Assembly (NCBI GenBank): GCA_937944405.1
Contig: CALDYR010000142.1
Span: 1 to 64,000, forward strand
Length of the DNA: 64,000 bases
Direction: 5' to 3'
Origin: an uncultured Pirellulaceae bacterium
Lineage (GTDB): Bacteria > Planctomycetota > Planctomycetia > Pirellulales > Pirellulaceae
A program made the position numbers and the translations under genes. A model generated the notes under the pieces. It was given only the letters and a program-made list of their open reading frames with translations. It was not told where the DNA came from and did not search any database. Shown here piece after piece: positions 1 to 64,000 of the stretch; within the stretch, counting starts at the first letter, position 1, and every line of letters starts with the position of its first letter.

Positions 1-291
1 CTGTGCTCTTGTTCACAGCCCTCCGACACTTCCCTAATCCACGACTCAATCCCAGCCAGCGCGAATCCTTCAGCCAAAAAGGATTCCTTTAAACCTAGAA
101 ACGCGCGAGTACTCGGCCAGTCGTCACCCACCAATAACCAACCGATTTCGCTGTACGATTTCAAGGATCAAGATCCTTCGGGCGATTTGCTTCTTGATAC
201 CCAAGCCAGTTTCGAACAGATTGATTCGACTGACATGCCATCAACTCCCCAATATGAAATTTCAAACAGTATCATTTTAGGTTCAGAGTAA
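1..291 (+). CDS. 3' part of a hypothetical, possibly lipoprotein, gene
   Basis: The frame is open from the first base to a TAA, giving 96 visible codons; the start lies outside the window. The first visible residues read LCSCSQPSDTS, which fits a lipobox (L at -3, S at -1, then C), so perhaps only a signal peptide is missing. The rest is rich in Ser, Asn, Pro and Asp and shows no domain I recognise. The next gene follows 25 bp downstream on the same strand and may be cotranscribed. The function is unknown. Confidence 0.5.
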   Translation: MCSCSQPSDTSLIHDSIPASANPSAKKDSFKPRNARVLGQSSPTNNQPISLYDFKDQDPSGDLLLDTQASFEQIDSTDMPSTPQYEISNSIILGSE

Positions 292-316
292 AACGCAGCT
301 CCAACCGAAAGATTCT

Positions 317-601
317 ATGTACGTTATCGCCGTCGATTTTGAAATTAACCGAGAATTTGTCAGCCAGTTTCGCGATCGAATTCAAAAGCAAGCCGAAGAT
401 TCGCTAACCAACGAACCCGACTGTCGCCAGTTCGATGTCTGTTTTGATTTGGAAGACAAAACGAAATGTTTTTTGTACGAAAAGTACACCAACCAAGCGG
501 CCTTTGAGACCCACTGTGGAACAGATTACTTCAAATCTTTCGCCGCTGCGGTAGAACCATGGGTCGCCGCCAAGAATCTCAAAGTCTGGATCTGCGACTG
601 A
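317..601 (+). CDS. Antibiotic biosynthesis monooxygenase (ABM/YgiN-like) domain protein
   Basis: A 94-residue protein with the layout of the dimeric alpha/beta ABM fold: an N-terminal strand MYVIAVDFEI, a helix containing FRDRIQKQAEDSLTNEPDC, the strand CRQFDVCFDLED, the strand FLYEKYTN, and the typical 'F..H' segment AAFETHCGTDYFKSF. Length matches single-domain members such as quinol monooxygenase YgiN. Family members act on quinones or other small aromatics, or detoxify dicarbonyls; the substrate cannot be inferred here. It is probably cytoplasmic because no signal peptide is seen. Confidence 0.8.
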   Translation: MYVIAVDFEINREFVSQFRDRIQKQAEDSLTNEPDCRQFDVCFDLEDKTKCFLYEKYTNQAAFETHCGTDYFKSFAAAVEPWVAAKNLKVWICD

Positions 602-901
602 GACTTTGGCCATGCTGCCGGCCCATAACTAGCGAATCTCTTCACAAGCAAACCGCCTAACAGAAAGTCACGTCAGGCAAGACTGCCGAGCCGTTATTTA
701 AAACGGCCCTTTTTTAGCTCCATCGCGGATTTCAGTGACACGTTTCGAAATCGTAGCGGGATTGGCCAAAATTCTCGATGGCTGCGTTTAAGGGAATTCG
801 GGGGAATCCCAACTTCATTCACTTGAAAAAGCAAGTTCTGGGCACAGTCGGTGCCAGAAAGTTCCGGGAAGAACCCCTTTTAAGTGGCGATTGAAGGTTT
901 G
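602..901. other. Intergenic region between convergent genes, carrying a dispersed palindrome
   Basis: No coding region is supported. The stretch separates the ABM gene from the 3' end of the OtnC-like gene and holds the repeat copy annotated at 753-875, including a small hairpin GGCAC/GTGCC at 841-855. Confidence 0.6.
753..875. repeat. Dispersed composite palindrome, copy 1
   Basis: Inner arms at 753-774 (GTAGCGGGATTGGCCA, then AAATTC) and 794-813 (GAATTCGGGGGAATCCCAAC) are inverted copies separated by exactly 19 bp. An outer right arm, GTGCCAGAAAGTTCCGGG followed by AAGAACC, lies at 851-875 and matches outer arms at 46818-46843 and 35996-36019. The sequence resembles a REP or MITE-like element without a coding frame. 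Confidence 0.65.
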
Positions 902-1546
902 TCATTTAGTTTTCAAATCGTTGCATTGCTCTTGAGTCAGAATTTTAATGGGCAGATTTCGTAGCAGCAAATATAATTTTGCTGTCTCTTCAAGTTCTTC
1001 GGTTGCGTAAACCGCCGCATCCAAATTTGCCGCTGCCACAACCGGACCATGATTGGCCAGTAGCATACTGTGAGCATCTTTCGCCATCGCTTCAACGGCC
1101 GCTGCCAGCGCTCTGTCTCCCGGTGCATAGTACGGAACCAACGGCAATCGGCCGACTCGCATCACGTAGTAGGCCGTAATTGCAGGCAACACGTCGTTGG
1201 GATCGATATCGGCAATCACCGAAACGGCTACCGAATGCGTCGAATGCAAATGCACGATCGAATTGGCATCCGATCGTACTTTGTAAACGCTGTGGTGCAG
1301 AAAAGCCTCTTTGCTGGGTTGGTCGCCAGAAATTAAATTGCCCAACGCATCGATCTTAGAAATTCGATCAGGATCCAATCGCCCCATGCACGAATTGGTC
1401 GGCGTGACCAGAAAACCATCGGGTAACCGGACGCTGATATTTCCCGAACTCCCCGCGGTGAGACCACGATCGTAAATGGATTTACCATGCATCGAGATCC
1501 GTTCACGCAACGCGCGTTCTGAATAGTCTTCAATGTCTTTACTCAT
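902..1546 (-). CDS. otnC: Class II aldolase/adducin family, probable 3-oxo-tetronate 4-phosphate decarboxylase
   Basis: A 214-residue class II aldolase. The signature GLTAGSSGNISVRLPDG (phosphate-binding loop), the metal-binding HLHSTHSVAVS and a third histidine in LANHGPVVA are all present. Family knowledge: OtnC converts 3-oxo-tetronate 4-phosphate to dihydroxyacetone phosphate and CO2. The assignment rests on the OtnK-like kinase immediately upstream in the same operon. I start at MSKDIEDY because the 51 residues available upstream look non-coding and contain a dispersed repeat (1610-1671). Alternatives are an L-fuculose- or rhamnulose-phosphate aldolase. Confidence 0.82.
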   Translation of the reverse strand: MSKDIEDYSERALRERISMHGKSIYDRGLTAGSSGNISVRLPDGFLVTPTNSCMGRLDPDRISKIDALGNLISGDQPSKEAFLHHSVYKVRSDANSIVHLHSTHSVAVSVIADIDPNDVLPAITAYYVMRVGRLPLVPYYAPGDRALAAAVEAMAKDAHSMLLANHGPVVAAANLDAAVYATEELEETAKLYLLLRNLPIKILTQEQCNDLKTK

Positions 1547-1609
1547 CGATAATTCTTCGTTGATACAAACATGGTGGCTGTCTCGGGAATTGAAAGGGGA
1601 ACGGTTATC

Positions 1610-1671
1610 GTAGTGAGATTTGTCAGAATTCCAAGTTAGTCCATCGAAGGGAATTCTGGCCAACCCGCGAC
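1610..1671. repeat. Dispersed palindrome, copy 2 (inside the sugar-acid operon)
   Basis: Arms GTAGTGAGATTTGTCA-GAATTC (1610-1631) and GAATTCTGGCCAACCCGCGA-C (1651-1671) are inverted around a 19 bp spacer, the same spacing as the copies at 753 and 35922. It sits between otnK and otnC, just upstream of the otnC start, and could fold into a hairpin in the polycistronic mRNA. Confidence 0.65.
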
Positions 1672-1722
1672 GGTTATAGTTTAGGAACCAACAAACCATT
1701 TACCGGTTTGTAGCTACTGTTT

Positions 1723-3015
1723 CTATTGAAGAACCAGCATGGTTGATGCGGATTCAAAAAAGTCTTCCCCGCCGAAGTTTCCTGATTTCAGTGCAATCGC
1801 AATGTCTAATTTCCCCGACGTAAAGGTCCAAGGCACGCCTGTACAAATCTCCGGTCCAATTTGTAAACGGGAAACTTCCAAATCCCTCATTACCGCACCG
1901 GCGGTTTCCCCACCCGCCACAATGATCTTCCCAAACCCAAACGCCCTGACCAACCGCCTCGCGACGTGCCCGTGAAACTTTTCCACCGTCCGGCAAACTT
2001 CTGTTCGACCATACTTTTTATGAAGCGGCTCAATTTCGTGGGCTTCAGCGGTTGAGTAAATCATCAAAGGCCGGTCGTCGACATTCGGGACCACCGATTC
2101 GAATTTGTCGACCAAGGCATCGAAATCTTGCATCAGCGCTTCAACGTCAACTCGCACACACACACTACGATCCTTCATATAGGCGACCTGTCGTTGCGTC
2201 ACTTCAGAACAACTACCGGCAATGATCAGCGTTTTGCCTTTGATCGGTCGCAACTCCGGTGAATGAATGGTCTTCGCAATTAACCCTTCGCGTCGCCATG
2301 CGTCGGGTAGGTAACGAGCGATACCCGATCCACCAGTTATAAAAACGTGATCCACAACCGCTTCGGCGATTGTTGCCAAATCGGTATCGCAGCAGGTGTC
2401 GGTCACCAAAAGTTGATCGCCCTCGGAAACAGCGCGGTCAATTGCGTTGGCCGTCGAATCCGATCCGGCCGCGATGTGTGGTGTCTCCACCCGACCTACC
2501 GATAACGCCGTTTGACGACCCAAGAATCTAACGATGTCGGAATCGGTCATCGGGTTGAGCGGATGGTTTTGCATACCTGATTCGTTCAATAACTTTCCGT
2601 TGACAAACAAATGGCCAAGATAGACAGTTCGACCGGCCGCTGGAAACGCTGGACACACAATCGTTTTCTCTGCGTCCAATCGTTGCATGATGGCGGCTGC
2701 TACAGGGCCGATATTCCCTTCAGGCGTCGAATCGAAGGTCGAACAGTATTTAAAATAAAAACGCTGGCAACCACACGACTTCAGTACTTCGACCGCCGCG
2801 AGAGAATCTCTGATGGCTTGATCGGCAGTGACAGAGCGCGTCTTAAGTGCCACAACAACGGCATCGCAATTCAGCCCTTCTAACTGTGCCGCCGAAGGGG
2901 TCGACAGGAACTGCACAACACGCATCCCACCTTTAACAAGGTTGATCGCCAAATCGGTCGCACCGGTAACATCATCGGCAATGCAGCCAAGAAAAACACG
3001 TTGATGGTCGCTCAT
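1723..3015 (-). CDS. otnK: Four-carbon acid sugar kinase (DUF1537 family), OtnK-like
   Basis: A 430-residue protein. The N-terminal half begins LGCIADDVTGATDLA, the family's DD-T-GA substrate-binding motif, followed by VVVALKTRS and FYFKYCSTFDST. The C-terminal nucleotide-binding half contains LIIAGSCSEVT and the glycine-rich VAGGETAGAVM. Both halves are typical of this two-domain family. Members phosphorylate 3-oxo-tetronate or D-threonate/erythronate at O4. Start chosen at MSDHQRVFLG because this places the DDxTGA motif near residue 15 as in homologues; a longer frame upstream reads as non-coding. No OtnI-type isomerase is adjacent. Confidence 0.88.
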   Translation of the reverse strand: MSDHQRVFLGCIADDVTGATDLAINLVKGGMRVVQFLSTPSAAQLEGLNCDAVVVALKTRSVTADQAIRDSLAAVEVLKSCGCQRFYFKYCSTFDSTPEGNIGPVAAAIMQRLDAEKTIVCPAFPAAGRTVYLGHLFVNGKLLNESGMQNHPLNPMTDSDIVRFLGRQTALSVGRVETPHIAAGSDSTANAIDRAVSEGDQLLVTDTCCDTDLATIAEAVVDHVFITGGSGIARYLPDAWRREGLIAKTIHSPELRPIKGKTLIIAGSCSEVTQRQVAYMKDRSVCVRVDVEALMQDFDALVDKFESVVPNVDDRPLMIYSTAEAHEIEPLHKKYGRTEVCRTVEKFHGHVARRLVRAFGFGKIIVAGGETAGAVMRDLEVSRLQIGPEICTGVPWTFTSGKLDIAIALKSGNFGGEDFFESASTMLVLQ

Positions 3016-3090
3016 AAAGTTTATCACACAGGGTTTATCACGAGGCGTCGATCCCACTATGGGTTCGTCAAGTTGTAATTCAGAGATCGC

Positions 3091-3122
3091 TGGGATTCGC
3101 CAGAATTCAGGCCAATCGCAAC
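3091..3122. repeat. Dispersed palindrome, spacer-less copy
   Basis: TGGGATTCGCCAGAATTC runs directly into AGGCCAATCGCAAC, so the two arms share one GAATTC and the 19 bp spacer of the other copies is missing. It lies between the cyclase-family gene and otnK. Confidence 0.45.
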
Positions 3123-3200
3123 AGAACCGGGCCCTGATGATTCTCTCTATCCATCCTTCAACCCAAAATTTGAGTCTTGGCAAACCTCGAAAGTCTACCG

Positions 3201-3839
3201 TTAACTTTCGATGGCAATCGCTCGGACCGGACATCCGTCACCACCAACGATCTTCAGCGGCAGCGCTATAAATTGCACAACCGGTGTGCTAATTTGATCC
3301 AGATTTGCCAAACCTTCGACAATCAAAACCCCACCCTTGAACAAAATTTGGTGTACTTCTGTCAGTTCGTCGACGTCATTGACGTCAGCGACTGATGGCG
3401 GTTCGACGCCGATCATCGCTACTCGTCGATCCACCAACCAATTCGCCAACTCCACAGAAATGCGGGGCAGGGCGTTTCGATAGTTTTCGGTTTGGCATCT
3501 CTTATACCAGTCCGTTCTCAGCAGCAAACGGCTGCCGGCGGTTATTTGCGTGTGATACCTTTCCAAATCCGCCACCCTGATCAATGCCTTTGGCGAAACT
3601 GGCCCGGTGCAAGTGACATCAACCAGCAAAGCCGGTCCCACGCAAACGCTAAGGTCTTGCTGATCGATCGTTGCGGCGTTGTCGATAAAATGAACCGGCG
3701 CATCCATATGGGTTCCGCTGTGCGAATACAGTTCCAACGTCGTCGCGTTCCACCCCTCAACAGCGATCGTTTTGGCGATCCGTACTTCTGCGCCACGCAT
3801 GGAATTGTCAATCGGCAAACTTAAATCAATAATTTTCAT
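3201..3839 (-). CDS. Cyclase-family metal-dependent hydrolase (kynurenine formamidase-like)
   Basis: A 212-residue protein carrying the family signature HSGTHMDAPVHF, which supplies metal-binding His and Asp residues, and a second motif GVEPPSVADV that corresponds to the usual G(V/I)DxxS segment. The family includes arylformamidases, isatin hydrolases and lactone or amide hydrolases. The position between a Gfo/Idh oxidoreductase and an OtnK-type kinase suggests opening of a sugar-acid lactone or amide, which is inference. A weak hairpin CGAAAGT/ACTTTCG (3189-3211) spans the stop codon. Confidence 0.85.
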   Translation of the reverse strand: MKIIDLSLPIDNSMRGAEVRIAKTIAVEGWNATTLELYSHSGTHMDAPVHFIDNAATIDQQDLSVCVGPALLVDVTCTGPVSPKALIRVADLERYHTQITAGSRLLLRTDWYKRCQTENYRNALPRISVELANWLVDRRVAMIGVEPPSVADVNDVDELTEVHQILFKGGVLIVEGLANLDQISTPVVQFIALPLKIVGGDGCPVRAIAIES

Positions 3840-3908
3840 ACTTTACATCATAACGGATCAATCAACCGACATTCGATTCGCCCAAAACTCACATCAACGG
3901 TGCCAGAA

Positions 3909-4979
3909 CTATACCGATTCCCACTGGCCACTTTCGGCCGAACGATACATGGCTTCTACAACGGCAAGGCTGCTCAAGTAGGCTTCCGCTTCGGTTTCAA
4001 ATTTTCTGTCACCGGAAAGCATTACGTCAGTGAAGTGCTGTTGGGCGGCAAATACGCAATCACCTGCAAAACCGTAACGCGACCGTTGGTAGGGGTGTTC
4101 CATTTCCGCTTCGCCGAGCCTCTGAATCGTAACCCGCCCGTCCAAGTAACTGCGAATCGTTCCACCGTTGAACTCGATCAGCAACTCGCCGAAGGTATAA
4201 CGCGCATCTTCGCCATTGCACTCGTTATAACGATTAGCATCATAGATCCCGATTCCACCACCTGCAAATTGGAACATCCCCACGGCGGTATCTTCGCCGA
4301 TGATGACCGGATTGAGTCGCCGCATGTGAGCAAAGGCGGTTGAAATATCACCCAGCAAATAGCGAAAGCAATCCACCGCGTGGATCCCCGTTTCAAACAC
4401 TAACATTCGGGGCATCGTGCGAAAATAAGATTGTCGATTCAAATAAGCATTGTCTCCCCAACCATCACCGGCACGATGACGCAGCGTAATCGTATGCAGC
4501 GTCGAACCAATTACCCCAGCGTCCAGCAGCTCCCGGATCGCGCGATACCATGGCTGGAACCGAAAGTTTTCGTGTACCACCAATGGTACGTCGGCAGATT
4601 TGCAAACTTCCACCAACGAAACCGCCCCTAGATAGTCTGCCGCAAGCGGTTTTTGACAGATGATCGTGAGATTTGGGTGCTCGGATTTGTGAACAAGGAT
4701 CGTTTCGATTATCGATCGATGGGTCGACGGCCCGGTGACGACATCGATGAAATCTAACACGATCCCCCGACTGGCTAAATCGCTTAACATTGCTTCGACG
4801 CTGCAATAGGTTTGGTCAATATCGTGTTGGTCGGCCAGCGTTCGAGCTTTTTCAACCTCGAAGTCGCAACATGCGGCTAACGATACCTTTTCGATTCGTG
4901 ACCACGCGTCAAAATGAAACTGACTGAAGTAACCAGCCCCGATGACCGCACCTGTCAATGTTTGCTTCGCAGTGCTCAT
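3909..4979 (-). CDS. Gfo/Idh/MocA family oxidoreductase
   Basis: A 356-residue protein with an N-terminal Rossmann fold (GAVIGAGYFSQFHFDAW) and the catalytic-lysine segment ICQKPLAAD, where the usual E-K-P is Q-K-P. The C-terminal alpha/beta domain contains ETGIHAVDCFRYLLGD, matching the family's G-x-H..D motif. Members use NAD(P) to oxidise or reduce sugars, inositols or sugar acids. The start ATG overlaps the TGA of the upstream MFS gene (ATGA), so translation is coupled. In this operon it is the natural candidate for the dehydrogenase that makes the 3-oxo acid used by OtnK. A longer frame upstream overlaps the MFS gene and was not used. Confidence 0.88.
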   Translation of the reverse strand: MSTAKQTLTGAVIGAGYFSQFHFDAWSRIEKVSLAACCDFEVEKARTLADQHDIDQTYCSVEAMLSDLASRGIVLDFIDVVTGPSTHRSIIETILVHKSEHPNLTIICQKPLAADYLGAVSLVEVCKSADVPLVVHENFRFQPWYRAIRELLDAGVIGSTLHTITLRHRAGDGWGDNAYLNRQSYFRTMPRMLVFETGIHAVDCFRYLLGDISTAFAHMRRLNPVIIGEDTAVGMFQFAGGGIGIYDANRYNECNGEDARYTFGELLIEFNGGTIRSYLDGRVTIQRLGEAEMEHPYQRSRYGFAGDCVFAAQQHFTDVMLSGDRKFETEAEAYLSSLAVVEAMYRSAESGQWESV

Positions 4980-6262
4980 TCCGCGGCTCCTTGTGGGGCA
5001 CAATCCACCAACGGGAGATCCGGGCGAATGGCGAACCATAGAAACACAGCCACGATATTCAAACCTGCCGCCAAGTAAAAAAATGGTTCGTGCGAACCTG
5101 CCGCTTCCTTAAGCATCGGAAACGAAATCGCGGTGCAAAACGCGCCAATGTTACCCACCATATTCATCGCGCCCGATACGGTACCGGCATTCCTACCGCC
5201 AACGTCCAAGCACGTTGTCCACGACGGACTTAGCACCATGTCGCTTCCGAAGATCGCGACGCACATGGCAATCACCGCCGCTAATGGCGTATTCATGTTG
5301 ATGCATAACGCCATCCCCACAGCCGCCAGAACAAAACCGATCATCGCTGGAAGCCGTCGCGACAAATTCCAGTACCCCCTTCGATAAAGCGTATCAACCA
5401 TCACTCCAGCCAACCAGTTCCCCAACACCCCACACAACAGCGGCATCATCGCGTACCAACCGGTCTGTTCAGCGGTCAGTTCGAAAGTGGTTTTCATGTA
5501 CTTAAAAAACCATGATGCCACAAAGAAGAAAGTAAAATTGTGGGCCACGTACTGCACCATCAGCATCCACATCGTTGGCGCTGAAAGTATCTGGTTAAGT
5601 GTTGCCACCCCCGTCTGGTCATCCTCAATCGACAGCTCGGCATCGGCGGCCCGATGTTGCTTGATATAGTGAGCTTCGGCGGCGCTGACCGCGAAGTGAT
5701 ACTCTGGCATATTCCGGAACAGCAAATACCACAGGATCGCCACCGCCAAACCAATCCCGCCAAGCAGATAAAACGCTTGCTGCCAACCTCCGGTGACCGC
5801 GATCAACCAGACAACACCCGGCATTGCAATCGCCGCACCAAGCCTGCCACCGGAAAAAATCAGCGCATTGGTAATCCCTCGTTCACCGATCGGCAACCAC
5901 GAATAGATCGCGCGCGACGTTGTCGGATAACCACCGGCTTCTCCCATCCCGAATAAAAAACGAATACCCACTAACCATCCGACTTGACGGACAACACCTG
6001 TTAACCCCGTGAACACCGACCACGCAATACAAACACCGGTCATCACAATCCGCGGACCGAAGCGATCGGCGAGCTTTCCACCAGGAACCTGAAACAGTGC
6101 GTAACCCAGTGCAAACGCACCCATCACCCACCCCATCTGCGTGGGTGATAGATCTAAGTCGCGCGCGATATCACCTTCAGCGGCTGAGATACAGGCGCGG
6201 TCAATCCACATCAACATCGAAATTAGAAACGCACCCAAGATCAGCAAATAACGAATCGGCAC
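4976..6262 (-). CDS. MFS transporter, anion:cation symporter (hexuronate/glucarate) type
   Basis: A 428-residue membrane protein with about 12 hydrophobic segments. The N-terminal WIDRACISAAEGDIARDLDLSPTQMGWVMGAFALGYALFQ pattern (given here only as the WIDRACIS and GWVMGAFALGYALFQ parts) and PGGKLADRFGPR are the hallmarks of the ACS family (ExuT, GudP, LgoT). A second half carries SPSWTTCLDVGG and GTVSGAMNMVGNIG. It would import an organic or sugar acid with H+ or Na+. It is the first gene of the five-gene operon, and its stop overlaps the oxidoreductase start. Confidence 0.9.
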   Translation of the reverse strand: MPIRYLLILGAFLISMLMWIDRACISAAEGDIARDLDLSPTQMGWVMGAFALGYALFQVPGGKLADRFGPRIVMTGVCIAWSVFTGLTGVVRQVGWLVGIRFLFGMGEAGGYPTTSRAIYSWLPIGERGITNALIFSGGRLGAAIAMPGVVWLIAVTGGWQQAFYLLGGIGLAVAILWYLLFRNMPEYHFAVSAAEAHYIKQHRAADAELSIEDDQTGVATLNQILSAPTMWMLMVQYVAHNFTFFFVASWFFKYMKTTFELTAEQTGWYAMMPLLCGVLGNWLAGVMVDTLYRRGYWNLSRRLPAMIGFVLAAVGMALCINMNTPLAAVIAMCVAIFGSDMVLSPSWTTCLDVGGRNAGTVSGAMNMVGNIGAFCTAISFPMLKEAAGSHEPFFYLAAGLNIVAVFLWFAIRPDLPLVDCAPQGAAE

Positions 6263-6695
6263 AGCGCCCTCTCGACCTTAAACCCTTACATCAGTTACAG
6301 CCACTACAGTCTAACGCGATTAATGATCCATTGGAATCAAAACAGGGGCGCCGTGGAACCATGATCGTCAACAAGAAGGATTCATCAGCCGGCATGTAGC
6401 CTTTTAAAAACCCACTTTTGATCGCATCATGCTAAACCTTGCCGCTTACGACCATTACTTTACCTGCTTGGCTTCTTACACCTGCCCGGATTTTTCGCGG
6501 CCTGGCTTTAAGAGTTGAACCGATTGGTCGTGTTCTTCTTGCGAACGACGGTAGCAACGACGATGAGAACAGTAACTGTTACAGCGATTCAATCTGGAGT
6601 AATACTGATACTGATCATCAGGCCTTTTGCAACGGACCAATAGCGACCTCAAGGTCGTTGCTAAACTGTAGCCAGAATAGGACAGGTAGACGAAG
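6263..6695. other. Divergent intergenic region, no gene seen
   Basis: It separates the sugar-acid operon (minus strand) from the BBP7-like gene (plus strand), so promoters for both must lie here. I could not assign -35/-10 elements or an operator with confidence, and no regulator gene sits beside the operon. Confidence 0.5.
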
Positions 6696-8696
6696 ATGAA
6701 ATGGATCTCACCCGCTTGGATTTCTTCCGCGTGCGCGTTGGCTTTGCTGCCGGCAGCAACGGTCACCGGTCAATCAACGAGTTCTCCGGCCGACAAACTC
6801 GCGCCCGGACCCATTGCCGAACTGTTGCCCGGGCTTGAACCAAGTCCGTCTTTTCGTCTCGGTACGATCAACCCAACTAAAACGATCGTTCAACCACTGG
6901 GTAAGAATTTGCTGCCGGGGGAAGATTTCGCCCCTCCCAACCCTCTGCCATCAGGAAGCGGCAGTCGGGGCAGCGGTACCTTTACGACCACGCCACCTCG
7001 CGGATCGTTGATCAACGAACCAGTGCCAAGTAACCAAGTTCTTCGAAACCAGCAGAACATCTACTCCGACACCTTCACGCTGCCACGAACCCCGGTGGCT
7101 TCGCAACCGAACCTCCAACAGCAACCCCCGGCGCCGAACTCAACGGACCGGGATCAGCACTGTTTGCCGACCGTGGCAAAGACCGCCGATACCGGGGGCA
7201 TTTGTGCCTGCGGATCGAACGCACTGGCCCCTGAAAATTGCCAATGTAATGGCTGCCAAGGACACCAAACACATGCTGACTTCAGCGACGAATGTTCAAC
7301 GTCCGATTCTTGTAAACCCGCCAACGAAGCCGTTGAATGCGGCACCTGCGGAGATTCAGTCTGTAATAATTGCGAAATAATTGGTGGCCCCGGTTCGTAC
7401 TTCAACACCCAAGCCAACCGTCTTGCTGATGATCAGAGCCACCCTAACGTAGGGTATGGCCCGGTCGTTCGACACTTCAAGAAACACAAACAAAAGAAAC
7501 AACCCCTACGTCAGCACGATTGCCCCAATCGATCCGATCAGGGCTATGGGGGTTGTGATAATCCCAACTGCGACGGGACTTCCTGCAATCACGGCTATTG
7601 CGATTCGGGCCGATATTATTCGCGGCAGTATGATGCGCGTCAAAACGACGATGACGTCTATCAACCCGCCGTTGTCGATACCCGTAATCCCGACGACACA
7701 CAAACTAACACCCTGTTCAACGTGTCGGGCGTCTATTTTCGGCGCAACACGCCAGACCTTTTATTGAGCTCCCAAAGGGGCGCTTTAGGTGCCACGCCGC
7801 ATCAATTTCTTACAACCGACGATGCCAATCACGGCGACTTTGGAGGCTTTGACGCCAGTATAATTCGCCGACGAGCAACCGGTAAAGGGTTCGAACTCCG
7901 GTACTTGAACCTCACCCCCAGTGAAGCGACCGCGACACTCGGCGGCAACCCGATCACCTTGGTCAACCAGTTCGGTCAAATCGGTCACATGAGTGGGATT
8001 ACCCATCAACAGGCTTTCGATCTTGCTCACATCCACGAGGTTACCCGCGACTCCTCGATTCAAAATGCAGAATTCAATCTGCTACGAATGGGTCGGCAAG
8101 CCCACACTCGACGCGGGCAGCAAGCGACTTCTGAATACCTGCTGGGTTTCCGTTATTTCAAGTTTGAAGAGACGTTGTCTTATTCGGGTCTTGGAATTCG
8201 ACCCAATGGCTTCGTGGGTGGCGACATCACCCGTGCCGATTACGTTTCAGAAGTTGAAAACGAATTATTCGGAGCCCAGTTCGGCGGCCGATCTGAGATT
8301 AATTTATTCAATCGAATGAGTCTACTGATTGGACTAAAAGCAGGCATCTTCCAGAACAATGTCAGCAGCCGTCAACGGGCCTCAACCCTCGGTATCCCCG
8401 GCGACGAGCGAATTGCTCAGGTGCTGAACAATCCAAACCAAGGGGCACTCTACGATTTATCAGGCGAAGCGGATGATTACACCCTGTTAGGCGAAATTGA
8501 CTTGGGGCTGACGTTCCGCATCACCAAAAGCATCCGGCTGCGGGGCGGTTACAAAGCGCTCTTCGTCGACGACATTGCCTTTGCTGACGATCAGATTGGT
8601 TTTGACTTCAACAACATACAATTTAACAGCATCCCACGTGCCAACGATGACTTGGTTTTACACGGCGGATACTTCGGCATCGACTTCGCATTTTAG
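6696..8696 (+). CDS. BBP7-like outer-membrane beta-barrel protein with a cysteine-rich N-terminal region
   Basis: A 666-residue secreted protein. Residues 1-25 form a signal peptide ending near TVTGQ. Residues about 30-150 are Pro/Ser/Thr-rich. Residues 156-302 hold 17 cysteines in two clusters (12 between 156 and 226; 5 between 276 and 302), separated by a Lys/His-rich patch (VRHFKKHKQKKQ). From about 335 onward the sequence resembles planctomycete BBP7 barrels: FNVSGVYFRRNTPDLLL, a short-repeat beta segment, LLGFRYFKFEETL, and a C-terminal GGYFGIDFAF ending in Phe, as is usual for outer-membrane barrels. Role unknown. A strong terminator follows at 8780-8811. Confidence 0.72.
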   Translation: MKWISPAWISSACALALLPAATVTGQSTSSPADKLAPGPIAELLPGLEPSPSFRLGTINPTKTIVQPLGKNLLPGEDFAPPNPLPSGSGSRGSGTFTTTPPRGSLINEPVPSNQVLRNQQNIYSDTFTLPRTPVASQPNLQQQPPAPNSTDRDQHCLPTVAKTADTGGICACGSNALAPENCQCNGCQGHQTHADFSDECSTSDSCKPANEAVECGTCGDSVCNNCEIIGGPGSYFNTQANRLADDQSHPNVGYGPVVRHFKKHKQKKQPLRQHDCPNRSDQGYGGCDNPNCDGTSCNHGYCDSGRYYSRQYDARQNDDDVYQPAVVDTRNPDDTQTNTLFNVSGVYFRRNTPDLLLSSQRGALGATPHQFLTTDDANHGDFGGFDASIIRRRATGKGFELRYLNLTPSEATATLGGNPITLVNQFGQIGHMSGITHQQAFDLAHIHEVTRDSSIQNAEFNLLRMGRQAHTRRGQQATSEYLLGFRYFKFEETLSYSGLGIRPNGFVGGDITRADYVSEVENELFGAQFGGRSEINLFNRMSLLIGLKAGIFQNNVSSRQRASTLGIPGDERIAQVLNNPNQGALYDLSGEADDYTLLGEIDLGLTFRITKSIRLRGGYKALFVDDIAFADDQIGFDFNNIQFNSIPRANDDLVLHGGYFGIDFAF

Positions 8697-8779
8697 AAAC
8701 AAGGCGCCTGACCGAAACATATTTTGGTGGCCACAACGACATAAAGCTTGAAATCCTATTCCTGCCTTCAAAGCCTAAG

Positions 8780-8811
8780 CCTCGCCAGCAGTAATGCCGG
8801 CGAGGTTTTTT
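8780..8811 (+). terminator. Rho-independent terminator of the BBP7-like gene
   Basis: The stem CCTCGCC-a-GCA / TGC-c-GGCGAGG closes a GTAA loop and is followed by a run of six T. It lies about 85 bp after the stop codon. Confidence 0.88.
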
Positions 8812-8869
8812 CATTGTCCAGCTTCGTTGATAAAACACCCCGCTGTGGGAGATCGCCCTCGTTTCAAAT

Positions 8870-9277
8870 TCAAAGCCGTTGGACAGTTATTTCACTCGAC
8901 AACGCAGGAATGAAAAAATCGGAGAAGAAAAAGCCATTGCCTGATCCGGCGTTGATCTCCAAAGAGATATCAATTTCTTGCGTGTTTCGATCAACTGGCG
9001 ACGGCGAAATGGTAATTTTAGGATTATTAACGCCGAATCTTCGCAAGACTTTCAACATTTCTCCTTTGATATCTGAATCGACAGCACTTCGAATTGAGGC
9101 TTCTCGACTTCCAGCCAAAATCGCACCCGTCATCGCGTTGCGTACATTGTGTAGCCCCGTGATTTCGATCATGCCAAAAGTCAATAAAAGCGCCAGAGGC
9201 AGAACCATCGCAAACTCGACGGTGGTTGTACCTTTTCTGGTTGCGGAACAGTGTTTGCGTTTTTGAAAAGAAATCAT
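8870..9277 (-). CDS. TadE-family pseudopilin
   Basis: A 135-residue protein beginning MISFQKRKH, with a prepilin-like cleavage motif RKG|TTTVE (Gly at -1, Glu at +5) followed by the hydrophobic helix FAMVLPLALLLTFGMIEI, the classical TadE pattern. The C-terminal part is a small periplasmic domain. An in-frame ATG 27 codons upstream would put too long a leader before the cleavage site, so I chose the inner one. It is the last gene of the three-gene Tad-like operon. Confidence 0.85.
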   Translation of the reverse strand: MISFQKRKHCSATRKGTTTVEFAMVLPLALLLTFGMIEITGLHNVRNAMTGAILAGSREASIRSAVDSDIKGEMLKVLRRFGVNNPKITISPSPVDRNTQEIDISLEINAGSGNGFFFSDFFIPALSSEITVQRL

Positions 9278-9368
9278 TGGTAAAAATTTGGAATAATTAA
9301 AGAGAGGTAATCGATTTAATGGATGTAGTGGGAGAGGGAAGGATAGCGCCGTAGGCATGCTGTCAGGG

Positions 9369-10526
9369 TTAATCAGTCAGCTCGACATCGAATTCTCTCA
9401 ATAAATCTGTGAACGCTGAATCAAGTTGAGCCTGATTTGAGGCATCGAATGCGCTGCCACCCGTTGCATTCGCAACTGCTTCCAGTTCAGGATTTCGTTG
9501 TGCGCGGAAATTGATGGTGTGAATTTGCAATGAGTTAGCAACAGCTTTGCCAGTTGCGTGGACGGGCGCTGGCCGTGGAGGGTTGTTGTTAAAGAATTGA
9601 CTTCCATCGGTTAGCAAAATAATAAATTGATTTGCGGATGTATTACCCTTATCCAGCAGCACATCGGTGCTTTGTTCAATCGAATCAAAAATGTTGGTTC
9701 CGAATCCAAGGCATGGGTAACTAATGTACCGATCAAAAACTTCGGTGACCTCATCGGCATCGAGCGGCCCCAACGGAATTTCAATACGTGTGTACTCACG
9801 ATCTAAAGGACTGACGATAGGGTGGGTCACTCCACCTCCAAAAGAAACCAAAGAGATTCTCACATTGGGGTTTCTTTGGCTAACAGTTGTAAGAAAACGA
9901 TCAATCGTATCTCTGAGTACGAACCAGCGGCTTCCTGCGGTTGGTGGTATGCTGCCGTTTCGACGAGGTCCCACTCCGTTGGCAGGTTGGTTCATTGATC
10001 GAGAAGCATCAATACACAAAACAACTTCCGTGGGCTGATAGGCGGTTATCGCCGGGGTAGTCAGCGAAACGTTGTCAATGGAAAACAGTGACGGAAGGAA
10101 CGAATTGACTACTCGGTCATCCTGGCTTTCCGGGGCGATTCTCACAGCGGTGATTGCGGATCTATCCTGCACAAACTGAGGTTCATGCTCTGTTATGTCT
10201 ACCAAGCGACCAAACCTTATACGGTCTAACTGCCCACGCCGATCGAAGAACGGTCGATTAAGGCGGAGAATTTCCCTCCCAAACTGCCGCGCGTTGAAAA
10301 TGCGGCTGGTAGTGTTTGCATTATTAGCGTAGTGACGAAGCGTCGAAACGGCTGCAAGATCAGCTGCCGACTGCATTCGGCTTCCGTTAAGTTGAATCCA
10401 ACCGATATTTATCGAAAATGCAATAATGACCAACAAGGTCGCCATCACAAAACCCATCAATGGTAGGATTGCGCCGTCGCGCTGCGTGTTGTAAACGTGA
10501 GCAGTTTTTCTTGAGATGCGATTCAT
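9369..10526 (-). CDS. TadG-like protein with von Willebrand A domain
   Basis: A 385-residue protein. The N-terminus carries the TadG-type segment RDGAILPLMGFVMATLLVIIAF, followed by NGSRMQSAADLAAVS, typical of Flp-associated TadG proteins. From about residue 170 there is a vWA domain with an intact MIDAS: VVLCIDASRSMNQ (DxSxS), a threonine/serine-containing loop and LLTDGSQFF. It probably sits in the inner membrane with the vWA domain outside, binding a ligand through a divalent metal. It lies between two TadE genes on the same strand. Confidence 0.87.
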   Translation of the reverse strand: MNRISRKTAHVYNTQRDGAILPLMGFVMATLLVIIAFSINIGWIQLNGSRMQSAADLAAVSTLRHYANNANTTSRIFNARQFGREILRLNRPFFDRRGQLDRIRFGRLVDITEHEPQFVQDRSAITAVRIAPESQDDRVVNSFLPSLFSIDNVSLTTPAITAYQPTEVVLCIDASRSMNQPANGVGPRRNGSIPPTAGSRWFVLRDTIDRFLTTVSQRNPNVRISLVSFGGGVTHPIVSPLDREYTRIEIPLGPLDADEVTEVFDRYISYPCLGFGTNIFDSIEQSTDVLLDKGNTSANQFIILLTDGSQFFNNNPPRPAPVHATGKAVANSLQIHTINFRAQRNPELEAVANATGGSAFDASNQAQLDSAFTDLLREFDVELTD

Positions 10527-10600
10527 TGTTAGTTCTTTGAGCGTTGTAATTGGAAGATATAAGCCAAATTGGAATCGTGAGTTCCCGAGTTGTGGTGAAG

Positions 10601-11023
10601 TTAGTCGGTGGCTGCAGGATCTCGGTAGACGTAGGAACTGTGTGAAACGATCCTGTTATCGGTCGCTGCTGACAGCAGTGAATTTGGGGCAGCGGGGATT
10701 GAAACCACAATCTCTACAGTGTCTGCGTTGGTGCGGGACAGATTAACACTTAGCTGCTTCAACCCCGCTGATTGTGCGTACATCTCGTAGCGATCCCGAA
10801 CATCTTGGAATGTGTTGTTCGATTTGGACACTGCCAGCGCAGCCTGATGACTGATGGCAGTCACGTTGGTCTGTAAACTCAAAACATTCGACACCTGTAA
10901 ACAAGCAAAGAAAATAAGCATGATTACCGGTAAAATCATTGCGAACTCTACAGCGGCAACGCCTGCGCGATTGTCTTTACCGGGCGGAATGGAGCGGGAA
11001 AAGGGTGGGGAATGAAATGTCAT
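10601..11023 (-). CDS. TadE-family pseudopilin
   Basis: A 140-residue protein beginning MTFHSPPFSRS with the cleavage motif RAG|VAAVE (Gly at -1, Glu at +5) and a hydrophobic helix FAMILPVIMLIFFACLQV. The remainder is a short extracytoplasmic domain. AGAAGAGA lies just upstream of the chosen ATG as a plausible ribosome binding site. It is the first gene of the TadE-vWA-TadE set; no TadA ATPase, TadB/C, secretin or prepilin peptidase gene lies nearby. Confidence 0.85.
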   Translation of the reverse strand: MTFHSPPFSRSIPPGKDNRAGVAAVEFAMILPVIMLIFFACLQVSNVLSLQTNVTAISHQAALAVSKSNNTFQDVRDRYEMYAQSAGLKQLSVNLSRTNADTVEIVVSIPAAPNSLLSAATDNRIVSHSSYVYRDPAATD

Positions 11024-11280
11024 TGGTCTCTTCTTTTTTCTCGAAAGGAAGTCTCGATGAGTGGAATGTGACTTCGTTAAACACAACGCGCGATCCACCG
11101 AACAGGTAACATGTGAGTGTTTTCCGCGTTATGAAGAAACTACGTCGTATTTCAATCGGTGACGGATTTTTTTAGAAAAAAACAATGATTGAACGGAGAC
11201 GTGAACATCTCGACGCACCGCTGGTGCAGTTATCACTAAATTTCGGAATTTACCGGGAAGCGTCCCGTAAATTGTTAGAA

Positions 11281-11370
11281 GTTGAAAATTGGTCTCCCGA
11301 AGGCGACACTGTCGCCCTTCGAAACTTTCAATTTTGACGTTGGTTCGAGCCGACGGGGAGACCAAAATAG
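11281..11370. other. Nested inverted repeats (possible structured leader RNA or operator)
   Basis: Outer arms TTGGTCTCCC (11289-11298) and GGGAGACCAA (11356-11365) are perfect complements. Inside lies a second stem CGAAGGCGACA / TGTCGCCCTTCG (11298-11321; one bulged base). A separate hairpin CGGGA/TCCCG lies at 11254-11267. The region separates the divergent Tad operon and the dehydrogenase operon. No known RNA family was recognised. Confidence 0.5.
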
Positions 11371-11532
11371 ACGACTGTAATATTTTCGAGACGCTTGGGT
11401 AAGTTTCTTCTGGTGAAGCTGGCCCGTTCATCGAACAGGCCGTTCTTGATGAATTTTCAGCAGCTAAAACCGCAGTGTTGCGACGTCTTCATCTGGGTGG
11501 CTGTCTTTCGTGATCAAATCATCTTGTGGATC

Positions 11533-11751
11533 ATGAATTCAAACGATGTGTGCAATAACCCTCTGTTCTCAAAGGGACAACATCGAGGAAACAAGGGAAA
11601 CGGAGGCCAACTCCACATCACGAATGAATACATTGCCTTGTTCGATAGATACCAACTTGACTCCGACGACATCGCTCAAGCGATCAGAGACGCCGCTGCA
11701 CGACTGAAATTTAAAAAACAATTAGAATCTTTTCTGTACCAACCCTTATGA
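11533..11751 (+). CDS. Small hypothetical protein
   Basis: A 72-residue frame beginning MNSNDVCNNPLF. The C-terminal 45 residues (NEYIALFDRYQLDSDDIAQ..., then DAAARLKFKKQLESF) predict amphipathic helices. Its TGA overlaps the ATG of the dehydrogenase gene (ATGA), which supports a real, translationally coupled gene. The frame could be extended upstream to 11395, but that part looks less protein-like. No family recognised. Confidence 0.5.
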   Translation: MNSNDVCNNPLFSKGQHRGNKGNGGQLHITNEYIALFDRYQLDSDDIAQAIRDAAARLKFKKQLESFLYQPL

Positions 11752-12821
11752 ATCAAAAACAATTTACTGTCGCTGTTTTGGGCGGCGATGGGATCGGCCC
11801 CGAAGTTACAACCGCCACGGTAAACGTTTTAAAGAAAATTGAAACCAACCTCTCGGGGGTCAGCTTCCAATTCAATGAACACTTGGTTGGGGTGGGCGAG
11901 TACCTCCGCAGCGGTGTCGCGCTGCCTGATTCAACCTTCGCGGCCTGTCAGAACTCTGACGCGGTGTTGCTGGGCGCGATGGGCATTCCTTCGGTGCGAT
12001 ACCCTGACGGTACGGAAATCGCTCCACAGTTGGAACTGCGCGAACGGTTACAACTGTTTGGGGGTGTCCGGCCGATCGAACTGTTCCATCCCGACGACTC
12101 GCCGCTGAAGAACTACTCCACCGGCGAGATCGATTTTGTCTTGGTTCGAGAAAGCACTGAAGGTTTGTTTTCCGGACGCGATGCCACGTTTGCCGCGGAC
12201 GCCACCGAGGCGACCAACGTGATGCGCATTTCCCAACACGGAACCGAACGTGTGTGTCGTTTGGCGTTTGAGGTCGCCCGCAAACGCAACAAACGAAAAC
12301 ACGTGACGCTGATCGACAAAGCCAACGTATTGTCAGCGATGGTTTTTATGCGCGAGATTTTCGACGAAGTCGCCAAAGAGTTCCCCGATTGCACCTCCAG
12401 TCACTGTTACGTCGATGCCGCAGCACTGTTTATGGTACGCGACCCCAAACGGTTTGACGTCATGGTTACCGAAAACATGTTCGGTGATATTCTGTCTGAT
12501 CTGGCCGCCGGTTTAGTCGGTGGCATGGGCATGGCGCCTTCTGGCGACATTGGAGTCGATGCCGCCGTGTTTCAGCCTTCTCACGGTTCGGCTCCTGATA
12601 TCGCGGGCCAAGGTATCGCAAATCCCATCGCGACCATGCTATCGGCGGCCATGATGTTGGAATGGTTTGCACACGACGAAACCATCCGGGCAGCCGCACT
12701 GCTTCGTTCGGCAATCAGCAAAGTGCTCTCCAACCCCAGCAACCGAACACCCGACATGGGTGGTAAACTAAAAACAGATCAGATTACCCGAAGCGTAATC
12801 GATGCACTGCAACAAGGGTAA
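11748..12821 (+). CDS. Isocitrate/isopropylmalate dehydrogenase family protein
   Basis: A 357-residue beta-decarboxylating dehydrogenase. It shows GGDGIGPEV at the N-terminus, [14 protein letters not shown] (substrate-binding arginines), [10 protein letters not shown], the catalytic lysine segment [11 protein letters not shown], the metal-binding [11 protein letters not shown] and the nucleotide-binding [15 protein letters not shown]. Length and motifs fit 3-isopropylmalate dehydrogenase. The substrate loop GLFSGRDA differs from the textbook LeuB loop, and no leuA/C/D genes are adjacent, so a tartrate/malate-type dehydrogenase is equally possible. Translation is coupled to the small gene upstream. 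Confidence 0.85.
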
Positions 12822-12928
12822 CGTTCCGGTTCTCTGAACCTGTATTGAACGTCCCTGCAATGGCGAAAATTCTATTTTAAAAATGTATCATCATGATCCC
12901 ATCGGCAAACGTTTGGATTGGGTAGGAA

Positions 12929-15900
12929 TTACTGAATGCTACCGAAGCCTCCGCCGGTAGGTGTCTTGATCACAATGACATCCCCGGCGTCCACTGATCG
13001 CTGCGCATTGCCGCCGATCGTCTCTTGGTGACCGCCGCGCTCAATGATTAGATTGACACCACATTGGCCGGAAGCCCCGCCGCGCATTCCATAAGGAGCA
13101 ACCAGTCGATGTCCCGATAAAATCGAAAATTCCATCGCTTCTTGGAATCGTATCCGTCGGCAAATTCCGTCGCCGGCGTTCCATTGGCCACGCCCGCCAG
13201 AACCACGACGAATCGAAAACTCCTCCAATACAACCGGATAACGCTGTTCTAAAATTTCTGGATCGGTCATCCGTGTATTGGTCATATGGGTGTGAACGGC
13301 CGCTACGCCATTGAATCCAGGGCCTGCAGAACTGCCTGAACAGATCGTTTCATAATACTGATACTTATCGTTTCCAAACGTAAAATTATTCATCGTCCCC
13401 TGCGCCGAACCCAACGCCCCCAACGCGGCAAAGAGCGCGTTGGTCACCGATTGGCTGGTTTCAACATTGCCTGCCACAACCGCAGCGGGATAGATTGGGT
13501 TGAGCATTGAGCCTTTGGGAATGATCAACTTCACGGGTTTCATACAACCACTGTTAAGCGGAATGTCTTCGGCCACCAAGCAACGAAGCACGTACAATAC
13601 CGCCGCGCGCGTGATCGCGACCGGCGCGTTGCGATTATTGGATAACTGTGCACTGGTACCGGTGAAGTCGATCGTCACGGAAAAATTTTCGACGGTGTTT
13701 ATTTGGCAAGAACGGTCTTTATTTGTCGGTTCGATCGATAGTTCGACCGATACGCAAATTTTTTCTCCCTCGTCCAACCGATACTCAAATCGACCTCCCC
13801 TAATCGTCGCAAGCAAACGCCGCACCGAAGCTTCAGCGGCATCTTGAATATAGCCCATGTAAGCCAACACTGTTTTGCGTCCGTAGGTGGCGACCAATTT
13901 CTGCAGTTCACCAGCACCGACTTCATTGGCTGCAGCCTGGGCCGTCAAATCAGCGATATTCTGATTGACGTTGCGAACCGGGTAGGGCAGGGCGGTCAAT
14001 AATTCAGTGATACGTTGCGTTTGGAATTTGCCGCCTTGGATCATTTTTTCGCCATTCAACATCACGCCTTCCTCGGTGATCGTTTTGGCCAACGGCGACA
14101 TCGACCCCGGCGCGATGCCACCTACGTCTTCATGGTGGGCTCGGCTGGCGACGAAAAAATCAATCGAATCGTTTTCCCCGAACACGGGCGTCACGACCGT
14201 GATATCTGGCAAATGCGATCCACCGTTATAGGGATTGTTTTGTACTAAGACGTCGCCCTTATTAAGTTGCCGATTGTCTTCAATAATGGCTCTAATCGCT
14301 GAATCCATCGAACCTAAATGCACCGGTACATGCGGTGCGTTGGCAATCAAGTTACCACTGGAATCAAAGACCGCACAGGAAAAATCCAACCGCTCTTTTA
14401 CGTTGACCGACTGAGATGTATTCTGCAGCACGACACCCATTTGTTGAGCAATCGACATAAACAGGTGGCTGAAAATTTCTAATTGGATCGGATCGCGTGT
14501 GACGGCGATTTCTTTTTTAGTTGCGGTCACCGTTTTGGTTGCGGTCACCGTTTTGGTTTGAAGAATTAAATGCCCATAACCATTGACCGAGGCCATCCAA
14601 TTCTCTTCGACTACGATCGTGTCATTGTCACCGACGATGAGCGCTGGACCGGTAATCGATTGTCCAAATTTCAAGCGACCCGGTTCATCGGCACTGGATT
14701 CTTGTTCGCCGATTTCAGGGGCATTGGCGTTCGGATTGCCAAAACGATAAACGGGTGTCTGTTGCCAATGTCCGTTTAAAAACGCCGAAACTATGGTCAC
14801 CGGGACCACTGGTTTCGGGTCTGACTCAGTAGCAAAATTTTCTTCTAAAGAATGCCTTTGACCGTTGGATTCGACCACGACTGTGTCCACCCAGATTACT
14901 TTTTCCGGTGCCAGAAACCCGAATTTTTGCTGATATTTCTGATGAAATTCATCCACCATTTGTTCGACCGATGCAATTTCAACTTCGATCAACGTGTTGG
15001 TTCCTTGGTAACGCAAGTGGGCGGAAAGGGAATGCCGAATATCTTCCACAGGAATCCCTTGGCGAACCAGATTGGTTATGTTTTTTTCAATCAGTGTCGC
15101 TAAACTGCGGTCGATTAACCGTCGCGCAGACGCCGCTAAACCACAGTCAATAATCGACTGCGATTCTGTTTTCAGCGTCGCCAAACCCATCCCATAGGCT
15201 GATAAAACGCCCGCCAAAGGGTGCAGCAAAATCGTCTTGATGCCTAACCGTGTCGCCACTTTACACGCATGTTGGCCACCGGCACCGCCAAAGCAATTCA
15301 ACACGTAATCCCGGACATCGAAACCTCGTTGGATCGTAATTTTTTTAATCGCCTGAGCCATATGTTCGACCGCGATTGCTAAGAACCCTTCGGCCACCTG
15401 TTCGAAGCATCGCCCATCGTCGAGTTCTTTGGCGATTGAGGCGAAAGCGGCACGTGATACTTGAACATCCAAGGGCTGGTTTTGGTCCTGGCCAAAAATT
15501 GTTGGAAAGAATTTCGGTTGGATACGGCCTAAAGCCACATTGATGTCAGTGACCGACAGTTGCCCTCCGTTTCGATAGCATAAAGGACCGGGTTCGGCGC
15601 CCGCTGATTCCGGCCCGACTCGAAAACGTCCATCTTCGTATTTCAAAATTGATCCTCCGCCGGCAGCGACGGTGTGGATATCTAGCATCGGCACTCGCAG
15701 CGGCGCTCCAGCGATCACGCTTTCGTAAGTCTTTTCAAAGTTGCCGGCGTAGTGAAACACATCTGTCGATGTCCCGCCCATATCAAATCCGATGATGCGA
15801 TCAAACCCCGCCAACCGAGCCGTCGCGACTGCACCGACAACACCGCCAGCGGGCCCCGAAAGAATCGCATCGCGTCCCCGAAAATGTTCAGCGCCAACCA

Positions 15901-16630
15901 GGCCTCCCGACGACTGCATAAACAATAACGAGGTTTGGTCGTCAAACTCGCGGCTTATTGAATCAATGTAACGATCCAGCACAGGTGTTAAATAAGCGTC
16001 GACGATGGTCGTTTCGCCACGTGATACGATCTTCGACAGCGCGCTGACGTCGTGGCTGGTGGAGATCTGCTGAAAGCCTATCTGTCGCGCGATCTTTGCA
16101 AGGGCGTCTTCATGTTGATTAAAACGATAGGCGTGCATCAACACGATAGCGACACTACGGATTCCACGATCATAGGCTGATTGCAGTTTCGCCGTCGCAG
16201 CGGCGACGTCCAACTCTGTTTCCACGACTCCCGAAGCCAACACTCGTTCTTCAATTTCGATAACAGAGTCATATAGAACTTCGGGTTTTTCAACTTTCAA
16301 GGCAAAGATATCAGGACGATCTTGATACCCTATTTCAATCACGTCGGCCAATCCTTTGGTGATCGCCAGCAGCGTCGGTGCACCTTTTCTTTCTAACAGG
16401 GCGTTGGTGGCTACGGTGGTTCCCATTTTCACCGCCTCGATCAGCTTCGACGGAATCGACTGTTGGGCTCCCAGTTGGAGAATTTGCCGGATACCGTGAA
16501 TCGCCGCGTCTCGGTAAACGGTCGGATTATCCGACAACAGCTTTCTGGTGAAGACCTTTCCTGTTGGCGATCGGGCGATGATATCGGTGAAGGTTCCACC
16601 TCGGTCTATCCAAAAATTCCACTGCCGCAT
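12929..16630 (-). CDS. 5-oxoprolinase-type hydantoinase, fused A and B subunits
   Basis: A 1233-residue fusion. HyuA part, residues about 1-690: [17 protein letters not shown] at the N-terminus, [29 protein letters not shown] and the [13 protein letters not shown] segment. HyuB part, from about 710: [20 protein letters not shown], then [25 protein letters not shown] and [15 protein letters not shown]. Length and opening motif match eukaryotic-type ATP-dependent 5-oxoprolinase, which opens 5-oxo-L-proline to glutamate, rather than split bacterial hydantoinases. An 18 bp in-frame tandem duplication (TVTATK twice) lies exactly in the linker between the halves. It is downstream of an aldo/keto reductase gene on the same strand. 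Confidence 0.88.
14521..14556. repeat. 18 bp in-frame tandem duplication
   Basis: TTGCGGTCACCGTTTTGG occurs twice in direct tandem and encodes a repeated TVTATK in the interdomain linker of the fused oxoprolinase. Confidence 0.9.
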
Positions 16631-16637
16631 TAGGCTG

Positions 16638-16669
16638 AATCCTATTCGTAAATAATCCTATTCGTAAAT
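16638..16669. repeat. 16 bp exact tandem duplication including a stop codon
   Basis: AATCCTATTCGTAAAT occurs twice without mismatch. On the minus strand one copy contains the last codons and TAG of the aldo/keto reductase gene; the second copy lies in the short gap before the oxoprolinase start. Confidence 0.9.
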
Positions 16670-17632
16670 AGGTACGAAGGTATTGAAGGCCAATTCACCA
16701 AAGTGCCCCGGGTCGTTAAATCGACGGTTTCGATTTAGGCCACTGATCGTTGCTATCTGCTCTGTGCTTAAATCAAAATCGGTTGCCGATAAATTTTCCT
16801 TCAAACGATCAGCATCGGAAGATTTGACAACGACCGAAGTGCCACGCTGGGTACCCCAACGCAGCAACACCTGGGCCGGCGAACGTCCGTGAGCTTCCCC
16901 GATCGCTCGAATCTCAGGATCGGTCAGCAACGATTCTTCTTCGGTAGCCATTGCTAGGGCGAAGTAAGACTGAGCGCCCAGCGGTGAAAACGCCGTAACC
17001 GCGATGCTTTGCTGTCGGCAGAATCGCAGCAACTTCTCTTGAGTCAGCAGAGGATGCATTTCAACCTGCAATAATGCAGGTTTTACCCGTGCGTAGGACA
17101 GCAAATCACGCAACAAAGATGTGCCAAAATTACAAACGCCGATATGGTGCGCTCCGTTTTGATCATGCAACGATTCCATCGCTCGCCAGGTTTCCTCAAT
17201 CGGAACGTTAGCCAGTTTCATCTGAGGTTGTGCAGCTGTGGGATCGAAAATCCACTCTGGCGGATAACGCAGTTCAAACGGCACAAACTCTAGGGCAATC
17301 GGAAAATGAATTAGGTACAGATCCAGATAGTCCAATTGCAAGTCCGCCAGCGATCGCTGAGCCGCGTTTTCCACATGTTGGGCTGCATGGTAGGTGTTCC
17401 ATAACTTCGATGTGATCCAGAGATCTTCGCGGCGACAAATCCCTTCTGCGATCGCCCGCGCGATTGCCTGTCCGACCTGGACTTCGTTTCCGTAATCGCA
17501 AGCACAATCGAGATGCCGATAACCGGTCGCAATCGCCTGATAGACGATCTCCGCGGTCTGCTGTTTAGGAATCTTCCATGTCCCCAGCCCAATCGATGGA
17601 ATCGGAAGCAGGGGCGCGGTTGGACTTTTCAT
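16658..17632 (-). CDS. Aldo/keto reductase, xylose-reductase-like
   Basis: A 324-residue (alpha/beta)8 reductase with the complete tetrad: Asp42 (HLDCACDYG), Tyr47, Lys76 (ITSKLWN) and His109 (LYLIHFP). The segment LIHFPIALEFVPFELRYPPEW resembles the AKR2 D-xylose reductases (seen here as LIHFPIALEFVP then FELRYPPEW), and the C-terminus contains VVKSSD for NADP phosphate binding. It would reduce aldoses or other aldehydes with NAD(P)H. Start chosen at MKSPTAPLLP; the 22 residues available upstream are not family-like. The 3' end is duplicated (16638-16669), and the oxoprolinase follows 27 bp downstream. Confidence 0.9.
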   Translation of the reverse strand: MKSPTAPLLPIPSIGLGTWKIPKQQTAEIVYQAIATGYRHLDCACDYGNEVQVGQAIARAIAEGICRREDLWITSKLWNTYHAAQHVENAAQRSLADLQLDYLDLYLIHFPIALEFVPFELRYPPEWIFDPTAAQPQMKLANVPIEETWRAMESLHDQNGAHHIGVCNFGTSLLRDLLSYARVKPALLQVEMHPLLTQEKLLRFCRQQSIAVTAFSPLGAQSYFALAMATEEESLLTDPEIRAIGEAHGRSPAQVLLRWGTQRGTSVVVKSSDADRLKENLSATDFDLSTEQIATISGLNRNRRFNDPGHFGELAFNTFVPIYE

Positions 17633-17724
17633 ATTTGTTCTTACTTCGTCAATAAGATTATCCCTATCAATCCCTGTGGATGTTTCACGTTGGAGCAAGA
17701 AACGATACGGTTGAAATCGCCGCG

Positions 17725-18720
17725 TCAGCCCCGCCGAGTAACTTCGATTGTGCTGTCGAGATCGGTGTCGGCGGGCGGCGATTTTTTTTTCTGTTTGCTT
17801 TCCGCCGGTTTTTTAATAGGGCGCTGTCTGTTTGGGTGTTCTTCGGTGGCAACTTCTTTGGCGGCGTAACGAGCTTTCTCTGAATTGGAGCCTAAATTGT
17901 ATGCGTAAGAGTGGCTGAAGGAGGCTCCTAAAAACAGACATAACCCAATGATGTAAATCCAAATCAACAGCACAACGACCGATCCAGCGGCGCCGTAGAC
18001 TTCGCTGGTGGAAGAGAATTTGAGATAGGTTTCGACTAAATATCGGCTGCCGGCAACTAAGAGCGCCGTCAGGATTCCTGCCAACCAGACGTCTCGCCAT
18101 TTTACCGGAGCGGCGGGGAAAAACCAAAACATGACTGAGAAGACCACCGGCATCAGCAAATACACCAAACCGTGATCGGCCAAATTCAACCACTGCACCA
18201 ACCCGGGATAGCTATCGGACCACATGCTATTAAAATACGCGATTACTGAACTGAGAACCAACGTGCCCAACAACATCACGCCGACAAACACCACCACGCC
18301 GATACCCACCAGTCGCTTCTGGATCATAAACCACCAACCTGATCGGTCCTCTGACGGCACGTCCCAGATATCATTGAAGGTTTCGTACAACTGCGAAAAC
18401 ACGCCTGATGCTCCGAACAGGCTGATCAGTAAACTGATCGAACCGGCGACCAATCCTGACGAAGGTTGAGTCGCGTTTCGAAGTAAACCTGCGAACACTT
18501 TTCCGGTGCGCTGATCGGTCACTTTTTCGACCTGTTCGATGATCTCTTGTTGTATTTCAGGCCCGTCGTAGTAGTAACTGGCAATCGCGACCGCCACCAT
18601 CAGAATGGGTGCCAGAGAGAGGATGGTATAAAACGTCATCGCAGCGGACATGCGGGACGCATTGGAACGCTCCCAAGTCACAAAGGTATCGACGATCAGT
18701 TTACGAAACTTACCAAACAT
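17725..18720 (-). CDS. YihY/BrkB family inner-membrane protein
   Basis: A 331-residue membrane protein with about six transmembrane segments: SAAMTFYTILSLAPILMVAVA, an early SSGLVAGSISLLISLFGASG, GVVVFVGVMLLGTLV, LMPVVFSVMFWFFPAAP, DVWLAGILTALLVA and VLLIWIYIIGLCLFLGA. These positions match the YihY family, whose function is unsettled and which is not RNase BN despite the older name. The C-terminus is a charged tail of about 60 residues (KKPAESKQKKKSPPAD). I chose the ATG at MFGKFRKLI; a TTG 17 codons upstream is possible. Confidence 0.87.
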   Translation of the reverse strand: MFGKFRKLIVDTFVTWERSNASRMSAAMTFYTILSLAPILMVAVAIASYYYDGPEIQQEIIEQVEKVTDQRTGKVFAGLLRNATQPSSGLVAGSISLLISLFGASGVFSQLYETFNDIWDVPSEDRSGWWFMIQKRLVGIGVVVFVGVMLLGTLVLSSVIAYFNSMWSDSYPGLVQWLNLADHGLVYLLMPVVFSVMFWFFPAAPVKWRDVWLAGILTALLVAGSRYLVETYLKFSSTSEVYGAAGSVVVLLIWIYIIGLCLFLGASFSHSYAYNLGSNSEKARYAAKEVATEEHPNRQRPIKKPAESKQKKKSPPADTDLDSTIEVTRRG

Positions 18721-18886
18721 TACTTTTTCATCTTTCGCAGCGTCCAAGCCTTCTTCATTGTTGTTTGGCAAATGCAGATCGGACCCGCGATAGACCGAGG
18801 ATTGGAATTTACTGGCTTTGTTTCAGAACGAACGTCTGGTCAGGGGAAGAATAAAGGCGATTTTGAGTACGCTGACGTTTAGTAAA

Positions 18887-20461
18887 CTAACGTTTAAGTA
18901 AGCTAACGAGATCGGTTTTTGCTTCCGAAACTGCCGTGCCCATCAATGTCAGTCCTGACACCTCGTAAATTCCAATGGGCATCGTTTGACCGATCAATCT
19001 CGGGCTTCCGTCGAAGACGACGATTCGGTCGCAGAGGGTTCGACCGGTCAACTGCAAGGGTTTCCCAGCCATGTGTTGCTCATGCAGTCGCGCGGCGTCT
19101 TGTTGCGTTGTGTCCAGTTGCACCAATTCCGTTTTGGCCGCCGCCGAAGGATCGCCAACAACGACGCGGTTTAAATCGACCGCTGTGGCGGGGGTGATTT
19201 CGTTCACCGCCGCATCGTGCCGTTTACTTGGCCCTTCGACCAACACGTCGACGGTTCGGCCAAGGAATTTTTGATTGTCTTCTTCGCTGATACGATTTTG
19301 TATCTGCAACAGTTCGTTATTCCGTCGGCGCTTAACCTCAAACGGAACATCGTCGGGCAATTGATTACAGGCTTTGGTGCCCGGACGTTCGCTGTACTTG
19401 AAAATGAAACTGTTTTTGAAGCGGCATTCTTCGACAAGATCCACCGTTTGCTGAAACTCGGCTTCGGTTTCTCCGCAGAAGCCGACAATAAAGTCGCTGG
19501 AAACGGCGGCCTTTTCACCAAGGGTTTCGTCAATTCGAGCCATCATGTCTCGGTATTCGCCGACGGTGTAACCGCGTTTCATCCGTTTAAGAACCGCATC
19601 GCTGCCGCTTTGTAAAGGCACATGTAGATAGGTCGAACATTTCTCAAGATCACGGATCGTCGTCAACAGATCGTAGGTCATGTCTTTGGGGTAGCTGGTC
19701 ACGAATTTGATTCGTTCGATCCCGTTGATACCGTGCAACTTGTGCAGGAGGTCCGCCAGACGCGTTTCTGTTTTGTCCTGATCGATAAAACGATAGCTAT
19801 TGACCGTCTGCCCCAACAACGTAATTTCTTTGGCACCTTGTTCGGCTAAAATGACGGCTTCATCGTAAATCTGTTGCGGGTGACGGCCTTGTTCGGGACC
19901 GCGCGTCATCGGTACGATGCAATAGGTGCAGAACTTATCGCAGCCGATTTGAATTCGCAGAAAGGCTTGGAACGGCGTCGGTCGCATCGTCGGATCACGC
20001 AGCGGATCAAAGGTTTCATGACTGCGTTTGATATCGGTTAACTTTCCTTCGGTTCGGCCAAGGCTGACTGCGGTTTGCTTACCCCCTTCGGTCCGGACTT
20101 TGTCAATCAGACCGGGGATCTGCTGGAGCTGTCCAGGTCCGACGACGATATCTACATAGGGGGCCCGTTTAAAGATTAGCTGCTGATCTTTTTGAGCCAT
20201 GCATCCCATCACACCAATTATTTTTTCGGGATTGTCTTTTTTGGCTTGGCGGAGTCTACCGAGGGCGCTGTAGGTCTTATTTTCGGCCTGTTCGCGCACG
20301 CTGCAGGTGTTAAACAAAATCGTATCGGCCTCCACGACGTTGTTGGCCAGTTCGTATCCTTGCCGGCGGAGGCTGGCGACAACCATTTCGCTGTCCAGCA
20401 TATTCATCTGGCATCCGACGGTTTCGATGTAGAGTTTGTGGGCGACTGTGGAGGTTGACAT
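18887..20461 (-). CDS. miaB: tRNA-2-methylthio-N6-dimethylallyladenosine synthase MiaB
   Basis: A 524-residue radical-SAM methylthiotransferase that adds the 2-methylthio group to i6A37 in tRNAs. The N-terminal domain binds an auxiliary cluster through Cys in VGCQMN, FNTCSVREQA and MGCMAQ. The radical-SAM core has CDKFCTYCIVP (CxxxCxxC). The TRAM domain near residues 395-500 (TVDVLVEGPSKR) is interrupted by an extra stretch of about 60 residues, making it longer than the usual 440-470. The end of the gene is imperfectly duplicated: an AAACGT-containing 15-16 bp unit recurs after the stop. Confidence 0.95.
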   Translation of the reverse strand: MSTSTVAHKLYIETVGCQMNMLDSEMVVASLRRQGYELANNVVEADTILFNTCSVREQAENKTYSALGRLRQAKKDNPEKIIGVMGCMAQKDQQLIFKRAPYVDIVVGPGQLQQIPGLIDKVRTEGGKQTAVSLGRTEGKLTDIKRSHETFDPLRDPTMRPTPFQAFLRIQIGCDKFCTYCIVPMTRGPEQGRHPQQIYDEAVILAEQGAKEITLLGQTVNSYRFIDQDKTETRLADLLHKLHGINGIERIKFVTSYPKDMTYDLLTTIRDLEKCSTYLHVPLQSGSDAVLKRMKRGYTVGEYRDMMARIDETLGEKAAVSSDFIVGFCGETEAEFQQTVDLVEECRFKNSFIFKYSERPGTKACNQLPDDVPFEVKRRRNNELLQIQNRISEEDNQKFLGRTVDVLVEGPSKRHDAAVNEITPATAVDLNRVVVGDPSAAAKTELVQLDTTQQDAARLHEQHMAGKPLQLTGRTLCDRIVVFDGSPRLIGQTMPIGIYEVSGLTLMGTAVSEAKTDLVSLLKR

Positions 20462-20575
20462 GGTAAAAATCGGGAAAGACGGTCCTGATGCGGTGTCAAT
20501 TTTAAATGCAGAACCAAAAGGTTGATGGGTCTACATCTGGCCGACAGCGCTTACGTTTTGATAAATCGGTGTGAT

Positions 20576-20607
20576 CTGAGTTAATCAGTGGCTGAGTTAA
20601 TCAGCGG
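20576..20607. repeat. 16 bp tandem duplication
   Basis: CTGAGTTAATCAGTGG is followed directly by CTGAGTTAATCAGCGG, with one mismatch. It lies in the intergenic region between miaB and rplU. Confidence 0.85.
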
Positions 20608-20812
20608 GTATCTTAACACGGGCGGAATTGTTCTGCCGATAGGTAAAACACAGCCCCAAGAGCGTATTTAGCGACTCACTAGCGTTGATTTGGCAGAAAG
20701 TGAGCCTATCGGCGAAAATTGGCTTTTTTGGGTTCACGGTATCGCCCGAATTAGCTAAAATCCCCAACTCGAATAATCCGATTTCAGCAGTTTTTAAGCC
20801 CGGTTTAATAAG

Positions 20813-21121
20813 ATGTACGCAATTATCGCAGATGGCGGTCGACAATACAAAGTAGAAGAAGGTCAGTTTCTAGAAATTGATTATCGCGAAGTCGAAGCCG
20901 GTTCCGAAATCAAATTCGATAAAGTGCTGGCCATCTCAAGTGACGCCGGTTTCAAACTCGGCGCCCCTCTGGTTGACGGAGCTTCAGTCACCGCCAAAGT
21001 TATCGGCGACATCAAAGGCGATAAAATCTACGTGCAAAAATTTCGCCGTCGTAAAAACAGCAAACGTCGTACTGGCCATCGCCAAAAGTACGTGAAAGTT
21101 CAAATCAACTCGATCGCTTAG
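20813..21121 (+). CDS. rplU: 50S ribosomal protein L21
   Basis: A 102-residue protein starting MYAIIADGGRQYKVEEGQ and ending RRRKNSKRRTGHRQKYVKVQI, both diagnostic of bL21, which binds 23S rRNA in the large subunit. Length is normal. In most bacteria rpmA (L27) follows directly; here a terminator follows 28 bp after the stop and the next gene is a convergent ferritin, so rplU appears monocistronic. Confidence 0.96.
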   Translation: MYAIIADGGRQYKVEEGQFLEIDYREVEAGSEIKFDKVLAISSDAGFKLGAPLVDGASVTAKVIGDIKGDKIYVQKFRRRKNSKRRTGHRQKYVKVQINSIA

Positions 21122-21148
21122 TTCGATCAGATCTTTATTCCAAAGATG

Positions 21149-21180
21149 AAAAGCCGACAGCTATCTCTGTCGGCTTTTTT
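21149..21180. terminator. Bidirectional hairpin terminator between rplU and ferritin
   Basis: AAAAGCCGACAG, a short loop, then CTGTCGGCTTTTTT form a strong stem with A-tract and T-tract on opposite sides, so it can serve rplU on the plus strand and the ferritin gene on the minus strand. Confidence 0.9.
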
Positions 21181-21240
21181 GTTGATCTTCATCTCAAAAT
21201 GGCAGGCCAGCCAGTGCTGACCAACACCACGATGGTCAAC

Positions 21241-21747
21241 TTACGCGGTTTCTTCTTCGAGCTTGCGACCGGCCAATTCGCGATCGATCAAAAACAAGCC
21301 ATTCCTATTCCCTTCGACCATATTGAGTTGGTCAATGACGGTTCGAGCGTTCGCCTCCTCTTCGACCTGTTCGCTGACAAACCATTCCAAAAACACGTCC
21401 GTCGCGTGATCCGATTCCGATCTGGCCAAATCTTTCAGTTCAAAGATACAGTTTGAAATGTGCCGCTCATGGGCCAGCGCGTTCTCAAACAGTCCCAACG
21501 GCGTTACATCCTTGATCTCAGGCTGAGCGATCGATTGCAGTTCGATCTTGCCGTCGCGCTCTAGCACGAAGTTGAAGATTTTGTCCGCGTGAATTAGTTC
21601 CTCTTGGTACTGCATCTTGAACCAATTTGAAAACCCCGGTAACCCCTGTGCATCGGCCGCCGCGGCCATCGCCAAATAATTATAGGCCGATTGAAGCTCC
21701 TCATTGATTTGCTTATTTAAGGCCGCTTCGACTTTTGATGAATGCAT
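21241..21747 (-). CDS. ftn: Non-heme ferritin
   Basis: A 168-residue four-helix protein of the bacterial FtnA type. Ferroxidase residues are in place: Glu17 (INEELQSAYNYL), Glu50 and His53 (YQEELIHADK), and the Glu/Gln set in the HERHIS and SEQVEEEAN helices. It stores iron as a ferric mineral inside a 24-mer. It converges with rplU and shares the terminator; no Fur box was identified upstream. Confidence 0.94.
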   Translation of the reverse strand: MHSSKVEAALNKQINEELQSAYNYLAMAAAADAQGLPGFSNWFKMQYQEELIHADKIFNFVLERDGKIELQSIAQPEIKDVTPLGLFENALAHERHISNCIFELKDLARSESDHATDVFLEWFVSEQVEEEANARTVIDQLNMVEGNRNGLFLIDRELAGRKLEEETA

Positions 21748-21822
21748 GGTTTGGTCTCCTATATTCGTTAAGTGATGTTTAGGAATTCTAATCTTTTGCT
21801 TTGACTGAACGCTGAAAAAGTT

Positions 21823-21999
21823 AGCCCTTCCAGAACTTTGTAGCGCCCAATGCGACCAATGCTTGCCTTTTTTCAGTCAATGTAATGGGATGTGCCCGAG
21901 TTCCTTCAAAGAGTCCCCTTAAACCACGGCCATCGGGAATTCTGGCCAATCCCACTACATTTTCAAAGCATGCCACTAATGCCCGGGAAGAGCCAAAAA
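21823..21999. repeat. Dispersed composite palindrome, copy 3
   Basis: An outer left arm AGCCCTTCCAGAACTTTG-TAGCGCCC (21823-21848), an inner left arm (21882-21903, GGGATGTGCCCGAGTTC core), an inner right arm GAATTCTGGCCAATCCCACT-AC (21937-21958) and an outer right arm TGCCACTAATGCCCGGGA-AGAGCC (21971-21994). The last 71 bp resemble 35954-36025 closely, at roughly 80% identity by eye. It lies between ferritin and pepD. The inner spacer here is longer (33 bp) than the usual 19. Confidence 0.65.
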
Positions 22000-22084
22000 T
22001 TTGACAACGACTGATTGCTCAGAAATTGGTTTTGGAAATCTCGTCCCTGCGATTCTGACGATTGGCTGATTCTTTGCGAACGGT

Positions 22085-23533
22085 TTACGCGATCGTTTCG
22101 AGCACCTTGGTTAAATACCGCCAGTACAATTCTACGCTGGGGATGTGGCATTTTTCATCCGGTGAGTGGGGATGCTTGATCGTAGGTCCAAATGAAATCA
22201 TGTCCATCCCCGGGTAGTGACTGCCGATGATGCCGCATTCTAAACCGGCATGGATCGCGCTGACCTTGGGCGGTTTATTAAACAGGTCCTGATACACAGT
22301 TTTCATTTGTTTAAGAATTTTGGATTCCGCGTTCGGATTCCAACCCGGGTATTCACCGGCGTGTTCCACCGTGCCACCGCCGAGCCGAAATACGCTTTCG
22401 ATTTTGGTTGAAAGATTGTCTCGCGCCGACTCCACACTGCTGCGGGTGAGGAATTGAACCGACGCGCTGCCGTCGGCGAGATCGATCTTCGAAAGATTTG
22501 TGGACGTTTCTACCAATTCCGGTATGTCTTCGCTCATTCTATCGACCCCATTTGGCGACGCTGAAACAAGGTCGAGAAATTTTTGTTGATCCCGTTCCAA
22601 CATGACGTTGGCAGTCGGATCGGCGACTGCAATTTTGATACAAAGGTTCGGTTCGGTGGTCTTGCGTTCGGTTTTAATAACAGCAGTCACTTCGGTGATC
22701 GCCTGTTTAACCCAATCGAAGTCTTCTTTTTTTATCTGGACATTTGCGAAGGATTCACGCGGTATCGCGTTGCGTAAACTTCCACCGATAATCCGGCCGA
22801 TTCGCACACGACGATCGTAACAAATCGACGCCAGCACGCGGTTCATAATTTTGTTCGCGTTTCCGCGTCCCAAGTGAATGTCAACACCTGAATGACCGCC
22901 ACGAAGTCCCGTCACCGAAATTCTATAGCCGTCACCGGATGATTGCTCTTGTTGGTAGCGCCACTGTGCTGTGGTGTCGACACCGCCGGCACAGCCGATG
23001 CAAAGTTCGCCTTCATCTTCGGTGTCGGTGTTGAGCAAAATTTTTCCCTCTAACAGACCCGGTTGAAGATTGATCGCGCCGGTCATGCCGGTTTCTTCGT
23101 CGACCGTAAACAGTCCTTCGATCGGTCCGTGTTGAATGGAATCGGATTCTAAGACCGCCATTATGGATGCCGCACCAATCCCGTTGTCGGCCCCCAATGT
23201 CGTGCCCCGCGCCTTGACCCATTGCCCATCGATGTAGGATCGAATGCCTTGATTGTCGAAATCAAATTTCGTGTCGGCGTTTTTCTGATGCACCATATCC
23301 AAATGCCCTTGGAGCACGACCGGCGTCACATTCTCTTTGCCGACAGTCGCCGGTTTGCGAATAATGATATTACCCACAGGGTCGATTATTGTTTTCAGTC
23401 CAAGGTCTTCGCCAAACTTTTTCACAAAAGCGATGACGCGCTCTTCTTTCTTTGATGGGCGCGGCACTCCATTAAGTCGCTCAAAGCAGGTCCATAAGGA
23501 TTTAGGTTCGAGATTAGCTACGTCTTGATTCAT
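22085..23533 (-). CDS. pepD: Aminoacyl-histidine dipeptidase (cytosol nonspecific dipeptidase), M20 family
   Basis: A 482-residue protein, the normal PepD length. It has VVLQGHLDMVHQKN (metal His and catalytic Asp), GTTLGADNGIGAASIMAVLES (bridging Asp), TVDEETGMTGA (catalytic Glu and metal Glu) and a C-terminal His in SFGPTIKHPHSPDEK. The dimerisation domain contains GLRGGHSGVDIHLGRGNA. It cleaves Xaa-His and other dipeptides in the cytoplasm with zinc. Start set at MNQDVANLEPKSLW, which aligns with the family; 32 further in-frame codons upstream are not family-like. Confidence 0.93.
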   Translation of the reverse strand: MNQDVANLEPKSLWTCFERLNGVPRPSKKEERVIAFVKKFGEDLGLKTIIDPVGNIIIRKPATVGKENVTPVVLQGHLDMVHQKNADTKFDFDNQGIRSYIDGQWVKARGTTLGADNGIGAASIMAVLESDSIQHGPIEGLFTVDEETGMTGAINLQPGLLEGKILLNTDTEDEGELCIGCAGGVDTTAQWRYQQEQSSGDGYRISVTGLRGGHSGVDIHLGRGNANKIMNRVLASICYDRRVRIGRIIGGSLRNAIPRESFANVQIKKEDFDWVKQAITEVTAVIKTERKTTEPNLCIKIAVADPTANVMLERDQQKFLDLVSASPNGVDRMSEDIPELVETSTNLSKIDLADGSASVQFLTRSSVESARDNLSTKIESVFRLGGGTVEHAGEYPGWNPNAESKILKQMKTVYQDLFNKPPKVSAIHAGLECGIIGSHYPGMDMISFGPTIKHPHSPDEKCHIPSVELYWRYLTKVLETIA

Positions 23534-23784
23534 TATTTTCAACTTTTCTGTAATGCCGCCGGAGTGTTTTAATGACCCTAGATTCGGGAAACTCATGGAG
23601 CTTCCTCCGCTTATACTGATACTTTTCAAACACTTTTGTCAATCCAGTGGAAAAATTATCAGCCGTTAAGCGGTTTACGAAATGAGCAACAGGAGAAAAA
23701 ACTATTTGAAATCGCAGTGACGCACACTAACCAGACAGACTGATTTGAATCGCGATTGCTGCGGCGGTTTTCCCTCGGTACGTT

Positions 23785-24153
23785 GTGGCGACCGGATCTA
23801 TGTACCCAACGATTCCACTGGAATCGTACGTCACTGCCTCTAAAATCTGGTTTAGCTCCATCAAGAAAAACGACATTGTTGTCTTTGAGCCTATTGATGG
23901 AATTTCTTCGGTTGATTGGGTACACCGCGTCACCACCGATGCAGGTCAAACAATAAGCGTATGTCGTGACCAAGGGAGAATTGACGCTCTTGAAGACCGG
24001 TCATCCAAACCGTACCAGCAATGCCCGTTATCAACGACGATCCCCAAAGGTTTCATTTACCAAGCCGACGACTCTGAGAACACCTACCACGGAATAATCC
24101 CCTTCCTTTTTCTAAAAGCAAAAGTGATCCTTCACTTGAAACTACCTTGGTAA
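23785..24153 (+). CDS. Small S26-type signal-peptidase-like protein without membrane anchor (possible pseudogene)
   Basis: A 122-residue frame from a GTG. It reads like the catalytic core of signal peptidase I: ATGSMYPTIP supplies the nucleophile Ser5, IKKNDIVVFEP is the usual 'kGDIVvf' strand, WVHRVTTDAGQTISV is box D with His47 where bacterial enzymes have Lys (VKRV), and IPKGFIYQADDSENTYHG, then IIP, matches the box E region. A His in that place is the pattern of ER-type or SipW-like enzymes. The usual N-terminal membrane anchor is missing: in frame, IAIAAAVFPRYVVA precedes the start but is cut by a TGA at 23746, and anchor-like coding (MEKLSAVKRFTK, EQQEKKLFEIAVT) continues upstream in shifting frames. 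So it is either a soluble variant or a frameshifted relic. Confidence 0.5.
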   Translation: MATGSMYPTIPLESYVTASKIWFSSIKKNDIVVFEPIDGISSVDWVHRVTTDAGQTISVCRDQGRIDALEDRSSKPYQQCPLSTTIPKGFIYQADDSENTYHGIIPFLFLKAKVILHLKLPW

Positions 24154-24468
24154 TGGCAACAAACACGATTTCTCTTTTATAGCGTTCAATTCACTGCTAG
24201 CTTAATATGGGCCGTTGTTATCCCTGCGGTTGTGGGTGGCCCCCCCCTTAAAACAAGCCCTTTTATCGCAAGTATCCCAGTTTCGGATCCCCTTCCATTA
24301 AGATCCCTTAGTAAATGTAAATTGTGAAACTAATCTCCGTTTCTAACGCTTTTTTGCAGGCGAGAAGCCCTTACGTCTCCCGATCAAACCAAAAGTGTTA
24401 ATTATTGCAATTGCAGCAATAATTAAGGTTGCGCGGCATGACTAAACTTACAGGGGGGCGACGGAGAA
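24154..24468. other. Intergenic region upstream of the porin
   Basis: No gene seen. It contains a C9 tract near 24240 and the perfect dyad at 24398-24426, and must hold the porin promoter. Confidence 0.5.
24398..24426. promoter_or_regulatory. Perfect 11 bp inverted repeat upstream of the porin gene
   Basis: TTAATTATTGC, a 7 bp spacer, then GCAATAATTAA. The dyad lies about 43 bp before the porin start codon, a position suited to an operator or a small 5'-UTR hairpin. It does not match a Pho box that I recognise. Confidence 0.5.
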
Positions 24469-26031
24469 ATGAGAGCGCATCATTATTTAGGAACAACGGT
24501 TTGGAAATTGACAGCCGTCTTGTTGATCACTTTCTGCTGTCTAACGAGCCAGCTGGTAGCTCAGCAGTACTCTTCTGGATCGCACGGCAAAACGATGAGT
24601 TTCTCCGACAACGGGACTAACCGTTCCCATAGTGCTGGCGCGACGCAGTTCCACCGCGCGGGATATTACGTCCAGGAAGCTCCCGCAGCTGCAGGGTCAG
24701 GTTCTCGAGATTCTGCCCTCCAACCCTTACGGCCTTCGGTAACTGATGCGATCGATAAAAAGACCGACCAAGACATCATCGAATTAGAAGAATTGGCTGA
24801 GAAGGTCGCCGAACTTCAAGCCGAAAAGGCAAAAGCAAATCAGTCTCCTTTCACTGCTTTGTACGACGGTGGTTTCAAAATCAAACCGCGCGACAAAAAG
24901 GAGACACCTTTTGAATTAAAAATCAACGGTAGGTTACAGTTTCGATGGGTTGGATTCTCTGGCGATACTGACACTTTCACCAATCGATTAGGTGATGTTG
25001 ATGTCCCCCAGCGTAACGATTTTGAAGTCGAACGTGGTCGTTTGGAATTCAAAGGCTACGCTCTGGATCCAAAGCTTAAATTTTACTTTAATCTTGACGC
25101 CGACACTGACGACAACCATGACGTGATTTTTCACGATTTTTGGTTCGATTACGACGTCAGTGACCATTTCACGGTCCGCGTCGGTAAAGCGAAAGTGCCT
25201 GGTAGTTACGAATGGCTTGAATCTTCTACGTCGACGCGTTTTTCCGATCGATCCCTATCGACAACTTACTTCCGTGCTGACCGTAGTGTGGGAATCTGGT
25301 TTTTAGGCACAACCCCCAACGATGTTTATTATCAATTCGCCGTAACCAATGGTTTCAATACGACTGATTTGGAGCCTGAAGACGTAGACAACAACTTTGC
25401 CTACACAGGATTGTTTTACTGGGATCCCTTAGGCGACGCGGGCAAAGGATACTCCGATATCGAATTCCATGAAAAACCGGTCATGCGAATCGGTAGTTCG
25501 TTCTCCTATACCAATACCAACCCCTTAGACGATGGTTCGGCTACCGCGGAACAGAATTTCGCGCGTGTCAGCGACGGTGTTCGTCTGACCGACACCGGTG
25601 CCTTGGGCCCAGGGTCGACGATCAATGATTTTGATCACTTTTTGCTGTCGGCATTTTGGACCGGAAAGTGGCGTGGTTGGAGTTTCAACGCTGAATACTA
25701 TGCCCGTTGGTTACAGAACTTCGATACCGACGGCGGTCCCGCCCCGTTGATCAACGATCTTTTCGACAGCGGTTTCTACGCCGACGTGGGTTACTTTTTG
25801 GTACCGGGAAAGTTTGAAGTTAACGGTCGTATTTCACAGATCGACGGTCTGTTTGGTGACTCATGGGAATACGCCGCCGGTTGGAACTTCTTTTTCAACG
25901 AATCTCATAAAAGCAAACTCACTTTCGATGCGACCGTACTTGATGGCGCGCCAACCGGTAGTTCCAGCCCTAACTTTGAGATCGGACAAGACGGAATTCT
26001 CTATCGATTACAGTATCAAATCGCTTTTTAG
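24469..26031 (+). CDS. Phosphate-selective porin O/P family protein
   Basis: A 520-residue outer-membrane protein. It has a signal peptide (VLLITFCCLTSQLVAQ), a short coiled coil at about 95-125 (IIELEELAEKVAELQAEKAK), then the porin domain starting KINGRLQFRWVGFSG and continuing with VERGRLEFKGYALDPKLKF, FWFDYDVSDHFTVRVGKAKV and SLSTTYFRADRSVGIWF. The C-terminus LQYQIAF ends in Phe. A coiled coil before the barrel is common in Gram-negative porins that trimerise or bind peptidoglycan. Substrate not determinable; family members take up phosphate or polyphosphate. Confidence 0.87.
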   Translation: MRAHHYLGTTVWKLTAVLLITFCCLTSQLVAQQYSSGSHGKTMSFSDNGTNRSHSAGATQFHRAGYYVQEAPAAAGSGSRDSALQPLRPSVTDAIDKKTDQDIIELEELAEKVAELQAEKAKANQSPFTALYDGGFKIKPRDKKETPFELKINGRLQFRWVGFSGDTDTFTNRLGDVDVPQRNDFEVERGRLEFKGYALDPKLKFYFNLDADTDDNHDVIFHDFWFDYDVSDHFTVRVGKAKVPGSYEWLESSTSTRFSDRSLSTTYFRADRSVGIWFLGTTPNDVYYQFAVTNGFNTTDLEPEDVDNNFAYTGLFYWDPLGDAGKGYSDIEFHEKPVMRIGSSFSYTNTNPLDDGSATAEQNFARVSDGVRLTDTGALGPGSTINDFDHFLLSAFWTGKWRGWSFNAEYYARWLQNFDTDGGPAPLINDLFDSGFYADVGYFLVPGKFEVNGRISQIDGLFGDSWEYAAGWNFFFNESHKSKLTFDATVLDGAPTGSSSPNFEIGQDGILYRLQYQIAF

Positions 26032-26501
26032 TGAAAGATACTGGTTACCCAGAAACACCAATGGCGGTGAAGGATGGAGAGGAGTGAGGCTTCTGGCTTC
26101 GGTTTCATTGCCACCAGCCTGATTTCTGGAGAACACAGCTACCTCGAAAAGAAACGATGATCGATCTGAAGGGTTCTTTCCGCACTTTTGTGACACCGAG
26201 TACGTGTAAAGCTTGCTAATAGGACCCGGCAATAGCCTTCAGAAGAATCCGTTAGCGGATCAGTACGACCGTCTTTTGTCTTCACACAAAGAATCAACGT
26301 GATTCTAATGCTGACTGAGAATTTCGAACAACTGTTTTGAGCGCGGGTTAAAAAACCGTTGCCCAAAGACAGTAGATTCGAGACCGTTGCGGCTGCCAAG
26401 ATGCTGATTTCAGCATCTGGCAACCGGCGTCTATCGTAAACAACCTAATGAATACGCCATCGAAGTAATAGAGAAACCGCGTCGATTCCCCTTCCATTTC
26501 C
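26032..26501. other. Intergenic region between convergent porin and sulfatase genes
   Basis: No coding region supported. At 26171-26200 a sequence GGGTTCTTTCCGCACTTT-TGTGACACCGAG resembles the outer left arm of the dispersed palindromes (degenerate copy). No clear terminator found. Confidence 0.4.
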
Positions 26502-28064
26502 CTACCGCAGGTGAGCTCGGGCGGGGCGAATGGTTTCATCCAAATGCCTTGGCGTAGACGCAGGTCGCGGAGACGCAACCGGGTCGGCAAACGATGACGG
26601 TACATGGCGTTGTAACCAACCTAGCGCTCGGCGTTGCTCGGAGTCTAACCGGTTTGGATTTGCCAATAGGTTGTTCTCTTCATCAGGATCGTTGCGGCGA
26701 TCGTAAAATTCCTGTGAATTGACCGTGACACGATCGGGCGTTGTATTCTCGATGTAATGCCAACGCCGTGACATAACCGAAACTCCCGTTCGTCCGATAG
26801 TCACACCAACCCCCGCCACATTGGTGGAGGGCGAATCGAGCATATCGGTGAAGCTTTCTCCATCAAGATTTCGCTTCTTAGGCAATCCGCAGAGATCGAT
26901 AAGCGTCGGAAACAGATCAACCAAATTGACCATGTTGTTACAGTAAGTCGTCTGGCTGGTTCGGGCTCGGACTTCTGGGGTCCGCACGATTAGGGGAGTT
27001 AAAGCTGATTCCTGCCATAATGTGTTTTTGTGGTATCGCAGTTTTTCGCCCAGATGCCATCCGTGGTCGCCAGAAATCACTACGATGGTGTTATCGGCAA
27101 ACCGGCTTCTTTCAAGTTTATTCAGAAGAATACCAATGGCGGCGTCCGCTTCGCTGACACAGGCTAAATACGCTCGTGTCGCCTCTTTTTCTAATCCGAA
27201 AGCGTCTACCCATTCAAAATCGCGTTGCGGGCGAAACTGAGGACGTCCACTGGTGGTCACGATGTCGTCGAGATCATCTGCGTGTACGTTTGGCGTTTGA
27301 ATGTTTTTCAATGGGTGTCGATTGAAAAACCGCTGCGGTACAAACCATGGCACGTGAGGCTTGTAAATACCTACAGACATGAAAAACGGCTCTTGCAATC
27401 CGCCTCCGTTACGAAGTTGCTCGTTTGCCCATTCTACCTTACGGTAGTCTCCGGTATTTCGGAAATCTCGGTCTTCGGTAGGCCCCCATGCCAATCCTTT
27501 TGTACGATCGCCATCGGGATATAGATTTGGACTTGGCGTTTGGCCGTTGATTACGTTGATTCTGCTGTCGGTTACCTTTGACTCATCCGGAGTGTCGAAT
27601 AACGGGTCATCAAAATACGTGTCAAACGCCCACTGACCGACATCTTCTCCGTTGGCGGTGTCGTGTCCGTGGAACACTTTGCCGGTTGATAAAGTGTGGT
27701 ACCCATGCCTGCTGAAATACTCTGGTAACGTCGCGTTGTTCTGCACCAACCTTGAATTGAGCATATTGGAACTGTTGTTGTATACACCAGTCCTGTTTGG
27801 CATAAAACCAGACAAAATCGATGAGCGCGATGGACCGCACACCGGAGCGGGGCAAACGGCATTGCGAAACACGATCGCATTACGACTGAATTCGTCGATC
27901 GAAGGCGTCCTTGCGTTTGGGTGCCCTCGCAATGGACCGATCCATTGATTCAGATCATCGACCGTAATCATAATCACGTTTGGTTGCGACTGAGCCGTAG
28001 CGACTCGGTGGGACAAGGAATAGGTCACCAAACAAATGGCAACAACAAGCATTAGTTTTTTCAT
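26502..28064 (-). CDS. Secreted type I sulfatase, iduronate-2-sulfatase-like
   Basis: A 520-residue protein with a signal peptide (MLVVAICLVTYSLSHRVATAQ). The sulfatase signature is CGPSRSSILSG, where the Cys becomes formylglycine; metal-binding Asp pair lies in ITVDDLNQW and the C-terminal metal site in VISGDHGWHLGE. STGKVFHG and GIYKPHVPWFVP are typical of the iduronate-2-sulfatase branch. It would cleave sulfate esters of algal or animal polysaccharides outside the cytoplasm. No maturase gene is nearby. The gene is monocistronic and converges with the porin. Confidence 0.92.
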   Translation of the reverse strand: MKKLMLVVAICLVTYSLSHRVATAQSQPNVIMITVDDLNQWIGPLRGHPNARTPSIDEFSRNAIVFRNAVCPAPVCGPSRSSILSGFMPNRTGVYNNSSNMLNSRLVQNNATLPEYFSRHGYHTLSTGKVFHGHDTANGEDVGQWAFDTYFDDPLFDTPDESKVTDSRINVINGQTPSPNLYPDGDRTKGLAWGPTEDRDFRNTGDYRKVEWANEQLRNGGGLQEPFFMSVGIYKPHVPWFVPQRFFNRHPLKNIQTPNVHADDLDDIVTTSGRPQFRPQRDFEWVDAFGLEKEATRAYLACVSEADAAIGILLNKLERSRFADNTIVVISGDHGWHLGEKLRYHKNTLWQESALTPLIVRTPEVRARTSQTTYCNNMVNLVDLFPTLIDLCGLPKKRNLDGESFTDMLDSPSTNVAGVGVTIGRTGVSVMSRRWHYIENTTPDRVTVNSQEFYDRRNDPDEENNLLANPNRLDSEQRRALGWLQRHVPSSFADPVASPRPASTPRHLDETIRPARAHLR

Positions 28065-28687
28065 TGTGCTTACTCATTAGAAGAAAAAGAAAAGTAGAAA
28101 ATCAACGCTGATCATCTAACAGATGTCAACTTACCCAACCCGGAAAAGAATCTTTCTCCGTTCAGGTCGCAGGCAGCGTATTTAGCGCCCTACCGCCGTC
28201 AATGACAGCCCAATTTTGAAACTGGAACATTTCTTGACCGCAGTTCCTAAAGATCGTGTTCGGCCTGATCGCACACCCTATTAAATCATCGAAATTAGAA
28301 TATTCGCCGCAAAAACACCTATTAAGACAAAGACAATTCAAAACGTTCAAGGTTATTAATCCGCGTGCTGAGCATCACCTAGCGCACGTGAGTTTCCGAT
28401 TAGATTTTTCCCTACGCGCTTACTTCACCTTTGCAGCGGCTCGATTTCCACGCCGAACCATATCTCGAATTTTTGGTGTTTCAATTTTTATTTCTGCGAT
28501 AGGGTGTAAAATTTAGTAATGATGTTAACAGAAATTTGGGAACATACCCAAGAAAAATCCAATCGACTGTGCTGCGGACTTGTTTTGAAAGCCTCTTGCG
28601 CTCCGCTTCGATCGCTTATTTCCGCGTGGAATCACCGAAAACTTCGTTTTCCGGCTCATGTTATTTCCAACTGGTTTCGAAATTTTT
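28065..28687. other. 623 bp intergenic region upstream of the sulfatase and downstream of gyrB
   Basis: No coding sequence, RNA gene or repeat could be supported. It must contain the sulfatase promoter and possibly the gyrB terminator, neither of which is obvious. Confidence 0.5.
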
Positions 28688-31548
<2,861 letters not shown>

Positions 31549-31641
31549 ATTGGAAATTTCAATGTGCCAAGAGGAATTTAAAAGAGTTAAAAAATTCAAT
31601 AGTCCAGCCCACATCGTTCGCTAAGATCCAAGACGATTTCC

Positions 31642-32760
31642 TTAACGCCGATCCTTACTCAGCGGCATAATCACGTAGCCGTACTGATCCTCGGTCGAAA
31701 AATAAGCTGCTTGTTCGCCGTCTTTGATGTCGAAGGTGAAGGTTTTATCGGGTTGTAGAACCTTCAAAAAATCAGCAACGTAGCGATGGTCCAGTGTGAT
31801 CGTCTTCGGTTCGCCATCGTAGGGAACCGGCATCTCGATGCGCGATTCTCCGACTTCGGCGGTAGTGTTGCTTAGCACTAAAGAACCGTCTCCAAACGTA
31901 AAATCGACGCCTCGACTTTCGTCACTTGAAACGATCGCGGCTTGTCGCAGCGATTGGTACATCGGCCCCACGGCGATGTCGATTTTGTGACCGTTGTCTC
32001 GTTTGGGGATCACATCCTGCCATTTTGGATAGCGGCCTTCGACCAAACGAGTAAAGAATACTCCGTCTGGTGATCTGACCAGCAGTTCGTTCGCCTGGGG
32101 TGAGATTTGAACCTTTTCTTCATTGTCAGGTAAAATACGGTCGATCAGTTGCATCGACCGGGAGGGTACGATTGTGGAACTGCCGTTGTCCTCGGGGGTT
32201 CCTACGACCTCCATTTTGCCACGTTGCACTGCCAGACGCCGGCCGTCGGTTCCGATGGCGACCAGTTGTTCGCCATCGACCTCTAACTTCACCCCGCCCA
32301 AAGCGTAGCGACTGCTTTCGGCGTCGGTTGCGAACAGCGTGCGCTTGATCAGTTCACGCAATACGTTGGCCGACAGTTCGTAGTAGTCCTTGACTTCGAA
32401 ATCAGCGACCTCGGGGAATTCGTCGGGGTTATGAGCCTGCAGTTCGAATTTACTGCCTTTGCCTTTGATGATTGTTTTTTCCGGGGTGGCGTTGATCTCC
32501 AAATTTTCGTCCCGCGATTCCCGCAAGATCATGCTCAAACGCGTCACAGGAATAACCGCCGATCCAGAGGTACCGACCATAACTTCGGGAACGACAACGC
32601 GGATGCCGACTTCCATATCAGTGGCAGTCAGGACGCACGCGGTTTCAGAGCATTCGATTTTCACGTTCGTCAGAATCGTTTTAGGACTGCGTGAAGGCGC
32701 GACGGTCGCCGCTAATTGGAATGCTTTGAAGAACGGCTCTCTTTGGATGGTTATTTTCAC
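31642..32760 (-). CDS. dnaN: DNA polymerase III sliding clamp (beta subunit)
   Basis: A 372-residue clamp protein, close to the standard 366-380. GTG start: MKITIQREPFFKAFQLAATVAPSR. Three homologous clamp domains are recognisable, with KGKGSKFELQAHNPDEFPE, FATDAESSRYALGGV, TDGRRLAVQRG, VEGRYPKWQDVIP and the conserved C-terminal tail YVIMPLSKDR. It forms the processivity ring for the replicase. It lies downstream of dnaA across the putative origin region and upstream of DUF721-gyrB on the same strand. Confidence 0.96.
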   Translation of the reverse strand: MKITIQREPFFKAFQLAATVAPSRSPKTILTNVKIECSETACVLTATDMEVGIRVVVPEVMVGTSGSAVIPVTRLSMILRESRDENLEINATPEKTIIKGKGSKFELQAHNPDEFPEVADFEVKDYYELSANVLRELIKRTLFATDAESSRYALGGVKLEVDGEQLVAIGTDGRRLAVQRGKMEVVGTPEDNGSSTIVPSRSMQLIDRILPDNEEKVQISPQANELLVRSPDGVFFTRLVEGRYPKWQDVIPKRDNGHKIDIAVGPMYQSLRQAAIVSSDESRGVDFTFGDGSLVLSNTTAEVGESRIEMPVPYDGEPKTITLDHRYVADFLKVLQPDKTFTFDIKDGEQAAYFSTEDQYGYVIMPLSKDRR

Positions 32761-32846
32761 GTGTTGCCTTTAGTTTCTTCTTGGTTGTCTTGGGTTAGGT
32801 GAACTTGCGGTTCAATGATTTCGTTTGTTAGGCCATCGAGTGGGGT

Positions 32847-33145
32847 TTGAAATCAAATAGCTTATATAAGTTCTTTTTCAGTATTGTTATTTATGTGATG
32901 CCCAAAAGTGTTGATAACCTTGGGTGCTTTGTTGTTATCTCTATGAGCAGCGGTAATTTAAGACGCTTGCCTGCCAGTGGAAAACGTGTTGGTTTAACGT
33001 GTGCGGAAGTGTTGATGGAGTGTGAAGAAATATGTTGGTAATCGCCAGGGGTAGATAGACTGTTGAAAAACGATTTTGCGATCTACAGCCTTGACGAACT
33101 TTCGACAAGTTTTCCATGGTCAATTTGGGAGTGTGTTGAATCAGA
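32847..33145. other. oriC: Candidate replication origin: array of TGTTGRNAA motifs between dnaA and dnaN
   Basis: In the 488 bp dnaN-dnaA gap, six same-strand nonamers beginning TGTTG occur within 235 bp: TGTTGATAA (32909), TGTTGGTTT (32987), TGTTGATGG (33010), TGTTGGTAA (33033), TGTTGAAAA (33061) and TGTTGAATC (33134). They resemble TTATCAACA, a variant of the DnaA box. An AT-rich stretch (32847-32925) lies beside them. Location next to dnaA and dnaN fits an origin; function is inferred. Confidence 0.4.
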
Positions 33146-33248
33146 TTGCGTAAGGGATACTTGTCTGGACGGGTTTTCTTGTGGGGGTTCTTCCTCGGGT
33201 TCAGAGAGCGTGGGTCGGGTGGCGGTAAACGATCAGTTTTAAGCAACG

Positions 33249-34418
33249 TCATCTCTGGTATATTTGCGCAGCGAATTGATCAGTTAGTTGTTGTTTCAGT
33301 GTTTCAATCGCCGCATTGGTCGCGTTGGGAGCCCCGTCTTGGTAGATAGAACTAATTTTCTGGTGCGAATGTAGCACCGTAGAATGATCGCGGTTCCCAA
33401 ACGCGCGACCAATTTTCACGAAACTGATGCCCAGTAAAGAGCGTGTTAAAAAGATTCCTATTCCGCGCGCAATTACGACGGTTTGTTTGCGGGAAGCACT
33501 TTTTAAATCGCTGAGTTTCAACCCGAACATTTTAGCAACACGTCTTTGGATCAGTTTGATCATCTTTTGCTGGTCTTCTTCGCCCGGCTGCAACATGGAC
33601 AGCAGCGTCGGACGGTCGACCACTCGGCGTTGACCGTCGACGCGGAACTTGAGGCCGATTTGCACAAACAAGTGCTCAAGTTTTGGGACCGTGACTTCGA
33701 ATTGATCGATCAGCAGTTCGCTCGCTTCGGGTGTCAGTTGGACATCGTGAATAACAGCAAGCTCTTTTAAAATCGCGCGACGAGCGTTATTGCCGGGCGG
33801 GTGCAGCGGCAGGCTTAGTCCACACGAAAGCCGCGAAGACAAACGGGAGCTTATTCCATCAAGCGTCAGTGGCAAGGTCGGACAAGTGACAAACAGAGGC
33901 TTGCCTGTCTTGCAGCATGATTCAACCAAAGAGGCCAATTCGTTCTGGGCGGGAGACTTATTGACTAACTGTTGCAGGTTGTCCAACAGGATCGCTGGTG
34001 CGGACAAAAACCTATTGCGAAATTCTTCGACGCTATCGGTTTCGATTGCGGCATAAAAACGTCGGGCAAAATCCGATCCCGAAACAAAAATGGGTTCTTC
34101 AGCACAGTGGACCGATTCGAGAAATTTTGAAATTAACGCCATCGCCAAAGCGGTTTTGCCGGTACCACTGGAACCGTACAGCACCACCGGCATCAAACCA
34201 CAGGTTCCGCCGAGGGTCGTTTGGTCTAAAAAATCATCGGTCGTTAAGTACTTCAATAAAGCGTTCGCTTCGTCACCGAAGAATCGAGACAATCCGGTTG
34301 CACATGCGGTACCGGGATCACCAGCGCTAAGAAAATCGGAGCGCCATTGGTGGTTCAGCGAAACCGAAAAAACAGCGTTCAAATTGTCAGTGAAAGCAGT
34401 AGGCATAAACGGCGCCAT
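33249..34418 (-). CDS. dnaA: Divergent chromosomal replication initiator DnaA (lacks domain I)
   Basis: A 389-residue protein, shorter than usual (about 440-470) because the N-terminal DnaB-interaction domain is missing. The AAA+ domain has Walker A GSSGTGKT (82-89). Walker B reads LLDNLQ (144-149) where DnaA normally has two acidic residues (LIDDIQ). The segment LFVTCPTLP lacks the sensor-1 Asp. The arginine-finger box SRLSSRLSCGL is kept. The C-terminal DNA-binding helix-turn-helix carries the DnaA signature FGNRDHSTVLH. Identity is supported by the neighbouring dnaN and gyrB. It is either the initiator with altered ATPase chemistry or a DnaA paralogue. Confidence 0.85.
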   Translation of the reverse strand: MAPFMPTAFTDNLNAVFSVSLNHQWRSDFLSAGDPGTACATGLSRFFGDEANALLKYLTTDDFLDQTTLGGTCGLMPVVLYGSSGTGKTALAMALISKFLESVHCAEEPIFVSGSDFARRFYAAIETDSVEEFRNRFLSAPAILLDNLQQLVNKSPAQNELASLVESCCKTGKPLFVTCPTLPLTLDGISSRLSSRLSCGLSLPLHPPGNNARRAILKELAVIHDVQLTPEASELLIDQFEVTVPKLEHLFVQIGLKFRVDGQRRVVDRPTLLSMLQPGEEDQQKMIKLIQRRVAKMFGLKLSDLKSASRKQTVVIARGIGIFLTRSLLGISFVKIGRAFGNRDHSTVLHSHQKISSIYQDGAPNATNAAIETLKQQLTDQFAAQIYQR

Positions 34419-34572
34419 CAGAGAATTTTTGACCTGTTATTTCGTGGTCATAACCAGCGAAAATTTTAACCTTTTTCCCCGAATTTTAGTAGCGTCGTTG
34501 AATGTTATTCGCCAATTAAATTTCGCGAAAAAGCAGCGTTTTTGCGGCAGAAATTTAGAAGTCGGCCGGACG

Positions 34573-35766
34573 TCATTGGGAAGTTGCCGATGTGGATAAC
34601 GTGTCAAAAACCTGTTTGCAAATTGTCAGGGAACTGTCGACTTCCTGTTCGGTGTTTAAGGCACCTAAACTGAAGCGAATTGAACCCTCCACAACATCGT
34701 TATTGGCGCCCATTGCGATGATCACGTGGGAGGCATCGCTGGAACCGCTGGCACAGGCAGAACCGGTCGAAATTGCTAAACCGGCAAAGTCGGCGGCCAT
34801 CAAAAAAGCCTGACGATTGATTCCTGGAAACGAGACGTTTAAGGTGTGGGCCATGCGAGGGGCGTCGTGACCGTTGATAACGATATTGGGAACGATCTTT
34901 TGAAGGCCCGTTTGCAGGTCGTCGCGCAATTGGCGGATTCTGGTTTCTCTGTTGGTGTCGTTTTGAAATTCGATCAACGCCCGGTGCATGCCGGCGGTCA
35001 AGGCGACGTCTTCGGTGCCCGGTCGTGTGGCCATTTGTTGGAACCCTCCATAAAACATCGGTGGCAGTTCGATACCATGCCGAAGCATCAGCGCGCCTAC
35101 TCCGCGGGGCCCGTGAAACTTATGGGCCGTCATTGACAAAGAATCGACGCCCAGATCAGAGAAATCAATCGCAGTTTTGCCGACCGCTTGAACAGCATCG
35201 CAGTGAAACAAAACATTCTGCTGACGACAGAGCGCGGCCGCGGTTTTGATAGGTTGGACCACGCCAGTTTCGTTGTTGGCAGCCATAATGGAAACCAAGG
35301 CGATTGGGTGCTGTCGGTCGGTGGCAAGTTTCTGTTGAAGATCGGAAAGAATAATGCTGCCGTTTTGGTCAACAGCAAGTCTTTCGATGGTGTATCCGGT
35401 GGTCCCCAGATAGTCGGCGAAGGAAAGTACGCTGGGGTGTTCGACCGCGCTGATGATGATGCGGGGGGCGCGGGAACCGTTTTTGTTTTTTCGGCCGACG
35501 GCCGCCAAACCCGCCAAAGCAAGATTATTGCTTTCGGTGCCACCGCTGGTGATGATGAGACGGTCGGTTTCCATACCGCTGGCGACTCCGCCAAGCATCG
35601 TGACCATCTGGGCACGAAGTTGTTCAAGTTTTCGACGGGCGGACTGTCCCGGTCGATGTTGGCTGGCAGGATTGACGAAGCCCTGCGCGTAACACTGAGA
35701 AACCGCAGCGGCAGCGCCAGGACTGATGGAGGTGGTCGAGTTATTGTCGAAATAGATGGTTTTCAT
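34573..35766 (-). CDS. Cysteine desulfurase (NifS/IscS family)
   Basis: A 397-residue PLP enzyme that takes sulfur from cysteine for Fe-S clusters and tRNA thiolation. It has YFDNNSTTSISPG at the N-terminus, TSGGTESNNLALAGL, HCDAVQAVGK, the PLP lysine in SMTAHKFHGPRGVG, RPGTEDVA and the catalytic Cys loop GSACASGSSDASHV. The long Cys loop places it in the IscS/NifS group. It lies upstream of dnaA on the same strand, 154 bp apart; a perfect DnaA box overlaps its last codons. Confidence 0.93.
   Translation of the reverse strand: MKTIYFDNNSTTSISPGAAAAVSQCYAQGFVNPASQHRPGQSARRKLEQLRAQMVTMLGGVASGMETDRLIITSGGTESNNLALAGLAAVGRKNKNGSRAPRIIISAVEHPSVLSFADYLGTTGYTIERLAVDQNGSIILSDLQQKLATDRQHPIALVSIMAANNETGVVQPIKTAAALCRQQNVLFHCDAVQAVGKTAIDFSDLGVDSLSMTAHKFHGPRGVGALMLRHGIELPPMFYGGFQQMATRPGTEDVALTAGMHRALIEFQNDTNRETRIRQLRDDLQTGLQKIVPNIVINGHDAPRMAHTLNVSFPGINRQAFLMAADFAGLAISTGSACASGSSDASHVIIAMGANNDVVEGSIRFSLGALNTEQEVDSSLTICKQVFDTLSTSATSQ
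34591..34599 (-). promoter_or_regulatory. Perfect DnaA box
   Basis: TTATCCACA on the minus strand, identical to the consensus. It lies about 175 bp upstream of the dnaA start within the 3' end of the desulfurase gene, beside an AT-rich gap (34419-34572). It may autoregulate dnaA or belong to an origin. Confidence 0.55.
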
Positions 35767-35860
35767 GAAGTGTCGATCATGTCGTTTAAGACTGACAGCA
35801 TTACTAAAAAGTAGGAACGTGTTTTAGAAATCAGGCGAATCGATTTTACATAAAAGAGAA

Positions 35861-36025
35861 GGCTCTTCTCAGAGCTTTGTGGCACCGCGAGTGCCCAGAG
35901 TTTGTCTTGTCTCCGGTCAACGTAGTTAGATTGGCCCGAATTCCGGTAGACTCAGCCATCAGGAATTTTGGCCAATCCCACTACGATTTCGACGCTTGCC
36001 ACGAAAAACCGGAAAGAGCCAAAAA
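35861..36025. repeat. Dispersed composite palindrome, copy 4 (best preserved)
   Basis: Outer left arm GGCTCTTCTCAGAGCTTT-GTGGCACC (35861-35886), inner left arm GTAGTTAGATTGGCCC-GAATTC (35922-35943), spacer of 19 bp, inner right arm GAATTTTGGCCAATCCCACT-AC (35963-35984), outer right arm TTGCCACGAAAAACCGGA-AAGAGCC (35996-36020). All four arms are present in order, nested as a palindrome of about 165 bp with no coding frame. It is in the gap between the desulfurase and a hypothetical gene. Confidence 0.75.
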
Positions 36026-36087
36026 GAAAAGGTGTGCTCAAATGAAAAATGGTGTCGTTAAGTAAGGAATTTACTAGGGGACGGAGC

Positions 36088-36115
36088 TTACTACAGAGAC
36101 GTTACTACAGAGACG
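36088..36115. repeat. 14 bp exact tandem duplication next to a stop codon
   Basis: TTACTACAGAGACG occurs twice. On the minus strand each unit starts with TAACGTC or ends in TAG/TAA, giving repeated stop codons just after the end of the upstream gene. Confidence 0.9.
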
Positions 36116-36118
36116 TTA

Positions 36119-36799
36119 TTACGGGACAGGTTGGCTGGGATCTTCAGCTTGCGTTTTTGGTTTGGTGAGCTTTTTTTCTTCGCAGCGTTTGGCGGCTTGG
36201 AGCCATTGCGATTCTTTGCCGTCTTGGTTGGCTTTTGCGACCTTAGCGGCCAATCGATAGGCATCGGTAAACTTGGTTGCGATTCCTTCTTCGAAAGCGT
36301 TGAAGGACCGTTTTCCTTCATCCTCGTACTGGTGGGGGATTGCCCAAAGCATGATCTCGGGGATGTAAAGGTAAAGTCCGTCTCTGGCCATATTGGCAAT
36401 TTCAGGCCACAGGAGCGCGGCTTTTTTCGGGTAAGACTTAGTCCACTGTTGCGAATTGTAATCAAGAAAGTGAGTTAGAAACCGGGCATCAAAATCTTCG
36501 CACAGCACATCAGAGTACTGCATGCTTTCGTGGAACAGATCCCAGCGCCGGGAGACAGGATTGGCCACAGTGATATACCCGTCGTCGATCATCGCGGTGC
36601 AATCAAGATCGTGTTGTTCGATTTTCCGTTCGCTACGGATGTAACCAGAAAGAGGACTGCGGCGGTAGGAGAAAGTACGCGCAGAAAAGTCGTCAGGAGA
36701 AAATTCGTGTCCTGAAATATTGCAGCCTACGAATTCAGCGATCAATAGTGGGAGAACTAACGTCAACAACAGCAGCGCATAAAGGCAAAGACTTTTCAT
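36119..36799 (-). CDS. Hypothetical protein with N-terminal membrane helix
   Basis: A 226-residue protein. Residues 1-26 (CLYALLLLTLVLPLLIAEFVGC) form a signal peptide or single membrane anchor, perhaps with a lipobox-like FVGC. The body is soluble with a central acidic/aromatic part (WPEIANMARDGLYLYIPE) and ends with a Lys-rich helix and a Pro-rich tail (QAEDPSQPVP). No family recognised. It stands alone between the desulfurase and scpB. Confidence 0.75.
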   Translation of the reverse strand: MKSLCLYALLLLTLVLPLLIAEFVGCNISGHEFSPDDFSARTFSYRRSPLSGYIRSERKIEQHDLDCTAMIDDGYITVANPVSRRWDLFHESMQYSDVLCEDFDARFLTHFLDYNSQQWTKSYPKKAALLWPEIANMARDGLYLYIPEIMLWAIPHQYEDEGKRSFNAFEEGIATKFTDAYRLAAKVAKANQDGKESQWLQAAKRCEEKKLTKPKTQAEDPSQPVP

Positions 36800-37115
36800 G
36801 GATTTAATTTTGGAGGAAAAACCGATTGTCGTTCTAAATTTAGCGCGATTTTCTACCGATGTATCGCAAGCAACCCCTTAACGGGTTGCAAAACTCGTTA
36901 CATTGATTGTATCCGATAAGGGCGTAAAACCCTGCTCAAACGAGGAGCGATTGGGAAGATGGTGTTTGGTCGAGCATTTTGTTTGAGGTGAAGGTTCACC
37001 GGTAAACGCCGGTACCGAAAACGACCTGCTGATTACCAACCCGTTATACGACCGTTAACAAGCTTTATGATTTAGCAATACCCCTCTTGCATCAGCCCGA
37101 GGGGCTAACGTTTTC
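36800..37115. other. Divergent intergenic region with hairpins upstream of scpB
   Basis: A perfect stem GCAACCC/GGGTTGC lies at 36870-36889 and a second stem CCCCTC/GAGGGG at 37081-37104 ends 11 bp before the scpB start, where it could mask or set off the ribosome binding region. No gene is seen. Confidence 0.45.
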
Positions 37116-37766
37116 ATGACCGCAAACCAAGTTGATTTTGGCGAAGCTGACCCTGATTCGATGCTACAGCGCGTCGAAGCAATCCTGTTTTTGGCTCGTG
37201 GTCCGCTGAACAGTCGCAAGATCGCTCGACTTGCACATTTAGAGGATGGCACGCAAGCCCGAACGATGATTGGTTACCTTAATAAGCGCTACGACGAAGT
37301 CGGACGATCATTCCACGTGAAAAAGATAGCTGGTGGTTACCAGATGCTGACTCGGCCTCAATTTTTCGATTGGATCAACCGATTACAACATGCGCCGGCG
37401 CGAATTCGTTTGTCCAGTGCCGCTCAGGAAACGTTGACCGTGGTGGCGTATCGCCAGCCGATCATCAAAGCTGACATCGAGTCTATCCGAGGGGTAAGTT
37501 GTGGAGAAATGTTGCGTCAACTGCTGGAAAAGGGGCTGGTCAAAATATCGGGCCGTAGTGAAGATCTGGGGCGTCCTTTTTTGTACGCCACGACCCGTCA
37601 ATTTTTAACAGAATTCGGCTTCAACAGTCTCCAAGACCTGCCAAAATTTGATACCTTGGCGGGCCAGGGGCTGCCCGATTGGGGGCCAACAGAAATCGAA
37701 CCGCCAGATCCCCAACCGCCCGATGCCGATGCCGACGCGACCGGATTTGAAACCACAACTGAATAA
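37116..37766 (+). CDS. scpB: Segregation and condensation protein ScpB
   Basis: A 216-residue kleisin-associated protein with two winged-helix domains: MLQRVEAILFLARGPLNSRKIA, the middle QRLSSAAQETLTVVAYRQPI (seen as LSSAAQETLTVVAYRQPI), then ADIESIRGVSCGEMLRQLLEKGL and GRPFLYATTRQFLTEFG, all diagnostic of ScpB. It forms the SMC-ScpA-ScpB condensin. A Pro/Asp-rich tail of about 35 residues follows the second domain. scpA is not adjacent. The polyacidic gene starts 47 bp downstream. Confidence 0.94.
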   Translation: MTANQVDFGEADPDSMLQRVEAILFLARGPLNSRKIARLAHLEDGTQARTMIGYLNKRYDEVGRSFHVKKIAGGYQMLTRPQFFDWINRLQHAPARIRLSSAAQETLTVVAYRQPIIKADIESIRGVSCGEMLRQLLEKGLVKISGRSEDLGRPFLYATTRQFLTEFGFNSLQDLPKFDTLAGQGLPDWGPTEIEPPDPQPPDADADATGFETTTE

Positions 37767-37813
37767 AATCAACGATGAAGAACTCACGAAGCGCTGTCAA
37801 GGAGACTTTTTAA

Positions 37814-38296
37814 GTGACGCAACTAATTAGAAAATCAGATGACCGCCAACTTGAGCGTGACGACACGTACATGACCCCTCTCGCAACATCATCGTTTCAA
37901 ATCCAAACCCCCGGTTTTGGTTCTATTGCCCTTGAACCAGCGCGATACGATTTTCTCGCGCCCTACATCATGGCTGAAATCGACGACGTAGAAGATGACG
38001 ATGACGAGTACGAAGAAGACAGTGAAGAAGAGTACGAGTCAGATGAAGAAGATGAAGATGAAGATGATGGCGAATACGAAGACGAAGACTACGAGTACAT
38101 CGACGACGATGAAGATGAGGATTCCGAAGACGATCAACAAGACGACGACTTCGAATACGAAGTCGAAGAAGAAGAAGACTTAGACGACGACTTAGACGAC
38201 GACTTAGAAGACGATGAGTGGGAAGAAGTCGATGACGATGACGAACTCGACGACGATGATGACTGGGAGGATGATGATGACGACGATTGGGATTGA
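37814..38296 (+). CDS. Polyacidic low-complexity protein
   Basis: A 160-residue frame from a GTG; ATG alternatives lie at codons 20 and 53. From residue 53 to the end (108 residues, MAEIDDVEDDDDEYEED...), about 81 residues are Asp or Glu, interrupted mainly by Tyr, Trp and Leu. Net charge is extreme and the protein must be disordered or ion-bound. No lysine or arginine lies in that tail. Such proteins can mimic DNA, chaperone basic proteins or buffer cations; none is shown here. It follows scpB and precedes convergent hemA. The repetitive GAC/GAA codons might also reflect simple-sequence expansion. Confidence 0.65.
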   Translation: MTQLIRKSDDRQLERDDTYMTPLATSSFQIQTPGFGSIALEPARYDFLAPYIMAEIDDVEDDDDEYEEDSEEEYESDEEDEDEDDGEYEDEDYEYIDDDEDEDSEDDQQDDDFEYEVEEEEDLDDDLDDDLEDDEWEEVDDDDELDDDDDWEDDDDDDWD

Positions 38297-38399
38297 TCTC
38301 GATCGAACGTCCTATCGAACTCCACCGTTGAAGCCCTTCGATGATAGGACTGTAGAAGGCGGTCGTACCGCTGCAGTAACTGTCGAATTTTAAAACCGG

Positions 38400-39668
38400 T
38401 CAGTCGCCTAACTGAAACAGACGCTTCATCGCATCGAGAAGGCCGACGGACTCATTTTGGTCGGCGTTGATCGATTTCAGGGGTGGATGCAGCAGTTTAT
38501 TCACCAACCGGTGAAACGATTGCTCGATTTCGGATTCCTGTTCGGGCGTCAAACGATCAAGCCGTTTCAAGAGCCGTTCTAATTCGGCATCTTTAACTTC
38601 ATTGGCTTGTTTTTTTAGCAGCGCGATGGTGGACCCGCTGTTGCGACGGTGAAGGTCTTGAAAGAAGTTGGTTGTCTCTTGTTGGACGATCTTTTGGGCT
38701 TTCGGCCATTGGCTTTGTCGCGACTGGCGATTTTTTTCGCACTCCTTTTGTAGGTCGTCCAAGGTGTACAGATAAATGCTTTCGTAATCGCCAATTTTAG
38801 AGTCAAAATCGCGCGGAATAGCCAAATCGAGAATCAATAAAGCTTTTTCGCGACGTTTTTCCGCGACGTTTTTGAATTGCTGACGGGTAACGATTGGCTG
38901 CGTGGCGCCGGTGGTGCTGACGATCAAATCAGCATCGATTAGTTGCTGTTCGAGGTGCTCCCAATCTGTAATTTGCCCCTTGAATTTTTGTGCTAAATCA
39001 TCGGCACGGGAACGCGTGCGGTTGGTGACGACGATGTCTTTGCCGTTGTTGGCGACGATGTAGGTCAAGGTTTCTTCGGCCATTTTACCGGCACCGATAA
39101 TCAAAATACGTTTATCATCTAAACGTTCGAAAATCTGTTTGGTCAACACGTTAATCGCCACGCTGGGCACGCTGACGCGCGTGGTGTGGATATCGGTTTC
39201 ATTAGCGACACGTTTGGCAACCTTCATTGCCGTTTGAAAGACGTGGTGGGTCAGCGGTATCTTGTGACCGGTGTCGACCGCCAACTGATAGGCCTGTTTG
39301 ACTTGGGAGAGGATTTGGGCTTCGCCCACAACCATGCTGTCCAAGGACGCCGCGACGTTGAATAAATGAGCGATCGCGGCTTGGTCTTGATGGGCGAATA
39401 AATTGTTGGCGATTTCCCCAGTTTTCAACCCGCGCTGATCGGCCAAAAACTCCACCATCTGCTCCGAACTGGGCACGCCTTGGGCGTTACTGCCGGCAGC
39501 GTAGAATTCGGTCCGATTGCACGTAGACAACAAAACAGCTTCCGATTTAGGAAAGGACTGGTGGAACTTCGTCAAAAATGTTTTGACTTGATCTTCTGTG
39601 AAAGCTAGTTTCTCGCGCACCGAAACGCTTGAATGGTGATGGCTACAGCCGATGACTTGGAGGTTCAA
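38400..39668 (-). CDS. hemA: Glutamyl-tRNA reductase
   Basis: A 422-residue enzyme for the first step of C5 tetrapyrrole synthesis, reducing glutamyl-tRNA to glutamate 1-semialdehyde with NADPH. The catalytic Cys50 lies in LLSTCNRTEFYA. GEAQILSQVKQAY, the NADPH-binding IIGAGKMAEETL and the C-terminal dimerisation helix are present. Translation starts at a TTG giving MNLQVIGCSHHHSS, the usual HemA opening; the TTG overlaps the TGA of the hemX-like gene (TTGA), showing translational coupling. Confidence 0.95.
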   Translation of the reverse strand: MNLQVIGCSHHHSSVSVREKLAFTEDQVKTFLTKFHQSFPKSEAVLLSTCNRTEFYAAGSNAQGVPSSEQMVEFLADQRGLKTGEIANNLFAHQDQAAIAHLFNVAASLDSMVVGEAQILSQVKQAYQLAVDTGHKIPLTHHVFQTAMKVAKRVANETDIHTTRVSVPSVAINVLTKQIFERLDDKRILIIGAGKMAEETLTYIVANNGKDIVVTNRTRSRADDLAQKFKGQITDWEHLEQQLIDADLIVSTTGATQPIVTRQQFKNVAEKRREKALLILDLAIPRDFDSKIGDYESIYLYTLDDLQKECEKNRQSRQSQWPKAQKIVQQETTNFFQDLHRRNSGSTIALLKKQANEVKDAELERLLKRLDRLTPEQESEIEQSFHRLVNKLLHPPLKSINADQNESVGLLDAMKRLFQLGD

Positions 39669-40651
39669 GAGCGACCTCCAGGTTCACAGTGGGCCGACCG
39701 CTGGCAACCCGCCAGCGCGTTTATCGAGAAACGTTTTTGTACGCGCAGTTGTAAATTTGACCGTCGTTGGACAATCTGACAATTTGCGGCGGCGGTGCGT
39801 GGGGATTGTTGATCGGTGGCGTGTCCGACTTGCCAGACGATGACTAATTCCAGCAACAAGAAAAGAAAACTGATCGTGACCACATAAGCGACTTTGCGTC
39901 CGCGGCGGGCGGGTTTGTAGAAGGTGCCAAAAATCGACGCGGTCAGCAACCACAAAAATAATACAGCCGAAGTCCAAATCACAGGATCTGACCATGGAAT
40001 GGGGGCAGGGGTACTGTGGTTGGATTGTTGGACCATTTTCAAGGCGATTCCTGAGGCGAAACCGCCACAAAATAAAACTGTCGAACCGACTAAACTGCGT
40101 TCGGCCCAAAGGTTTAACCATTCCAGAGAAGGCAGGGGGAAACTTCCAGATCGTTTCTGTTTCAGCCGTCTGGATTGGATCAAGTACATAATGCCAAACA
40201 CAAATCCAAGAGCGACAACGACGGTGCCGAGCAACAGCGCGCTGCCGTGGATCATGTTCCAAACCGTTTTCGCGCGGCCTGGGGAAAACGGTAAGGTATC
40301 TGAAAACCGTTGTCCAAACCAAATCAACAGCAGTGTCACTGGCAGTAAAAACATCCCAATCATGGAATGCGGTGTACGGATCGACAACCACAGGTACACC
40401 GCCGCCAACACCCAGGCTCCCGAAAGGCACCAGCCGAACCAGCTGCCTAACCAGATTCCCTGCGAATCGAACGACAACTGGGTGTGATACCCCAGAAATG
40501 CGGTATGAGCGAATAACCCGGCGGCAGCAAAACCAAAGCGGATGTATCGGCGCTGACCAATTTGAAAGAACACGCGCGACAATTCGATCCCCAATACAAC
40601 CAGATAGCTGGCAGCAAAACAGGTGACCGAGATTTTCTGTAGCAGTTCCAA
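39665..40651 (-). CDS. HemX/CcsA-like cytochrome c assembly membrane protein
   Basis: A 328-residue protein with about eight membrane helices and the family pattern including WNMIHGSALLLGTVVVALG and GFVFGIMYLIQSRRLK. It resembles HemX and the C-terminal part of CcsA; haem-handling His residues are seen in FAAAGLFAHTAFLGYHTQL and MIHGSALL. Function in the family is control of HemA level or haem delivery. A tail of about 55 Arg/Gln-rich residues follows the last helix. It is immediately upstream of, and overlaps, hemA. Confidence 0.87.
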   Translation of the reverse strand: MELLQKISVTCFAASYLVVLGIELSRVFFQIGQRRYIRFGFAAAGLFAHTAFLGYHTQLSFDSQGIWLGSWFGWCLSGAWVLAAVYLWLSIRTPHSMIGMFLLPVTLLLIWFGQRFSDTLPFSPGRAKTVWNMIHGSALLLGTVVVALGFVFGIMYLIQSRRLKQKRSGSFPLPSLEWLNLWAERSLVGSTVLFCGGFASGIALKMVQQSNHSTPAPIPWSDPVIWTSAVLFLWLLTASIFGTFYKPARRGRKVAYVVTISFLFLLLELVIVWQVGHATDQQSPRTAAANCQIVQRRSNLQLRVQKRFSINALAGCQRSAHCEPGGRS

Positions 40652-40849
40652 AGGTTAGTTGGCTCGGAAATAGAGCGGTGTATGGTGAAAGTTCGTCAGT
40701 AGGGCTGGTTCGCTAAAGTTGCTTGGAGGAAGGTCAACCAGCCCGATCAAGGTAATCGCTGTCGCGATATCAAGCCGACCGATTTTGCCAATATGTTCAG
40801 CGGTTAGGTTTTTCCGATCGATGTTCTGAAAAGGTGCGAAGTTGTAATT

Positions 40850-41914
40850 TTACACTTCCACCTTTGACTTGCCCAATCCGCATTCTTGAAGTTTCTTGTG
40901 CAGCGTGTTGCGATTGATTCCCAGCAGCTGAGCGGCTTTGGTTTGTGTTTGGTTACAGTTATCCATCACCTGTTCGAGTAACTCACGTTCAACCGGCGCG
41001 ACGATTTGTTTGTATAGATCGTCCGCGTCTTCTTTGGCCTTGGAGATGCGGTTGTAAACGAACTCGCGCACCAAAGAGGTTTCATCGGTGGGACGGAACA
41101 CGGCAGCCTGGGCGTCGGCGCGATCACCGGTGATCGCGGTGGGCAGTAAATACGATTCCAGTTCGGTACCTTGGGCCAGCACGACGGCCCGTTCGATGTA
41201 GTTTTGCAGTTCTCGCACGTTTCCAGGCCAATTGTAATTCTTCATCGCCTCTAAAGCTTGAGGGGCGATAGAGGTCACGTTTCCGTTGTTTTTTTGGTTG
41301 TAAACGTTTAAGAAATATCGAGCCAATCGTTCGACGTCGCCGGCTCTTTTTCGTAGCGGTGGAAGATTGATCGGCAACACATTCAGCCTCCAGAGGAGGT
41401 CTTCGCGAAATTCACCTTGAGCGACCGTTTTGGCCAGATCACAGTTGCTGGCGGCGATAACTCGAACGTCAACGGAAACGGATTTAGTATCGCCGACGCG
41501 TTCGAATTCGCGCTCTTGGAGGACGCGCAGAAGTTTGACTTGCAACGTAGAAGAAGTTGAATTGATTTCGTCCAGAAAAATCGTTCCCCCGTGAGCGGCT
41601 TCAAAGCGTCCAGTGCGGTCTTTAACGGCGTCGGTAAAAGAACCTTTGACGTGTCCAAACAATTCACTCGCCAGCAGGCTTTCGGTCAATGCTCCGCAGT
41701 TGACTCGTACAAAGGGCCCACTGGCGCGGTCGCTGAGATGATGAAGGGCGCTGGCAAAAAGCTCTTTGCCGGTTCCCGTTTCACCCAATAGCAAAACCGA
41801 AGCATGGCTTTTGGCGGCCAATCGCGTCATGCGATAGGCTTCGACCATCGCGGGAGAATTCCCAATCAGGTTCGTCAGCGGCGAACCATCGACTGCATCG
41901 AAAGGAGATTTCAT
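40850..41914 (-). CDS. Sigma-54-type AAA+ activator with Fis HTH, no receiver domain
   Basis: A 354-residue NtrC-family protein. Walker A GETGTGKE (44-51), Walker B TIFLDEI (111-117), and arginine-finger region REDLLWRLNVLPI are intact. The sigma-54 contact loop reads GSFTDA (91-96) instead of GAFTGA. The C-terminal Fis-type HTH is TKAAQLLGINRNTLHKKL. The N-terminus begins directly with the AAA+ domain, so no phosphoreceiver or sensory domain is present; control must be by another route. No neighbour indicates the target genes. Confidence 0.9.
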   Translation of the reverse strand: MKSPFDAVDGSPLTNLIGNSPAMVEAYRMTRLAAKSHASVLLLGETGTGKELFASALHHLSDRASGPFVRVNCGALTESLLASELFGHVKGSFTDAVKDRTGRFEAAHGGTIFLDEINSTSSTLQVKLLRVLQEREFERVGDTKSVSVDVRVIAASNCDLAKTVAQGEFREDLLWRLNVLPINLPPLRKRAGDVERLARYFLNVYNQKNNGNVTSIAPQALEAMKNYNWPGNVRELQNYIERAVVLAQGTELESYLLPTAITGDRADAQAAVFRPTDETSLVREFVYNRISKAKEDADDLYKQIVAPVERELLEQVMDNCNQTQTKAAQLLGINRNTLHKKLQECGLGKSKVEV

Positions 41915-42420
41915 GGTAATTAGGTGGTTTCTTGGTGGTGCATGCCATCAAAAATGGCATTTTTTTGAATCGATAGCACCGACGATATTCAAGGGTGACA
42001 CGATCCAAGCAGCGCTAAAATCCGCAGTGGCCATGTTGCCTAATTTATAAGCAATGCCGGTGGTTTCAAGCTCAAAAATGAGTTTGATAGCGCGAAAGAT
42101 GCCCAAAAGTCGTCAGAAGAGCCGCTGGTAATGGTTAAACAGATCTCCCTCGTTTTGGCGGGATGGTTTAACCAAAACTTTATTTAACCAGAACGTTACG
42201 CCGATGGGATCAGGCTTGATTTGATTTATCGATAGAGGGCAGCGTCCGGAAATCTATTCGGGTAGACTGCGCCAGATCAACCCAGCGGATTGTCTTGTGT
42301 GAGATGGCGTGTTCGGTGGCTGATAGGCAGGTCGTTTGTTAAGCCACCAATCACCAAAGCCCGGGCGAGGGAAAAGTCGAAGCCGACCACCTAATCGGCT
42401 GATTGATTAATCGGCTGATT
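41915..42420. other. 506 bp intergenic region with operator-like half-sites
   Basis: No gene seen. It lies between the start of the NtrC-type gene and the end of the BlaI-like gene; see the inverted half-sites and the tandem duplication annotated inside. Confidence 0.5.
42132..42190. promoter_or_regulatory. Inverted and direct TTTAACCA half-sites
   Basis: TGGTTAAAC (42132-42140) and GTTTAACCA (42166-42174) are a perfect 9 bp inverted pair 25 bp apart; a third TTTAACCA follows at 42183-42190. They lie about 220-275 bp upstream of the activator gene, suited to an enhancer or autoregulatory site. Confidence 0.4.
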
Positions 42421-42423
42421 TTA
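42392..42423. repeat. 16 bp imperfect tandem duplication at a stop codon
   Basis: TAATCGGCTGATTGAT is followed by TAATCGGCTGATTTTA. On the minus strand the second copy contains the TAA stop of the BlaI-like gene. Confidence 0.85.
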
Positions 42424-42819
42424 CTGGTGGCTGACCTTGGGCAGTTGATCCCGCAGGTCTTGGAGTATCGTTCGGAGAGTGTCGACCTCTTTCCCGCTCA
42501 GCCGAGCTGATTGAACCATGTAGGTCAGCATAGGAATCGGGCGTCCTTGGAAAACTGTGTGCAACAGTTGGTCGCTGACCTGATCGATGCATTGGGCTTC
42601 GGTGAAGTTGGACCGATAGAGATAGCGGTTGCCCTTGCGTTGGAAGTCGAGGATTCCTTTTTGCACTAACCGATGCAGCAGCGTTTTGATGGTGCCCGCG
42701 GTCCACTGCGTCGAGGAGGCTAACTGTGAGATGATTTCGCTGGAGGTGACTGGTTCGGATTGCCAGACTTCGTGCATCACGCGCCACTCAGCGTCGGAAA
42801 TAGAAGGTTGGTCGTTCAT
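42421..42819 (-). CDS. BlaI/MecI/CopY family transcriptional repressor
   Basis: A 132-residue winged-helix protein beginning MNDQPSISDAEWRVMHEVW, with PVTSSEIISQLASSTQW and TIKTLLHRLVQKGILDFQRKG, the standard BlaI pattern of wing and recognition helix, and a C-terminal dimerisation part. BlaI-type repressors are normally released by a BlaR1/MecR1 membrane protease, but none lies beside this gene. The 24 residues available upstream of the chosen Met are not family-like. Confidence 0.9.
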   Translation of the reverse strand: MNDQPSISDAEWRVMHEVWQSEPVTSSEIISQLASSTQWTAGTIKTLLHRLVQKGILDFQRKGNRYLYRSNFTEAQCIDQVSDQLLHTVFQGRPIPMLTYMVQSARLSGKEVDTLRTILQDLRDQLPKVSHQ

Positions 42820-42936
42820 ACTATCAGCGTTACTAGGAGGGAGTTTCTCGAATGGAATTTCGGTATTAGAGAAACAGGGCAGGGGCGTCAAGAGAACTTT
42901 TTTTCACCCGTTTGCGTTTGATCCCAGAAAAGCGAT

Positions 42937-43845
42937 TTAAAAAGGCTGAGACGTGACGGTGGGAACGTGCTTCTGTTGGGAGACTTTGACCCCACCGGGT
43001 TGTTCGGCGGTGATCGCGAATTGTACGGCTTTTTTAACGGGGCTGACTGGTGCGATCGGCACGACATGGTGGCCCGTTTTGGAAACATCAAATACGCCGC
43101 CGGTGACTGGTTCGGGCGCTTTGGTATCGGTGTCGTAAATCCAAACTTGATATTGTTTCTCCAGCGGATTGTTGATTTCTAAACCTTGGAACGTCATGAA
43201 CCCGGTTTGGCGTTGATCGCTCCAAAAAACGTTGCCAGTAACATTTTTGCTGTCTACCGGGGTCCAAGAAAGCGACAATAGATCTTCCGGTGTCGAACTG
43301 AGGAACCTCTTCATCTGTTCATCGGTAGGCAGAATATCTTGCACCAGATCGATTGACGGCTCAAATTCTTCAATCGTTGGACGCTTGGTTAGAATGTGAT
43401 CGACATCGGGGCTTTGACGGATAAACAGGGCTAAAGTCAGCAGACTCACGGCGGCGACAGTCCAAACGAAAATTTCTTTCAACGGCCGACGGCGACTGAT
43501 AGGCCGAACATCGGTCAGAGGTTCAGACCGTGGTGTTGCCTTAGACAAAATGAGATCGTGCAGAGGATTGCCCGAGGCACCGCAAGTCTCGATGGATTCG
43601 GTAGCCTGTAAACGAATCTGTGCTTGCAAAGCCGGGCTTATAGATCCCTCTGGAGACGGAGTGTTTTTTTGCTGGGATAGTTCCAAAGCAGCAATCGAAA
43701 GTTCAAGCTGTAGCGATTCTTTTAAAACGGCGGCGGGGTCTGGGGATGATTGAATCAATCGATCAAGGTTGTCTTGATCCGATAGCGATAGGCCGTAGGT
43801 CGCGCGTTCGATGATCAGGTCGAGGATAGCGGGTTCGAGATTCAT
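42937..43845 (-). CDS. Anti-sigma factor, RskA-like
   Basis: A 302-residue membrane protein. The cytoplasmic N-terminal region (about 130 residues) is followed by one transmembrane helix IFVWTVAAVSLLTLALFI and an extracytoplasmic domain with the anti-sigma-K pattern: GNVFWSDQRQTGFMTFQGLE, EKQYQVWIYDT, GVFDVSKTGHHVVPI and FAITAEQPGGV. It would hold the adjacent ECF sigma factor inactive at the membrane until a signal leads to its breakdown. It starts 10 bp after the sigma gene ends. Confidence 0.88.
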   Translation of the reverse strand: MNLEPAILDLIIERATYGLSLSDQDNLDRLIQSSPDPAAVLKESLQLELSIAALELSQQKNTPSPEGSISPALQAQIRLQATESIETCGASGNPLHDLILSKATPRSEPLTDVRPISRRRPLKEIFVWTVAAVSLLTLALFIRQSPDVDHILTKRPTIEEFEPSIDLVQDILPTDEQMKRFLSSTPEDLLSLSWTPVDSKNVTGNVFWSDQRQTGFMTFQGLEINNPLEKQYQVWIYDTDTKAPEPVTGGVFDVSKTGHHVVPIAPVSPVKKAVQFAITAEQPGGVKVSQQKHVPTVTSQPF

Positions 43846-43855
43846 AGCAGTCTGT

Positions 43856-44560
43856 TCAGTTGGAACTTAGCCCGCCAAATGTATGGGCGGCGGTGGAGCG
43901 GTTTTTATTTGACAGCGAATATACTTTGGGTTCCGAGGAAGGTTTTTTGTCGTTGTTGATGGCGCGCGGCGTCATGTGTTCAGCATTGATGTTTCCAACG
44001 GCACAGTTTTCCGCGGCGGTGTTTTCCTTGAACAGGGATTCGCGGATTTTTGTGATCCCTCGGCGAATGTGTGTTTTCACGGTACCTAATTTCATTCCGG
44101 TACGGTCAGCGATTTTAGCGTGGGACAGCCCATCGAAAATGCTCAACCGAATCGCCGTTTGTTGGTCAGTCGGTAATTGACAGAGAAGCTTTTCAGCGCG
44201 AGCGGCTTCTTCGGAGATTTCAATCTGTCGCGCGGGGTCTGAGCCCTCCAATTCTAAATGGTCAAATTCGCAGTGAGTGAAGGTGCCCTTGGACATTCTT
44301 TTGCGTTGATAGTCGATCAGCCTCCGCCGAGCGACCATGGCGATGAACGTAGTTTCAGTGGCGATGTTTTCGTCAAAAGTCGCCGCGACTTTCCAGAGGT
44401 GCAGGAAAATGTTTTGAACGGCGTCTTCAGCCAACTGCACATCGGCGCACCGGCGGCGGGCAAGCGACCAGACTAAACCGCCGTATCGCTGCAAGCACTC
44501 ATCAACCGCTGCGTTATCTCCGGCGGCTATTCTTGGTAGCACCGGTCTGGCGTTAGACAA
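43856..44560 (-). CDS. ECF RNA polymerase sigma factor (SigK-like)
   Basis: A 234-residue sigma-70-family protein. Region 2 shows LAEDAVQNIFLHLWKVAATFDE and region 4 LPTDQQTAIRLSIFDGLSHAKIA followed by MKLGTVKTHIRRGITKIRE (both given in part). The start is a TTG preceded by AAGGAG at suitable spacing. After region 4 there is an unusual Ser/Asn/Lys-rich tail of about 55 residues. The cognate anti-sigma gene follows by 10 bp in the same operon. Confidence 0.9.
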   Translation of the reverse strand: MSNARPVLPRIAAGDNAAVDECLQRYGGLVWSLARRRCADVQLAEDAVQNIFLHLWKVAATFDENIATETTFIAMVARRRLIDYQRKRMSKGTFTHCEFDHLELEGSDPARQIEISEEAARAEKLLCQLPTDQQTAIRLSIFDGLSHAKIADRTGMKLGTVKTHIRRGITKIRESLFKENTAAENCAVGNINAEHMTPRAINNDKKPSSEPKVYSLSNKNRSTAAHTFGGLSSN

Positions 44561-44934
44561 AGAAACTCCTTGCTTCGAAAGATCTTTTTTAAATTGACCA
44601 GCAACAATGATCTCTTCGCTGACCGAACCGCTTTAGATTCAAACAGTTTAAGAATTGTTTGCCGAGATTGCAGATTCGCATAGGGCGTTTAGCCCTTTTG
44701 GGTAATGATTGGCCGTATTGAACCCGAATTTGTCACCCAAAGGCGGCGTTTTAGTTTTAGAAAACAAACCTGCACTAAAAAGGCGATTCCGGGAGCCGAA
44801 CGCCTTGGACACCAAGGCAGATTTCCCGAAACTCCAGATTCATTTGTTGAAGAGAATTGAGGGAATTCCACGACACCGATAGCAACCGACAAACCACAGG
44901 CCGGGTTGGAGCTACTAAATTCTTCGCAGCCTCA
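44561..44934. other. Intergenic region upstream of the ECF sigma gene
   Basis: No coding sequence is supported between the sigma gene and the glycine-zipper gene's terminator. It should carry the sigma operon promoter, possibly autoregulated, but no sigma-specific motif can be named. Confidence 0.45.
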
Positions 44935-44968
44935 TAAAAAAAGCTTCTTCATCTTGCGACGAAGAAGC
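44935..44968 (-). terminator. Rho-independent terminator of the glycine-zipper gene
   Basis: Read on the minus strand: GCTTCTTC, loop, GAAGAAGC, then seven T. It lies about 30 bp after the stop codon. Confidence 0.88.
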
Positions 44969-44999
44969 CCTAAAACAGCAAGCTTAAACGATATGCCCG

Positions 45000-45386
45000 T
45001 TAATATCCTCGGCAACCACCACCGTAATAACCACCGCTGTTATAGCGCGGCGTATAGTACTGCTGCTGCGGAGCGTAGTAGCGCGGTTGCGGTTGGTAGT
45101 AGGTTCGCGCGGGAGTGTAATACTGTTGCCGGGGAGCGTAGTTATAGGAGTTGGCCTGGACGCGGTTTCCGATCGCCCGCCCCGCAACGCCACCGACCAA
45201 TCCACCGATCGCAACACCGGCCAACGTTTCATCGTTTTGATTGCCAACGATACCACCAATGATGGCTCCGGCGACTGCACCGCGGCGCGTGCCGAGTTGG
45301 CTGATGGTCTGTGCTGAAGACGTTTGGGAGCAAGTCGTGGCAATCAACACGACTGCCAGAAATGAACAAATTCGAGTCATGGTCAT
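45000..45386 (-). CDS. Glycine-zipper protein with Tyr/Gln-rich C-terminus
   Basis: A 128-residue secreted protein. Signal peptide MTRICSFLAVVLIATTCSQTSSAQ, then a glycine-zipper segment RGAVAGAIIGGIVGNQNDET followed by LAGVAIGGLVGGVAGRAIGN, which often inserts in membranes. The C-terminal half is Tyr/Gln/Pro-rich with repeats of QQYYTP and ends GGYYGGGCRGY. GGAG lies 8 bp before the chosen ATG. Its role may be in the cell envelope; none is established. The terminator at 44935-44968 follows. Confidence 0.82.
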   Translation of the reverse strand: MTMTRICSFLAVVLIATTCSQTSSAQTISQLGTRRGAVAGAIIGGIVGNQNDETLAGVAIGGLVGGVAGRAIGNRVQANSYNYAPRQQYYTPARTYYQPQPRYYAPQQQYYTPRYNSGGYYGGGCRGY

Positions 45387-45582
45387 GGTTTTCTCCAAGG
45401 TTGATCTGATCGGTCTTCGTGAAAGACTCAGATGTAACAAGTTAATGTATTTAAATGATTTGTCTACATTTTTCCGCCGCTCCATTGATGGAGTGATGTG
45501 GCGTTTCTACTGACAATGCAATGGATAGGAAAGGCCAATTTGCCGCAAGACGAACCGAACCTTTCGAACCTTCCCTGCCAGT

Positions 45583-45630
45583 GCCGAAATGCCGAAATGC
45601 CGAGTTGCGGACTTGCCGACTTGCGTCGCT
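45583..45630. repeat. Degenerate 8 bp tandem repeat tract
   Basis: Successive units GCCGAAAT, GCCGAAAT, GCCGAGTT, GCGGACTT, GCCGACTT, GCGTCGCT with progressive drift. Only a 47 bp tract; too short for a functional claim. Confidence 0.85.
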
Positions 45631-45757
45631 GTGGCGAAAAGAGGCCGGTAGCAGGCTAAATTTTTGCAGAAAGGGCTAACCAACCCTTTTCACGCTAGCA
45701 AAAAAAAATAGCGCAAACTCAAAGTCTGGTTTTCACGCCGCAATGGGCCACCAACGA

Positions 45758-45952
45758 ATGAGTCATCAGAGTGAAAAATTATCAGAGTCTATGGTGGTTA
45801 AGGTCAGAATTTAGTCGCATCGAGTCGCCTTAAAATCTAAGGTAAGGGACACAGGGCTGAAGTTTGACAAAGATAGTCAAGGCGCTGTCTCAGTTACTTT
45901 GGGCGGCAATCCCAGCGGCGCAGACAGCAAAGTATCCTTATCAATCACGTAA
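45758..45952 (+). pseudogene. Possible interrupted gene fragment
   Basis: From ATG at 45758 the frame reads MSHQSEKLSESMVVKVRI, then TAG at 45812; reading through, it continues TGLKFDKDSQGAVSVTLGG and ends NPSGADSKVSLSIT and TAA at 45950. The beta-rich, glycine-containing second half looks like the C-terminus of a real protein. No family recognised. Confidence 0.25.
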
Positions 45953-46167
45953 AATCTGCAACGCGCACGCGCCCTGAGGGCAGATCCCGCAACCGTCACT
46001 TCCGAACCATCGAACTATAACGATACAACGGTCCCCGAACCTCTACCGGGCCGATTTCTGTTGAATCGAGCTGCGTTAAAAAAAGCGGTGACAAATCCCC
46101 AGAGGCCCAAAAGAATTAAATCTGCTAAACTGCGAAAAAATTCATTCTCTTCACAAGAGCCAGTTCA

Positions 46168-46674
46168 TTGTCGCATTCTTCAGGGCCGATTCCGCCGGGT
46201 CAAATGATTCTCAGTTTTTTGTCTGTGGCGGTGGGTTATTTAATCAGCAATTTTTTCTGGTTTGGCAGTCTGTTACTGTTGGTTTCGATGCCCAATTTTT
46301 ATCCTGAGGTCGCGGCTATTTGGGCACTACCCAAAGAAGAATTTCAACAGCAACTGACCAATGATGCTTCTAAAGTGCTGCCTCATACGGTTTTTTGGTG
46401 GGTGTTCGCGGTCGGAGGGGTGGGCAGTTTTTTGGCCGGTTTTGCCGTCGTGAAAATTGCTCCGTTCTCTCGTTTCGGGCATGTGATTTTCGTGGCCGTG
46501 GTGGTGTTTGTTAGTTGGCTTCAACAATTGCTTTCAGGGCAAAGCCCAGATGAGTTCCGTTGGATGGTTTTGCTGTCGATGATTTCGATGGCTTTGGCGA
46601 CCGTGTTCGGCGGTAAAATGGGGTGGCGTGAAGGCGGCCAATCCGACGCTGATTTTGAAGAACAAATGATGTAG
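46168..46674 (+). CDS. Small integral membrane protein
   Basis: A 168-residue protein with four predicted membrane helices (MILSFLSVAVGYLISNFFWF, VFWWVFAVGGVGSFLAGFAV, VIFVAVVVFVSWLQQLL, WMVLLSMISMALATVFGG) and an acidic C-terminus. The track begins at TTG; ATG at 46204 (MILSFL) is an alternative start. No family recognised. It is upstream of the trkH gene on the same strand, separated by a dispersed repeat. Confidence 0.75.
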   Translation: MSHSSGPIPPGQMILSFLSVAVGYLISNFFWFGSLLLLVSMPNFYPEVAAIWALPKEEFQQQLTNDASKVLPHTVFWWVFAVGGVGSFLAGFAVVKIAPFSRFGHVIFVAVVVFVSWLQQLLSGQSPDEFRWMVLLSMISMALATVFGGKMGWREGGQSDADFEEQMM

Positions 46675-46740
46675 TTTTTGCCCGTCCTATCATTTTTGGA
46701 ATTTTTGGGATGTCGTTAAATCAATACACCGGCAACCTTT

Positions 46741-46844
46741 TTGGCTCTTCCCGAATTTTAGTGGCAATCTTTGAAATCCCTCTACATTCATGGCAATGGC
46801 AATCTTTGGGCGCGCGGCGCCACAAAGCTCCGGGAAGAACCACT
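46741..46844. repeat. Dispersed palindrome, copy 5 (outer arms only)
   Basis: GGCTCTTCCCGAATTTTAGT-GGC (46743-46765) and GCGCCACAAAGCTCCGGG-AAGAACC (46818-46842) are inverted arms matching the outer arms of the copies at 35861 and 57248. Between them a vestige GAAATCCCTCTAC recalls the inner arm. It lies directly upstream of trkH. Confidence 0.65.
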
Positions 46845-46868
46845 TTTTTAGGTTTGTGAACAGACTTT

Positions 46869-48737
46869 ATGAACATTCGGCTTCTATCAAAATACTTAGG
46901 TATCCTTTCGGTGTTGATTGGCGCCGGGATGCTGTTCAGCTTGATTTGGGCTTGGCCACAGTTGGGCTGGCATACCGATGAAGTCGTCGCGGTCGATCAC
47001 TGGGAGATCGGCGGAGTGATCGGTTTGATCGCGAGCGCCATGCTCAGCTGGATTGTCGGTGGCGGTTTGATGCTGTACGGCAGGTCTGCTCCAGGAAAAT
47101 TGTTTCGTAAGGAGGCGATGGCGGTTGTCGGATTGAGTTGGGTTTTGGCGACCGTATTGGGGGCGCTGCCGTACGTGTTCAGCGGCACCGCACGGGGCCC
47201 TTCGATACGAACTTTCGAACAGCAAAAAGCCGTCATGGTGAATGAACCGGCCTATTTATTTTGGCGGTCGTGGCGGCGAGTGAGCATTCAGCCGCGTCAG
47301 TACGACGTGTTGAAATGTGTGGCTCAAGCCGATGCCCGAGGGATCGACCGTCGGACGTTGGTTCAACAATCGGGTGTTGGCAATGCGGTCGAAATTTTTC
47401 GTTGCCTACAAACACAGCCTGATTTTCGCCACCGGATTTTGGGGCCCGGCGATCTACCGGGTGCACCGGCCGATCGCGCGTCCCATTTTCGCCAATCGTG
47501 GGTGAAAATGAACTTCATCGATTCCATGTTCGAATCCCAGTCCGGATTCAGTACAACCGGCGCAACGGTGCTGTGTGATTTAGAAGATCCTTATTTGATA
47601 CCGCATTGCATCTTGTTTTGGCGAGCAAGCACGCATTTTTTAGGCGGGTTGGGGATCATCGCGCTGTTTGTGGTGCTGTTGGGGCAGGGGGCGGCTGGCA
47701 AATCGCTAATGCGAAATGAAACCCCGGGGCCGTCTCAAGAAAGCGCCGTGGTGCGGATGCAGCACACCGCGTGGCTGTTTGCGGCAACCTATGCGGGGCT
47801 GAATGTGCTATTGGCTGTGATTTTGGCCTGTCTGGGGATGAATGCGTTCGATTCGATCTGTCATGCTTTCGCCACGATGGCGACCGGTGGGTTCAGCACC
47901 TACAACGCCAGTCTGGGACACTTCGTTAAAGACGGCGTTAACGGTGTCGCAATCGAATACACGGTGATCGTGTTTATGTTGTTGGCGGGAACCAATTTCA
48001 CGTTGTTGTTTCTGTCCTTCACAGGCCATCCGATGGTAATGTTTAAGGATGTCGAATTTCGAACCTACGTTGGGATCATTGCCTTGGTGACGGTCTTTGT
48101 TTGCGTATTTGGATACTTCTACGGAGATGCCGACTTCGACACGCTGGAACACGGATTTCGCAATGGGCTGTTTCAGGTGATTTCGGTTATCACGACAACA
48201 GGCTACGGAACCGCCAATTTTGATGCGTGGAATAACTTTGGCCGAGGCGCGTTGCTGGTGCTGATGTTTGTTGGCGGATGTGCTGGCAGTACGGGCGGCG
48301 GGTTGAAAGTAATTCGCTACGTTTTGTTGGTCAAAATTCTTGGTTTAGAGATCGAGCACGCTTACCAGCCGCGCGTCGTGCGGTTGCTAAAGATGGGCGG
48401 TAAGCCGTTGGACGATCAGAATTTACGACACTCAATTATGGTGTATTTCAGTTTGGTCGCCACCTTATTTGCCTTCGGGTTCTTATTTGTGATCTTCTTT
48501 GAACCTGACACGACATGGGGCGTCGACAGCAGCAATAAGTTGATCGATTCGGCCAGCGCCGTCGCTTCGACGCTTAACAATATTGGTCCGGGATTGGGAA
48601 CAGTCGGTGCGACTCAGAACTACGCAAGCTTCAGCCCATTGACCAAATCATTGTTTATCTGGCTGATGATGTTGGGACGTTTGGAGATATTTCCAATTTT
48701 GATTTTGCTGGCCCCCGGATTTTGGCGTGACCAGTAA
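46869..48737 (+). CDS. trkH: TrkH/KtrB-family potassium transporter with a soluble insertion
   Basis: A 622-residue channel-like K+ uptake subunit. Four pore-loop motifs are visible: SGFSTTGATV (near 226), ATMATGGFSTYN, VITTTGYGTANF and NNIGPGLGTVG. The first two membrane helices are normal to about residue 106; then about 108 residues (107-214) intervene before the first pore segment. In other TrkH proteins this link is short. The insert contains YDVLKCVAQADARGIDRRTL and SGVGNAVEIFRCLQTQPDF, helix-rich and winged-helix-like. No trkA is adjacent. A tandem repeat overlaps the stop. Confidence 0.88.
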   Translation: MNIRLLSKYLGILSVLIGAGMLFSLIWAWPQLGWHTDEVVAVDHWEIGGVIGLIASAMLSWIVGGGLMLYGRSAPGKLFRKEAMAVVGLSWVLATVLGALPYVFSGTARGPSIRTFEQQKAVMVNEPAYLFWRSWRRVSIQPRQYDVLKCVAQADARGIDRRTLVQQSGVGNAVEIFRCLQTQPDFRHRILGPGDLPGAPADRASHFRQSWVKMNFIDSMFESQSGFSTTGATVLCDLEDPYLIPHCILFWRASTHFLGGLGIIALFVVLLGQGAAGKSLMRNETPGPSQESAVVRMQHTAWLFAATYAGLNVLLAVILACLGMNAFDSICHAFATMATGGFSTYNASLGHFVKDGVNGVAIEYTVIVFMLLAGTNFTLLFLSFTGHPMVMFKDVEFRTYVGIIALVTVFVCVFGYFYGDADFDTLEHGFRNGLFQVISVITTTGYGTANFDAWNNFGRGALLVLMFVGGCAGSTGGGLKVIRYVLLVKILGLEIEHAYQPRVVRLLKMGGKPLDDQNLRHSIMVYFSLVATLFAFGFLFVIFFEPDTTWGVDSSNKLIDSASAVASTLNNIGPGLGTVGATQNYASFSPLTKSLFIWLMMLGRLEIFPILILLAPGFWRDQ

Positions 48738-48761
48738 CGTGGAAGAGCAACGTGGAAGAGT
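48736..48761. repeat. 13 bp tandem duplication overlapping the trkH stop
   Basis: AACGTGGAAGAGC is followed by AACGTGGAAGAGT and a partial AACGT; the first unit begins inside the TAA stop codon. Confidence 0.85.
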
Positions 48762-48842
48762 AACGTACAGGAAATGGTGCTGGTGTGGTGGCAGTGTTTA
48801 ATGGCAGTGCACTCAACAGCCGGGACGGCGACTGGACATTGT

Positions 48843-49397
48843 TCAACCGAGAATTTTAAAAAGGGTCTCGCTCTTGAGCACTGCACAAGAGTCGGGAAAG
48901 GTATGGAAGGCTCGGATTTTGACATGGTTGATAAAAGATTGCACGTCGACGTAGCTGACCGCTCCGAAATCCAAACGGCCGTTGGATTCGAATCGATACA
49001 CCAAACCACTGGGTTGAGAGTGGTCCGTTTGACTGCCTAAATGCTGTTGAATTGTGACAAACGTTTTTGGATCGACGGTTTCGAACTGAACCTTTGACTG
49101 GTAGTGAACCTGACCGTCCAACAGCTGCAGATCGTTCTGACAGACCCCTTCGATGGGATGGGATACCAGCACCTGTGTCGCAGGCAGCGGGTGATGGGCA
49201 CCGGCGCTGACCTCGGAAAAGATCGCGTCTTTGTGTTGGAAAGAAAGCCAGTGCCCGTCGGTCGTGATGTTGACGTTCAACAGATAGTTCGCACGCTGGT
49301 ATTCACGCCCGTTGCCAGATTTGAACAGTTCCGGGTGGAGGGATCTGCCAAACAAGTGGAAACTGAGGTCGGTAATTTTTGGTCGAGCCGATAACAC
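48843..49397 (-). CDS. DUF2617 family protein
   Basis: A 184-residue protein. The N-terminus MLSARPKITDLSFHLFGRSLHPELF and the C-terminal AFHTFPDSCAVLKSETLFKI are the two conserved blocks of DUF2617, with SHPIEGVCQNDLQLL between. Biochemical role of the family is unknown. The gene follows a small hypothetical gene and asd on the same strand, which may be an operon. Confidence 0.85.
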   Translation of the reverse strand: MLSARPKITDLSFHLFGRSLHPELFKSGNGREYQRANYLLNVNITTDGHWLSFQHKDAIFSEVSAGAHHPLPATQVLVSHPIEGVCQNDLQLLDGQVHYQSKVQFETVDPKTFVTIQQHLGSQTDHSQPSGLVYRFESNGRLDFGAVSYVDVQSFINHVKIRAFHTFPDSCAVLKSETLFKILG

Positions 49398-49468
49398 GCA
49401 AACGTCGTTTCAGTAAAGCTTAAAAAAGAAAACAGACTGCGCTGAACCAGATCGAATCGATTGAACAA

Positions 49469-49705
49469 TCACAAAATCCTTTTTTGGGGGCAGCGATCTG
49501 CAACAACCACCCCATTATAAATACACTTCCATCGGCGCAGAAGATCAATGCCTTCAAAAGCTAATTTTTTGGATGCTGGCGTGGGTCGTTTTTCTTGAAA
49601 TTTTTTTACGTGAAGCTTGACTTTCACACTTCCATCTCGAACAAAATCTGAGTGATCGTAGATCCGGTTTGGTCCGCAGTAGCGGCAATCGTCTCTTGTC
49701 GACAC
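49469..49705 (-). CDS. Small hypothetical protein
   Basis: A 78-residue frame from GTG (MSTRDDCRYCGPNRIYDHSD), containing one CxxC (CRYC) and a basic central part (KVKLHVKKFQEKRPTPASKK). It begins 8 bp after the asd stop on the same strand. No family recognised. It may be genuine because the intergenic spacing fits an operon, but composition gives no strong support. Confidence 0.4.
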   Translation of the reverse strand: MSTRDDCRYCGPNRIYDHSDFVRDGSVKVKLHVKKFQEKRPTPASKKLAFEGIDLLRRWKCIYNGVVVADRCPQKRIL

Positions 49706-49713
49706 GATTTAAA

Positions 49714-50823
49714 TTATGACTCCAGTAAGATTCGCAACATTCTGCGCAGAGGTTCGGCGGCACCCCACAGCAACTGATCACCTACGGTGAACGCGCCTAA
49801 GTATGCGCTGCCCATGTTCAACTTTCTTAAGCGCCCCACGGGCACCTTGAGTGTTCCGGTGACGGTGGTCGGGGTGAGGCGTTGAATTGACGCATCGCGA
49901 TCGTTGGGGACCACTTCAACCCAATCATTGTGCGACGCCAAGATCGTTTCAATTTCTGAAATCGAAACGTCTTGATTAAGTTTAATCGTCAGCGCTTGGG
50001 CATGGCAGCGCATCGCTCCAATCCGCACACAGATGCCATCGATAGGAATGGATCCTGAGACCAGCCCTAAAATTTTGTTCGTTTCGGATTGCCCCTTCCA
50101 TTCTTCTTTGGATTGTCCGTTTTCCAATTGTTTGTCGATATAGGGGATCAAACTTCCAGCTAATGGGACGCCAAAGTGTTCGGTGGGGAAGGTGTCGGCG
50201 CGCATCACTTCGGCCACGTTGCGGTCGATGTCCAAAATCGCAGACGACGGCGTTGCCAACGCGTCGGCGACCGCCGCGTGGGTCGATCCCATCTGGCTGA
50301 TCAGTTCCCGCATGTTATTGGCACCGGCGCCCGAGGCGGCTTGATAAGTCATCGCCGTCATCCACTCGACCAAGCCGGCTTTGTACAGTCCACCCAATGC
50401 CATCAGCATCAAGCTGACGGTGCAGTTGCCGCCGATCCAGTTGCGGCAACCGTTTTCGATACCTTGGTCAATCAGTTTCCGGTTGACGGGGTCCAGCATA
50501 ATGATTGCATCATCGGCCAACCGTAACGCCGAAGCGGCGTCGATCCAATGCCCCTCCCAACCGCTTTCTCGCAACCGTTGATGAACGCCATTGGTATAGT
50601 CGCCGCCCTGACAGGTGAGAATCACATCTTGGACACCTAGGACGTCGATATTGTTGGCATCCTCCAGACTGGTTGCCGATTGGCCGACATTGGGAGCATC
50701 GCCTCCGGCGTTGGAGGTGCTAAAAAAAGTCGGTTCGATCAACGCGAAATCATTTTCTTCACGCATACGCTGCATCAATACTGATCCCACCATGCCACGC
50801 CAACCCACCAATCCAACCTTCAT
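49714..50823 (-). CDS. asd: Aspartate-semialdehyde dehydrogenase
   Basis: A 369-residue enzyme of the longer E. coli type. It has [18 protein letters not shown] at the N-terminus (nucleotide binding), [11 protein letters not shown], the catalytic cysteine in [16 protein letters not shown], the [11 protein letters not shown] segment and [16 protein letters not shown] with the catalytic His. It reduces aspartyl phosphate to the semialdehyde for lysine, threonine and methionine synthesis. It heads a possible small operon with the two genes downstream. Confidence 0.95.
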
Positions 50824-50978
50824 CGTAGATCATGCCCTATGTTTAATTTTTAATTTTCGACTCGCAAATATCACAGGGCATCGTAATCAACAGAAGGGAT
50901 TTACGGAACAGTCACAATCGCTGATTGGGCCATGATAATGGATCACGCAGATTCCAATGGCGTTCTTCCAGAGGGCGG

Positions 50979-51818
50979 TTAAACGACCTTTTCAAGGTAG
51001 GCGTTACGCGTTTGGTTGTGGTAGCGAAAGGGTTCCAGCATCGCGATTTCGTCCGGCGTGATACGACAGTCGAAAATTGCAGAGGCCACCAAAACGTGTT
51101 GGCAGCCGGCTGAAAGGAAGGCCTGGCAGTCGCGATGGTCACTGATGCCGCCGCCAGATATCAGCCGAACATCGGGCAGTTCATTGGCAAGAGCGCTGAT
51201 GAGAGCTTTGCGATCGAAGGTCGAGCTTTTGAGTTCGATCCCCGCTCCGGTGCCAACGGTTTCTAAATTCAGGACAATGAAATTCCGGACGCCTTGCCGG
51301 TAGGCGGCGTGGACTAAGGCAATCGCACCGATCGCGGCGACCTCAGAGGATTTGGCGATGACGTGTGCCCCTTGTAAGTCGACGCTGAAGCACACATCGA
51401 TGCCAGCGGTTAGCAATCTTTTGAGCACTTTCAAATCCGAAGGATCCGCGATTGTTTCGGTTGAGATGATCAGTTTCACATTCTCAGAATTAGGCTGGGC
51501 GAACTTTGAAATCGCCGCATCGAGGCGATCATCGGTGATCCAGTCGGCGTCGATCAACAGTTTGAAACCCGCATCAATCAGCAGTTGGTAAATTGACCAG
51601 TTTGGATTGGCGCCCGCGAAACTATCGATGTCCGCCACGTACAGCCACCGGCAACCGGTTTGATTGAAAATCGCGCGAGCCACACTTACCGGATCGCTGG
51701 CTTGGGTCAATTTTGAATCGACGGGACGGTAAGCGTGCCGCTGGCCGCCTTTGGCCCAAACGACTTGCCCGATCATGATGTCTAATACGGGGATAACCGG
51801 ACAGAGGATATCGCTCAT
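50979..51818 (-). CDS. HisA/HisF-related TIM-barrel protein
   Basis: A 279-residue (beta/alpha)8 protein. PVIPVLDIMIGQVVWAKGG and FSVDLQGAHVIA retain the two acidic positions used by HisA/HisF, and RLISGGGISDHRD and VLVASAIFD match the phosphate-binding half-barrel. It is longer than HisA (about 245) and no other his genes adjoin. In planctomycetes and methylotrophs a HisA/HisF-like protein accompanies tetrahydromethanopterin-linked C1 metabolism; that role is a possibility by family knowledge, not shown here. Confidence 0.8.
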   Translation of the reverse strand: MSDILCPVIPVLDIMIGQVVWAKGGQRHAYRPVDSKLTQASDPVSVARAIFNQTGCRWLYVADIDSFAGANPNWSIYQLLIDAGFKLLIDADWITDDRLDAAISKFAQPNSENVKLIISTETIADPSDLKVLKRLLTAGIDVCFSVDLQGAHVIAKSSEVAAIGAIALVHAAYRQGVRNFIVLNLETVGTGAGIELKSSTFDRKALISALANELPDVRLISGGGISDHRDCQAFLSAGCQHVLVASAIFDCRITPDEIAMLEPFRYHNQTRNAYLEKVV

Positions 51819-51840
51819 GGAGTTGCTGCTTAAGTTTTTG

Positions 51841-53469
51841 TTATTGCGGAGTCTCTTTAAGACCGAACAAAGGACTGTATCGATAGTACACTTCTAATGT
51901 CATTACGGCCATTGTCGTGGTGTATAACCGACCGCCCACATTTCCATGTTGATGTTTGAAATGCCAGCTACCGGCCTCATGTCCGCGTGTCGCTTGGGTG
52001 CCAATAAGCCGCTCTCGCACGGACTTGTTCCAGTAATCCCAGCTCGGATGTTGCAAGTGATGCAGCAACAATGTGGTGTAGAAATTAAAATATATGTCGT
52101 CCTTGGACACTCTTCTGTCCACTAGGTTACTGGCACCCCGGTTTAATCCATGGTGGTCTTTAGGCCATTGTAAATACATCTGATTCAACAGTCCCACCGC
52201 TGTCGGAACGTCGCGCGGGCGGGGTTCGGTGTGGTAGTAGAGAAATTCCGATCCGTCGCTGCGTTGGAGTGATTCGACGAATGCGATCACCGAATCGTAG
52301 ACATCAGTAGGTGTCTCGATGCCGCATCGCTCAAGCGATTTCAACGCCAGCACCTGCCAGCCAGTAACCAACATGTCGCCACGACTGTTGGGGCGATACC
52401 GCCATCCCCCGGCGCTGTGCTGCGCATTGAGAATGTATTGATGAGCCAACTCTAAAGGTTTTTCGAGGGCGCGGTCTTGCGTCATCGCGAACGCGTCGGC
52501 TACCGCGATCGTGGCGATCGCGTGGGTGTACATTCCAGCGCCAGAGACATCAACAAACGGTCCACCGAATTCGCTTTTGCGTTTGTCTTGATAACGTAAG
52601 AGCGCATCTAAACCCATTTGCACTGACTCTTGATAGGGGCCGCTGCGGTGCGTGTATCCAGCGCCCAGCAACGCCATCAAAGACAATCCCGTCGCGGCGT
52701 TGTTCGATTGAGAGCTTCCGTCGTGGCGACACTTTTGGCATTGCTGTTGAAAGCTCCAGCCTCCATCATAGCGGTTTTGATGTTCGACGATCCATCGCAG
52801 CCCGGCTTCGACAGCCGCTTCACTTTCCGGCGTCCCGCCACGGGCAGCAGCAATCGCGGCTCGCGCGGTAGGGGCCCGTCCTTCGATTCCGCCACCGGTG
52901 ACGCGCCGAAGTGGCGGTTTGTTGGCTGCGTTCGAATCGGTCGGCGCGCTGGTCGGCAGCACCGGTTCAATGGCGACCGTGGGTGAAGGAACCGTCTCCG
53001 GGAGGTCAGCCATCGCTTCGATCGCATCGGCAAGGCTTTGCTCCTTATCTTCTAACGGCGATTCAAAGGGATCAATAATTTTGGTGATGATCGGGGCCGG
53101 GGTGAAAGCTTCGACCGGATTGTCGACCAACACAGATTCGATGCTGGCGGTGATTGAAATGGGTTTGGGGGTGTCGGTAACCGGCGACGTCAAAAACAGC
53201 AGCAACCCAATCCAAAGAAGGTGGAAGGCAAAACTGGCCAACACCGAACCGATAGACTTTCGATTACGCCTTAACTGTTGAGCCAACCGAGGGCCGGACG
53301 CATCCCCCGAAGTATCGATTTTAAATACGGGATTGGATTGAGATACGGGATTGGATTGAGCGTTTTGGGATTGCTTTGGCCGAACAGGACGGGGCAGATC
53401 GACCTTCAGCCGGGGCGTTCCGGTCCCGACGTTTTTGGAAAAGGAATCGGAATCCGGGGAAGCGTTCAT
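51841..53469 (-). CDS. Membrane-anchored squalene-cyclase-like/prenyltransferase-repeat protein
   Basis: A 542-residue protein. A polar N-terminus with an in-frame 18 bp duplication (NPVSQSNPV) is followed by one transmembrane helix at 73-97 (SIGSVLASFAFHLLWIGLLL). A Pro/Thr-rich linker leads to an alpha/alpha barrel of about 320 residues with the repeats YDGGWSF, HSAGGWRY, QRSDGSEFLYY and ATGLSLMALLGAGY. QCQKC may bind a metal. Members resemble squalene cyclase or complement C3 thioester-domain-like repeats; the exact role is unknown. A similar soluble protein is at 62307-63488. Confidence 0.83.
   Translation of the reverse strand: MNASPDSDSFSKNVGTGTPRLKVDLPRPVRPKQSQNAQSNPVSQSNPVFKIDTSGDASGPRLAQQLRRNRKSIGSVLASFAFHLLWIGLLLFLTSPVTDTPKPISITASIESVLVDNPVEAFTPAPIITKIIDPFESPLEDKEQSLADAIEAMADLPETVPSPTVAIEPVLPTSAPTDSNAANKPPLRRVTGGGIEGRAPTARAAIAAARGGTPESEAAVEAGLRWIVEHQNRYDGGWSFQQQCQKCRHDGSSQSNNAATGLSLMALLGAGYTHRSGPYQESVQMGLDALLRYQDKRKSEFGGPFVDVSGAGMYTHAIATIAVADAFAMTQDRALEKPLELAHQYILNAQHSAGGWRYRPNSRGDMLVTGWQVLALKSLERCGIETPTDVYDSVIAFVESLQRSDGSEFLYYHTEPRPRDVPTAVGLLNQMYLQWPKDHHGLNRGASNLVDRRVSKDDIYFNFYTTLLLHHLQHPSWDYWNKSVRERLIGTQATRGHEAGSWHFKHQHGNVGGRLYTTTMAVMTLEVYYRYSPLFGLKETPQ
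53325..53360. repeat. 18 bp in-frame tandem duplication
   Basis: ATACGGGATTGGATTGAG occurs twice directly, encoding a repeated SNPVSQ/SNPV in the N-terminal part of the squalene-cyclase-like protein. Confidence 0.88.
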
Positions 53470-53813
53470 AAATATCGTCTGCGAAGCCACAACCAAAGGA
53501 CCCAACACTGGCCTTATTTTAATTCGGTTTTGTGCGGGTGACACGTGAAAACGATTTGCATAACCGCTACATTCAGAACGGCACCTCAAAGTGCCAGTTT
53601 GGTTCCCCGGGTGCCGATAAGTGATAAAAGAGTCGTTCCCCAAGTTTTGATTTTAGGGCAGCTGGGTTGTCCAGAGTTTAAGCCAGTGACTATCAAGCAA
53701 GTCGAAAACCGGCCGCTTACCTGATGCATCCTTCACCCCAATTTCAAACCTTGGCGACAAACCACTAGCAGATGCGAGCCCTTTTCCATCATTGTCGCCC
53801 CCGAGCCTTCCCC
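53470..53813. other. Divergent intergenic region
   Basis: The stretch lies between the two divergent starts at 53469 and 53814. The longer frames that reach into it lack family support. No regulatory motif was identified. Confidence 0.4.
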
Positions 53814-54425
53814 ATGTCACTGAGAGCCAGAAAATTAAGTCCGCCGTCGGATTCCAAATTGAACACCGTTTTGCAGCGGTTAGGCGTGACGCGTATTGAT
53901 CATGATTTCGAAGCTGCAGCCGATGAAGATTTTGCTGCATCCGGTGCCGACGCATCGTCGCCGGGCATCGCCATGCCGGCGCTGAAGCTCCACCGACCGG
54001 ACGACGAAACGGCGATCAAATTTACAGATGCGAAGCAGCTTCAGCAGATGGGGCGGCATCTGATTCGGTGGCGAACGGAACTGCAACGCCAACAGACGCA
54101 GCTACAATCTGAGCAACGTCATTGGACACAGCAGATGCAGTTAGAACACAAACTGATCGCCGACCATAAAACGCGACTGGATAGTCGTCAACGGCACATC
54201 AAATCCACGGAGTTCCAATTGATGCAACTGCAGAACGACGTCATCGATGCTCAGGTGGCGTTGCAGCGTACGGTTGAGTCATTGACCCGGTGCCAGTCGG
54301 GCGACGATCGTGACGGGAACATCGTCGCGGAATTAACGACACTTCGGTTCGAACTTTATCAGCGGTTTGATTATGTGGTAACGCGGTGGGCGCAACTGCG
54401 TTCCCAAATCCAATCGACGAACTGA
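53814..54425 (+). CDS. Coiled-coil hypothetical protein
   Basis: A 203-residue protein. After an acidic N-terminal part (RIDHDFEAAADEDFAASGAD), residues about 75-170 form a long Gln-rich coiled coil (LQQMGRHLIRWRTELQRQQTQ..., QSEQRHWTQQMQLEHKLIAD). No family recognised. Start at MSLRARKLS; the 14 residues upstream in frame are not required. It converges with the methyltransferase gene, 16 bp apart. Confidence 0.72.
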   Translation: MSLRARKLSPPSDSKLNTVLQRLGVTRIDHDFEAAADEDFAASGADASSPGIAMPALKLHRPDDETAIKFTDAKQLQQMGRHLIRWRTELQRQQTQLQSEQRHWTQQMQLEHKLIADHKTRLDSRQRHIKSTEFQLMQLQNDVIDAQVALQRTVESLTRCQSGDDRDGNIVAELTTLRFELYQRFDYVVTRWAQLRSQIQSTN

Positions 54426-54441
54426 AACGTAGCGGCGTCGA

Positions 54442-55074
54442 CTACGTTTTTCGGATCAGGTGCATGCCGTCGCGGCCGCGATAGGTCAACAGCAGGGCGT
54501 TGGTTGCGGCTCCGGCTTGGAAGACGGCTTCAAAAAAATGATGCTCCCCGGGCCAAGGAAAAGCGAAGAACAAATCGAAATCTTCGAGTGCCAATCCAAT
54601 CTCTTGGTACACATCGCCCTGATGAGTGTCGACATGTTCCATGTCTTTGGCCAGTTCCAGTATCCCGTGGGTGTTGCGCGGTATGAAACTGCCGCAGTAA
54701 AAGTTTGCCGTTAGATCGACCGATTCTGTCGAACCCACCGCGTGGCATAAATCGATGGATTGATCGACCAAATCGGAATCAATTTCGATTCCCACAGAAT
54801 CCATTTGTTGAACTGCAGCTAAAAGAGTCGCGACACCAAAACCGCTCCCGAATTCGCAAAACCGGCGACCGGTCAGCAAATTGTTTTGCGTAATCCACGT
54901 CAGCGATTGATCCAATAAATGGAAGTCGCAGGGGACGAAATTTTCAGTGACCCTGTCGTTCGCCAACATGAAGGTTTCGATTCTATCGTTGGCCAAATCG
55001 ATTAAACCGGCCGCCTCACGCGCGTGTGGAAGGTCTTTAATGGAATCAGGAATGTCGATCGTTTGTAGAGTCAT
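54442..55074 (-). CDS. Class I SAM-dependent methyltransferase-like protein
   Basis: A 210-residue protein with FCEFGSGFGVATLLAAV (SAM-binding motif I) and SVGIEIDSDLVDQS (acidic end of strand 2), then FDLFFAFPWPGEHHFFE, a Pro-rich post-motif. It has a helical N-terminal part and no clear substrate-recognition feature. Start MTLQTIDIP chosen; an upstream frame contains the tandem repeats at 55136. Substrate unknown. Confidence 0.78.
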   Translation of the reverse strand: MTLQTIDIPDSIKDLPHAREAAGLIDLANDRIETFMLANDRVTENFVPCDFHLLDQSLTWITQNNLLTGRRFCEFGSGFGVATLLAAVQQMDSVGIEIDSDLVDQSIDLCHAVGSTESVDLTANFYCGSFIPRNTHGILELAKDMEHVDTHQGDVYQEIGLALEDFDLFFAFPWPGEHHFFEAVFQAGAATNALLLTYRGRDGMHLIRKT

Positions 55075-55135
55075 TGTTGGATCGCGCGTTTCTATTAAGT
55101 TTCCTGGTTTGGTGGGTAAGCCCGAAGCGGATGGT

Positions 55136-55193
55136 CCAATATCGATCAAACCCAATATCGGTCAAAACCAATATCGGTCAAAACCAATAGGGC
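55136..55193. repeat. 16 bp tandem repeat, 3.6 copies
   Basis: CCAATATCGATCAAAC, CCAATATCGGTCAAAA, CCAATATCGGTCAAAA and a partial CCAATAGGGC, in direct tandem with one or two mismatches. Confidence 0.9.
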
Positions 55194-55249
55194 TTAACTT
55201 GGGTGTGGGTTGGGTCATGTCGCGATTAAGTCCAACGCGATGCCAAGTG

Positions 55250-55281
55250 GCCTCACCGATTAGCCGCCTCACCGATTAGCC
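55250..55281. repeat. 16 bp exact tandem duplication
   Basis: GCCTCACCGATTAGCC occurs twice without mismatch, in the same intergenic region as the repeat at 55136. Confidence 0.9.
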
Positions 55282-55396
55282 AACCCACCGGTTAACGCGA
55301 TTAACAAAACTGATATATAGTAGCGTTATTCAGCCGATCGGTGGGGCGCGACGATGAGTCCTTGTTTGGCCTTTATTTACAATTCTCGAGCAACTG

Positions 55397-57235
55397 ATGA
55401 CACCACCTGTAGCGTGTTTGGGTACCGATGCTCCTTCGGTGATTGGTAGATTTTTTGGCGTTTTCGGTTACAGCAAGGAAGCATTAACGCTCGTTTGGTC
55501 CACCGATAAACGATTGACGTTGCTGTTGGCGGGTCTTACGGTTTTTGCTGGTGTTGTTCCTGGTGCCATTGCCTACACGGGAAAGCTGGTCGTTGACGCG
55601 GTTGTGTTGGCGGTAGAAACCGACCTTCCAAGCGATCGTTGGATGGTGCTGAAGTGGATTGGTGTCGAGGCGCTTTTGATCGTCTTCATGGCAGCGGTTC
55701 AGCGCACGCTGATGGTCGCTGAATCCTTATTAAGGGCGCTTTTGGGTCAGCGCGTCAACGTGATGATCCTCGAAAAGGCTCAAACGTTGGAGCTTTCGCA
55801 TTTCGAAGATTCGGAGTTCTACGACAAGATGACCCGGGCACGGCGTGAGGCTTCCGCGCGACCGTTGAGCTTGGTGACGCGCACTTTTGGTTTAGTGCAA
55901 AACGGGATCACGCTGCTGACTTACGGGTGGTTGTTGATTCAGTTTTCTTGGTTGGCCGTAGCGGGCCTGTTGGTCGCGGCGTTGCCCGCATTTTTTGTCG
56001 AAACGTATTTCTCAGGTGCTGCGTTCCGGCTTTTTCGATGGCAGGTACCCGAAACGCGCGTCCGTAATTATCTCGAATGGCTGCTGGCGCGGGAAGACTA
56101 CGTCAAGGAAGTCAAACTTTTTGGCACCGGCGAACTTTTTCTATCGCGCTACCGCGCGATTTTTGAAAAACTGTACGCCGAAGACAAAGCACTCACGTTG
56201 CAACGTGGCGTTTGGGGCTTTTTACTCGGTGCCCTCAGTAGCATTGCCTTCTATGGAGCCTACGGGTGGATCGGTTGGTCTGCGGCGATGGGTTGGATCA
56301 CCCTCGGCGGGATGACGATGTACTTGCTAATTTTCAAACAAGGCCAATCGTCGATCGCCGCGAGCCTCACGGCGATCGGCAAGATGTACGAAGACAACCT
56401 CTACCTCTCCAACCTGTATGAGTTTCTTGAAGAGGAAATAAACACCCAAGACGGGACCGAAGTAACCGGACCGATTCCCGGCGATGGTGTTCGGTTTGAA
56501 AATGTGTCGTTTACTTATCCGGGGCAGACGACACCTGCGCTCGATCGAATCAGCCTCCACCTTCGTCCGGGCCAAAAACTGGCCTTGGTCGGTGAAAATG
56601 GGTCTGGGAAAACGACGTTAATAAAGTTGCTGACGCGTTTGTATCTGCCCTCCGGTGGTCGTGTCACGCTCGACGGAAGAGATTTAAATCAGTGGCAACT
56701 GGAGGTTTTGCGAGATCGAATCGGTGTGATCTTTCAGGATTTTGTTCGTTATCAACTCGAGGTCGGCGAAAATATCGGGGTCGGTGACGTCGCCAACGTC
56801 GACGCGCGCGACCAACAACAAACCGCCGCTGAAAAAGGAATGGCTCATCCATTTATCAGCGAAATGGCGGATGGCTACGATACGCAGTTAGGCCGATGGT
56901 TCAAAGATGGACGTGAACTGTCGGGTGGGCAGTGGCAAAAAATCGCTCTCTCACGCGCCTTCATGCGTAAACGAGCCGACATCTTGGTGCTCGACGAGCC
57001 GACCTCGGCGATGGACGCTGAAGCCGAATCACGCATCTTTGATCATTTTCACGAGGTGACCCAACAACAGATGGCCATTTTGATTTCCCATCGCTTCTCC
57101 ACAGTTCGCATGGCCGACGAAATTGTCGTTTTAGCCAAAGGCAAAATCATCGAACGCGGCTCTCACGAAGCGCTGATGCAGGAAAACGGTCACTATGCCC
57201 ACCTGTTTGCGATTCAGGCGAAAGGCTACCAATAA
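55397..57235 (+). CDS. ABC transporter, fused permease and ATPase (exporter type)
   Basis: A 612-residue half-transporter. The N-terminal half has about six membrane helices, including RLTLLLAGLTVFAGVVPGAIAY and LVQNGITLLTYGWLLIQF. The ATPase has Walker A GENGSGKT near residue 398, signature LSGGQWQKIALSRAF near 510, Walker B ILVLDEPTSAMD near 530 and the H-loop ISHRFSTV. It works as a dimer; the substrate cannot be inferred (lipid, peptide or drug). It stands alone. Confidence 0.92.
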   Translation: MTPPVACLGTDAPSVIGRFFGVFGYSKEALTLVWSTDKRLTLLLAGLTVFAGVVPGAIAYTGKLVVDAVVLAVETDLPSDRWMVLKWIGVEALLIVFMAAVQRTLMVAESLLRALLGQRVNVMILEKAQTLELSHFEDSEFYDKMTRARREASARPLSLVTRTFGLVQNGITLLTYGWLLIQFSWLAVAGLLVAALPAFFVETYFSGAAFRLFRWQVPETRVRNYLEWLLAREDYVKEVKLFGTGELFLSRYRAIFEKLYAEDKALTLQRGVWGFLLGALSSIAFYGAYGWIGWSAAMGWITLGGMTMYLLIFKQGQSSIAASLTAIGKMYEDNLYLSNLYEFLEEEINTQDGTEVTGPIPGDGVRFENVSFTYPGQTTPALDRISLHLRPGQKLALVGENGSGKTTLIKLLTRLYLPSGGRVTLDGRDLNQWQLEVLRDRIGVIFQDFVRYQLEVGENIGVGDVANVDARDQQQTAAEKGMAHPFISEMADGYDTQLGRWFKDGRELSGGQWQKIALSRAFMRKRADILVLDEPTSAMDAEAESRIFDHFHEVTQQQMAILISHRFSTVRMADEIVVLAKGKIIERGSHEALMQENGHYAHLFAIQAKGYQ

Positions 57236-57247
57236 TTGCTATCAATA

Positions 57248-57315
57248 AGGTTCTTCTCCGAACTTTGTGGTACCGACTGCGTTTAAAGCCTGCCACTAAA
57301 ATCCAAGAAAAGCCA
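57248..57315. repeat. Dispersed palindrome, copy 6 (outer arms)
   Basis: AGGTTCTTCTCCGAACTTTG-TGGTACCG and TGCCACTAAAATCCAAGAAA-AGCC form the outer arms around GACTGCGTTTAAAGCC. It lies just after the ABC gene, and a 13 bp tandem duplication follows at 57332-57357. Confidence 0.65.
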
Positions 57316-57331
57316 TCAATCGCGGCGCCCG

Positions 57332-57357
57332 ATGGCGAATCTCAATGGCGAATCTCA
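57332..57357. repeat. 13 bp exact tandem duplication
   Basis: ATGGCGAATCTCA occurs twice directly between the ABC gene and the next minus-strand gene. Confidence 0.9.
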
Positions 57358-57390
57358 ATTGCAGGGCGGTGATTGGACTTCGCCGTCGCA

Positions 57391-57861
57391 TTAAACTAAA
57401 CGGCGACTGACCGCATAGGTCAGCCTACGGCGTGTCGGCAACAGGGAACACAACAGCAACAACCCCAGTCCGATCACAACAACCGAAATCACGTTCCGTT
57501 CCAGCAGCAATACCATCAAGTTGAGGAAGATACCGCCTTCGATGATCACCGATCGAATGATGTGCGAATTTAAAACTTGCTGAATCGCTTTTTTTACCTG
57601 GGGCTCGGTCGGCACCTCCTCCGCGGCGATTGCATGGTGGAATATCGCGGCAACGACAAAGGATAGACCGTAGGAAACCAGCGCAGTAAAAGCGCCCAAC
57701 ATCACCAGCATATTCGCCGCCATGTTTAGCGATTCGGGCGCCTGACCGATCACAACGGTCAGCCCAATGATCACGGCAAAGATCATCGACGCGGACACCG
57801 CCTGCAGAATCCTCGTCGGTCCACGAAGCAACTGCTGAGAGGCTTGAGAGAGGGGCTTCAT
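57391..57861 (-). CDS. Hypothetical integral membrane protein
   Basis: A 156-residue protein with four predicted helices (ASMIFAVIIGLTVVIGQ, NMLVMLGAFTALVSYGLSFV, IIEGGIFLNLMVLLLE, VISVVVIGLGLLLLCSLLP) separated by a helical acidic loop (EEVPTEPQVKKAIQQV). No family recognised. Start at MKPLSQASQQ. It is upstream of, and on the same strand as, a small gene ending 60 bp from its start. Confidence 0.75.
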   Translation of the reverse strand: MKPLSQASQQLLRGPTRILQAVSASMIFAVIIGLTVVIGQAPESLNMAANMLVMLGAFTALVSYGLSFVVAAIFHHAIAAEEVPTEPQVKKAIQQVLNSHIIRSVIIEGGIFLNLMVLLLERNVISVVVIGLGLLLLCSLLPTRRRLTYAVSRRLV

Positions 57862-57921
57862 GGTGTTATTTGCGTTCGCTGGGAAGTGGTGCGCGATAGC
57901 AATCACGACAGGGAATGGAGA

Positions 57922-58221
57922 TTAAGATCCTTCTTTGCTCAACCGTTCGACCAACTTGGCAACTAACTGCGGATCGTCTTGAGATTTGAGGTGGTCAATG
58001 GTCTGCTGTTTTACCTCCAATTTTAGCAGATGACTCTCGATTCTATCCCAGTTCTTTTGGCGTTTCTTGCCCTCAGAGAGGTAGAGTTCGGTTACCAATT
58101 CTTGACATCTCTGAATCGCGATGTTTTCGCGATTGTCGTAGTAGTTCTTGATGATGTTTTGTTGGTATTTTGAATGCTCAGCCACAGGATTCTCGATTTT
58201 CACAGGAAATTGATTCAGCAC
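57922..58221 (-). CDS. Small soluble hypothetical protein
   Basis: A 99-residue, almost wholly helical, charged protein from a GTG. YYDNRENIAIQRCQELVTEL, YLSEGKKRQKNWDRIESHL and SQDDPQLVAKLVERL are amphipathic helices. I recall similar small proteins in planctomycetes but no characterised family. No signal peptide. The gene is 60 bp upstream of the membrane-protein gene on the same strand. Confidence 0.7.
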   Translation of the reverse strand: MLNQFPVKIENPVAEHSKYQQNIIKNYYDNRENIAIQRCQELVTELYLSEGKKRQKNWDRIESHLLKLEVKQQTIDHLKSQDDPQLVAKLVERLSKEGS

Positions 58222-58384
58222 ACTGACCTAACCAGCGTTCGCGGTGGAATAGGAGGAAATTCGACTTTCGAAGGTTTTGCTCCCGACCAAATTTCTTCAA
58301 CGGACAAATATACCGATTATACAGCTCGATAGCGCGGTCAAATTCATCTGGGCTTGAGAAGGTAACTTCCCTAAACTCGCCGCT

Positions 58385-61300
58385 ATGTATTACTTACGAC
58401 TATACGTCCGCTGCGTTTTGTTGTTCGGCTGCATTATCTTCGCACCTGCAGCGGCGATCGCTCAAGGGCTGATCGATGAACCGCTGCCCGCGGCGTGGCA
58501 AAAAGAAGCCGCCCTGCGCGATGTTCATTTTGTCGATGCCCGGCACGGTTGGGCGGTCGGTGATCATGGCGTGATTTTGAAAACGATCGATGGTGGCGAA
58601 CACTGGAACGCGGTCGCCGATGTGAACCGGTCGATGGTAGATTGGGACCATGCCGCCGGGCAATTGTCGTTGCGAGAAAAACTGCGGGGCGTACAGGATC
58701 GCCAGATCCAATCCGCTACTTTCACGTCCAAATCACGGTCGTCCAAGGTCAGCTGCCAGCTCAATTCGGTTTTCTTTCTCAACGCGCGACTGGGTTGGGC
58801 CGCCGGGGGGTATGCTGTGCCATTACTCAACCGCACAAGGTCAGTCATCCTGAAGACGGTTGACGGGGGCATTCATTGGAAAGTTATCGCCAACACGCTG
58901 CCGCCTGCAATTCAACAGATAGAATTTTCCGATCCTAATACAGGTTGGGCGATCGGAGATGCCAGCGCCTCTTTTACAGCGGGGATTTTTTTCACACACG
59001 ACGGCGGACAGACATGGCAATCACGACCGCTGGCCAATCGACAGCATCGACATCGCTGGGTCGCGGCCAGCGGTATCAAGAAACCGGGGCAGCGATTGAT
59101 CGGGATTTCCACCAGCGGCCAGTTGAAGTTTTCCGAAGGCAACCAGGTCGATAATGCGGCAGTCCTTGCCCAGAGTAAACAACATTTTTACGACCTCGTC
59201 ATGACCGATGCATTAAATGGTTGGGCGGTGGGAGCATTGGGGGCGATCTTTCAAACGCGCGACCAAGGATTGTCGTGGCAGGCACCGGCGCGGCTGCAAA
59301 ATGACCCTTTACCAATCGATCAAATTGATTTTCTTTCGATCACCGCAACCAAGACCAAAGTATGGGCTGCCGGCAGACCTGGTGGTTGTCTCGTTTCGGT
59401 CGACAAACGGACCGGCGAAACGCACCTTCACAAAACGCCGATAACCTCAGCGATCCATCGCATCTTCTTTCTCGATGAAAACCGTGGTTGGGCGGTGGGT
59501 GACTTAGGAATGGTGATTGCGACCGTTGACCGAGGGGAAAGCTGGCAGATTCAACGCGGCACACAAACACGCATCGGGTTGTTGAGCGTTTGTTTTGATG
59601 AATCGGAATTGCCTTTGGAGCTGTTGGCCCAGTATGCCTGTGAAGACGATGTGCTGTGCGGGGCGATCGGAATGTCCGAGATCAGTACGCATTTACATCA
59701 ATCTGCCGGTCGCTGCGGCAACGCGCTTTTTCACCAATTAAATCTTCCCGATCTCGCTAAAGATGCTGATGCTTGGTTGCAGCAAGCCGCTGTGGTACGC
59801 CGTTTGGTGACCGTGTTGCGGACCATTCGTCCGTCTTGCGTTGTGCTCAATCCGTCAATCGAACAATCAGTAGCGCAGATTTTGGATCGAGAAAAATTGT
59901 TGCAAATTGCTATCCACCGGGCCGCGGATGCAGATTTTGAAGCCGACCGATACGGTGCGATCGAACTCAAACCCTGGCAGGTTGACCGCATGGCGATCGC
60001 TGATATCGCTGGTTCGATGTCCGTGGGGGGGGATAAGTTTCTTCCCCAGCTGGCCGCTACGGTCAACGATCGCATCTTCACCAGCCGGTGCCTGTTGGGG
60101 CTGGATCTGCCCAACTCCCGCCGATCGACCTTCCGCGTAGTGCGTTTTCTGGGTCGCGGGGCAGGGGGGCAGTCGACGACGGTGGTGCCGTTGGATTCAG
60201 ATTTGATGACCGGATTGCACGCGGTGCCGCGCCGAACGAAAGCCCAACATCCACCGGGGGATCTGACGGTTCTCGGACGTCGCAATGAAAAACGAGAAGC
60301 CTTCAAACGAATTTTGCAGGCCGATGTGAACGATGCCGCATCCATGTCCAATTGGAAAAACGAAATGCTTAGCCTGATGTTGCTGGTTGATCGGCGCACC
60401 GCAGGAAATTGGTTGTTGGAATTGGCCGACCGGTCTTTCGCGCAGAACAAACCAGAATTAGCCGCTAAAACGATGGATTTTTTCGCCCAACGAATCCCAG
60501 AACATGCCTTCGCTCCTGCAGCCCTGTTATGGTTGGCCGCCTATCATGCCTCAGATGATTATTCGCGCCGCGCTTTTTCAAAATCGATCCAGAGAAAGGC
60601 ATTTACCCCCACCGCGACCGTCGCCGCGGCCACCAGCGCGGTGGAAACAACCGCACCGGTGCCGCCACTGACGGCCTTACAAATCGATCGACAACAAAGT
60701 GGCGATCAGCGACTGACGTGGTCGGTCCCTGATGAAAACTCACTCAAACGGCAGATCGACGACACCAGAAAACGCCGTTTGTCTAACGATCAGGTCGCGT
60801 ACAACGAAGCAGAGAAGAAACTATTTGAGCTAGGCGATGCGTTGGCAGGGAAGGTTCGGTCTGCCGCGGACGCTGTCCCCGCAGCGGCCCAAAACGACAA
60901 TCAGCGGTCACAAGTCCTTCAGGCAACATCGGTTCAAGCGATCTCTGCGGTTCAGGTGCCGATCGCGTGGACCCCATTTATTAGTGGTCGCCGCCAGCGC
61001 GCGGCGCGCGATCTTGCTCGTCTGCGTGGCCGCGACCCTGATCTTGCGCTTGATGAACAAACGGTGGCCGTTGAACTGGCGCTGTTGAAAAACTCACAGC
61101 AAAAAGAACAGTCGTTAGCGCGTTTAAACCAGCTGTTAAAGTCAACACCGGAACTAAAATCCGAGATCCAAAACACGATCGCTTGGTTGGGTAATGATCC
61201 ACCGCAAATCACCGCAGAGGACGTCCTTTGTTCGATCGCGACCAAAAAACCAAAATTGGATGGAAAATTCGATGACGATCTTTGGCGGTCGGCGTTTAAG

Positions 61301-61831
61301 AAAAAAGCTTTTCGACAGATGGAAAATACGGATGTTGTTTTCCTGGCGCGTGATCACGAGTTCCTTTATCTGATCGCGCGGATCAATAAACAGGTCCGAT
61401 ACAATTACGTTCATCAGCCAAAACCAAGGGTGCGAGATGCAAATTTGAGCAACCGCGACCGAATTGAGATCCTATTAGATTGTGACCGGGATGGGCGATC
61501 GCAATTCAAGTTAGTCCTCGATCATCGAGGGTGGGTCAACGAATCCTTTGACGCGCTGACCGATTGGAACCCACAATGGTACGTCAGTCGATCCCAAGAC
61601 GAAGCCAGTTGGACCGTCGAAGCGGCGATGCCATTATCGGATTTGCGGTTTGGTGGGGGTGCCGAATCAGACAGAACGACAATCGAATTTTCGAAGCCTT
61701 GGTCGATTAAATTGAACCGTTTTATCTACGAAAAATCTGTCTGGAATGATGCCGCCGCCCCCTCCGATGGCCGTAGCATGTTGGATCTGATCACCGCGCG
61801 TTTCAACGGTACGCTGTTGGTTTTTGAATGA
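58385..61831 (+). CDS. Large secreted protein: Ycf48-like beta-propeller with C-terminal CBM9-like domain
   Basis: A 1148-residue protein with a signal peptide (VLLFGCIIFAPAAAIAQ). Residues about 45-400 contain Ycf48/BNR-like repeats: RHGWAVGDHGVILKTIDGG, LGWAAGGYAVP, NGWAVGALGAIFQTRDQG and RGWAVGDLGMVIATVDRG. A central region (400-900) holds helical, TPR-like parts (LLLVDRRTAGNWLLELADRS). From about 945 a CBM9-like carbohydrate/DOMON-type domain follows: KLDGKFDDDLWRSA, EFLYLIARINK, DRIEILLDCDRDGRSQF and WTVEAAMPLSDLRF. It probably acts outside the inner membrane; function unknown. Confidence 0.82.
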   Translation: MYYLRLYVRCVLLFGCIIFAPAAAIAQGLIDEPLPAAWQKEAALRDVHFVDARHGWAVGDHGVILKTIDGGEHWNAVADVNRSMVDWDHAAGQLSLREKLRGVQDRQIQSATFTSKSRSSKVSCQLNSVFFLNARLGWAAGGYAVPLLNRTRSVILKTVDGGIHWKVIANTLPPAIQQIEFSDPNTGWAIGDASASFTAGIFFTHDGGQTWQSRPLANRQHRHRWVAASGIKKPGQRLIGISTSGQLKFSEGNQVDNAAVLAQSKQHFYDLVMTDALNGWAVGALGAIFQTRDQGLSWQAPARLQNDPLPIDQIDFLSITATKTKVWAAGRPGGCLVSVDKRTGETHLHKTPITSAIHRIFFLDENRGWAVGDLGMVIATVDRGESWQIQRGTQTRIGLLSVCFDESELPLELLAQYACEDDVLCGAIGMSEISTHLHQSAGRCGNALFHQLNLPDLAKDADAWLQQAAVVRRLVTVLRTIRPSCVVLNPSIEQSVAQILDREKLLQIAIHRAADADFEADRYGAIELKPWQVDRMAIADIAGSMSVGGDKFLPQLAATVNDRIFTSRCLLGLDLPNSRRSTFRVVRFLGRGAGGQSTTVVPLDSDLMTGLHAVPRRTKAQHPPGDLTVLGRRNEKREAFKRILQADVNDAASMSNWKNEMLSLMLLVDRRTAGNWLLELADRSFAQNKPELAAKTMDFFAQRIPEHAFAPAALLWLAAYHASDDYSRRAFSKSIQRKAFTPTATVAAATSAVETTAPVPPLTALQIDRQQSGDQRLTWSVPDENSLKRQIDDTRKRRLSNDQVAYNEAEKKLFELGDALAGKVRSAADAVPAAAQNDNQRSQVLQATSVQAISAVQVPIAWTPFISGRRQRAARDLARLRGRDPDLALDEQTVAVELALLKNSQQKEQSLARLNQLLKSTPELKSEIQNTIAWLGNDPPQITAEDVLCSIATKKPKLDGKFDDDLWRSAFKKKAFRQMENTDVVFLARDHEFLYLIARINKQVRYNYVHQPKPRVRDANLSNRDRIEILLDCDRDGRSQFKLVLDHRGWVNESFDALTDWNPQWYVSRSQDEASWTVEAAMPLSDLRFGGGAESDRTTIEFSKPWSIKLNRFIYEKSVWNDAAAPSDGRSMLDLITARFNGTLLVFE

Positions 61832-62306
61832 ACGGGCGCCTCAAGGATCCTCGGAAGAACAAGTGGCAGTCATATCTAAATGGGAGTTGCAGTTTAGTTC
61901 TATTTTAGCAGCAGCTTATCGAATTTGATTCTTAGTGCTGCCCCGATTTCATCGGTTGTCTTTTGTCCGAGTCCGTAAATTCGGCGCACGACGTTGACGG
62001 TCGTCTTGAGTCCGGTCCGAGTTTTGGCTGCTCGCATCAGTTCTGCAACGGTCTCGATGGAGTCAAACAGTATTCCCGAGCACGCCCGACCGACGTGAGG
62101 AAAGAAGCGTCGCTCTATCGGATTGTACTTCGAGCAGTAGCTTGGATATCAAGGCACCGCTACAAACTCACCTGATGGGGAAGCGCCGGTAGACATGGAA
62201 CTGTTTTTGGAGCACGAATCGGGAGAAACTGGACAAGAGGTTCGCCTACCTGTGTGTCTCCTAGAAAAGCGACCATCGACAAACAATAGTCGCTGTGCCG
62301 GTCGGA
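61832..62306. other. Intergenic region holding an IS relic
   Basis: The transposase fragment at 61900-62152 fills the left half. The rest (62153-62306) has short open frames on both strands with no recognised product. Confidence 0.5.
61900..62152 (-). pseudogene. C-terminal remnant of an ISAzo13-family-like transposase
   Basis: Read on the minus strand, about 80 codons end in TAG: YPSYCSKYNPIERRFFPHV, GRACSGILFDSIETVAELM, RTRTGL-type AKTRTGLKTTVNVV, RRIYGLGQKTTDEIG and RIKFDKLLLK. This matches the last part of ISAzo13-type transposases (motif SKYNPIE.RFFPH). A TGA precedes the first retained codons, and no N-terminal part is present. Terminal inverted repeats were not found. Confidence 0.72.
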
Positions 62307-63488
62307 TCACTTGCAATACGAAAGTGCTAAAAGGCTGTAGCTGGTTACGAGATTGGGATCTCCTTCGTACCATCGATCTGCGGGATTGGTCCACGACCCA
62401 TCAGCATTTTGTTTTTCGGCCAGCACGTTCACGAGTTCAGACCGCCAATTGTGTGCTTCACCGTCGGACGTTTTGATGATGGGTTGATCGTAGGCGTCTA
62501 ACGCTTTTGCAAACACGTGATAGTAGTAGTATAAGCCTTGTTGGCCCACACCGGGGTTCGAATTTAGGTCGTAGTGTCGTCCGATCCAATCCAATGCCGC
62601 TTTGACACGAATATCGTCTTTGTCGATGCCAGCGTAGAGAAAGCTTTTGAGTCCCGCATAGGTCATCGATGCGTAACTTCGTAGGCCGCCGATGGGGGTA
62701 TCGCTGGTTGATTCGGCTTTCGTTTCACCTTCACCGACGGCAGAGTAAATAAAACCGCCGCGGTCGTCTTCCCCGACCACTTGAGCGAATTGAGCATCGT
62801 TATGTGGCGTCGGCAGATTCTGGCAGCGTGACATAAATGTAATCGCTTTGGCCATCGCAACACTGTTAGATTCGGTTTTGACTTCCTTGAGAGCGTCTAA
62901 AAAGAAAGAAGTGTTCGAAGCATCGGGTCTTTTGTGGCTGCCGTAGCCTTGCCCGCCGTAGTGACGGCTGACCGGTTGGTGGCCTTCTCCTTGGTCCCAT
63001 TGAATGCCTTTGAGAAACCTAGCCGCGCTGGAGATCACTTCGTCGTACCGCGCATCGCCGAAGGCTTCGTTGGCCTGGGCCAAGCACATAATGCCGACGC
63101 TGGTTTCGTAGTTGCGTAGGTTGCTGCCGGGCGCGTAAATGCCACCATCGGACTGCACCATAGATTCGATGAAGGCCAAGGCTTGTTTGATTTGCGGATT
63201 TTCAACAGACACGCCGTTGCGAATCAAGGCCGAAGTACACATCGAAGTGACTGCCGGGCTGAGCTGTTTGCTGAAGCTGCCGTCGGTGCGATTTTGTCCC
63301 TGTTGCAGTAGAAACGCGACCCCTTTGGTGACCGTTGCGCGATGCTGTTGGGCGTTAGTAAGGGCACCGACTTCGGCGTCCCGCGGAGACTGAGCCAATA
63401 TGTCAGTAGATTGAGCGGTAAAAACCAAAAGCACCAAGCCGAACACGATCGGGCCAAGGTTCGGCTTCATTGAATTGCGACAGATCAT
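62307..63488 (-). CDS. Secreted squalene-cyclase-like/prenyltransferase-repeat protein
   Basis: A 393-residue protein with a signal peptide (IVFGLVLLVFTAQSTDILAQ) and an alpha/alpha barrel of repeats: GVAFLLQQGQNRTDGSFSK, ALAFIESMVQSDGGIYAP, AARFLKGIQWDQGEGH, VVGEDDRGGFIYSAVGEGE and EKQNADGSWTNPADRWYEG. These QxxDGsW-like repeats are those of squalene cyclase and prenyltransferase alpha-alpha barrels, here without catalytic residues that I can identify. AAGGAG lies 9 bp before the chosen ATG. It is a relative of the membrane-anchored protein at 51841. Confidence 0.85.
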   Translation of the reverse strand: MICRNSMKPNLGPIVFGLVLLVFTAQSTDILAQSPRDAEVGALTNAQQHRATVTKGVAFLLQQGQNRTDGSFSKQLSPAVTSMCTSALIRNGVSVENPQIKQALAFIESMVQSDGGIYAPGSNLRNYETSVGIMCLAQANEAFGDARYDEVISSAARFLKGIQWDQGEGHQPVSRHYGGQGYGSHKRPDASNTSFFLDALKEVKTESNSVAMAKAITFMSRCQNLPTPHNDAQFAQVVGEDDRGGFIYSAVGEGETKAESTSDTPIGGLRSYASMTYAGLKSFLYAGIDKDDIRVKAALDWIGRHYDLNSNPGVGQQGLYYYYHVFAKALDAYDQPIIKTSDGEAHNWRSELVNVLAEKQNADGSWTNPADRWYEGDPNLVTSYSLLALSYCK

Positions 63489-63564
63489 AAAACGTTTCTC
63501 CTTTTTACGCCAACCTTTAAACGCCGCCAAACTTCAACGCATAAAAGGTTTAATTGGAATCTGA

Positions 63565-63852
63565 TTAACCCATCACGGCTAAAATGTCAGCTTCGGTCAT
63601 AATCAGCAAAATCCCATCGTCGACCGTTATCTCGGTGCCGGCGTAACTGGTGAATAAGACGCGGTCGCCCTCTTTGACTTGGAATGCGGCGCGGGTACCG
63701 TCGGGCAGCATGCGACCGTTACCAAGAGACAAAACTTTTCCCTGCTGTGGTTTTTCTCTAGCGCTATCGGGCAGTAAAATTCCTCCGGACGTGGTCTCTT
63801 CAGCGTCCATCCGTTTGACGACAATTTTTTCGCCAAGTGGTTCGATTCTCAT
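63565..63852 (-). CDS. groES: Co-chaperonin GroES
   Basis: A 95-residue protein, the normal length: MRIEPLGEKIVVKRMDAEETTSGGILLPDSAREKPQQGKVLSLG (seen as GEKIVVKRMDAEETTSGGI and LPDSAREKPQQGKVLSLGNG), the mobile loop GGILLPDS, and KEGDRVLFTSYAGTEI. It forms the lid of GroEL. No groEL lies downstream within the window; the next gene on this strand is the squalene-cyclase-like protein. No CIRCE (TTAGCACTC-type) element was found upstream of it in the visible 109 bp. Confidence 0.94.
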   Translation of the reverse strand: MRIEPLGEKIVVKRMDAEETTSGGILLPDSAREKPQQGKVLSLGNGRMLPDGTRAAFQVKEGDRVLFTSYAGTEITVDDGILLIMTEADILAVMG

Positions 63853-64000
63853 GTTGGTCCCGTGAAAGATTAGTTGGCCCATGAAAAACAAATAGCGGCT
63901 GCGATTTCTCCCGACCGCCTGTCATGAGCAACCCTATTGTTTCATGCGACCGCCCGTCATTCAAGCCGCAGGTTTGCCCCGAAAGTCCGCAATGGCCAAA

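Follow-up and report, generated by a model that had tools for sequence, protein, structure and literature searches.

How is chromosome replication started in a bacterium whose dnaA gene, in its usual place beside dnaN, encodes a protein with an altered ATPase site and no helicase-recruiting domain I? The prevailing view holds DnaA to be one protein that does everything at a bacterial origin, and the locus examined here may depart from that picture. The window (the whole stretch of DNA that was analysed, 64,000 nucleotides) carries on one strand a short dnaA followed by dnaN, dciA and gyrB (Table 1), and the available part of a published study (PMC5109545) assigns DciA to the replication operon, in planctomycetes as well. 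In the following, SHORT denotes the dnaN-linked short type of DnaA and LONG its full-length paralogue; residue numbers are those of E. coli DnaA, except that the trio-pocket residues E183, N187, I190, R202, K222 and E228 are numbered as in B. subtilis.

Table 1. Features of the window around the short dnaA gene.
Feature	Position	Strand	Basis or remark
gyrB	28688..31177	-	named from its sequence
dciA, helicase operator	31177..31614	-	profile search; single match in the genome
dnaN, beta clamp	31642..32760	-	TIGR00663, 228 bits, above cut-off
SHORT dnaA-dnaN intergenic region, probable oriC	32761..33248	-	one-mismatch boxes; homologous gaps enriched in boxes; GC-skew turn
DnaA-box-like TTATCAACA, 1 mismatch	32909..32917	-	box scan
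DnaA-box-like TTTTCCACT, 1 mismatch	32976..32984	-	box scan
DnaA-box-like TTCTTCACA, 1 mismatch	33021..33029	-	box scan
DnaA-box-like TTTTCAACA, 1 mismatch	33061..33069	-	box scan
SHORT dnaA, 389 aa, domains III and IV only	33249..34418	-	Pfam, alignment, AlphaFold model
DnaA signature FGNRDHSTVLH, box-reading helix	33369..33401	-	D433 in 79/79 and H434 in 78/79 family SHORTs
Sensor 2: Arg334 replaced by Pro245, Lys next	33684..33686	-	alignment
Arginine finger Arg196 (E. coli Arg285), kept	33831..33833	-	alignment; 79/79 family SHORTs, 30/31 others
Sensor 1 TCPT, residues 178-181, D269 replaced by Pro	33876..33887	-	alignment; TSD reads T-C-P
Walker B LLDNLQ, residues 144-149, second acidic residue Asn	33972..33989	-	alignment
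Walker A GSSGTGKT, residues 82-89, Lys kept	34152..34175	-	sequence; K178 in 74/79 family SHORTs
Perfect DnaA box TTATCCACA, upstream of SHORT, within the end of the NifS-like ORF	34591..34599	-	by eye
160-aa ORF	37814..38296		extremely acidic Asp/Glu-rich tail

The protein was characterized with profile searches and a structural model. Pfam matched Bac_DnaA at residues 76-202 (66.6 bits) and Bac_DnaA_C at residues 287-355 (79.9 bits), both above cut-off; the DnaA equivalog model TIGR00362 gave 199.6 bits, below its cut-off of 343.9, and the Hda model 48.2 bits against a cut-off of 194.8. Pfam returned no DnaA_N (domain I) match in the window SHORT at E-values up to 1. With an open frame of only 395 aa and an upstream NifS-like ORF (by sequence) ending at a distance of 154 bp, domain I cannot be accommodated, and a missed upstream domain or a frameshift was ruled out as its explanation. 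The initial annotation's report that domain I is missing and that dciA is a neighbour therefore stands, the former on frame length, spacing to the upstream ORF, the Pfam search and a dedicated domain-I profile. An AlphaFold model built with 20 family sequences (pLDDT 86.3) matched the DnaA structures 1l8q and 8btg with a Z score of 21.7 and rmsd values of 10.5 and 12.2, respectively, which are large because domains III and IV are placed differently in the full chains; taken singly, domain III matched 8bv3 (Z 20.8, rmsd 2.6) and domain IV matched 1j1v (Z 17.4, rmsd 1.4).

Alignment also agreed with the motif changes first described for this gene. Walker B lacks its second acidic residue, D235-D236 of E. 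coli reading D-N, and the sensor-1 aspartate is absent, the position being Pro; Walker A, the arginine finger and the box-reading signature are kept. The possibility that the acidic residue of Walker B is merely displaced by one position, which the initial annotation had put forward for checking, was rejected by the alignment. R399, R407, D433, H434 and T436 are all retained relative to E. coli DnaA, as are R202, K222 and E228, and the trio-binding residues E183 and N187 are replaced by Ser and Arg. The Walker B change itself is atypical: D236 is kept in 50 of the 79 SHORTs of the window's family (Asn in 13, Gly in 9), and it was dropped as a key feature for that reason. Across the aligned sequences, the constant losses of SHORT are domain I, the sensor-1 Asp and E183/N187. 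Weak or no ATP hydrolysis by the window SHORT can fairly be predicted from its residues.

The initial annotation had further supposed that SHORT might be the only DnaA, in which case initiation would proceed through weak ATP hydrolysis and another loader, with DciA at hand. A search of the genome (3.95 Mb in 161 contigs, 93% complete) for a second dnaA found one on contig C150, encoding a 503-aa protein. This LONG DnaA scores 351.6 bits with TIGR00362, above cut-off, matches the domain-I model PF11638 (28.9 bits) and has all the canonical motifs, namely GPSGSGKS, LLAIDDIQ, an SSD sensor 1, the arginine finger and the sensor-2 Arg. A DnaA-domain search of the genome at E-values up to 1 returned SHORT and LONG and nothing else, Hda had no match over cut-off, and DciA had one match only. 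The degenerate AAA+ site and the missing domain I are thus real, as is the adjacent dciA, but the premise of a sole DnaA is refuted, here and in most sampled relatives; given a second, full DnaA with both ATP site and domain I, initiation requires neither weak hydrolysis nor a route around domain I. The single-DnaA reading is almost certainly wrong.

The pair is widespread. DnaA was matched in all 80 genomes of the window's family, with at least two matches in 74, and five of the six single-match genomes (G039, G041, G054, G062, G063 and G065) are under 90% complete. In the class sample, composed of 59 genomes of at least 90% completeness each, 51 had two or more DnaA matches. The eight single-match genomes of the class carry a LONG-type protein, an assignment made by alignment for four (L156, L161, L170 and L211) and by frame length alone for the other four (549, 535, 598 and 570 aa), and six of the eight belong to family f56. 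In the phylum sample, TIGR00362 matched in 107 of 108 genomes, with at least two matches in 77. Gene order and three SHORT-type loci in planctomycete records (L233, L234 and L249) suggest that the sampled genomes are Planctomycetota and that the family is probably Pirellulaceae. The degenerate member of the pair is the copy linked to dnaN in nearly every class member sampled.

Family f56 (loci L154, L166, L184-L186, L204, L205 and L211) amounts to a natural SHORT-loss experiment. No SHORT match was found in six of its 14 genomes, meaning no second match at E-values up to 1e-5, a limit that a strongly altered SHORT could escape; LONG evidently can suffice there. Where SHORT is present in this family it lies away from dnaN, by about 3-20 kb in G230, G203 and G211, and H434 is lost in all five sequences fetched. 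The distance from LONG to dnaN is about 45-220 kb in G194, G196, G211 and G214, and also in G207 if the contig there is circular. Some f56 loci have perfect boxes near dnaN (nine exact boxes versus 0.4 in shuffled sequence over 12 loci of about 4.1 kb each), and one-mismatch boxes in the same 12 loci are near chance (20 versus 14.9).

To compare the two types, residues were counted in one alignment of 224 DnaAs, obtained from 229 ORFs after removal of two fragments of a frameshifted DnaA (L132) and three duplicates; the main counts use 79 family SHORTs, and one residue alignment covered 78 of them (L149 left out). In the family SHORTs the box-reading residues R399, R407, D433 and T436 are present in all 79 and H434 in 78, and among the kept parts of the ATP site are the arginine finger R285 (79) and the Walker A Lys (74). 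Losses fall on D269 (kept in 1), E183 (1), N187 (0), R334 (12) and R227 (18), together with part of D236; the N187 position is Arg in 68 of the 79, and I190 is mostly lost in SHORT. R202, E228 and K222 persist in 65, 56 and 50 of these proteins. The 37 family LONGs present the opposite pattern: R227, R285, R334, E183, R202, K222 and E228 occur in every one, D236 in 31, D269 in 26 (Asn in 7) and N187 in 15, and of the box readers R399 is found in 10 and D433 in none (Ser in 28).

Outside the window's family, the 31 SHORTs keep R399 (31), R334 (29) and, mostly, D236, with D433 in 21 (Asn in 9, and N433 in 9 of the 11 SHORTs of family f2), and have D269 in 2, E183 in 4, N187 in none, R202 in 9, K222 in 3 and E228 in 14. 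The 28 LONGs of these other families keep R399, D269 and R334 (26 each) and N187 (22), with D433 in none (Asn in 18). Over all 110 SHORTs this gives R399 in 110, the arginine finger in 109, E183 in 5, the sensor-1 Asp in 3 and N187 in 0, and over all 65 LONGs R227, E183, R407 and H434 in 65, R285 in 64, R334 in 63, D269 in 52, N187 in 37 and D433 in 0.

Conservation over whole domains followed the same division. A set of 68 columns hardly varies across 32 canonical dnaN-linked DnaAs; of these columns, 41% in domain III and 81% in domain IV are conserved in family SHORTs, and 58% and 66%, respectively, in family LONGs. Domain III is better conserved in LONG than in SHORT in all seven families (f1, f2 and f54-f58); domain IV is better conserved in SHORT in f1, f2, f55, f57 and f58, and in LONG in f56 and f54, the latter with two sequences of each type. 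The domain-I profile matched none of the 110 SHORTs at E < 1e-3 (two weak matches, E = 0.33 and 0.76) and all 65 LONGs, the latter result being partly by construction as LONG, canonical and wide-sample sequences went into the profile; it also matched 17 of 17 second DnaAs from other classes, none of which was used in building it. Pfam DnaA_N was found in 14 of the 20 LONGs scanned and was absent for the 20 SHORTs among the matches listed (25 of 34 families). Judged from these residues, the losses in SHORT and LONG are largely reciprocal. The reciprocity is incomplete, and LONG, with R407 and H434, may still bind DNA.

Signals around the genes point to SHORT as the neighbour of the origin. On the same strand, dnaN lies downstream of 95 of the 110 SHORT genes, mostly 230-550 bp away, and was near none of the 65 LONG genes within the fetched flanks of about 1.2 to 4 kb. 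The 15 SHORT genes for which dnaN was not seen comprise five from f56, four from f1 with more than 3 kb of downstream flank, and the remainder with 0.3-1.5 kb of flank. In 72 family SHORT-dnaN gaps, the box TTWTNCACA occurs exactly 31 times versus 2.6 in shuffled gaps, and with one mismatch 170 times versus 54. At least one exact box is present in 27 of the 72 gaps (0-3 in shuffles), and boxes with at most one mismatch in 68 (39-45 in shuffles); the exact-box count is the better evidence, because one-mismatch boxes are common by chance. Upstream of LONG, exact boxes number 1 versus 0.8 in shuffles and one-mismatch boxes 31 versus 18.6.

The same gaps contain runs of trio-like 8-mers of the TAGTAGTA type in 21 of 72 cases (0-2 in shuffles), invariably on the same strand and no more than about 100 bp from the end next to dnaN, and a strict scan requiring three TAG repeats retained 8 of 72. 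Read on the opposite strand, these runs follow the order G+C-rich spacer, CTACTACT, A+T-rich stretch. A G+C-rich spacer, then trios, then an A+T-rich region is the layout of the B. subtilis unwinding system. The window's own SHORT-dnaN gap holds no exact DnaA box but the four one-mismatch boxes of Table 1, and the scan found no clear trio run in it; the cumulative GC skew of the window turns at 28-32 kb. Given the enrichment of boxes and trios in the gaps, the window boxes and the skew turn, oriC probably adjoins SHORT.

We propose that the replication initiator of most of the class is split between the two paralogues, SHORT and LONG, a reading that we hold to be somewhat likelier right than wrong. 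Its starting points, that is, the two genes, their distribution and linkage, the residue losses, the selection described below and the box and trio enrichment beside SHORT, are observed; from them we infer a physical hetero-assembly with division of labour and helicase loading by LONG. SHORT would be the origin reader, with domain IV binding the DnaA boxes and with an AAA+ domain that would serve as a structural module, offering its arginine finger to the next subunit while its own ATP switch stays idle. LONG would be the motor that binds and hydrolyses ATP and builds a filament on the single strand of the DnaA-trios, and its domain I would bring in the helicase, together with DciA.

The B. 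subtilis BUS complex provides a framework for this proposal. In the available text of PMC10721633, boxes are followed by trios, the arginine fingers point to the single strand and away from the boxes, and a bipartite pocket holds the bases, with protomer 1 contacting the guanine of the first trio through R202 and E228, and protomer 2 the adenine through N187 and E183; there, one protein fills all positions, whereas SHORT and LONG may share them. Dependence on the box-trio arrangement and the arginine finger in several species is described in the accessible part of PMC8287927, which makes no mention of a planctomycete. In its sharpest form, our proposal would make SHORT a dedicated first protomer. 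A protein that is only ever first would need domain IV, the arginine finger, K222, R202 and E228, and could dispense with E183, N187, domain I and an ATP switch of its own. This signature is supported by the residues of the window's family and not by those of the class, because R202, K222 and E228 are so often missing from the SHORTs of other families.

Findings from E. coli, as given in the available part of PMC5742627, are that R281 is needed for subunit contacts, that R334 is dispensable for functional initiation complexes and needed for hydrolysis, and that sensor 1 serves tight nucleotide binding. An acidic residue stands at the interface position R281 in 61 of 65 LONGs, which hints at a changed subunit interface. 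A stronger version of the proposal, in which the initiator would be an obligate hetero-oligomer, with a dead-switch, box-reading SHORT always first and capping an ATP-driven LONG filament, as an independent counterpart of ORC, is put forward tentatively and at less than even likelihood.

The main rival explanation is that LONG initiates alone and SHORT is a regulator, occupying boxes at oriC and others close to the SHORT gene, either as a nucleotide-blind competitor for boxes or as a trigger of LONG-ATP hydrolysis in the manner of Hda. Hda triggers the hydrolysis of DnaA-ATP in proteobacteria, and it resembles SHORT in being a DnaA-like AAA+ protein without domain I that keeps the arginine finger; SHORT differs from it in keeping domain IV and in being encoded at oriC. 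The loss of switch residues from a SHORT that retains its arginine finger and box reader, the lack of an Hda match over cut-off in this genome and the f56 genomes without a SHORT match would all suit a regulator. So would the enrichment of exact boxes upstream of SHORT as well (13 versus 1.6 shuffled over 68 stretches; one-mismatch boxes, 40 versus 26.6). Against this, box reading by LONG alone is harder to envisage with D433 lost in 65 of 65 LONGs and R399 in 27 of the 37 family LONGs, and a pure competitor would need no strongly conserved AAA+ domain such as the one found here (see the dN/dS values below). We regard a purely regulatory SHORT as unlikely, though a serious contender.

The converse, that SHORT is the true initiator and has no need of an ATP switch, LONG now acting as a transcription factor or a regulator, would account for the canonical box reader of SHORT and its place next to oriC. 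It is nevertheless very improbable: LONG keeps most of the single-strand pocket, the ATP site and domain I, as an origin-opening filament needs, and the single-match f56 genomes retain the LONG-type protein rather than SHORT. SHORT has moreover lost N187 and mostly I190, both of which are needed in B. subtilis, where domains III-IV alone open strands, according to the available text of PMC10721633.

Long branches, and the decay and loss in f56, could also suggest that SHORT is a decaying relic of an ancestral dnaN-linked dnaA, kept by chance. The dN/dS ratios (Nei-Gojobori) of 11 close SHORT pairs are 0.00-0.19 in domain III and 0.00-0.17 in domain IV, two of 13 pairs having been dropped (L051 being a duplicate); one of the four LONG pairs was saturated. 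Sequence divergence thus places SHORT under purifying selection in both domains, as no relic would be, and the near-invariance of R399, R407 and the arginine finger and the single clade that spans the sampled families of the class argue in the same direction. The relic reading was rejected on the low dN/dS, and we consider it extremely unlikely.

SHORT and LONG each form one clade (support 100/98 and 99/99) in a tree of 41 chosen rows that leaves aside the longest branches and the second DnaAs of other classes. In a larger quick tree, support was 93 for LONG and 99 for SHORT, whose clade there took in two long-branch DnaAs from other classes. As each type is one clade over the sampled families, the split between them probably predates the spread of the families of the class. 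The two types group together with support of 98/97, and a grouping of SHORT with the canonical dnaN-linked DnaAs was not rejected (p-AU 0.18); descent from the ancestral dnaN-linked DnaA and a class-specific duplication are both compatible with the tree.

The specificity of the losses was assessed in other bacteria. In a wide sample of 80 bacterial DnaAs, 77 keep D269, R334 and R281, and the three others are planctomycete SHORT-type loci (L233, L234 and L249); this sample was fetched by a domain-IV pattern, which fixes its domain-IV counts in advance and leaves domain III alone as the control. The same three residues are all kept in 32 dnaN-linked DnaAs from the same phylum outside the class, a set whose members are for the most part among the 30 top-scoring TIGR00362 matches of the phylum sample and which is hence biased to canonical proteins. 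Five of 20 low-scoring DnaAs taken from other classes have dnaN linked to them in the flank (L342, L345, L351, L352 and L353). The sensor-1 Asp is lost in all five (N, S, S, S and R) and domain I, R334, E183, R399, D433 and H434 are kept, with the arginine finger lost in one and N187 replaced by Ser in one. D433 is kept in 3 of the other 15 low-scoring proteins. For two of the five dnaN-linked proteins, the distal DnaA of the same genome was fetched too, and it has lost D433 (Lys and Ser) and also the sensor-1 Asp.

Sensor-1 loss, by this alignment, is not confined to SHORT, and loss of D433 from distal copies also reaches beyond the class; in the sample, a missing domain I and a missing trio pocket look peculiar to SHORT. 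The five proteins resemble SHORT in having dnaN as neighbour, in the loss of the sensor-1 Asp and in retaining D433 and R399, and are unlike it in keeping domain I, E183 and R334. They may represent a milder stage of a graded trend, whose far end would then be the window's class. The likelihood given to the split initiator is left unchanged by this control, because the division between box reader and motor draws on more than sensor 1. Among distal second DnaAs of other classes (L214, L215, L217, L220, L223, L225 and L226), D433 is changed (Lys or Asn) and the ATP site is kept, and a DnaA with an altered reader may be older than the class. Two of them, L214 and L215 of genome G145, lie about 0.5 Mb apart on one contig and are identical over the tree columns, an identity that by sequence marks a recent duplication or gene conversion.

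Set beside known initiators, SHORT shares with canonical DnaA (E. coli, B. subtilis) the fold of domains III and IV, Walker A, the arginine finger, the box reader and linkage to dnaN, and departs from it in lacking domain I, the sensor-1 Asp, the sensor-2 Arg (in the window's family) and the adenine half of the single-strand pocket, and in coexisting with a full-length DnaA in the same genome. Eukaryotic ORC is built of related AAA+ subunits, only some of which are catalytic, with arginine fingers given in trans; SHORT and LONG belong to another family and are two bacterial, box-specific subunits. Multiple DnaAs also occur in chlamydiae, a further PVC lineage, and the available part of PMC4989314 places DnaA1 across PVC bacteria and DnaA3 in chlamydiae, treats DnaA1 and DnaA3 as transcription factors and does not mention reciprocal loss, a comparison made here by description only. 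The literature search gave no description of a DnaA pair in planctomycetes among the matches listed; dnaA is not mentioned in the available part of PMC12283558 and is absent from the main text of a transposon study (PMC10632474) of P. limnophila, a species that probably falls in the f2-like part of the class.

If the split-initiator proposal is true, box reading, the arginine finger, the ATP switch and helicase recruitment would be genetically separable, chromosome copying in most of the sampled relatives may need both DnaAs, and the pair would illustrate a path by which an initiator of several subunits can arise. The gene annotated as dnaA beside dnaN in these bacteria probably does not encode the ATP-switch protein.

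An element of a different kind was found upstream of the family LONG dnaA genes, where a promoter-like pattern reads TTTGACA-N5-TGCTAGCA-N-TA(G/C/A)AATC (L003:240-300 on contig C150 in this genome), with a palindrome between its -35-like and -10-like parts. GCTAGCA occurs in 30 of 37 LONG upstream stretches versus 1.3 in shuffles, and the full pattern is found once in this genome; a dedicated regulator of LONG may bind this element.
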